Source of the DNA: Actinomycetes bacterium
GTDB lineage: Bacteria; Actinomycetota; Thermoleophilia; Miltoncostaeales; Miltoncostaeaceae
Length of the DNA stretch: 38,567 nt
Reading direction: 5' to 3'
Assembly: GCA_024639225.1 (NCBI GenBank)
Contig: JAHEIS010000007.1
Coordinates: 1-38,567 of the forward strand
The translations under genes were made by a program, and so were the position numbers. The notes under the pieces were generated by a model. The model saw only the letters and a program-made list of their open reading frames with translations, did not search any database and had not been told where the DNA came from. Positions 1 to 38,567 of this stretch are shown here, piece after piece. The number at the start of each line of letters is the position of its first letter. Positions within the stretch are counted from its first letter, which is position 1.

Positions 1-19
1 GGCTCGTGCTGGCCCTCCG

Positions 20-696
20 CTAGCTGCGGGTCCCCGTCAGCAGGAAGGCGTGCTCGGTGAGGGCGGAGGCGCCGCGGGCGGCGAGGCCGGCCTCGGCGCG
101 CAGCGCGTCGACCGATTCGACGCGCTCGACCGTCCTCGCCCCGGCGTAGAGCGCGTCCACGGCGTCGGGGCTGATGGAGAACGGTGGACCGTCGAACTCG
201 TGCTGCGGGTACTCGAACGTGATGAGCAGCGTCCGCGGCCGCTCGGGAAGGGCGGTCGCCATGTGTTCGACGTACCGGCGACGGAGATCCGGCGGCAGGG
301 CGACGAGCGCGGCCCGGTCGTAGACCGCGTCGACTCCGGTGAGCCGTTCCGGTGTGAGGTCGAAGACGTCGCCGACCAGAAGCTCGATGTCGTCCGCGGC
401 GTAGCGGGTGAACGGGCCGTCGGTCTCCGGCGCCGCCGCACAGCCACGCTCGGCAAGGAAGTCGCGCACGGCGATCTCGCTCAGCTCGACCCCGAGGACG
501 TGCCAACCCCGCTCGCGCAGCCACCACATGTCCTGGGATTTCCCGCAGAGCGGAACCAGCACCACGGGCTTTTCACCGCGGTCCGGCGTCCCCGGCAGGA
601 GCCGATGATGATGGCGCTCCAGGAGCGGGTTGACCCGGTCCTGGTGGAAGGCGATGCGGTTCTCGCGCCACCGCTCGTGCCAGAACTCCGCATCCA
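20..696 (-). CDS. tpm: TPMT-family (thiopurine S-methyltransferase-like) methyltransferase
   Basis: Protein from MDAEFWHERWRENRIAFHQ..., with VVLVPLCGKSQDMWWLRERGWHVLGVELS typical of the TPMT family; ORF track extends to 964 but the family N-terminus begins at ATG 696. Confidence 0.85.
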
Positions 697-726
697 TCCC
701 GTCCAACGCTAGCCGGGCCGCAGGAC

Positions 727-3402
727 TCAGGCCTCCCGGCGTGACAGGTACTCCGCGGGGTGGAGGGCGCGGACCCCGGCGAGCTCGGCGATCTGGTGAC
801 GGCACGACGTGCCCGCGGCGACGAGATCCGCCGCGGGGCCAGCGGCGATGGCGACTCCGAGCCCGTGCGCGAAGATGCGGCGTGACAGGCCGGGGTGCTC
901 GTAGCCGAACGCGCCGGCCATACCGCAACACCCCGCGCCGCTGTCGCGGGCTCCGCTTCCGCACGCCGACACGGCGCCCTCGGCTCCGCCGAGCGCTCGC
1001 GTGTGGCAGTGCACGTGGACCAGCGGCTCCGCTGGAGGGGCGGTCAGACCGACGCTCCGCACGACGTCCTCGAAGCTCGCGCTGGCTGCGCGGACGGCCG
1101 CCGCGTCATCGTCGCCCGGCAGGAGCTCGCCCGACTCGTCGGTCAGCATCGACAGGCAGGACGGTTCGAGCACGACGATGTCCTGCCCCGCCCGCGCCGC
1201 GGGCGCGAGCGCCCGCACGGTGCGGGCGAGGCGTCGGCGAGCGAGGCCGATCATCCCCGCGGAGTAGGCCGTCCGGCCACAGCAGCCCGGCGCGATGACG
1301 GCGACCCGGCGCCCGGCCTCGCGGAGGACGCGGATCGCCGCCTCGCCGACTTCCGGCGAGAGGTGCCGGGTGAACGTGTCGGCCATGATCGTGACATCAG
1401 CGGGGTTCGCGCCCGGCGGCGGGCGCCAGGTGGGCGCGGGACGGGGCAGAGTGCGCCCCGCGCCAAGCGACGCGATCCGGGCCGCCACCCCCGCAGCCCG
1501 CGGCGCGCGGCCGGCGACAGCCAGCAGATTCGGCGTCGCCGCGCTGAGGCGCTGGGCGGGCTTCGGCCGGTCGTGCGCGAGCGCTTCGGCCTTCATCCGC
1601 GACATGTCGACCGCTGCCGGGCACTCGCGGGCGCACGCCTTGCAGCTCAGGCAGAGGCTCAGCGCCTCGCGCAGACCGGGATCGGCCAGGCCCTTCGCGA
1701 GCCGGCCCTCGACCGCCGCCGCGAAGATCACGGCCCGTCCGCGGGTCGAGTGGCGCTCGTCGCCGAGGGCCTGGTAGCTCGGGCACATCGCACCCGAGTC
1801 GGAGCGGCAGAGTCCGTTGCGGCTGCAGAGCGTGGCGGCCCGGGCGAGCCCGCCTTCCGGGCCGAAAGGAAGCGCGGCGGGGCCCGGGTCCGCGCGGTCC
1901 CGCGCCGGGGCGAGATCCGAGTCGAGCGGCTCCGGGTCGACGATCACACCGGGGTTGAGGACGCCGTCGGGATCGAGGCGCCTCTTCAGCTCGCCGAACG
2001 CGGCGATCGTCTCGGGCCGGTACATCCGTCCGAGCAACTCGCTGCGGGCGCGGCCGTCGCCGTGCTCTCCCGAGAGAGAGCCGTCGTGGGACGCGACGAT
2101 CTCGGCCATGCCTTCGGCCAGCCGACGCATCTGCCGGACCTCGGCCGGCCGCGAGAGATCCATCATGGGGCGGATGTGCAGGCAGCCCACGCTGGCGTGC
2201 CCGTACCAGATTGCGAGAACCTGCTCGTCGCGAAGCATCGCGCGGGCCTCCCGCACGAAGTCGCCGAGGCGATCGGGCGGGACCGCCGGATCCTCGATGA
2301 ACGGCACCGGCCGTGGATCCCGGCCGGCGGCGCGGTCGGTCACCGCGGCCTGCGCCCGGCCGATACCGAGTCGGCGTGCGGCCCAGATGTGCTCCTGGGC
2401 GGTGGGATCCGTGACGATCCGGGCCCCGGGTATGGCCTGGAGGGCGTCCGCGACCTCGGCCGCCGTTCCGCTGTGTTCGACGACCAGCATCGCGCCGGGC
2501 CGGCCCTCGGCGAAGTCCAGCAGATCGACATCGGCGGGAGGGCGGTTGCGCGGGTCGAGCAGATGCTCGTCGATCATCTCGATTGCCGACGGGTCGGCGC
2601 GCAGCAGCGCCGGTACGGCTGCCGCGGCCTCCTCGACCGAGTCGTACCCCAGGAGGGCGATCCCGCGGGCGGCCGGCAGCGGGACCAGGTCCAGCTCGGC
2701 CTCCAGCGTCACCGCGAGCGTGCCCTCGGTGCCGGCCAGCAGCCGCGGCCAGTCGGCCTCGCTCAGCGCGCCGAGGTCGTAGCCCGAGACTCGGCGGAGA
2801 AGCGATGCGGGTTCGGCCCTGACCGCAAGATGCCGCGCGTCCTCGAGTGCCGACGGCGCCGCCGATCCGGCGGTCAGCCGGACCCGCCGTCCGTCCGCCA
2901 TGACGACGGTCAGCGCCCGGACATGGGTCGCGGTGAGCCCGTGGACGACCGAGCGCATCCCGGCCGAGTTGTTGGCGATCATCCCGCCGAGGGTCGCCCG
3001 ATCGGCGGTGGCGACGTCGGCGCCGAAGATCAGCCCGTGGGCGGCGGCCGCGCGGTTGAGGTCGCCGAGGACGGCCCCGGGCCCGACCCGGGCGCGCCGC
3101 CCGGCGGGGTCGATTCGGATCTCGTTGAGCGCCGAGGTGTCGACGACCAGGCCCCGGCCGACGGTCTGCCCGGCGAGGCTCGTGCCGGCGCCGCGCATCG
3201 TCAGGGGCACGCCGGTCAGTCGGCACGCCTCCACGGCCGCTTCGAGGTCCGTGGCCGCGCCCGCCCGCAGCACCGCCAGAGGCGTCCGCGCGTACAACGA
3301 GGCGTCGCGTGAGTACATTTCGCGCGACGCCGCGTCGGAGCGCAGTTCACCGGCGATCTCGGGGGCGAGGCGTTCGCTCAACAGGCGGGCATCCATCATC
3401 AC
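727..3402 (-). CDS. FAD-binding oxidase fused to (Fe-S)/CCG-domain protein (GlcD-GlcF / D-lactate dehydrogenase-like)
   Basis: N-terminal PCMH-type FAD domain (RGAGTSLAGQTVGRGLVVD...GGMIANNSAGMRSVVHG), C-terminal ferredoxin cysteines (CLSCKACARECPAAVDM) and CCG motifs (APGCCGRTAY, GCCGMAGAFGYE). Confidence 0.88.
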   Translation of the reverse strand: MMMDARLLSERLAPEIAGELRSDAASREMYSRDASLYARTPLAVLRAGAATDLEAAVEACRLTGVPLTMRGAGTSLAGQTVGRGLVVDTSALNEIRIDPAGRRARVGPGAVLGDLNRAAAAHGLIFGADVATADRATLGGMIANNSAGMRSVVHGLTATHVRALTVVMADGRRVRLTAGSAAPSALEDARHLAVRAEPASLLRRVSGYDLGALSEADWPRLLAGTEGTLAVTLEAELDLVPLPAARGIALLGYDSVEEAAAAVPALLRADPSAIEMIDEHLLDPRNRPPADVDLLDFAEGRPGAMLVVEHSGTAAEVADALQAIPGARIVTDPTAQEHIWAARRLGIGRAQAAVTDRAAGRDPRPVPFIEDPAVPPDRLGDFVREARAMLRDEQVLAIWYGHASVGCLHIRPMMDLSRPAEVRQMRRLAEGMAEIVASHDGSLSGEHGDGRARSELLGRMYRPETIAAFGELKRRLDPDGVLNPGVIVDPEPLDSDLAPARDRADPGPAALPFGPEGGLARAATLCSRNGLCRSDSGAMCPSYQALGDERHSTRGRAVIFAAAVEGRLAKGLADPGLREALSLCLSCKACARECPAAVDMSRMKAEALAHDRPKPAQRLSAATPNLLAVAGRAPRAAGVAARIASLGAGRTLPRPAPTWRPPPGANPADVTIMADTFTRHLSPEVGEAAIRVLREAGRRVAVIAPGCCGRTAYSAGMIGLARRRLARTVRALAPAARAGQDIVVLEPSCLSMLTDESGELLPGDDDAAAVRAASASFEDVVRSVGLTAPPAEPLVHVHCHTRALGGAEGAVSACGSGARDSGAGCCGMAGAFGYEHPGLSRRIFAHGLGVAIAAGPAADLVAAGTSCRHQIAELAGVRALHPAEYLSRREA

Positions 3403-3435
3403 GCTACGCTAGGGCAGAAGCCGCGCGGCGCCACG

Positions 3436-3464
3436 TTGAAAGGCCTCACCCGAGTCGGTAACAT
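3436..3464 (+). promoter_or_regulatory. Sigma70-like promoter for the tuf leader: TTGAAA (3436-3441), 17-bp spacer, TAACAT (3459-3464)
   Basis: Near-consensus -35/-10 hexamers with optimal 17-bp spacing, upstream of tuf in a divergent intergenic region. Confidence 0.65.
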
Positions 3465-3516
3465 GCCCAGGCTTTGCGGAGCGGTGGGTGCTTCGTGCGC
3501 GCGGTGGAATTTTTGG

Positions 3517-3545
3517 TGCGCGGCCCTGGTGGCCGCGCATTTTTT
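3517..3545 (+). terminator. Intrinsic terminator/attenuator in the tuf leader
   Basis: TGCGCGGCC-CTGGT-GGCCGCGCA (9-bp perfect stem, 5-nt loop) followed by TTTTTT. Confidence 0.75.
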
Positions 3546-3619
3546 CGCCGGGACCCCATGCTTAGCGATGTATCGGCCCGCCGAGTGGGCCCTGTCCGAG
3601 TGCCCTAAAGGAGCATTTG

Positions 3620-4807
3620 ATGAGCAAGGAAAAGTTCGATCGTTCGAAGCCCCACGTCAACGTGGGCACCATCGGTCACGTCGACCATGGAAAGACGACG
3701 CTGACCGCTGCGATCACCAAGGTGCTCGCCGACTCCGGTTCGAGCGACGCCGTGGCCTTCGACGAGATCGACAAGGCGCCGGAAGAGAAGGAACGCGGCA
3801 TCACGATCGCGACCGCGCACGTCGAGTACGAGACGGAGAACCGCCACTACGCGCACGTCGACTGCCCGGGTCACGCGGACTACGTCAAGAACATGATCAC
3901 GGGCGCCGCCCAGATGGACGGCGCGATCCTCGTGGTGTCCGCGGCCGACGGCCCGATGCCCCAGACGCGCGAGCACATCCTCCTGGCGCGCCAGGTGGGC
4001 GTGCCGGCGATCGTCGTCTTCCTCAACAAGGCCGACCAGGTCGACGATGCCGAGCTGCTCGAGCTCGTCGAGCTCGAGGTCCGGGAGCTGCTCTCCGAGT
4101 ACGAGTTCCCCGGCGACGACGTCCCGATCGTGACCGGCTCCGCGCTGAAGGCTCTCGAGGGCGACGCGGATGCGGCGGGCCAGATCATGGAGCTCATGGC
4201 GGCCGTCGACGAATACGTCCCGATGCCCGAGCGCGAGGTCGAAAAGCCCTTCCTGATGCCGGTCGAGGATGTCTTCACCATCACCGGCCGTGGCACCGTC
4301 GCCACCGGCCGCGTCGAGCGCGGCAAGGTCAACGTCGGTGAGGAGATCGAGATCGTCGGCATGACCGACAAGACCGAGACCACCACCGTCACGGGCGTCG
4401 AGATGTTCCGCAAGCTGCTCGACGAGGGCGTTGCGGGCGACAACATCGGCGCGCTGCTTCGCGGTGTCGAGCGCGAGGAGATCCAGCGCGGCCAGGTGCT
4501 GGCCAAGCCGGGCTCGATTACGCCGCACACCAAGTTCACCGCTCAGGTGTATGTCCTGAGCAAAGACGAGGGCGGTCGTCACACGCCGTTCTTCTCCAAG
4601 TACCGCCCGCAGTTCTACTTCCGTACGACCGACGTGACCGGAGAGGTCACGCTTCCGGACGACACGGAGATGGTCATGCCGGGCGACAACGCCACCATGG
4701 AGGTCGAGCTGATCCAGCCGATCGCCATGGAGGAACAGCTTCGATTCGCCATTCGCGAAGGCGGCCGTACGGTCGGCGCGGGTGTCGTGGAGAAGATCAC
4801 GGAGTAG
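3620..4807 (+). CDS. tuf: Elongation factor Tu
   Basis: [36 protein letters not shown]...[58 protein letters not shown] upstream. Confidence 0.99.
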
Positions 4808-4817
4808 ACGGCGTCAG

Positions 4818-4855
4818 ACGGCCCCGCTCCCTTCCGGGGGCGGGGCCGTTTCTGT
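4818..4855 (+). terminator. Terminator-like hairpin between tuf and rpsJ
   Basis: ACGGCCCCGCTCCC-TTCC-GGGGGCGGGGCCGT, 14-bp stem with one G-U, followed by interrupted T tract (TTTCTGT). Confidence 0.7.
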
Positions 4856-4875
4856 CCCCGGGGACGAGGAACACG

Positions 4876-5184
4876 GTGCAGCAGAACAAGATCAGAATCC
4901 GGCTCAAGGCCTATGACCATGAGCAGCTCGACCGCAGCGCCGCGTCGATCGTCGAGACGGCGACGCGCAGCGGTGCGACGATCTCCGGGCCGGTTCCGCT
5001 GCCGACCGAGCGCAACATCTACTGCGTCATCCGGGGTCCGTTCGTGGACAAGGACTCGCGCGAGCACTTCGAGATCCGCACCCACAAGCGGCTCATCGAC
5101 ATCTATTCACCGACGCCCAAGACGGTCGACTCGCTCATGCGCCTCGACCTCCCCGCCGGCGTCGACATCGAGATCAAGGCCTGA
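4876..5184 (+). CDS. rpsJ: 30S ribosomal protein S10
   Basis: [75 protein letters not shown] start. Confidence 0.98.
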
Positions 5185-5186
5185 CC

Positions 5187-5807
5187 GTGCCTGCGATCAT
5201 CGGACGCAAGGTGGGGATGACCCAGATCTTCGCCGAGGACGGCGAGCGGGTCCCGCTCACCGTCATCGAGGCGGGCCCCTGCCATGTCACCCAGGTGAAG
5301 AACGCCGACGGCGACGGCTACGACGCCGTCCAGCTGGCGTTCGGGGCGACCGCGCCCAAGCATCTGACCAAGGGCGAGCTCGGCCACCTCGCCAAGGCCG
5401 GCGCGCCGCCCCTGCGCCACCTGCACGAGTTCCCCGCCGATGAGGTCGGCCAGGATGTGAGCCTCGGCGACGTCGTCACCGTCGCCGGGTTCGTGCCCGG
5501 TCAGAAAGTGCGCGTCACCGGTACCTCAAAGGGCAAGGGCTACGCCGGAACGATCAAGCGGCACAACTTCTCCAGCGGGCCCAAGAGCCACGGCTCGCAC
5601 AACAAGCGGGCCCCCGGCTCGATCGGCGCGGCCGCCTACCCGGCCCGCGTCTTCAAGGGCCAGCGCATGAGTGGTCAGATGGGCAACGAGCAGGTGACCC
5701 AGCGGGGTCTCCAGGTCGTCGGTGCCGATCCGGAACGCAACCTGCTGGTCGTCAAGGGCGCTGTGCCCGGCGGCAAGAACGGCCTGTTGATCGTGAGGCC
5801 CGACTGA
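5187..5807 (+). CDS. rplC: 50S ribosomal protein L3
   Basis: IIGRKVGMTQIFAEDGERVPLTVIEAGPC...GPKSHGSHNKRAPGSIGAAAYPARVFKGQRMSGQMG. Confidence 0.98.
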   Translation: MPAIIGRKVGMTQIFAEDGERVPLTVIEAGPCHVTQVKNADGDGYDAVQLAFGATAPKHLTKGELGHLAKAGAPPLRHLHEFPADEVGQDVSLGDVVTVAGFVPGQKVRVTGTSKGKGYAGTIKRHNFSSGPKSHGSHNKRAPGSIGAAAYPARVFKGQRMSGQMGNEQVTQRGLQVVGADPERNLLVVKGAVPGGKNGLLIVRPD

Positions 5808-6757
5808 TGAGCGAACTCCGCGTCCTCAACGACGAAGGCGTCACCATCGGCACCGCGGCTCTCTCCGAGACGCTCGCGGCCCAGCCAATCAAGACCCACC
5901 TGATCCACGAGACGGTGGTCGCTGAGCTGGCCGCCCGCCGCGCGGGCACCCATTCCACCAAGACGCGTTCCGACGTGCGCGGTGGTGGCGCCAAGCCCTG
6001 GCGGCAGAAGGGCACCGGGCGCGCCCGTGCCGGATCCAGCCGCTCGCCGATCTGGGCCGGTGGTGGCATCGTCTTCGGTCCGCACCCGCGCGACTACGGT
6101 GGCAAGGTCAACCGCAAGATCCGCCGACAGGCTTTCCACTCCGCGCTCCGGGCGCACGCCGAGCGCGGCAGCGCGGCCGTCATGGAGCCGGTCGAGTGGG
6201 ACGCACCGTCGACCAAGTCCGCGGTGGCATATCTCTTCCAGGCACCCGACGGCCTCCAGGTCCGTCCGATTCTGCTCGTGACGGCTGACCCCGACGGGGT
6301 GGTCGGCCGCTCGTTCCGGAACATCGAGGGCGTGAGGGTCGTCGCGGCGGGCGATGTCCAGACCGTCGACCTCATGCAGGCCCGCGCGATCCTCGTCGAG
6401 AAGGCCGTCTGGGAGGGCTGGGCCGGCGAGTCCGCGATCGAGTCCGTCACGGCCAAGAAGCGCCGCGCGCCCGCCAAGAAGAAAGCGACACCTTCCGCCG
6501 ACGAGGCTGACGAGAAGCCGGCGGCCAAGAAGAAGGCCCCCGCCAAGAAGTCGACGGCCAAGAAGGCCGCGTCCACGAAGGACGACGACCCGGCCGACGA
6601 CAAGCCGGCGGCCAAGAAGAAGGCGCCCGCCAAGAAGTCGCCGACGAAGAAGGCCGCGTCCACCACGGACGATGATGAGCCCGCCGCCAAGAAGAAGAGC
6701 CCGGCGGAGAAGTCGACGGCCGAGCGGGACGACGACGCGAAAGACGGTGATTCCTGA
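5807..6757 (+). CDS. rplD: 50S ribosomal protein L4 with Lys/Ala/Asp-rich C-terminal extension
   Basis: L4 core (KTRSDVRGGGAKPWRQKGTGRARAGSSRSPIWAGGGIVFGPHPRDY) plus roughly 100-aa AAKKKAPAKKS-type tail. Confidence 0.96.
   Translation: MSELRVLNDEGVTIGTAALSETLAAQPIKTHLIHETVVAELAARRAGTHSTKTRSDVRGGGAKPWRQKGTGRARAGSSRSPIWAGGGIVFGPHPRDYGGKVNRKIRRQAFHSALRAHAERGSAAVMEPVEWDAPSTKSAVAYLFQAPDGLQVRPILLVTADPDGVVGRSFRNIEGVRVVAAGDVQTVDLMQARAILVEKAVWEGWAGESAIESVTAKKRRAPAKKKATPSADEADEKPAAKKKAPAKKSTAKKAASTKDDDPADDKPAAKKKAPAKKSPTKKAASTTDDDEPAAKKKSPAEKSTAERDDDAKDGDS
6515..6688 (+). repeat. Two copies of an 87-bp (29-aa) in-frame repeat within the rplD tail
   Basis: KPAAKKKAPAKKSTAKKAASTKDDDPADD / KPAAKKKAPAKKSPTKKAASTTDDDEPAA, register offset 6515 to 6602. 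Confidence 0.75.
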
Positions 6758-7053
6758 TGGGCGAGCGTGACCCCCGCCAGATCGTGCTGCGCCCGGTGAT
6801 CTCCGAGAAGGCATTCGGCCTCGTCCAGGCGCACAACCAGTACACGTTCAAGGTCGCGCCCGAGGCGCACAAGATCGAGATCAAGGATGCGGTCGAGCGG
6901 ATCTTCGACGTCCGGGTGACCGACGTCCGCACCAGTTCCGTCAAGAGCAAGCCGAAACGCCGTGGCCACACCGCGGGCCGCCGTCCCGGCTGGAAGAAGG
7001 CCGTCGTCGAGCTGGCCGCCGGCGAAACCATCGAGCTGTACGAGGGCGTCTGA
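6757..7053 (+). CDS. rplW: 50S ribosomal protein L23
   Basis: [54 protein letters not shown] overlaps rplD stop. Confidence 0.96.
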
Positions 7054-7898
7054 TGGGTATCCGCAAGTACAAGCCGACCTCGCCCGGTCGCCGGTTCATC
7101 ACCGGCCCCGACTTCGACGAGGTCACCAGCGACGCCCCCGAGCGCTCGTTGGTCGAGAAGATCTCCAAGTCGGGCGGTCGCAACAACAACGGGCGTATCA
7201 CCAGCCGCCACCGCGGCGGCGGACACAAGCGCCGCTACCGGATCATCGACTTCAAGCGGCGCAAGGACGGGGTGCCCGCCCGGGTCGCAACGATCGAGTA
7301 CGACCCCAACCGCTCGGCGCGTATCGCTCTGCTCAACTACGTCGACGGCGAGAAGCGCTACATCCTCGCCCCCGTCGGTCTCAAGGTCGGCGACACGGTG
7401 ATGAGCGGCCCCTCGGCGGACATCCGCCCGGGCAACGCGCTCCCGCTCCGGGACATCCCCACGGGTACGACCGTGCACGCGATCGAGCTCAACGCGGGCA
7501 AGGGCGCCCAGATGTGCCGTTCGGCCGGGACCGCCGCCCAGCTCATGGCCAAGGACGGCGACTACGCGACCGTGCGCCTGCCCTCCAGCGAGATGCGTCT
7601 CGTGCATCTCGACTGCCGCGCGACCGTCGGCCAGGTCGGCAACACCGACCACGAGAATCTCGTCGGCGGCACCGCCGGCCGCACCCGCCACAAGGGCAAG
7701 CGGCCCAAGGTCCGCGGCTCAGCGATGAACCCGGTCGACCACCCGCACGGTGGTGGCGAAGGCAAGAGCAACTCCGGTCGCCACCCGGTGACCCCGTGGG
7801 GACAGCCGACCAAGGGCTACCGCACGCGCAAGAAGAACAAGGCGTCGGACAAGCGCATCGCGCGTCCGCGCCGCCGCGGCAAGCACGTCGGGCGCTAG
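7053..7898 (+). CDS. rplB: 50S ribosomal protein L2
   Basis: [14 protein letters not shown]...[19 protein letters not shown]...[40 protein letters not shown]. Confidence 0.99.
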
Positions 7899-7916
7899 GA
7901 AGGTCTGGGGAGAGCA

Positions 7917-8198
7917 ATGGGTCGCAGTCTGAAAAAGGGTCCGTTCGTCGAGGAGCGCCTCATGGGTCGCATCGCCGCAATGAACGAGGCCAACGAGAAG
8001 ACGATGATCCGCACCTGGTCGCGGGCGTCGACGATCTTCCCGGAGATGGTCGGGCACACCATCGCCGTCCACGACGGCCGCAAGCACGTGCCCGTGTTCA
8101 TCTCCGAGAGCATGGTCGGGCACAAGCTCGGCGAGTTCGCACCCACCCGGACCTATCGTGGCCACGGCAGTTCTGACCGCACCTCGAAGATGCGCTGA
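7917..8198 (+). CDS. rpsS: 30S ribosomal protein S19
   Basis: [15 protein letters not shown]...[56 protein letters not shown]. Confidence 0.98.
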
Positions 8199-8623
8199 TG
8201 GCGACTGCGACCGACACACCCCGCATCCGGGCGACCGCCAAGTACGTCCGCTCGTCCGCCCGCAAGGCCCGGCTCGTCGCCGACCAGATCCGCGGCAAGA
8301 CCGTGATGGAGGCCCAGGCGATCCTGGCCTACAGTCCGCGCGGCGCGGCGACGCCGATCCGCAAGGTCCTCCAGTCGGCCATCGCCAACGCGGACCACAA
8401 CAACGGCTACGAGCCGACCGACCTCATGCTCAGCGCCATCACGGTCGACGAAGGCCCGACGCTGCGCCGATTCCGGCCGCGGGCCCAGGGCCGAGCGACC
8501 CGCATCAACAAGCGGACCTGTCACATCTCCGTCGCGGTGAGCCCCGTCGAGGGGGCGCAGGCGGCACCCGCCGCTGATGACACCGGTTCCGCCGGCACCG
8601 ATCCCAACCGGGACGAGGAGTAG
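8198..8623 (+). CDS. rplV: 50S ribosomal protein L22 with acidic C-terminal tail
   Basis: [58 protein letters not shown]...[21 protein letters not shown]. Confidence 0.97.
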
Positions 8624-8625
8624 CA

Positions 8626-9399
8626 ATGGGCCAGAAGATCCACCCCCGCGGTTTCCGCCTCGGCACCATCCGTGGCGGCGCCAGCTGGAAGAGCAACTGG
8701 TTCAGCGAGCGCGAGGCCGCCGACTACATCGAGGAAGACCGCGTCGTCCGCAGCTTCATCGAGAACAAGCTCGCGCACGCGGGCCTGTCTTCCATCGAGA
8801 TCCGCAAGGACCAGACGCAGCTTACGGTCGACATCTTCACCGCCCGGCCCGGCATCGTGATCGGCAAGAGCGGTTCCGAGGTCGACGCCCTGCGCCGCGA
8901 CCTCTCGAAGCTGACGAGCAAGAAGATCCAGATCAACATCAACGAGATCAAGCGCCCGGAGCTCGACGCCAACCTCGTCGCCCAGTCGGTCGCCGAGCAG
9001 CTCGAGAACCGCGTCGCCTTCCGGCGGGCCATGAAGCGGGCCCTCACCTCCGCCATGCGCTCGGGGGCCCAGGGCGTCCGCATCCAGACCGGTGGCCGCC
9101 TCGGTGGCACCGAGATGTCCCGGGTTGAGCACTACTCCGACGGTCGCGTCCCGCTCCACACCCTTCGCGCGGACATCGACTACGGCTTCTGTGAGGCCAA
9201 GACCACCTATGGCCGCATCGGCGTGAAGGTGTGGATCAACAAGGGCGAGATCCTCCCCGAGGGCGTCACCGACTCCCGTGGGCGCGCGGACCTCGAAGAG
9301 CCGCCTGCCCGCGACGGTCGTCGTGGACGTCGCGACAACCGCGGAGGCGGCGGTCGTGGACGCGGCCGCGGCGGTCAGTCGCAAGGGGGCCGCTCGTAA
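8626..9399 (+). CDS. rpsC: 30S ribosomal protein S3 with RGG-rich C-terminal tail
   Basis: [29 protein letters not shown]...[15 protein letters not shown] followed by [26 protein letters not shown]. Confidence 0.98.
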
Positions 9400-9812
9400 T
9401 GCTGATGCCCAAGCGCACGAAGTACCGCAAGGCCCACCGGGGTCGTCGTCGCGGTCTGACCAAGGGGAACGATCAGCTGAACTTCGGTGAGTACGGGCTG
9501 CGGGCGCTCGAGCCCGCATGGGTCACGAACCGCCAGATCGAGGCTGCGCGTATCGCCATGACGCGTCGCATCAAGCGTGGCGGCAAGGTATGGATCAACC
9601 TGTTCCCGCACCTGCCGGTGACCCGCAAGCCCGCCGAGACCCGGATGGGCTCGGGCAAGGGCTCGCCCGAGGACTGGGTAGCCGTCGTCAGACCTGGCAT
9701 GGTCATGTTCGAGCTGTCCGGCGTGGACGAAGAGCTCGCCCGTGACGCGATCCGCCTGGCCGCGATGAAGCTGCCGATCCAATCGAAGTTCATCACGCGC
9801 GAGGGGCTGTAG
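9399..9812 (+). CDS. rplP: 50S ribosomal protein L16
   Basis: [71 protein letters not shown]; start at ATG 9399 overlapping the rpsC TAA (TAATG); ORF track start 9231 is too long. Confidence 0.97.
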
Positions 9813-9814
9813 TC

Positions 9815-10015
9815 GTGAGTGCCGCCGCCGAACTCCGTCAGTTGGATGACGCCGATCTCGCGACCCGCCTCGACGAGGCGCGCGAGGCGCTGTTCAACCT
9901 GCGCTTTCAGCACAGCTCGGGCGCGCTCGAGCCGGTGCGCCAGATGGGCCTCCGTCGCAAGGAGATCGCCCGCATCAAGACCATTCAGAGGGAGAGGGAA
10001 CGAAACGTTGGCTGA
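9815..10015 (+). CDS. rpmC: 50S ribosomal protein L29
   Basis: [61 protein letters not shown] start. Confidence 0.95.
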
Positions 10016-10280
10016 GACGCCCCAGGAATCGGTGGCCGGTCGCAAGGCCCGCCAGGGTGTCGTCGTGTCCGACGTCCGCGACAAGACCATAACCGTGCGC
10101 GTCGACGCGGCCAAGGTGCATCCCACCTACGGCAAGATCGTGCGCTCGTCCTCCAAGCTGCAGGTTCACGACGAGGCCAACGCGGCCACCGTCGGCGATC
10201 TGGTGCGGGTCGTCGAGACGCGCCCTCTGTCGCGAAGCAAGCGTTGGCGTCTGGTCGAGATCGTCGAGAAGGCGAAGTAG
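10008..10280 (+). CDS. rpsQ: 30S ribosomal protein S17
   Basis: TTG start overlapping the rpmC end; [79 protein letters not shown]. Confidence 0.94.
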
Positions 10281-10287
10281 ATACCCC

Positions 10288-10656
10288 ATGATCCAGGTCG
10301 AATCACGGCTCCGAGTAGCCGACAACACGGGCGCGAGAGAGATCTTGTGCATCCGCATCATGGGCGGCTCGCGCCGCCGCTACGCCCGCGTGGGCGACGT
10401 CATCGTGGGCTCCGTCAAGCAGGCGACGCCGACCGGCTCCGTCAAGAAGGGCGAGGTCGTCCGCGCGGTCGTCGTGCGTACGCGCAAGCCCCATGGCCGG
10501 GACGACGGCACGTCGATCGCCTTCGACGAGAACGCCGCGGTCATCATCGACACCGGTCAGAACCCCCGCGGGACCCGCATCTTCGGGCCGGTGGCCCGTG
10601 AGTTGCGCGACCGCGGTTTCATGCGCATCATCTCCCTCGCACCGGAAGTCCTCTGA
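10288..10656 (+). CDS. rplN: 50S ribosomal protein L14
   Basis: [65 protein letters not shown]. Confidence 0.99.
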
Positions 10657-10976
10657 TGAAGACACGTATCCGCAGAGACGACGAGGTCATCGTGATCTCC
10701 GGCAAGGACAAGGGAAAGACCGGCATCGTGCTGGATGTCCTGCCCAAGGAAAACCGGGTGATCGTCGAGGGCGTCAACATCATCAAGAAGCATGTGCGCC
10801 CGCGGCCGCCCGACGAGCCCGGCGGCGTCGTGGAGCGTTCAGCACCGATGAACCTGTCCAACGTCGCGCTGATCGATCCCGACGATGGCAGGGCCACCCG
10901 CGTGCGGGTGGTTGAGAAAGACGGCAAGAAGGTCCGCGTCTCTGCGCGCGGCGGACATGTGATCGGCGACGCGTGA
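10656..10976 (+). CDS. rplX: 50S ribosomal protein L24
   Basis: [49 protein letters not shown] (KOW motif). Confidence 0.97.
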
Positions 10977-11824
10977 GCACTTCCGACGAGACAAACAGCC
11001 AGACGACCCCGAGCGGCGACGAGCCGACGACGGCGCCCCTCGATGCCGGTACGCCCGACGTCGAGGACGTCATGCCGGAGCCCGAGGTTCCGGCGGACGA
11101 GCCGGCCGCCGAGGTGACCCCTGATGAGCCCGAGCCGCCCGCCGACATGACTCCGGAGCAAGCCGCAGTCACCGAGGCGGACTCCGCCCCGGCGCGTTCA
11201 TCCAAGCCCGCGGCGCCGCCGCGCCTGCGCGACCTCTACCAGGACGAGGTCCGACCGAAGCTCCAGGACCAGTTCTCCTACTCGTCACCCATGGAGCACC
11301 CGGGGATCACCAAGATCACCGTGAGCATGGGCCTGGGTGAGGCCAAGGAGAACAAGAAGGTCATGGAAGAAGCGGTTGCCCAGCTCGCGCAGATCGCCGG
11401 TCAGCAGCCGGCGATCACTCGAGCGCGCAAGTCGATCGCGCAATTCAAGCTGCGTGAGGGCATGCCCATCGGCGCCGTCGTGACACTTCGGGGCGCGCGC
11501 ATGTGGGAGTTCTTCGACCGACTCACCGCGATCGCACTCCCCCGGATCCGGGACTTTCGCGGGATCAACCCCGACAGCTTCGACGGCCGTGGCAACTACA
11601 ACCTCGGCCTGCGCGAGCAGACGATCTTCCCGGAGATCGACTACGACAACATCGACGCGGTGCGTGGCCTCAACGTCACCATCACCACGACTGCCCGCAC
11701 CGACGAGGAGGGCAAGGCCCTGCTCACGGAGCTCGGAATGCCGTTCCGGGAGCAGGGCTACACCGCCGAGGAACGTGCGGCCCGTCGTCGCAAGAAGAAC
11801 CGCCGAGCCGGCGCCGGCCGGTAG
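10973..11824 (+). CDS. rplE: 50S ribosomal protein L5 with ~80-aa acidic N-terminal extension
   Basis: L5 core from [41 protein letters not shown]...; GTGA overlap with rplX stop supports the upstream GTG start. Confidence 0.93.
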
Positions 11825-11842
11825 ACCAGGAGTAGCGCCAAC

Positions 11843-12028
11843 GTGGCCAAGAAATCACTTCGCATCAAGCAGGCCCGCACGCCGAAATACCGGACGCGCG
11901 GATACACCCGTTGCCGGGAGTGCGGCCGCTCGCGCGCCGTCTTCCGCCGCTTCGGCCTGTGCCGCATCTGTCTGCGCAACGCCGCCCACGCCGGGTACAT
12001 CCCCGGCATGACCAAGAGCAGCTGGTAG
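11843..12028 (+). CDS. rpsN: 30S ribosomal protein S14, zinc-binding type
   Basis: [61 protein letters not shown] with CxxC...CxxC; GTG start. Confidence 0.97.
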
Positions 12029-12032
12029 TTCG

Positions 12033-12428
12033 ATGCTGACCGATCCGATCGCCGACATGCTGACCCGTATCCGCAACGCCAACGCCGCACTGCACGACTC
12101 ATGCGAGATGCCCGCGAGCCGCCTGAAGACCCGTCTGGCCACCCTGCTCGAGGATGAGGGCTACATCTCCGGTCACACCGTGAGCGACGGCGACGCCGGC
12201 AAGGTGCTGCGGGTCGAGTTGAAGTACGATGACGACCGTCGTCGCGTGATCACCGGGCTCTCCCGGGTCTCCCGGCCGGGCCGGCGGGTGTACGCCGACA
12301 AGGACTCCATCCCGCGCACGCTCGGGGGCATGGGCGTCACCGTCGTCTCAACATCCCAGGGGCTCGTTTCCGGTCACGAGGCACGCCGCCGGGGTATCGG
12401 CGGCGAAGTTCTGTGCAAGGTCTGGTGA
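12033..12428 (+). CDS. rpsH: 30S ribosomal protein S8
   Basis: MLTDPIADMLTRIRNANAALHDSCEMPASRLKTRLATLLEDEGYI...ARRRGIGGEVLCKVW. Confidence 0.98.
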   Translation: MLTDPIADMLTRIRNANAALHDSCEMPASRLKTRLATLLEDEGYISGHTVSDGDAGKVLRVELKYDDDRRRVITGLSRVSRPGRRVYADKDSIPRTLGGMGVTVVSTSQGLVSGHEARRRGIGGEVLCKVW

Positions 12429-12429
12429 C

Positions 12430-12963
12430 ATGAGCCGAGTAGGAAGCGCACCCATCGAAATCCCGAGTGGCGTCGACGTCGCGGTCTCCGGTCAGGACGT
12501 CGCGGTGAAGGGCCCCAAGGGTGAGCTGTCGCACCGCGTCGCGGATCCGATCACGGTCTCCCAGGACGACGGCGTGATCACGCTCTCCCGAGCCACCGAT
12601 CGCGGTCCCCACCGGGCGCTGCATGGCTTGAGCCGCGCGCTGATCGCGAACATGATCACCGGGGTGTCCGAAGGTTTCGAGCGTCACCTCGAGCTGCAGG
12701 GCGTCGGCTACCGCGCCGCAGCCAAGGGGTCAGGCATCTCGCTGAGCGTCGGCTACTCGCACCCGGTCGACATCGACGCGCCGGAGGGGATCACCCTCGA
12801 GGTGCCCGAGCAGACCGAGATCATCGTCCGCGGTATCGACAAACAGGTCGTGGGCCAGATCGCCGCAAAGATCCGCCAAGTTCGTCCGCCTGAGCCCTAC
12901 AAGGGCAAGGGCATCCGCTACCGCGACGAAGAGGTTCAGAGAAAGGTGGGTAAGAGGGCCTGA
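12430..12963 (+). CDS. rplF: 50S ribosomal protein L6
   Basis: [37 protein letters not shown]...[29 protein letters not shown]. Confidence 0.98.
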
Positions 12964-13313
12964 TGCCACGCGACGCAAAAGCCGCTCGTCAGCGCCGTCG
13001 CCGCCGCGTACGCGGAAAGATCTCGGGTACCGCCGAGCGTCCGCGCCTGTCCGTCGCGCGCTCCAACAGCCGCATCTACGCCCAGGTCATCGACGACGAG
13101 AAGGGCCACACGCTCGCCGCTGCGGGCTCGACCGAAGCCGATCTCAAGGGCCTGGCCAAGGGGGCTGCGGCCGCCGAGGTCGGCCGGCTCCTCGCCGAGC
13201 GGGCGAAGTCCGCGGGGATCGAGTCCATCGTCTTCGATCGCAACGGCTACAAGTACCACGGGCGCGTCAAGACGCTCGCCGACGCAGCTCGCGAGGGCGG
13301 GCTCAACTTCTGA
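12963..13313 (+). CDS. rplR: 50S ribosomal protein L18
   Basis: [48 protein letters not shown]...[26 protein letters not shown]. Confidence 0.98.
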
Positions 13314-13324
13314 GGAGATAACCG

Positions 13325-13921
13325 GTGGCTGAGCGCAGGCGCGGCGGTCGTAGTGACCGCGACAACGAGATCAAGGAACGCGTGGTGGAGATCAACCGCG
13401 TGGCGAAGGTCGTCAAGGGCGGTCGCCGCTTCTCTTTCACGGCCCTGGTCGTCGTGGGTGACGAGGTCGATCGCGTCGGCGTCGGCTACGGCAAGGCCAA
13501 CGAGGTCCCGGTCGCCATCCAGAAGGCGATGGAGGATGGCCGCAAGAACATGTTCCGGGTCCCCAAGTACAAGACGACGATCACCCACGAGGTGCTCGGC
13601 CGCCACGGGGCCGGACGCGTCATGCTCAAGCCGGCCAGCGAAGGTACCGGTGTCATCGCCGGCGGCGGCGTGCGCGCCGTGCTGGAGTTGGCGGGCATCC
13701 GGGACATCCTCTCGAAGTCCCTCGGCAGCGCGAACCCGATCAATATCGTCGGCGCCACCGTCCAGGGGCTCAAGTCGCTCCGCACGCCGGAGGAGGTCGC
13801 GACCATGCGCGGCAAGACCGTCGCCGAGGTCCTCGGGATCTTCCCCGACGCTCCGGACGCCGACGCTCCAGAGGACGAGCCGGCCGCTGAAGCGGCCGTC
13901 ACGGCGGGCGAGACCGCATGA
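13325..13921 (+). CDS. rpsE: 30S ribosomal protein S5 with Asp/Pro/Ala-rich C-terminal tail
   Basis: [63 protein letters not shown] start. Confidence 0.98.
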
Positions 13922-14106
13922 GCCGCCTGCTGATCACCCAGACCCGGTCCGCCATCGGCTCGACCGAGAGTCATCGGGGGACCCTCCGGGCCCTCGGCCT
14001 GGGCCGGATCGGCAAGGCCCGGACACACGAGGACTCCCCGAGCCTGCAGACCCAGATCCGTAAGGTCGCCAAGCTCGTAACCGTTGAGGACGCACGCGAT
14101 GGCTGA
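13918..14106 (+). CDS. rpmD: 50S ribosomal protein L30
   Basis: [54 protein letters not shown]. Confidence 0.96.
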
Positions 14107-14632
14107 GAACACCGAGGCACCTGACACCGTCGACCCCGAGGACGTCCGGCTCGAGAAGCTGGCGCCGCCCCCCGGGGCGAAGAAGGCCCGCCGCCGCATC
14201 GGCCGCGGCATTGGTTCCGGCCACGGTAAGACGTCGGGTCGCGGCACGAAGGGCCTCGGCGCCCGCTCCGGCGGCAGCGTCCGCCCGGGATTCGCCGGCG
14301 GTCAGATGCCCAAGTACATGCAGCAGCCGAAGCTGCGTGGCAACAACCGCAAGATGTCGATGCCGATGGGCCCGTTCCGGACCCACAGCATCGGGATCAA
14401 TGTCTCGGCGCTCAACATCTTCGACGCCGGGTCCGTGGTGGACATCGCCGCGCTCACCGAGCGGGGGCTCGTCAAGAACAACGCGAACCGCGGTTACCCG
14501 GTGAAGATCCTGGGCGATGGCGAGCTCGATCGCGCCCTCACGGTGCAGGCGGACGCCTTCTCCGCGTCGGCGCGCGCCAAGATCGAAGCTGCCGGCGGGA
14601 CCGCCGCGCTAGTCTCCGAAGAGACGTCCTGA
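14099..14632 (+). CDS. rplO: 50S ribosomal protein L15
   Basis: LEKLAPPPGAKKARRRIGRGIGSGHGKTSGRGTKGLGARSGGSVRPGFAGGQMPKYMQQPK; likely start ATG 14099 (MAENTEAPD...). Confidence 0.96.
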   Translation: MAENTEAPDTVDPEDVRLEKLAPPPGAKKARRRIGRGIGSGHGKTSGRGTKGLGARSGGSVRPGFAGGQMPKYMQQPKLRGNNRKMSMPMGPFRTHSIGINVSALNIFDAGSVVDIAALTERGLVKNNANRGYPVKILGDGELDRALTVQADAFSASARAKIEAAGGTAALVSEETS

Positions 14633-14667
14633 CGTGACCCGCGCCCTCAGGGCGCACTGAGGCACAC

Positions 14668-15933
14668 GTGCTCGAATCGATCCTCAACTCTCTACGTTCG
14701 CCGGAACTGCGGAACAAGCTGCTGTTCACGGCGTTCATCCTGATCATCTTCCGGTTCGGCTCGTTCGTGCCGGTCCCGGGGGTCGACCTCGAGGCGCTCG
14801 AGGCCTCGCTGGCAAACAACGGCAGCCAGGTCCTCCAGTTTCTGAACCTCTTCGCCGGCGGCGCTCTCACGCGCTTCGCCGTCTTCGCGCTGGGCATCAT
14901 GCCCTACATCACCGCAAGCATCATCCTGCAACTGATGACTGTGGTGATCCCTTCGCTGGAGAAGCTCCAGAAAGAGGGCGAGAGCGGAACCCAGAAAATC
15001 ACCCAGTACACGCGCTACCTCACGGTCGGTCTCGCGTTCTTCCAGTCGATCGCCTACGTCATGTACTTCCGCAGTCAGGACGCGCTGCCGGGCCTCGACG
15101 TCCAGAGCTTCTACCTCATCGTCCTCTCGCTCACCGCGGGCACCACGATGGTCATGTGGCTCGGCGAGCTCATCACCCAGCGCGGCGTCGGCAACGGCAT
15201 CTCACTGCTGATCTTCGCCAGCATCGTCGCGAGCGTCCCCTCGGCCATCAGCGGTTGGCTCGCGCTTGCGCCGGTGACCCAGGCGGTCATCCTCCTGCTG
15301 GTGCTCGCCGTCGTCGTGGGTGTCGTCTTCGTCAACGAAGGGCAGCGCCGCATCCCGATCCAGTACGCCAAACGCGTGGTTGGGCGCCGCATGACCTCGG
15401 GCGGGACGACCTACATGCCCCTGCGCGTGAACATGGCCGGTGTCATCCCAGTCATCTTTGCCGCGTCCGTCGTGATCATCCCGCCGACCCTCGCGGAGCT
15501 GGGTGGAGCCGCCAGCGGCACGTTCACGACGATCGCCGAGTACCTGTCGCCGGGCTCCTGGTACTACATCATCTTCGAGGCCCTGCTGATCATCATGTTC
15601 ACCTACTTCTACACCGCGGTGCAGTTCAATCCGGTGGACCAGGCGGACAATCTCAAGAAGCACGGCGGCTTCATTCCGGGCGTGCGTCCCGGGCGCCCGA
15701 CCGCCGTCTACCTCGACCGTGTCGTGACCCGTCTGACCCTGCCGGGCGCGATCTACCTCGCGATCGTCGCGGAGATCCCGAATCTTGCCTTCCAGTGGCT
15801 GCCGTCGGCGAACACGGTGTTCGGCGTCATCGGCGGTACGTCGATCCTGATCATCGTGGGCGTCGCGCTCGACACGATTCGCCAGATGGAGGCGCAGATC
15901 ATGATGCGCCAGTACGAAGGGTTCCTGAAATAG
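14668..15933 (+). CDS. secY: Preprotein translocase subunit SecY
   Basis: SLRSPELRNKLLFTAFILIIFRFGSFVPVPGVD...FNPVDQADNLKKHGGFIPGVRPGRPTAVYLDRVVTRLTLPGA...IMMRQYEGFLK; SD before GTG. Confidence 0.98.
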   Translation: MLESILNSLRSPELRNKLLFTAFILIIFRFGSFVPVPGVDLEALEASLANNGSQVLQFLNLFAGGALTRFAVFALGIMPYITASIILQLMTVVIPSLEKLQKEGESGTQKITQYTRYLTVGLAFFQSIAYVMYFRSQDALPGLDVQSFYLIVLSLTAGTTMVMWLGELITQRGVGNGISLLIFASIVASVPSAISGWLALAPVTQAVILLLVLAVVVGVVFVNEGQRRIPIQYAKRVVGRRMTSGGTTYMPLRVNMAGVIPVIFAASVVIIPPTLAELGGAASGTFTTIAEYLSPGSWYYIIFEALLIIMFTYFYTAVQFNPVDQADNLKKHGGFIPGVRPGRPTAVYLDRVVTRLTLPGAIYLAIVAEIPNLAFQWLPSANTVFGVIGGTSILIIVGVALDTIRQMEAQIMMRQYEGFLK

Positions 15934-16583
15934 CCCGTCTCGTCTTCCTCGGCCCTCCCGGCGCCGGCAAGGGAACCCAGGCCGAGCACCTCAAGAGCGC
16001 GCACGGCCTGGAGCACCTGTCGACCGGCGATCTGCTCCGCTCCGCGGTGAGCGCCGGCACCGATCTCGGCAACGAGGCCAAGCGCTACATGGACGCCGGA
16101 GACCTCGTGCCCGACGAGGTCGTCGTCGGGATGATCCGCGAGCGGCTCGAGGCCGGCGCGGCATCCGCCTTCCTGCTCGACGGTTTCCCCCGGACGGACG
16201 TCCAGGCGCAGGCCCTCGACGCCATGCTCGCCGACCTCGATATCGGCCTGGATGCTGTGCTCCTGCTCGCCGTCCCGCGGGGCGACCTCATGGATCGCCT
16301 CACCGGGCGCTGGCTGTGTCGCGACTGCGGCCGCTCCTTCCACGAGACCTTCGCGCCCTATGCCGGCGCCGACGCCGATCCCTGCCCGGACACCGGCGGC
16401 GCGTGCGATCTCTACCAGCGCGATGACGACAAGGCGGAGGCGATCGCCAACCGTCTGGACACCTACGACGCCCAGACGGCCCCCCTCATCGACTACTACC
16501 GAGCCGCCGGCCTCCTGCGTGAGATCGACGGTGGCCGGGCTCCGGATGAGGTCCGTGAGCAGATCTCGGCGGCGCTCGCGTAA
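15930..16583 (+). CDS. adk: Adenylate kinase, apparent ATA start
   Basis: IARLVFLGPPGAGKGTQAEHLKSAHGLEHLSTGDLLRSAVSAGTDLG...LLDGFPRT, lid with Cys (CRDCGRSF); no ATG/GTG/TTG in frame near the N-terminus; ATA 15930 overlaps the secY TAG with SD GAAGGG 8 nt upstream. Confidence 0.93.
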   Translation: MARLVFLGPPGAGKGTQAEHLKSAHGLEHLSTGDLLRSAVSAGTDLGNEAKRYMDAGDLVPDEVVVGMIRERLEAGAASAFLLDGFPRTDVQAQALDAMLADLDIGLDAVLLLAVPRGDLMDRLTGRWLCRDCGRSFHETFAPYAGADADPCPDTGGACDLYQRDDDKAEAIANRLDTYDAQTAPLIDYYRAAGLLREIDGGRAPDEVREQISAALA

Positions 16584-17397
16584 GGCCGGTCCGGCCGGCG
16601 CCCTGCGGCGCGCGCCGGGCATCGTCCTGAAATCGCCCCAGGAGATCGACGCCATGGCGGCGGCGGGTGATCTGCTGTCGCGCGTCCACGATCGTTTGGC
16701 CGCGGAGGCCGTGGCCGGCGTGACGACTATGGCGCTCGATCGGATCGCGGAGGAGTTGATCCGCGCCGAGGGCGCGGTGCCCGCCTTCAAGGGCTACCCG
16801 GGTCCCCCTGGATCGATCGACTTTCCCGGCACGATCACGAGTTCTCTCAACGAGCAGGTCGTCCACGCCATTCCGGGCCCGCAGCGCCTGGACGAGGGTG
16901 ATGTGATCTCGCTCGACTGCGGCCTGCACCTCGACGGCTGGGTCGCCGACAGCGCCCGCACGATCGCGATCGGCGAGGTCGACGACGAGAAGCGCCGCCT
17001 GATCGACGCCACCCACGAATCCCTGCTGGCCGGCATCGCCGCCGCGCGGCCGGGTAACTGCGTGGGCGACATCGGCAATGCCGTCCAGACTGTCGTCGAG
17101 GACGCCGGATTCTCCGTAGTGCGGTCCCTCGTCGGCCACGGCGTCGGCCGCGACATGCACGAGCCCCCGCAGGTCCCGAACTTCGGCGCTCCCGGCACCG
17201 GCCCCGGTCTCGAGCCGGGCACGGTGATCGCCATCGAGCCGATGGTCAACGCCGGCGGGGCGGACGTGGTGATGGCCCCGGACGGCTGGACCGTCTCCGC
17301 GGCCGACGGCCGGCCCTCGGCCCATTTCGAGCACACGGTCGCGGTCACGGCCGACGGCCCCCGGGTTCTCACCGGATCGCATCGGGATCCGGCCTGA
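16546..17397 (+). CDS. map: Methionine aminopeptidase, type I (start uncertain)
   Basis: IVLKSPQEIDAMAAAGDLLSRVHDRLAAEAVAGVTTMALDRIAEELIRAEGAVPAFKGYPG...SLVGHGVGRDMHEPPQVPNFG...GTVIAIEPMVNAGG; nearest in-frame canonical starts ATG 16546 / GTG 16555 overlap the adk 3' end. Confidence 0.93.
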   Translation: MRSVSRSRRRSRKAGPAGALRRAPGIVLKSPQEIDAMAAAGDLLSRVHDRLAAEAVAGVTTMALDRIAEELIRAEGAVPAFKGYPGPPGSIDFPGTITSSLNEQVVHAIPGPQRLDEGDVISLDCGLHLDGWVADSARTIAIGEVDDEKRRLIDATHESLLAGIAAARPGNCVGDIGNAVQTVVEDAGFSVVRSLVGHGVGRDMHEPPQVPNFGAPGTGPGLEPGTVIAIEPMVNAGGADVVMAPDGWTVSAADGRPSAHFEHTVAVTADGPRVLTGSHRDPA

Positions 17398-17523
17398 CCG
17401 GCCCCTCGCGCAGAGTGAAGCCGTGGTAACCTTCCCGGTCGCCGGTCGGGTTCCGGACCCTTGTCTGCTGCCGCAGGCGCTGCGTCCCGGCCCACCCGAT
17501 CAGAAAGCAACGGGAGAAATCAC

Positions 17524-17637
17524 GTGAAGGTACGCGCCTCAGTCAAGCCCATCTGCGAGAAGTGCCGGGTCATCCGGCGTCGCGGCAAGGTGCTCGTGAT
17601 CTGCCCGAACGTCCGCCACAAGCAGGTACAGGGGTAA
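17524..17637 (+). CDS. rpmJ: 50S ribosomal protein L36 (37 aa; too short for the ORF track)
   Basis: [37 protein letters not shown] with zinc-ribbon Cys/His; GTG start with upstream GGGAGA. Confidence 0.96.
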
Positions 17638-17647
17638 CGCACCGCAT

Positions 17648-18019
17648 ATGGCCCGAATTGCCGGAGTCAACATTCCGCGCGACAAGCGCGTCGAGATCGG
17701 CCTCACCTACATCTACGGAGTAGGCAGGGCGACCGCGAACAAGGTCCTCACCCAGGTCGAGATCGGTCCGGACACCTACGTCCGCGATCTCACCGAGACC
17801 GAGGTCAACCGACTCCGGGACGTGATCGAGAAGCAGCTGATGGTCGAGGGTGACCTTCGCCGCGAGCGCTCCAATGACGTCAAGCGCCTGATGGAGATCG
17901 GTTGTTACCGTGGCCTGCGTCACCGTCGGGGCATGCCGGTGCGCGGCCAGCGCACCAAGACCAACGCCCGCTCGCGCAAGGGCGGACGCAAGACCATCGC
18001 CCGGAAGAGGGCCGAATAG
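17648..18019 (+). CDS. rpsM: 30S ribosomal protein S13
   Basis: [34 protein letters not shown]...[22 protein letters not shown]. Confidence 0.98.
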
Positions 18020-18417
18020 TGGCTCGTCAGAAGGCCACACGCGGCCGCACCCGGCGCAAGGCGCGCAAGAACATCAGTGTCGGCCACGCCCACGTGAAGA
18101 CGTCGTTCAACAACACGATCGTCACCCTCACCGACCGCCAGGGGAACGTGATCGCCTGGGAGACCGCCGGCTCGGCCGGCTTCAAGGGCTCCCGCAAGAG
18201 CACGCCGTTCGCCGCCCAGGTGACCGCCGATGCGGCCGCCAAGAAGGGCATGGAGCACGGCCTGCAGAAGGTCGACGCGTTCGTCAAGGGTCCCGGCTCA
18301 GGCCGTGAGACGGCGATCCGTTCACTCCAGGCCGCGGGCATCGAGGTCATGTCGGTCACCGACATCACCCCGGTTCCGCACAACGGCGTCCGTCAGCGCA
18401 AGCGCCGGAGGGTCTAG
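18019..18417 (+). CDS. rpsK: 30S ribosomal protein S11
   Basis: GTG start overlapping the rpsM stop; [59 protein letters not shown]...[18 protein letters not shown]. Confidence 0.97.
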
Positions 18418-18421
18418 AGCA

Positions 18422-19024
18422 ATGGCCCGCTACACCGGACCCGCTGTCAAGCAGTCACGCCGCGAAGGCGTGGCGCTCACCGACAAGGCGCAGAAATACC
18501 TCGATCGCCGCGGCTACCCGCCGGGCGAGCACGGGCGCGGCCGCATCCGCCAGAGCGAGTATCTGCTCCAGCTGCGCGAGAAGCAGAAGACCCGTCGCTA
18601 CTACGGCGTGCTCGAGAAGCAGTTCCGCCGCTACTACAAGAAGGCGAGCCAGCAGCCCGGAATCACCGGCGAGAACCTGCTGCGCATTCTCGAGACGCGA
18701 CTCGACAACGTCGTCTTCCGCCTCGGCTTTGCCGGAACGCGCCGCCAGGCCCGTCAGTTCGTCGTGCACGGACACTTCCAGGTGAACGGCAAGCGGGTCA
18801 ACATCCCCAGCTATCAGGTCCGACCCGACGACATCATCATGATGAAGCCGGGCGCGCCGATCGCGGATCGGGTTCAGGAGGCGACCGAGATCGGCGCCAC
18901 CGTCGCCCCCTGGCTGCAGGCGGACCACGACGGTTTCAACGGCAAGGTTCTCCGGGTGCCCGATCGCGATGAGATCGACGCCCCGGTTGAGGAGCAGCTC
19001 ATCGTCGAGCTCTACTCGAAGTAA
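18422..19024 (+). CDS. rpsD: 30S ribosomal protein S4
   Basis: MARYTGPAVKQSRREGVALTDKAQKYLDRRGYPPGEHGRGRIRQSEYLLQLREKQKTRRYYGVLEKQFRRYY. Confidence 0.98.
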   Translation: MARYTGPAVKQSRREGVALTDKAQKYLDRRGYPPGEHGRGRIRQSEYLLQLREKQKTRRYYGVLEKQFRRYYKKASQQPGITGENLLRILETRLDNVVFRLGFAGTRRQARQFVVHGHFQVNGKRVNIPSYQVRPDDIIMMKPGAPIADRVQEATEIGATVAPWLQADHDGFNGKVLRVPDRDEIDAPVEEQLIVELYSK

Positions 19025-19149
19025 CAGGTAAAAACCCCGCTCCCCCGCGATGGCGGGCCCCGTGACGCGCGGTGGCCGGGCCGATGCAGGGAGCATGGCA
19101 ACGCGTCAGTGCCCACCAGGCGTGGGCGACGCTGGAGGAGGCTCCACCA

Positions 19150-20091
19150 GTGCTAGATATCCAGGCTCCGCGGATGACCTACGAGGAAGGGTCCGAGAAC
19201 TTCGGCCGCTTCGAGGTCGAACCGCTCGATCGCGGCTTCGGCCACACCTTCGGCAACAGCCTTCGTCGGGTGCTGCTCAGCAGCCTCGAGGGGGCGGCCG
19301 TCACGTCCGTCCGCGTGGAGGGCGTGCAGCACGAGTTCAGCTCCATCGAGGGCGTCAAGGAAGACGTCACCGACATCATCCTCAATCTCCGTGGTCTGGT
19401 CTGCCGCCTCCACGGTGAGGTCGGCGAGATCGAGGTCGAGCTCTCGGCCTCCGGCGCCGGCGCAGTCACCGCGGGCGACATCTCCGCCCCAGCCGACCTC
19501 GAGATCCTGAATCCCGAGCTCGAGATCGCCAACCTGCTCTCGAACGCCCGCCTCGACATGGTGCTCGCGATCACGCGCGGTCGCGGCTACGTCCGCGCCG
19601 AGCAGAACAAGGGCAGTTCCACGACGATCGGCGTGATCCCGGTCGACTCGATCTTCTCGCCGGTCACGCGCGTCCGGTACGAGGTCGGCTCCGCCCGCGT
19701 CGGCCAGCGCACCGACTTCGACAAGCTCGCGCTGGAGATCGAGACCGACGGTTCGATCAACCCGCGCGACGCGATGTCGCAGGCCGCCGGCCTGCTCATC
19801 GGCCGCCTGTCGATCTTTGCCGACCCCGACTCGATCATTCTCCCGGGTGAGGCCGAGGTCGAAGAGGAAGCGCCCTCCGGGGGGATGCACGACATCATGA
19901 TCGAGGAACTCGAGCTCGGTGTCCGGTCCTACAACTGCCTCAAGCGGGTGGGCGTCGAGACGATCGGCGATCTCATCTCCAAGAGCGAGGCGGAGCTGTC
20001 GGCCATCCCGAACTTCGGCAAGAAGAGCATTGAAGAGGTCAAGGAGCACCTCGCCTCGCACGGCCTGTCGCTGCGCGGCGGGGACGAGTAG
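19150..20091 (+). CDS. rpoA: DNA-directed RNA polymerase subunit alpha
   Basis: GTG start after GGAGGAGG; EPLDRGFGHTFGNSLRRVLLSSLEGAAVTSVRVEGVQHEFSSIEGVKEDVTDIILNLR; alpha-CTD EELELGVRSYNCLKRVGVETIGDLISKSEAELSAIPNFGKKSIEEVKEHL. Confidence 0.97.
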   Translation: MLDIQAPRMTYEEGSENFGRFEVEPLDRGFGHTFGNSLRRVLLSSLEGAAVTSVRVEGVQHEFSSIEGVKEDVTDIILNLRGLVCRLHGEVGEIEVELSASGAGAVTAGDISAPADLEILNPELEIANLLSNARLDMVLAITRGRGYVRAEQNKGSSTTIGVIPVDSIFSPVTRVRYEVGSARVGQRTDFDKLALEIETDGSINPRDAMSQAAGLLIGRLSIFADPDSIILPGEAEVEEEAPSGGMHDIMIEELELGVRSYNCLKRVGVETIGDLISKSEAELSAIPNFGKKSIEEVKEHLASHGLSLRGGDE

Positions 20092-20125
20092 CATCCCTGA
20101 TCGCAACTGAGGAGTAAGGAAACGC

Positions 20126-20530
20126 ATGCGTCACCGCCGTAAAGGACCCAAGCTCAACCGGTCGAGCTCTCATCGCAAGTCGATGGGAGCGAATCTGGCG
20201 GTGGCGCTGCTCACTCACGGGCGCATCCAGACGACAGCCCCCAAGGCAAAGCTGGCGCGCAGCGTCGCCGAGAAGGCGATCACGCTGGCCAAGCGCGGTG
20301 ATCTCCACGCCCGGCGCCAGGCGATCACCCTGCTGCGCAACAAGGAGGTCACGTACCGCCTGTTCGAGCAGGTCGGCCCCGCGTATGAGGGCATCGAGGG
20401 CGGATACACCCGCACGCTCAAGCTCGGCCCGCGCCAGGGCGACAACGCGCCGATGGTGCTCCTGGAGCTGACCGCCGCCGCGGCGGTGCCCGCCACCCCC
20501 GACGACGACGAGGAGTCCGACGACTCCTGA
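20126..20530 (+). CDS. rplQ: 50S ribosomal protein L17 with acidic tail
   Basis: MRHRRKGPKLNRSSSHRKSMGANLAVALLTHGRIQTTAPKAKLARSVAEKAITLAKRGDLHARRQA. Confidence 0.98.
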   Translation: MRHRRKGPKLNRSSSHRKSMGANLAVALLTHGRIQTTAPKAKLARSVAEKAITLAKRGDLHARRQAITLLRNKEVTYRLFEQVGPAYEGIEGGYTRTLKLGPRQGDNAPMVLLELTAAAAVPATPDDDEESDDS

Positions 20531-20542
20531 TCGTCGGGCGCG

Positions 20543-21292
20543 ATGCCGGTCTTCCGGATCGACCTGGAATATGACGGGGCCGCGTTCGCCGGCTGGGCGA
20601 TCCAGCCCGGCGCCCGCACCGTGGAGGGCGAGCTGAGGCGTGCCCTGACGGCTGTGCTCCGCGGTCCCTATTCGCTCGCGGTGGCGGGGCGGACCGACGC
20701 CGGCGTCCACGCGACCGGCCAGGTCGTCTCACTGTCGGGCGAAGCTCCCGTCGATCCGCATCGCCTCCGCAGCGCGCTTCGCGGACTGCTGCCGCGCGAC
20801 ATCGACGCCTATGCGGTCTCGGCCGCCACAGACGGATTTGACGCTCGCCACGACGCGCTCACGCGGCGCTACGAGTACCGGGTGCTGGCGGGCCGGAGCA
20901 GCGCGCTGCGTCGGGGCCGGGTGCTTGAGTACTACCGTGACCTTGAAGAGAGTGTCCTCGACACCTGCGCCCACGAGGTGCAGGGCAGGCATGACTTCCG
21001 CGCCTTCACGCCCACGCGGAGCCGCCACACGCGCTTCACGCGCACGATCGTCGGGGCGGCGTGGGAGCGGCGCGGCGACGAGCGTGTTCTGGTCATCGAG
21101 GCGAACTCCTTTCTGCACCACATGGTCCGCGTGATGGTTGGGACCATGCTCGAGACGGCGTCGGGGCTGAGGTCGGTTGCCGGTTTTCGTGAGCTGCTCG
21201 CCTCGGCCGATCGCCGCGACGCCGGACCGACGGCCCCGGCCCACCCGCTCACCCTGGTCGCAGTGACGTATCCCGCCGAGGTGGCGTCCTGA
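20543..21292 (+). CDS. truA: tRNA pseudouridine(38-40) synthase TruA
   Basis: FRIDLEYDGAAFAGWAIQPGARTVEGELRRAL...AGRTDAGVHATGQVVSL...FHAR-like FDARHDALTRRYEYRV...NSFLHHMVRVMVGTMLE. Confidence 0.95.
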   Translation: MPVFRIDLEYDGAAFAGWAIQPGARTVEGELRRALTAVLRGPYSLAVAGRTDAGVHATGQVVSLSGEAPVDPHRLRSALRGLLPRDIDAYAVSAATDGFDARHDALTRRYEYRVLAGRSSALRRGRVLEYYRDLEESVLDTCAHEVQGRHDFRAFTPTRSRHTRFTRTIVGAAWERRGDERVLVIEANSFLHHMVRVMVGTMLETASGLRSVAGFRELLASADRRDAGPTAPAHPLTLVAVTYPAEVAS

Positions 21293-21840
21293 ACGCTCTG
21301 CTCGGCATCCCTGAGCTCTGGCTCGGTCGGGGCCTTGCCGTCCTGCTCATCGTCGTCGCGGCGGCCATTCTGGCGCGCTTGGCCGGGATCATTGCTCGGC
21401 GTGTCATCGCCCGCGTGCTCGGCGGGCCGGGCGACGACGGTGACGCGGGGCGCCAGCGGCGCCGCGAAGGCCTCGGTCGGATCGCCGGGTGGCTCGCCGC
21501 CGGCCTGGTGTGGTCCATCGCCGTCGGCGCCGTTTTTCTCGCCCTGGGGGTCGATCTGCTCGCCTTCGTCGCCGGTGTCGGCTTCCTCGGCGTGGCCATC
21601 GTCACTGCGGCCCAGAACCCCCTCAAGGACATGGTCGCCGGCATCATGATCGTCGCCGATGACCACATCGCCCCGGGCGACCGCGTCCGCATCGATGACC
21701 TCGAGGGAACCGTGGAGCGCATCGATCTCCGCGCCACCCATCTCCGGGCAGAGGACGGCACGCCGTGGTTCGTGTTCAACTCGTCAATCGACCGTATCGC
21801 GGTGCTGAAGCGACGCGAGGGCCCTGCCCCGCCGGACTGA
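21289..21840 (+). CDS. Small MscS-family (mechanosensitive channel-like) membrane protein; apparent CTG start
   Basis: GVGFLGVAIVTAAQNPLKDMVAGIMIVADDHIAPGDRVRIDDLEGTVERIDLRATHLRAEDGTPWFVFNSSI; ORF track starts at TTG 21379, inside the first hydrophobic segment; CTG 21289 overlaps the truA TGA with SD GAGGTGG. Confidence 0.78.
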   Translation: MNALLGIPELWLGRGLAVLLIVVAAAILARLAGIIARRVIARVLGGPGDDGDAGRQRRREGLGRIAGWLAAGLVWSIAVGAVFLALGVDLLAFVAGVGFLGVAIVTAAQNPLKDMVAGIMIVADDHIAPGDRVRIDDLEGTVERIDLRATHLRAEDGTPWFVFNSSIDRIAVLKRREGPAPPD

Positions 21841-21848
21841 GGGCCGGC

Positions 21849-22484
21849 CTACCGGCGGGGTGCCGGAGGCGTGAAAGCGCCCTGTGCGTCCTCGACGCGT
21901 GACCGGGCCGCACAGCCGGCGATGTGGTCATTGACCAGGCCCATCGCCTGCATGAAGGCATAGCAGGTCGTCGGACCGACGAACCTCCAGCCACGCCGCT
22001 TGAGCTCCGTGCTCAGTGCCCGCGAGGACGGGGTCTCGGTCATCGTCGCCAGGGCGGCGAGGGTCATTCGCTTCGGGCGCTCGTGGGCGGGAGGCGCGAA
22101 GCTCCAGAAGAAGGCCGCGAGGCTGCCGTACTCCGCAGTGATCTCCGGCACCCGGCGGGCGTTGGATATCGTCGCCTCGATCTTGCCCCGGTGACGGACG
22201 ATGCCCGCGTCGCCCAGCAGGCGCTCGACCGACCGTGATGTGAAGCGGGCGACACGCTCGGGATCGAAGTCACGGAACGCCCGGCGGAAGTTCTCCCGCT
22301 TCTGCAGGATGGTGAGCCAGCTCAGCCCGGACTGGAAGCCCTCGAGGCAGATCTTCTCGAACAGGCGCCGGTCGTCGGCGACCGGCATACCCCACTCATC
22401 GTCGTGATACCTCTGGTAGGCGGCATTCTCGCCGGCCCACCAGCAGCCGAGGGATCTGTCGTCGCGTTCCACGAGGCCGCTCAC
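21849..22484 (-). CDS. tag: DNA-3-methyladenine glycosylase I
   Basis: RCWW-like GCWWAGENAAYQRYHDDEWGMPVADDRRLFEKICLEGFQSGLSWLTILQKRENFRRAF...FVGPTTCYAFMQAMGLVNDH. Confidence 0.93.
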   Translation of the reverse strand: MSGLVERDDRSLGCWWAGENAAYQRYHDDEWGMPVADDRRLFEKICLEGFQSGLSWLTILQKRENFRRAFRDFDPERVARFTSRSVERLLGDAGIVRHRGKIEATISNARRVPEITAEYGSLAAFFWSFAPPAHERPKRMTLAALATMTETPSSRALSTELKRRGWRFVGPTTCYAFMQAMGLVNDHIAGCAARSRVEDAQGAFTPPAPRR

Positions 22485-22533
22485 GCCCTGAGACTACGCC
22501 CGCGGGGGCGAGAGATAGGCTGCCCCGCGGCGC

Positions 22534-23333
22534 GTGAACATCCTCCTGACAAACGACGACGGCATCGACTCGCCCGGACTGCTCGCCCAGTACGGCGCGT
22601 TGCGCCGGTTCGGTGACGTGAGCGTCGTCGCCCCCGACCGCAACCAGAGCGGGGTCGGGCGCGCGATCAGCATCGGCGCCGACCTCTGCGCCGACGAGCG
22701 CGAGCTGCCCGACGGTGAAATCGGATACGCGATCTCGGGGACCCCCGTGGACTGCGTACGCATGGCTCACCTCGGCCTCGTCCCCGGGCCGATCGACGCG
22801 GTTGTCGCCGGGATCAATCTGGGCCAGAACCTCGGCGAGGACGTCACGTACTCCGGAACGGTCGGCGCCGCACTCGAGGGGGTGCTTCTGGGGCTTCCGG
22901 CCGTCGGTGTCTCCCAACGGATCGGCGGCCTCTGGCATCCCGACATGACGGGGGCGACCGACTTCGCGCCCGTCGCGCGCTTCACGGCCGGCCTGCTGGA
23001 CGATTTGCTGGCCGTTGGCTTTCCGGAGGGCCTCGCCCTCAACATCAACGCCCCCCAGACAGCGCCCGGGCATCCCTCGGGCGCCCGGCTCACCCACCTG
23101 ACCCGCTGCGTCTACCGGGACCAGCTCGAGCAGGTCGCCGTCGACGAGCGAGGTCGGCACTATCGGATCTACGGTCGCGCCCCTCTCTATGTGGGAGGCG
23201 AGGGCACCGACTCGGACACGGTCACCGACGGCGAGATCTCCGTGACCCCGATCGGCCTCAACCTCGACCCCCCGACCGAGGCGCTGCCGCCGCGGCTGGC
23301 TGCGGCGGTCGACGGCCGGGCCCCGGAGGCGGC

Positions 23334-23337
<4 letters not shown>
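22534..23337 (+). CDS. surE: 5'/3'-nucleotidase SurE
   Basis: MNILLTNDDGIDSPGLLAQYGAL...VVAPDRNQSGVGRAIS...YAISGTPVDCVRMA...VVAGINLGQNLGEDVTYSGTVGAALEG. Confidence 0.95.
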
Positions 23338-26023
<2,686 letters not shown>

Positions 26024-26187
26024 TCCGCACCGAGCGCGATATTCCGCGCGCGTCGTTGATTCTCCCCGTATTCACCGCGGCATCTGCCGACGATGGAGGA
26101 TGCCGGGCGACCGACCGCGTGCGAGTCTGACGCCCGAGGAGGCACGGGTGCCCGGCCGTCTCCGGTGGCCGCATCGCGTGAGCAGAG

Positions 26188-26775
26188 GTGAAGGATCATC
26201 GCTCCCCGTTTGAGCTGCTCGGCCGCGTCCCCGGCCTGAAGCGTCACTCTCTCGCCGTCGCGGAGTCCGCGTTCGATCTCGGCGTTGCCGACGGTTGGAG
26301 TCCGGGCGACTGCGCCCGACTCTATTCCGCCGGCCTGCTGCACGATGTGGGCCTGCCGATCGTCGTCGAGCCGGACGTCGTCGCGCGGGCGGGCCCCCTC
26401 CGGAGCGTCGAGAAGGACGCGATCCGCGATCACGGGGCAGCCGGGGCCCTGTGGGCCGGCAGCCTCCTCGACGAGGAGCAGGCGTCGTGGGTCGCCGCTC
26501 ACCATGAGCGATGGGATGGCCGGGGGTACCCTGCCGGTCTCGGCGGGGAGGAAATCCCCCGCGGTGCGCGGCTCATCGCCGTCGCCGAGGCCTGGGACAC
26601 GATGGTGCGCGGCCGGCCGTACCCGCGGCGCCTCGCACCGGTCGCGGCGTCTCGCGAGCTGCTCCGCGGTTCCGGCACCCAGTTCTGCCCGGAATGCGTC
26701 GCGCTCGCGCTGGAGGTACTCGGTCCCGGCGCGCAGACCGGTGACGAGCCCCATCCGCGCCTGATGGCCGGCTGA
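26188..26775 (+). CDS. HD-GYP-like domain protein
   Basis: AGLLHDVGLP...DHGAAGALWAG...AAHHERWDGRGYPAGLGGEEIPRGARLIAVAEAWDTMVRGRPY. Confidence 0.85.
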   Translation: MKDHRSPFELLGRVPGLKRHSLAVAESAFDLGVADGWSPGDCARLYSAGLLHDVGLPIVVEPDVVARAGPLRSVEKDAIRDHGAAGALWAGSLLDEEQASWVAAHHERWDGRGYPAGLGGEEIPRGARLIAVAEAWDTMVRGRPYPRRLAPVAASRELLRGSGTQFCPECVALALEVLGPGAQTGDEPHPRLMAG

Positions 26776-26787
26776 GGCCACCGGGGG

Positions 26788-28059
26788 CTAGCGGTCGGCC
26801 GCTCCGGCGGCGAGCAGCGCGATGATCCGGTTCTGCGTCGCCTGCGCCCCGCTGATGTCGGTGTCGTTCATCATCAGGGCGAAGGCGTAGCGATCGCCCC
26901 GCCGGGAGACGACGCGTCCGGCCAGGGTGCTGACGCCGTTGATGTAACCGGTCTTCGCCCGCACGCGCTTGCGCGCCGAGCCCCGGAATCTCCTCACGAG
27001 CGTTCCCTCGCCGCCGCGAGGGAGCGACGAGATCAGTGCGCGACCCCATGTACGGTCGCGGTCGGCGGTGGCGATCAGCCGGGCCAGGCTCGCCGCCGAC
27101 ACCCGGTTCTGGCGCGAGAGGCCCGATCCGTCGACGATCCGATCGCCCGCCGCGAGAATGCCGAGCGATCGCAGGCGCGACGAGATGGCCCGTGCGCCGC
27201 CGGCGCTCGTACCGCGCCCGCCAGAGTGGGCCCCGACGCCTTTGAGGAGGGTCTCGGCGATGTGGTTGTCACTGCTGCGGTTCATTGTGCCGGCGATGAT
27301 TCGCAGGCGGGGAGACAGCGCCGTCGCCAGGAGTCGACCCTTCTTCGGCGTACGGCCCGTCCGGACGTCACCGCGGTGGCCGACGCCGACGCCCTTCATG
27401 GCCGCGCGGAGACGCTGGCCGCTCGCGCGCGGCGGATCGGGGCTGTAGGCGGCCTGCCCGTTGCCCGCGTGGGCCTGATTGGTGGGCAAACCGGTCAGGG
27501 GCGGCGAGTAGAGGGTGTAGTACGGCAGCCAACCACGGCCGGTGCGGCGTGCGTCGAAGATCGACTCGTCGGCGACGATGGGTCCGTTGACCTGACGGAT
27601 TCCCCGCTTCTTCAGGGGGCGGGCGAGACGGGCGAGCAGGGTTGCTCGCCCGTCGAGCTCGGCCCGGGCGTAGGCGCCGGTCGCCAGCACGGGGTCGCCG
27701 CCACCCTGCATGTAGATCGGACCCTTCAGCGTCCTGCCCCGGAGGCGGGCACCGGCGCTCGTGTAGAGCCGGGTCGGGAAGCGGAAGTCCGGTCCGAGTG
27801 TCGTGAGCGCCCCGGCGGACGTGATGAGCTTCTGTGTGGAGGCCGGGATGAACGGCTCACGGGGCCTGTGCGAGGCGACCACGACCCCCCCGCCGGGATC
27901 GAGGCGGACGATCATGGCGCCGGTTCCGGGGTGCTGGGCGGTCCAGGCGCGGAGGGTGGCCTCGACCGTGCCCGCCGCCGAGGCTGACGGGGCCAGAGCC
28001 GAAGCCGCCACGGCCGTCAGAACGGCCGTGGCACAGGTCAGACGGGTTGGGATTGACAC
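26788..28059 (-). CDS. dacB: D-alanyl-D-alanine carboxypeptidase/endopeptidase (PBP4/DacB family), secreted
   Basis: Signal peptide; SxxK (ASTQKLITSAGAL), SxN (SSDNHIAETLLKG), KTG (AKTGYINGVSTLAG). Confidence 0.92.
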   Translation of the reverse strand: MSIPTRLTCATAVLTAVAASALAPSASAAGTVEATLRAWTAQHPGTGAMIVRLDPGGGVVVASHRPREPFIPASTQKLITSAGALTTLGPDFRFPTRLYTSAGARLRGRTLKGPIYMQGGGDPVLATGAYARAELDGRATLLARLARPLKKRGIRQVNGPIVADESIFDARRTGRGWLPYYTLYSPPLTGLPTNQAHAGNGQAAYSPDPPRASGQRLRAAMKGVGVGHRGDVRTGRTPKKGRLLATALSPRLRIIAGTMNRSSDNHIAETLLKGVGAHSGGRGTSAGGARAISSRLRSLGILAAGDRIVDGSGLSRQNRVSAASLARLIATADRDRTWGRALISSLPRGGEGTLVRRFRGSARKRVRAKTGYINGVSTLAGRVVSRRGDRYAFALMMNDTDISGAQATQNRIIALLAAGAADR

Positions 28060-28155
28060 GACCCGTGAATTCTCCCCCGAGCCGCGCGGTCCTGCCGGGA
28101 ATCCCGTTCCGTCATGCGGCGACGGATACGGGCTTCCGCGGGTGAGCTGCCGACG

Positions 28156-28377
28156 CTAGGCGAAGAGGCGCCGGAGAACCGGTTCCGTCGTCTCCGGCAG
28201 GGGGTAGTCGCTCTCCCGGAGCGAGGCGATCAGCAGGTTCTTGTCGATCCGGCCGTTGTAGATCGGCACGGATTCCTGGTTGCACAGACGGATGACGTCC
28301 CGGTCGCTCACACCGAGCATGTTGGAGATTTCGGCAGGGGTCAGGTGGTTGGACAACTCACGACCTCCATATGTCAT
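28156..28377 (-). CDS. Small (73 aa) excisionase/MerR-like helix-turn-helix protein
   Basis: LTPAEISNMLGVSDRDVIRLCNQESVPIYNGRIDKNLLIASLRESD resembles single-domain HTH regulators. Confidence 0.65.
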   Translation of the reverse strand: MTYGGRELSNHLTPAEISNMLGVSDRDVIRLCNQESVPIYNGRIDKNLLIASLRESDYPLPETTEPVLRRLFA

Positions 28378-28573
28378 GCACAGGACCGTCCGTCGGAAGG
28401 GCGCCCCGGAGGGCTCGACGAGGACGGGAGGGAGGCATCTAGTGCCCTCTACCGCCTGTGCGTTCTCTCATGGGGGGCAAACTAGCACCGGGAGCGGCGA
28501 ACGCGATGGTCCCTGAGGCCCAAATGGACGATCTGTGGACTGGACCTACAGGCATTCCCCGCACAGTCCGGAT

Positions 28574-29386
28574 TCAGGCGGTCCGGCTGTTCCCAGCGGC
28601 GATCCGCGCGTCGGCCCGGCGGGCGATGACGACGGCCCAGACGATGCCGAAGCCCAGCACCAGCACGGCGCCACCCGCGATGGCGTCAAGGATGTAGTGG
28701 TTTGCCGTCCCGACGATCATGACGAAGACGATCACGGGGTACAGGAGCGCGGCGATTCGCAGGTGCCATCCGCGCAGCAGCAGCAGCCCGGCGACGCCGA
28801 TCATCAGCGCGTAGCCGAAGTGCATCGACGGCACGGCGGCGTAGGGATTGAAGAGGCCGGAGAACACGCCGCCCTGGAGGTCGATGTTGCTGACGCTCGA
28901 CAGCGTCCCGATGAGCCCGTCGCCTTCGAAAAGCCGCGGCGGAGCAACGGGGAAGGCCATGTAGATGATCAGTGCGATCCCGTTCGCCACGAGGAAGGTG
29001 TTGCGGATCAACGGGTAGATGGCGCGCCGGCGCATGTAGAGCCAGACGAAGAACGCCGTCGTGACCACCCAGTGGGCCGAGATGTACAGGTAATTCATGA
29101 CCGAGGCGAGGCCGAGGTGGTCGACGGTCCATCGCTGGATCGTGCCCTCGTAGAACAGCCCGTTGGCCCGTTCGAACGCGACGATGCTGTTGGCATTGGC
29201 CTGGGCCAGCAACGGATCGCCGACGACGAAGCCCCGTGACACCTGGTAGACGGCGAGGGCGGCGAGGAAGATCAGCACCTCGCGGACGCCGGGGTATCGC
29301 CGAAAGAAGCGCCCCCAGGCCCCGACGCCGTGGGCGTCGTGTGTGTGACCGGCTGTGTCAGTTGGTCGCGTCACTGCTGGAACCAT
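28574..29386 (-). CDS. PAP2-superfamily integral membrane phosphatase/transferase
   Basis: Multiple TM segments; [18 protein letters not shown] and [16 protein letters not shown] motifs. Confidence 0.85.
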
Positions 29387-29484
29387 CGTGACGAAGGAGT
29401 GTAATACCGGCCCGGGAGGGGCACAACAGGGTCCGCTGGCGACCGCGGCCCTCCTCGGCTAGCATCCCCACGCCGCAATGGCGG

Positions 29485-29558
29485 CGGGGTGTGGCGCAGC
29501 CTGGTAGCGCGCTCCGTTCGGGTCGGAGAGGTCCTCGGTTCAAATCCGAGCACCCCGA
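29485..29558 (+). tRNA. tRNA-Pro (anticodon CGG), CCA not encoded
   Basis: Cloverleaf CGGGGTG TGGCGCAGCCTGGTAGCGC GCTCCGTTCGGGTCGGAG AGGTC CTCGGTTCAAATCCGAG CACCCCG A; anticodon loop TTCGGGT. Confidence 0.95.
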
Positions 29559-29829
29559 TATTCAAACCCGATACACGCAGCGCTTCGCGCAGGCCTTCGA
29601 GAGGCGCGGGGCGTCTGGCGTGGGGAGGCGCTGCGGAGCCCCGCGAAAACCCGCTGCGGCAGGGAAGCAGGAGGGGTCAACGCCGAGAGGGCGAGGACCC
29701 GTCGCTCCCCCGGCAGCGGCCCGCACCGGGCTGAAGCTGGATGAGAGCGTTGTGCCAAGAAGGCACGGGCCCGTTCGATGACGCTGCCACGGCGCGCTTC
29801 GCAGCGCGCGGCCGCGCGGGACGCTCTTA

Positions 29830-30063
29830 CTAGACGGTGATGACGCCCTCGACCTCGGGCACGGTGCGCCGGAGTTCGGCCTCGATCCCCAGGGTCAGGG
29901 TCGCCGTGGAGAGCGGGCACCCTCCGCAGGAGCCCATCATCTGCAGATGGACGAAGCCCTCCTGGTCGAACTCGACCAGTTCCACATCGCCGCCGTCGGC
30001 GTGCAGAGCGGGGCGGATGTTGTCGAGGACGTCTTCGATCCTCGTGACGATCTCTGCGGACAT
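29830..30063 (-). CDS. NifU C-terminal domain (Nfu-type) Fe-S protein
   Basis: VLDNIRPALHADGGDVELVEFDQEGFVHLQMMGSCGGCPLSTATLTLGIEAELRRTVPEVEGV with CxxC. Confidence 0.93.
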   Translation of the reverse strand: MSAEIVTRIEDVLDNIRPALHADGGDVELVEFDQEGFVHLQMMGSCGGCPLSTATLTLGIEAELRRTVPEVEGVITV

Positions 30064-30184
30064 CGGTCACCTCCGGCGTGTCCTCTTCAAGTCTAGCGCC
30101 GACCCTGCCCGGACGGCGGCCGACGTTCTTCGGGCAGGCTCTATCCTGAGTATCCATGCTCCCCGCGCCCGTTACACCCGCCTG

Positions 30185-31006
30185 ATGCGCGCCGCCGTCA
30201 TCCAGATGACCTCCGGGCCGGATGTTGAGGCGAACACGCGGACCGCCGGTCGCTTCGTCAGGGATGCGGCCGCCGCGGGCGCCGAGCTGGTCGTTCTGCC
30301 CGAGAAGTGGCCGCTCATCCACAACGCCGCAGCCACCCTCGCCGCCGCCGAGTCGCTCGATGGCGCATCGGCGACGGCGGCCCGTGAGTGGGCGCGGGAG
30401 CACGGGCTCACGCTGCTGGCCGGCAGCATCATCGAGGCCGCGCCTGGCGGCCGGGTCCACAACACGAGCCTGCTGATCGACCCCTCGGGCGAGGTCGTCG
30501 CGCGCTACCGCAAGCTGCACATGTTCGACGTGGAGGTCGCGGGCACGGTCTACCGCGAGTCGGATGCCTCCGCGCCCGGCGATGAGGTGGTCTGCGCCCC
30601 CGCCGCCGGCCGCCGCCTGGGCATGACCATCTGCTACGACCTCCGCTTTCCCGAGCTGTACCGGCGGCTCGCCCTCGACGGTGCCGATCTGCTGGTCGTA
30701 CCGGCCGCCTTCACCGCCACGACCGGTCGTGCTCACTGGGAGACGCTCCTCCGGGCCCGGGCCATCGAGAACCAGGCCTTCGTCCTCGCCTCCGATCAGT
30801 GGGGCGAGCATCCCAACGGGACCCGCTCCCACGGCGGAAGCATGATCGTCGATCCCTGGGGCACCGTGCTCGCCCGCATCGACGAGGGTGAGGGCATCGC
30901 CGTCGCCGATCTGGACTTCGCCGAGATGGACGCGGTGCGGGGGCGTCTCCCCGTTCTCGGTCACCGGCGAGCCGACGTCTACGGGGACCCCGGCCCGGCG
31001 CGCTGA
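30185..31006 (+). CDS. Carbon-nitrogen hydrolase (nitrilase superfamily, Nit2/omega-amidase-like)
   Basis: MRAAVIQMTSGPDVEAN...ELVVLPEKW...YRKLHMFDVEV...GMTICYDLRFPELYRRLALDGADLLVVPAAFT (E-K-C triad). Confidence 0.92.
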   Translation: MRAAVIQMTSGPDVEANTRTAGRFVRDAAAAGAELVVLPEKWPLIHNAAATLAAAESLDGASATAAREWAREHGLTLLAGSIIEAAPGGRVHNTSLLIDPSGEVVARYRKLHMFDVEVAGTVYRESDASAPGDEVVCAPAAGRRLGMTICYDLRFPELYRRLALDGADLLVVPAAFTATTGRAHWETLLRARAIENQAFVLASDQWGEHPNGTRSHGGSMIVDPWGTVLARIDEGEGIAVADLDFAEMDAVRGRLPVLGHRRADVYGDPGPAR

Positions 31007-31043
31007 GCCCGGCCCGTGGTTCCGGGCCCTATGATCCGCCGCC

Positions 31044-32411
31044 GTGGGACGCGAGCGGGTCGGCACCGAGATCGAGATCGAGATCGATGACCTCGCCTTC
31101 GGTGGCGCCGGGGTGGGTCGCCACGAGGGCTGGGTGGTCTTCGTGCACGACACGGCGCCCGGTGACCGGGTGCGGGCACGGATTCGCAAGTCGCGCCGCC
31201 GTCACGGCGAGGCGGATCTGCTCGAGGTACTGGACGAGGGCGCGGTTCGCATCGCCCCGGAGTGCCCGCACGTCCCCCGCTGTGGGGGATGTCGCCTCCA
31301 GCATGTCCCGTACGACCTCACCCTGGAGGCCAAGCGCTCGCAGGTCGGCGAGCACCTGGCACGGATCGGCCACATCACCGGCATCGACGTCCGCGATCCC
31401 GTGCCCGCGGTCAGCCCGTTCGGCTACCGCAACAAGATGGAGTACTCCTCGGCCCCGGGGCCCGACGGCGCGGTGCTGGGCTTCCACGAGCGCGGTCGCT
31501 GGGACAGCGTGCTGGATCTCACCACCTGCCTGCTGGCCTCGCCACGGGCGGAGGCGCTGCGGCGCGAGACGCGCGCCTGGGCGCGGGATGAGGGCCTGCG
31601 CGGCTGGGACCGGCGCGAGCACGTCGGGGACCTACGTCACCTGATCACCCGTGAAGGCGTGACCACCGGCCAGCTGCTGGCCTCGGTCGTGACGACCTCC
31701 GGTCACGACGACGCGGCGGGGCGCCTCGCGGATCGCCTGCGGGCAATCGAGCCCGGTCTTGTCGGCGTACGTCATCTCGTCGGAGACGGCGTGGGGGAGA
31801 CCACCGCCGATCTTCCGGCGCGAATCCTCTGGGGGCAGGACCGGATCGAAGAGCGGATCATGGGCGCGACTCTGCGGCTGTCCGCCGACGCCTTCTTTCA
31901 GACCAACACCGCCATGACCGAGGTTCTCTACGGCCACGTCGCCGAGGCGGCCGGCCTGGACGGCGGCCAGGTCCTCTACGACCTCTTCTCCGGCGTCGGC
32001 AGCATTGGGATCTGTCTGGCGCCCGGCGCGCGTGAGGTCGTCGCGATCGAGATCGACGAGGCCGCCACGGTCGATGCCCGGCTCAACGCGGCCGCCAACG
32101 GCGTGGACAACCATACGGCCCTGGCCGGGGACGTACGGGTCGTCCTCCGCGAGCAGGGTGCCGACCTGCCGCCGCCCGATGTCGCCATCGTCGATCCGCC
32201 GCGGGCGGGACTGTCGGGCGGTGCGGTCCGGCGTGTCCTCGAGCTCGCACCGCCGACCCTGGTCTACGTGAGCTGCCAGCCCGCCACCTTCGCCGACAAC
32301 GCGGCGCGCTTCATCGCCGGCGGCTACGAGCTGGAGTACGTCCAGCCGGTCGACATGTTCCCCCAGACGCCGCACATCGAGGCGGTTGCCCGCTTCACCC
32401 GGTCCGACTGA
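31044..32411 (+). CDS. rlmD: TRAM-domain class I 23S rRNA (uracil-5-)-methyltransferase (RumA/RlmD family)
   Basis: N-terminal TRAM domain, Fe-S cysteines (CPHVPRCGGCRLQHV), DLFSGVGSIGICLAPGAREVVAIEID, DPPRAGL, YVSCQPATFADNA. Confidence 0.9.
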   Translation: MGRERVGTEIEIEIDDLAFGGAGVGRHEGWVVFVHDTAPGDRVRARIRKSRRRHGEADLLEVLDEGAVRIAPECPHVPRCGGCRLQHVPYDLTLEAKRSQVGEHLARIGHITGIDVRDPVPAVSPFGYRNKMEYSSAPGPDGAVLGFHERGRWDSVLDLTTCLLASPRAEALRRETRAWARDEGLRGWDRREHVGDLRHLITREGVTTGQLLASVVTTSGHDDAAGRLADRLRAIEPGLVGVRHLVGDGVGETTADLPARILWGQDRIEERIMGATLRLSADAFFQTNTAMTEVLYGHVAEAAGLDGGQVLYDLFSGVGSIGICLAPGAREVVAIEIDEAATVDARLNAAANGVDNHTALAGDVRVVLREQGADLPPPDVAIVDPPRAGLSGGAVRRVLELAPPTLVYVSCQPATFADNAARFIAGGYELEYVQPVDMFPQTPHIEAVARFTRSD

Positions 32412-32422
32412 GCGTCCAATGA

Positions 32423-32450
32423 CAACGGGGCGCCGTGAGGCGCCCCGTTG
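32423..32450 (+). terminator. Hairpin between convergent genes (candidate bidirectional, U-tract-less terminator)
   Basis: CAACGGGGCGCC-GTGA-GGCGCCCCGTTG: perfect 12-bp stem, GNRA-type loop, no T run. Confidence 0.55.
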
Positions 32451-32493
32451 AGGACTGCGACCGGGCATCCGTGCCCGGCATGATCGCTGAGGA

Positions 32494-34146
32494 TCAGACG
32501 GCGGCCGGAGTGGCCTCGCCGTTCTCCTCGGACGGCTTGTCGTTACCCGGGCCCTCCTTGGGCTTGATGACCCGGACGCATGCGCGGTCCCGGTCACGGG
32601 TGCCCTTGGCACGGACCATCACGACGTTGCAGGCGATCCCGCGCTTCATGCGCGAGACGTATGCCCGGCGTGCCTTGCCCCGCTTCTTCGAGGCGGCCTT
32701 GCGCACCGGCCGGTCCATCTTCGGGCGGCCGACCACCTTGGTCGCGATCCGCAGCGTCCGCGTCTGGCCCGGGCGGATGTGCCCGATCCGGACCATCAAG
32801 CTGCGACGCTTGAGCGAGATGCCCTTCTTGCGGTCCATCAGCTGCCGGGTCCGCTTCGTCTTCACGCGGAAGTACTTCGGCAGCACGTCCTTGAGGTGGA
32901 CGTTGCGAAGCGTCTTGCCACCGCGATTCTTGACGCGGATGGTCCAGACGACCGTGCTGCCCACGTAGGCGCGCTTCTTGTTGGCGCGCTTGTGGACGTG
33001 AAGCTTGCCCTTTCTCGGACGCGGGTCCTCGCTGGAGGGCGTGTCGTTGGTCGGCCTCACGATGACCGGCTTCTCCGGCTTCGGCTCTTGCGGCCGTGGG
33101 TCCTCGCTGGAACCGTTGCTCACGACGACGTCAGGCGGACGCGGATCCTCGGAGGAGGGCTTCTTCTCTTTGGTGCAGATCTTCACGTAGGCGTCGGCGT
33201 GGACCTTGCCCCACTCGGCGCGGACCTCGACGGCGTTCTGCTCGGCCTCGGCCTTCTTGCCGACGAGGATCGCGCGGTTCTTGATGCGGATGCACTCGTT
33301 GACCTTCCGCGGAGCGCGGAGGTACTTGTAGTAGTGCTTCGTCCAGACGCCGTCGAGAGCGGAAATCTGCTCGCCGATCAGCTCGGGCTGGCCGTTCCTG
33401 CCCATCTTGTCGTAGACGTTGGCGGTGGTGTAGCCGCGGTTGTCGATCTCGCCCCGGGCGAAGTTGTAGGGCGCGTAGGCGTGGGTCTCCTTGACCCGGC
33501 GCATCTCGGCCTCGAGCGACGCCTCGAGGGGCTGGTCGCCACCCGGCTCGACGCGGGGACCGTAGGACCACTTCACGACGGCCTTGTTCTTGCCGGCGCG
33601 GTGACCGGGCTCGCCGTCCCAGCGGCACACGTACTCGACGTAGCCGCCGGTCTTCGGCGGGATGATGCCCTTGATGCCGTTGTCTACCTGCGTGGTGGTG
33701 TCGTTGTTGCCGCCACCGTGCATTGGGCCGATCTCGCACTTGGCGCCACGTTCACCGTGCAGCGCGTCGTGGACGTCGTGAACGGCGATGACCCGACGCC
33801 TGCTCGGGTTGTGCATGTAGATCTTGCCGTAGACCTTGTGGCTGCCGGTCTTGACGACCTTCGGGGTCGCGGTGACCTTGTAGCCCACCTTCACATGGTA
33901 GTTCTCGTGGTTGTAGCCGACGCGGCGATCAGGGGACTTCTCGATGTCCCATTTCCAGTACGCGGCGTGGTAGGCGTGGGCGCTCTTCTTGACTTCAAGG
34001 CCCTTCTTCATTTCTTCCTGTGAAGGAAGCTCAACGGTGTCGGTGGCCAGGGCCTGGCCTCCGAATGCGCCCATGGCGGCACCGGCCACGACCAGTGCGG
34101 CCAGGCCGCGCGCTCGGCGGCGCGTCGGGGGGCGGAGGGTGCTCAT
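32494..34146 (-). CDS. Secreted Lys/Arg-rich protein with DUF11-like C-terminal domain and SSEDPRP linker repeats
   Basis: Signal peptide MSTLRPPTRRRARGLAALVVAGAAMGAFGGQALA; three SSEDPRP motifs; KRANKKRAYVGSTVVWTIRVKNRGGKTLRNVHLKDVLPKYFRV resembles DUF11 repeats; start ATG 34146 preferred over the track start. Confidence 0.8.
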   Translation of the reverse strand: MSTLRPPTRRRARGLAALVVAGAAMGAFGGQALATDTVELPSQEEMKKGLEVKKSAHAYHAAYWKWDIEKSPDRRVGYNHENYHVKVGYKVTATPKVVKTGSHKVYGKIYMHNPSRRRVIAVHDVHDALHGERGAKCEIGPMHGGGNNDTTTQVDNGIKGIIPPKTGGYVEYVCRWDGEPGHRAGKNKAVVKWSYGPRVEPGGDQPLEASLEAEMRRVKETHAYAPYNFARGEIDNRGYTTANVYDKMGRNGQPELIGEQISALDGVWTKHYYKYLRAPRKVNECIRIKNRAILVGKKAEAEQNAVEVRAEWGKVHADAYVKICTKEKKPSSEDPRPPDVVVSNGSSEDPRPQEPKPEKPVIVRPTNDTPSSEDPRPRKGKLHVHKRANKKRAYVGSTVVWTIRVKNRGGKTLRNVHLKDVLPKYFRVKTKRTRQLMDRKKGISLKRRSLMVRIGHIRPGQTRTLRIATKVVGRPKMDRPVRKAASKKRGKARRAYVSRMKRGIACNVVMVRAKGTRDRDRACVRVIKPKEGPGNDKPSEENGEATPAAV

Positions 34147-34436
34147 ATGAACTCCTGGGAGTCGGGGGCGGCCACCTTGCCGCAAATTACGAGTGGCTCG
34201 CATCCGGGAGCGCTGCGGAGGATTCACTCACAGGGCCCCGTCCGGGGGGACTGGTCCGAGGTCGAGGTTTTATGCTCTCGTTAAGGCGAGGTTCCCTCCC
34301 CGTGTGTCTCGAAGCCCTGTTTTTGAGCCGTTTTCGACGCGGATCGCAACGCGTCGACCACATTCCGGCGCCGGTTGATCGGCGAATCTGCGGCATCGCC
34401 CCCGCGCGCTGATCGCCCGGGGGCGGACGATTCAAC

Positions 34437-35087
34437 TCACCGGCGACCGCAGACCGGCCAGTGGCTGTCCATCCCCTGCGCGAAGGCCCACGACGCGGCC
34501 AGGGCCGCCGCCTGCGGGTCGTCGCGGCCCCAGCGGGCGTAAGGCGTCGCGTTCCAGAGCGGCATGCCGAACTGGAAGAGGCCCAGATAGGGGCCGGACG
34601 CGGCCGTCGGGATCAGCGTCGACTCGCAACGTGCGATCCGCAGCATCCGCTCCTCGGGTAGTCCGTAAGCGATAGCGGCGAGGCGCACGGCCTCCTCCGC
34701 GTCCACTCCGGCGCGCGACGCCGCCGCCGCCTGCGCCACGCGGCCGGCGGCCTGCGCGCGGACCTGCTTCAGACGGGAGCGCGTGCCCGCCCGCTCTCGT
34801 CGGATCTGGGCCCGCAGGGCGGCGTTGCGCTTGCGTAGTTCCCGGGCGCGGGCCGCCGCCCGGTCGAGTTCCTCAGCGGCCCAGGGGGCCAGGGTGGGCA
34901 TCGCGGCCGGCGCCACGGACGCGGCGGCTGCGGGGGGTCCGTAGGACGGGGGCTCGGCGGCGCTGAGCAGGCCGGAGACCAGGACGGCCAGGATGAGTCC
35001 GGCGAAGATGGGCAGCCGGACGGGATGGGAGCGAAACAGGGTTGAATCCCCTCGTGAGACGGCGATGGGCCGCGCTCGGAGGGGCAT
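34437..35087 (-). CDS. Secreted/anchored lytic transglycosylase-like (lysozyme-fold) protein
   Basis: N-terminal TM/signal (LPIFAGLILAVLVSGLLSAAE), coiled coil, then MLRIARCESTLIPTAASGPYLGLFQFGMPLWNATPYARWGRDDPQAAALAASWAF; start uncertain (ATG 35087 chosen). Confidence 0.75.
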   Translation of the reverse strand: MPLRARPIAVSRGDSTLFRSHPVRLPIFAGLILAVLVSGLLSAAEPPSYGPPAAAASVAPAAMPTLAPWAAEELDRAAARARELRKRNAALRAQIRRERAGTRSRLKQVRAQAAGRVAQAAAASRAGVDAEEAVRLAAIAYGLPEERMLRIARCESTLIPTAASGPYLGLFQFGMPLWNATPYARWGRDDPQAAALAASWAFAQGMDSHWPVCGRR

Positions 35088-35264
35088 GGGGCCTCCGGGC
35101 GGGGCGGCCGCACCCGGCAGGCGCGACACCGGGAGACACCCTGCCCGCCGCAGAGGGTCGCGCAAGGGTGCGGTGTGCTGTCAGGACCGGTTTGAGGGGC
35201 CCCGCACAGAACGTTTACCCGGTCTCCCCGCTTTCTCCACGGCCGGCGTCGGGGACCGCCCCTT

Positions 35265-35927
35265 TCAGAACGGGGGCTGTTCGCGGTGCCACTCGCCGAG
35301 GACACGGAATGCGCTCCAGAACGCGCGCTTCGCACCCTCCTCATCGAGGGACTCGTCGATGTCCGGCGTGAAGATGACCCCGACGCTGGGCGTCCAGGGC
35401 TGGATCGCGCCCGGCTCCGCCCGCATCTCCTCACTCATCGGGTAGCCGAGGTCGTTGAGGGCGCGCACCACGCGCTCGCCCATGACGACGAGCACGCGCG
35501 GCATCACGATCGCCAGCTCGCGCTCGAGCCACTGGGGGCGTTCCGCGGCGGCCTGCTCGGCACGCTCATCGAGGCACTTCACACAGAGGGTCCCGTAGAG
35601 GGACAGCGGATCGACCCCCAGGCGCTCGCAGCTCTTGAGGATCGCCGTGCCCGCCCGGCCGAAGAAGGCGACGCCCTCCTGCTGCTCGGCCGCGCTCGGA
35701 GCCCACTTGATCAGCATGACCTCCGAGCGGGGAGCGCCGGAGCTGAGGACCGGCAGGGTGCCTGCGCCACACTCCTCGCTGGCCGAGATCGCATCGTTGA
35801 GGGCACCCATCTCCGCGATCGAGCGCTTGAGGTAGGCGTCCTGGATCTCGTCGGGCCCACCGAAGGCGGCAGGGTTGAGCGGCAGGGCGCGCGGGGCGGA
35901 CGGAGGCTTGGACGGATCTGGCGGCAT
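35265..35927 (-). CDS. Divergent uracil-DNA glycosylase-superfamily protein
   Basis: MLIKWAPSAAEQQEGVAFFGRAGTAILKSCERLGVDPLSLYGTLCVKCLDE...VMPRVLVVMGERVVRALNDLG follows the family 4/5 UDG layout, but catalytic motifs are substituted. Confidence 0.65.
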   Translation of the reverse strand: MPPDPSKPPSAPRALPLNPAAFGGPDEIQDAYLKRSIAEMGALNDAISASEECGAGTLPVLSSGAPRSEVMLIKWAPSAAEQQEGVAFFGRAGTAILKSCERLGVDPLSLYGTLCVKCLDERAEQAAAERPQWLERELAIVMPRVLVVMGERVVRALNDLGYPMSEEMRAEPGAIQPWTPSVGVIFTPDIDESLDEEGAKRAFWSAFRVLGEWHREQPPF

Positions 35928-36010
35928 CGGCGACGGACCTATTTACCGGTGTCGGGGCGACTCCTGCCCCGGAGCGTTTCACAACATCGCGGGCGAGGGC
36001 CCACGCGTTG

Positions 36011-36052
36011 CGTCGGGCCCGGGCGTGGGTCGACCCACGCCCGGGCCCGACG
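36011..36052. other. Perfect 42-bp palindrome
   Basis: CGTCGGGCCCGGGCGTGGGTC|GACCCACGCCCGGGCCCGACG, 21-bp arms, no spacer; 2 bp beyond the ino1 stop codon. Confidence 0.95.
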
Positions 36053-36054
36053 AC

Positions 36055-37209
36055 TCAGGCCTCGACGGCCTCCTCGGCCTCATCGGCCTCATCGGCCTCA
36101 TCGGCCGGCACCGTCGTCGCCCCGCCGGTCAGCGCCGCGCTGCTCTCGCCGGTGATGAAGGACTCGGTGAGGTCGTGGGCCATCGCGTCGGGGTGCTGCG
36201 CCGGCGGGCTCTTCATGAAATAGGACGACGGGCCCTCGAGCGTGCCCGCGATTCCCCGGTCCATGGCGAGCTTCGCGCAGCGGACGGCATCGATCACGAT
36301 GCCCGCCGAGTTCGGCGAGTCCCAGACCTCGAGCTTGAGCTCAATGTTGATCGGCGCGCCGCCGAAGCCCTCGCCCTCGAGCCGGATGTGAGCCCACTTG
36401 CGGTCGGTCAGCCACGGCACATGGTCGGACGGTCCGATGTGGACGTCGTCCTTCTCGACCTCGATGTCCATGATCGACGTGACGGCGTTGGTCTTCGAGA
36501 TCTTCTTCGAGTCCAGACGTTCCCGCTCGAGCATGTTGAGGAAGTCCGTGTTGCCGCCGAAGTTGAGCTGACTGGTGTGGTCGAGCTTGACCCCGCGCTC
36601 CCGCATCAGGCGGGCGAGCTGGCGGTGGACGATCGTCGCGCCGACCTGACTCTTGATGTCATCGCCGATTATCGGCAGGCCCCGCTCGGCAAACCGCCGC
36701 TGCCAGTACGCCTCGCGGCCGATGAACACCGGAATGCAGTTCACGAATGCGCAGCCCGCCCGGAGGATGTGCTCGACGTACCACTTGGTCGCCTGCTCGG
36801 AGCCGACCGGCAGGTAGCTCACCACGACGTCCGTGTTGGTGTCCTGCAGGATGCCGGTGATGTCCGCGGTCTCCCCGGGGGCGATCTCGATCACGTCGGA
36901 GAGGTACTTACCGACGCCGTCGAGCGTCATTCCGCGCGCGACCTCGACCCCGAGGTCGCCGACGTCGGCGAAGCGCATCGTGTTGTTCGGGTCGGAGTAG
37001 ATGGCCGACCCGAGGTCTGTGCCGACCTTGCGGGCGTCGATGTCAAAAGCGGCGGTGAAATTGATGTCGCTGATGTGGTACCCGCCGAGATCCACGTGCA
37101 TGAGGCCCGGCACGAACTCGTCGCGATGCGCTCCGGAGTAGTGCTGCACCCCCTGGACCAGGGACGAGGCGCAGTTGCCCACACCGATGATTGCCACGTT
37201 GACGCTCAC
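36055..37209 (-). CDS. ino1: Inositol-3-phosphate synthase (actinobacterial/archaeal type)
   Basis: [22 protein letters not shown]...[29 protein letters not shown]...IPVFI...[17 protein letters not shown]...[13 protein letters not shown]. Confidence 0.95.
36069..36104. repeat. 9-bp tandem repeat (CCTCATCGG), 4 units, first imperfect, in the ino1 3' end
   Basis: CCTCCTCGG CCTCATCGG CCTCATCGG CCTCATCGG, encoding the acidic [13 protein letters not shown] tail. Confidence 0.85.
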
Positions 37210-37231
37210 GAGAGCTCTCCTTTTTACCGGG

Positions 37232-37840
37232 TTACGAGGATTGAAGGGAACGGCGGACGAGCATCACCCGCTCGATCACCGTCCAGATGGTGAGTGCGGC
37301 GAGCGCGACGATGATGATCTCGGGGACGGGGCTCAGGCCGCCCATCACGATCGCGGGTGCCAGGAGCACCAGGCGCTCGGTGCGGCCCATCAGGCCGCCT
37401 TCGGGCCCCCGCACGTCCAGGCCGTCGGCGCGCGCTCGCGCGTATGACACCACCTGGGAGGCGATGACCGCGGCGATCACGACGGCGACCATCTCGGGCT
37501 GGTCGCGCGTCGCGAAGACCACGGCGAACGCGCCCAGCGTCACCCCGTCGGAGACGCGGTCGAGCACGGAGTCGAGGAAGGCCCCGAAGCGCGAGGACGT
37601 GCCCTGATAGCGCGCCAGGGCGCCGTCGAGCGAGTCCGCGAGTGAGGCTGCGGTGAACAGGAAGCCCGCGGCAATCCACATCTCGGTCACGATCAGCCCC
37701 GCGGTCACCATCGTGGCCATGAAGCCGATCACCGTCAGGGAGTTCGGCGTGATCCCGCTGATCTCGATCAGACGGATGAGGGTGCGCCCCGGGCCGCTCG
37801 GCGCGGCAGACGAGTTCGTGTCTTTGGCAAGCGTGGTCAT
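37232..37840 (-). CDS. CDP-alcohol phosphatidyltransferase (PgsA/PIP-synthase-like)
   Basis: [30 protein letters not shown] matches the CDP-OH-P motif D-x2-DG-x2-AR-x8-G-x3-D-x3-D; TM segments. Confidence 0.92.
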
Positions 37841-37855
37841 GTCGTCCTCCGCTCG

Positions 37856-37880
37856 TACACTAAACGAAGGCTTTAGTGTA
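37856..37880. promoter_or_regulatory. Inverted repeat, candidate operator
   Basis: TACACTAAA-CGAAGGC-TTTAGTGTA (9-7-9, perfect), AT-rich island in a divergent intergenic region. Confidence 0.7.
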
Positions 37881-37965
37881 GGGCAAGGGATGCGAGGGTC
37901 CGGTGTCAGGTCGCCACGAGCGGACGCGCCCGGGTCCCGTCGGCGCCGGCGATAGGCTCCCGGTC

Positions 37966-38567
37966 GTGCGCTACTGCCGGTTCATGGACTCCACGCGACC
38001 GCGGTTCGGGCGGATTGCCGGCCCGGAGGTCCATCCACTCCCGACCGGGGCCGGTCTGGCGGATGTCTTGGCCGGAGACGTCGGCGACCGGGAGGGCGCC
38101 CGCGCCCTCGACCGGCTCGAGCTACTCGCGCCGGTGGAGCCCGGGAAGATCATCGGGATCGCCCTCAACTATCGCGCTCACGCGCAGGAGACCGGCCGCG
38201 ACATCCCCGACGAGCCGCGCCCCTTCTCGAAGCTCACGTCGGCGGTCACCGGGCCGCGGTCCGAGATCCGCGCCCCGGCGTTCAGCGACAAGGTCGACTA
38301 CGAAGGCGAGCTCGCCGTCGTGATCGGCCGGAGGGCGCGACAGGTTCCCGAGCGGGCCGCACTTGATCACGTGTTCGGCTACATGGTCATGAACGACGTC
38401 AGCGCCCGCGACGCCCAGCGTGCCGAGCCCCAGTGGCTGCGGGCGAAGGGCTGCGACACCTTCGCGCCGTGCGGGCCCTGGCTCACCCGGGCCGACGCGG
38501 TGGTCGATGCTCAGGACCTCCGGGTCCGAACGTGGGTCAACGACGAGCTTCGCCAGGACGGCAACAC
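37966..38567 (+). CDS. Fumarylacetoacetate hydrolase (FAH) family protein, truncated by window end
   Basis: Manual translation from GTG 37966: KIIGIALNYRAHAQETGRDIPDEPRPFSKLTSAVTGP...KVDYEGELAVVIGRRARQVPERAALDHVFGYMVMNDVSARDAQ; no stop before 38567. Confidence 0.9.
   Translation, partial: MRYCRFMDSTRPRFGRIAGPEVHPLPTGAGLADVLAGDVGDREGARALDRLELLAPVEPGKIIGIALNYRAHAQETGRDIPDEPRPFSKLTSAVTGPRSEIRAPAFSDKVDYEGELAVVIGRRARQVPERAALDHVFGYMVMNDVSARDAQRAEPQWLRAKGCDTFAPCGPWLTRADAVVDAQDLRVRTWVNDELRQDGN

Follow-up and report, generated by a model that had tools for sequence, protein, structure and literature searches.

A predicted structured 5' leader of the tuf-S10 operon conserved in one family of Thermoleophilia

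The region 3470-3619 of the window (the whole stretch of 38,567 nucleotides that was analysed) was best explained as a structured leader that one Thermoleophilia family conserves at the 5' end of the tuf-rpsJ-rplC-rplD... operon, acting after transcription initiation and not mainly as an intrinsic terminator; a probability of about 0.62 was assigned to this reading. Comparison of the family's sequences showed a fixed promoter geometry and a predicted architecture of three helices, P1, P2 and P3, of which P2 covaries. We infer that the leader would act on the stability of the mRNA 5' end and on ribosome loading, and possibly as a binding site for an operon-encoded protein, for which uL4 may be the natural candidate ligand by analogy with the E. 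coli S10 leader. Its effect would probably lie in mRNA stability, translation or autogenous control, rather than in a conserved attenuator. The features are summarized in Table 1.

Table 1. Positions of the tuf leader elements and neighbouring features in the window
Feature	Position	Strand	Remark
Divergent upstream gene, FAD-linked oxidase	727-3402	-	Domains FAD-oxidase_C, FAD_binding_4, Fer4, CCG
Promoter TTGAAA-N17-TAACAT	3436-3464	+	-35 at 3436-3441, -10 at 3459-3464
P1 hairpin GCUU-UGCG-GAGC, predicted 5' end	3470-3482	+	Found in 32/32 leaders
P1-to-P3 linker	3483-3514	+	Exceeds that of relatives by about 16-20 nt (alignment)
Outer helix P2, 8 bp	3502-3550 (3502-3509 with 3543-3550)	+	MFE fold, covariation, permutation test
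Inner helix P3, TGCGCGGCC-CTGGT-GGCCGCGCA	3517-3539	+	Nearly invariant in 11 genera
T6 tract	3540-3545	+	Lineage-specific
P4, predicted hairpin GGCCCGCCGAGUGGGCC	3575-3591	+	Single-sequence fold
tuf Shine-Dalgarno AGGAG	3609-3613	+	Predicted partly paired
tuf (EF-Tu), first gene of tuf-S10 operon	3620-4807	+	
Terminator-like hairpin of the tuf-rpsJ gap, 13-bp stem + TTTCTG	4819-4854	+	

Genome setting and promoter

The source genome is a 2.47-Mb MAG of Thermoleophilia having 70% GC (GC from 229 kb sampled). The family was compared through 42 genomes of 12 genera, with the window's genus represented by one genome only, and the leader comparison covered 32 family leaders of 11 genera, one pair of which is identical. 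Outside the family, 53 of 54 loci of the class have fusA upstream of tuf, compared to none of the family loci, all of which were examined. At every locus extending that far, rpsJ comes after tuf. As family tuf genes have no fusA upstream, tuf and the S10 ribosomal operon are expected to start at a promoter of their own. In the window the usual place of fusA in Thermoleophilia is occupied by the FAD-linked oxidase gene, which lies on the minus strand and is indeed divergent, as the first-pass annotation had stated; the same was seen in one relative (L011), judged from the ORF sequence. The rpsL gene of the window's genome is on a separate contig (C112), near an EF-G-type GTPase gene. The ancestral str-S10 cluster appears to have been split between fusA and tuf, with the oxidase gene at the break in the window and its relatives. 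The leader probably arose once tuf, cut off from rpsL-rpsG-fusA, needed its own start.

The near-consensus promoter proposed by the first-pass annotation was recovered exactly where it had been placed, and the start claimed near 3471 agrees with the predicted start at 3470-3471. This promoter is the sole sigma-70-like match in 12 kb, where 0.4 was expected. The relatives mostly carry TTGCGR-N16/17-TAnnnT. The distance from the end of the -10 element to P1 is exactly 5 nt and is kept across the 32 leaders and 11 genera; for three of the 32, the promoter scan scored another register higher and the alignment places the same element there. The proposal of a dedicated promoter and a structured RNA ahead of the tuf/S10 operon was supported by this geometry and by the hairpin kept across 11 genera. 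As a candidate leader peptide, the leader contains only one short ORF, of 16 codons (3558-3608), which lacks a Shine-Dalgarno sequence and ends at that of tuf; no counterpart was seen by eye in the two relatives compared (L004 and L008).

Architecture and covariation of the leader

All 32 leaders share a common layout in which the promoter is followed by P1 at the predicted 5' end and then by the outer helix P2, with P3 within it. Transcription would start at the foot of P1 or beside it. P1 is a small hairpin with a tetraloop, of the UNCG or GNRA type in 22 of the 32 leaders, and it would be followed by a two-tier stem in which P2 encloses the GC helix P3, itself almost unchanged among the leaders. 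The pairing probability of P3 in the window was 0.96-1.00, and its sequence is altered in genus g2 (for example GCGCGCU/AGCGCGC). The P2 arms differ from leader to leader (CCCGG/CCGGG, CCUGGU/GCCAGG, GGCCUC/GAGGCC, and GGUGGA/UUCGCC in the window), that is, the sequence is free and the pairing is retained. Loop and linker sequences vary among the leaders as the helices persist. In the window P2 is embedded in the 16-20 nt insertion, and the MFE fold places the last three Ts of the T6 tract in the P2 3' arm, where they are predicted to be paired. Within the linker of the window, GTGCGCG also repeats part of the P3 5' arm.

The covariation of P2 was evaluated in a 26-row trimmed alignment with the P2 arms registered by hand; all six pairs showed changes on both sides across the family, the cells with both-side changes numbered 50 against 23.9 +/- 2.7 after shuffling, and the covariation score was 0.851 vs 0.275, with every slid register worse. 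Alignment A5 leaves out three sequences. Because a hand choice of the arms leans towards pairing, a duplex-energy test on unfitted 5' and 3' segments was added. Own partners paired better than permuted ones, with only 28 of 20000 permutations as good, and 142 of 20000 when one leader per genus was used. P3 hardly varies and hence yields little covariation.

An independent recovery of the leader was obtained with a covariance model (R1) built from ten relatives, the window being excluded, as was genus g2 from the seed. The model scored the window leader at a modest 26.6 bits (E 9e-6 in 401 nt), and the leader was the single match in the window's whole own genome. It matched 31 of 42 family genomes and 11 of 12 genera, nearly always at tuf with a few weak matches elsewhere, and gave 2 marginal sites in 357 other genomes of the class. 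The element stands consistently ahead of ribosomal-operon genes, as is typical of ribosomal leaders. R1 did not find the two leaders of genus g8 (L015 and L017). These tuf leaders fold differently, and L015 has a GCAGACG/CGUCUGC hairpin near its 5' end. The search of Rfam gave no family at gathering score in the window except a tRNA; at permissive thresholds the best scores for the leader were 15.9 and 17.1 bits, far below the cut-offs and regarded as noise.

Two further hairpins, P4 and one sequestering the tuf Shine-Dalgarno sequence, were predicted in single sequences and were rejected after cross-pairing tests, in which 19260 of 20000 permutations were as good for P4 and 3113 of 20000 for the sequestering helix. 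As neither showed covariation, a translational switch is unproven.

Terminator-like features and alternative explanations

The perfect 9-bp hairpin with a 5-nt loop and six Ts, described in the first-pass annotation as a complete intrinsic terminator, is exactly present and corresponds to P3 followed by the T6 tract; the window thus has a GC hairpin directly followed by a U tract within the leader (3517-3545). The standard terminator scan did not list this site and a separate custom scan did. The 30-mer hairpin has a folding energy of -18.9 kcal/mol (z = -4.8), and none of 200 shuffles was as stable. The background for the hairpin and T-run counts was 229 kb of the window's own genome. It contains no second stem of at least 7 pairs with at least 5 Ts directly behind it, and neither strand has another six-T run; first-order Markov resamples gave no such hairpin with a T run. 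The fold energy and this uniqueness indicated that the feature is not a chance one. A GC palindrome lying beside a T run by accident, which a genome of 70% GC might be thought to offer, has negligible probability, as none was expected in 229 kb and the position and fold of the hairpin are conserved across 11 genera.

The conservation of the hairpin and T tract in relatives was compared, and of the two parts only the hairpin is kept. Downstream of P3, the longest run of Ts counts six in the window, five in L007, four in L006, L008, L009, L073 and L074, and at most three in the other 25 of the 32 leaders. The T run that gives P3 its terminator-like appearance is therefore, judged from these sequences, largely peculiar to the window's genome, and T6 would have arisen in the window's lineage at the P3-P2 junction. 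Since the run is short in most relatives, a U tract is not needed for the function of the leader across the family, and intrinsic-terminator attenuation has no support as the general mechanism. The antiterminator suggested earlier (GTGCGCGCGG, 3495-3504, within the P1-to-P3 linker) was also rejected, because its pairing probability with the P3 3' arm was 0.000 and no mutually exclusive fold was predicted; the segment is unique to the window's genome and absent from all aligned relatives.

An attenuator in which P3 and T6 form an intrinsic terminator of modulated use, controlling the whole tuf-S10 operon, was accordingly considered unlikely. It would account for the strong GC stem with its T6 tract at the sole such site of the 229 kb, and for the T5 of L007 and the T4 of five other leaders; weak termination would also fit the U-rich P3-P2 linker of several genera (GUUUUGUG and similar). 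A precedent exists in the E. coli S10 leader, where uL4 is believed to trigger premature termination at a Rho-independent site (PMC10931766). This explanation is weakened by the runs of at most three Ts in 25 of 32 relatives, by a competing antiterminator that is neither predicted nor conserved, and by the scarcity of intrinsic terminators in mycobacteria of the same phylum, for which the need for a U tract is disputed among the studies cited there (PMC12288462). In a survey, Actinobacteria and certain atypical species were those with the fewest predicted terminators (PMC2965389). Attenuation is possible in the window's genome, but it is not the conserved feature, and any terminator activity may be confined to the window's lineage. 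The other proposal of the first-pass annotation was a stable RNA of about 75 nt. Such an RNA, set free with its end at the T tract and working in trans, would make use of the complete promoter and terminator-like end of the window; it is improbable in view of the T tract missing in most relatives, the lack of any matching Rfam sRNA family and the finding of the element essentially only at tuf.

A purely passive structure, in which P1 and the P2/P3 stem do no more than shield the 5' end of a strongly expressed mRNA and slow its decay, without a ligand, can be held tentatively as a serious minority view; its probability overlaps that of the structured leader acting after initiation, because it is a narrower version of it. 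The position of P1 at the predicted 5' end, the UNCG or GNRA loops and the persistence of helices amid varying loops and linkers are in accordance with such shielding, while the P3 sequence is kept far beyond the needs of pairing and P2 covaries in register, and these two observations suggest a specific shape. A leader that binds a protein would not usually show such poor conservation of its unpaired nucleotides as is seen here, and this counts against the best explanation. A more elaborate and rather improbable version would have a family-specific leader sense an operon product (uL4, another ribosomal protein or EF-Tu) and control EF-Tu together with the S10 cluster, having evolved upon the separation of tuf from str and serving also as an attenuator in the window's lineage.

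A better conserved site was found in the tuf-rpsJ gap. Among 31 full-length tuf loci of the family, 30 carry at this position a GC hairpin related to that of the window, and a TTTTCTTTC tail is common. The hairpin of L006 is a different one, and no T run follows immediately in L013 or in the g10 genus. We infer that this hairpin is a better candidate for partial termination than P3 with T6. Such partial termination, if true, would make the tuf mRNA more abundant than the mRNA of the ribosomal genes, and a monocistronic tuf mRNA is the predicted product.

Comparison with known leaders

Other sequences resembling tuf leaders were noted within the class. In the fusA-tuf gap of another family (L063, L069, L079, L081, L084 and L086), a hairpin GGTGCGGC...GCCGCACC lies shortly after a -10-like TATACT; L086 has GGTGCAACC...GGTTGTGCC in its stead, and four or five Ts often come next. 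This arrangement resembles an analogous tuf leader. In the same gap of a further family (L037, L038, L040 and L042), TATATAGTAACTCGCTCTTTAGG ahead of tuf looks like a promoter with a boxA-like GCTCTTTA behind it; this element is variable in L035 and L055.

The leader described here is a structured leader of a translation operon that is not in Rfam. It provides a covariation-supported RNA leader for such an operon in a little-studied actinobacterial class, and it is tied to a genome rearrangement that separated tuf from the str operon. It also illustrates that a lineage-specific T run can give a conserved structural hairpin the appearance of a terminator. Titles and abstracts of the Miltoncostaea literature contain nothing on transcription.

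The 5'-terminal stem-loops of the ompA type stabilise mRNA through a hairpin placed on the first transcribed base or beside it. P1 likewise stands at the predicted first base, and the predicted leader adds the covarying P2/P3 stem to it. The uL4-controlled S10 operon leader of E. coli, which acts through transcription attenuation and translation, is likewise a structured 5' leader with a terminator-like hairpin before rpsJ-rplC-rplD..., whereas here tuf is the first gene, there is no Rfam match, the U tract is unconserved and the ligand is only a candidate. The rpsL-leader attenuators of the str operons rpsL-rpsG-fusA-tuf (PMC2965389) also lead genes of ribosomal proteins and elongation factors, but they precede rpsL and not tuf, and they are recognized by a terminator that is unconserved in the window's family. 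The available portion of the work of Eckert and Weinberg 2020 (PMC7247131) mentions neither a tuf leader nor, for Actinobacteria, an S10 or L4 leader, L4 being given only for Archaeoglobi and S10 for Firmicutes. The ribosomal leaders presented in that portion are likewise lineage-restricted, covarying RNAs placed directly before a ribosomal operon, as is the leader of the present family.
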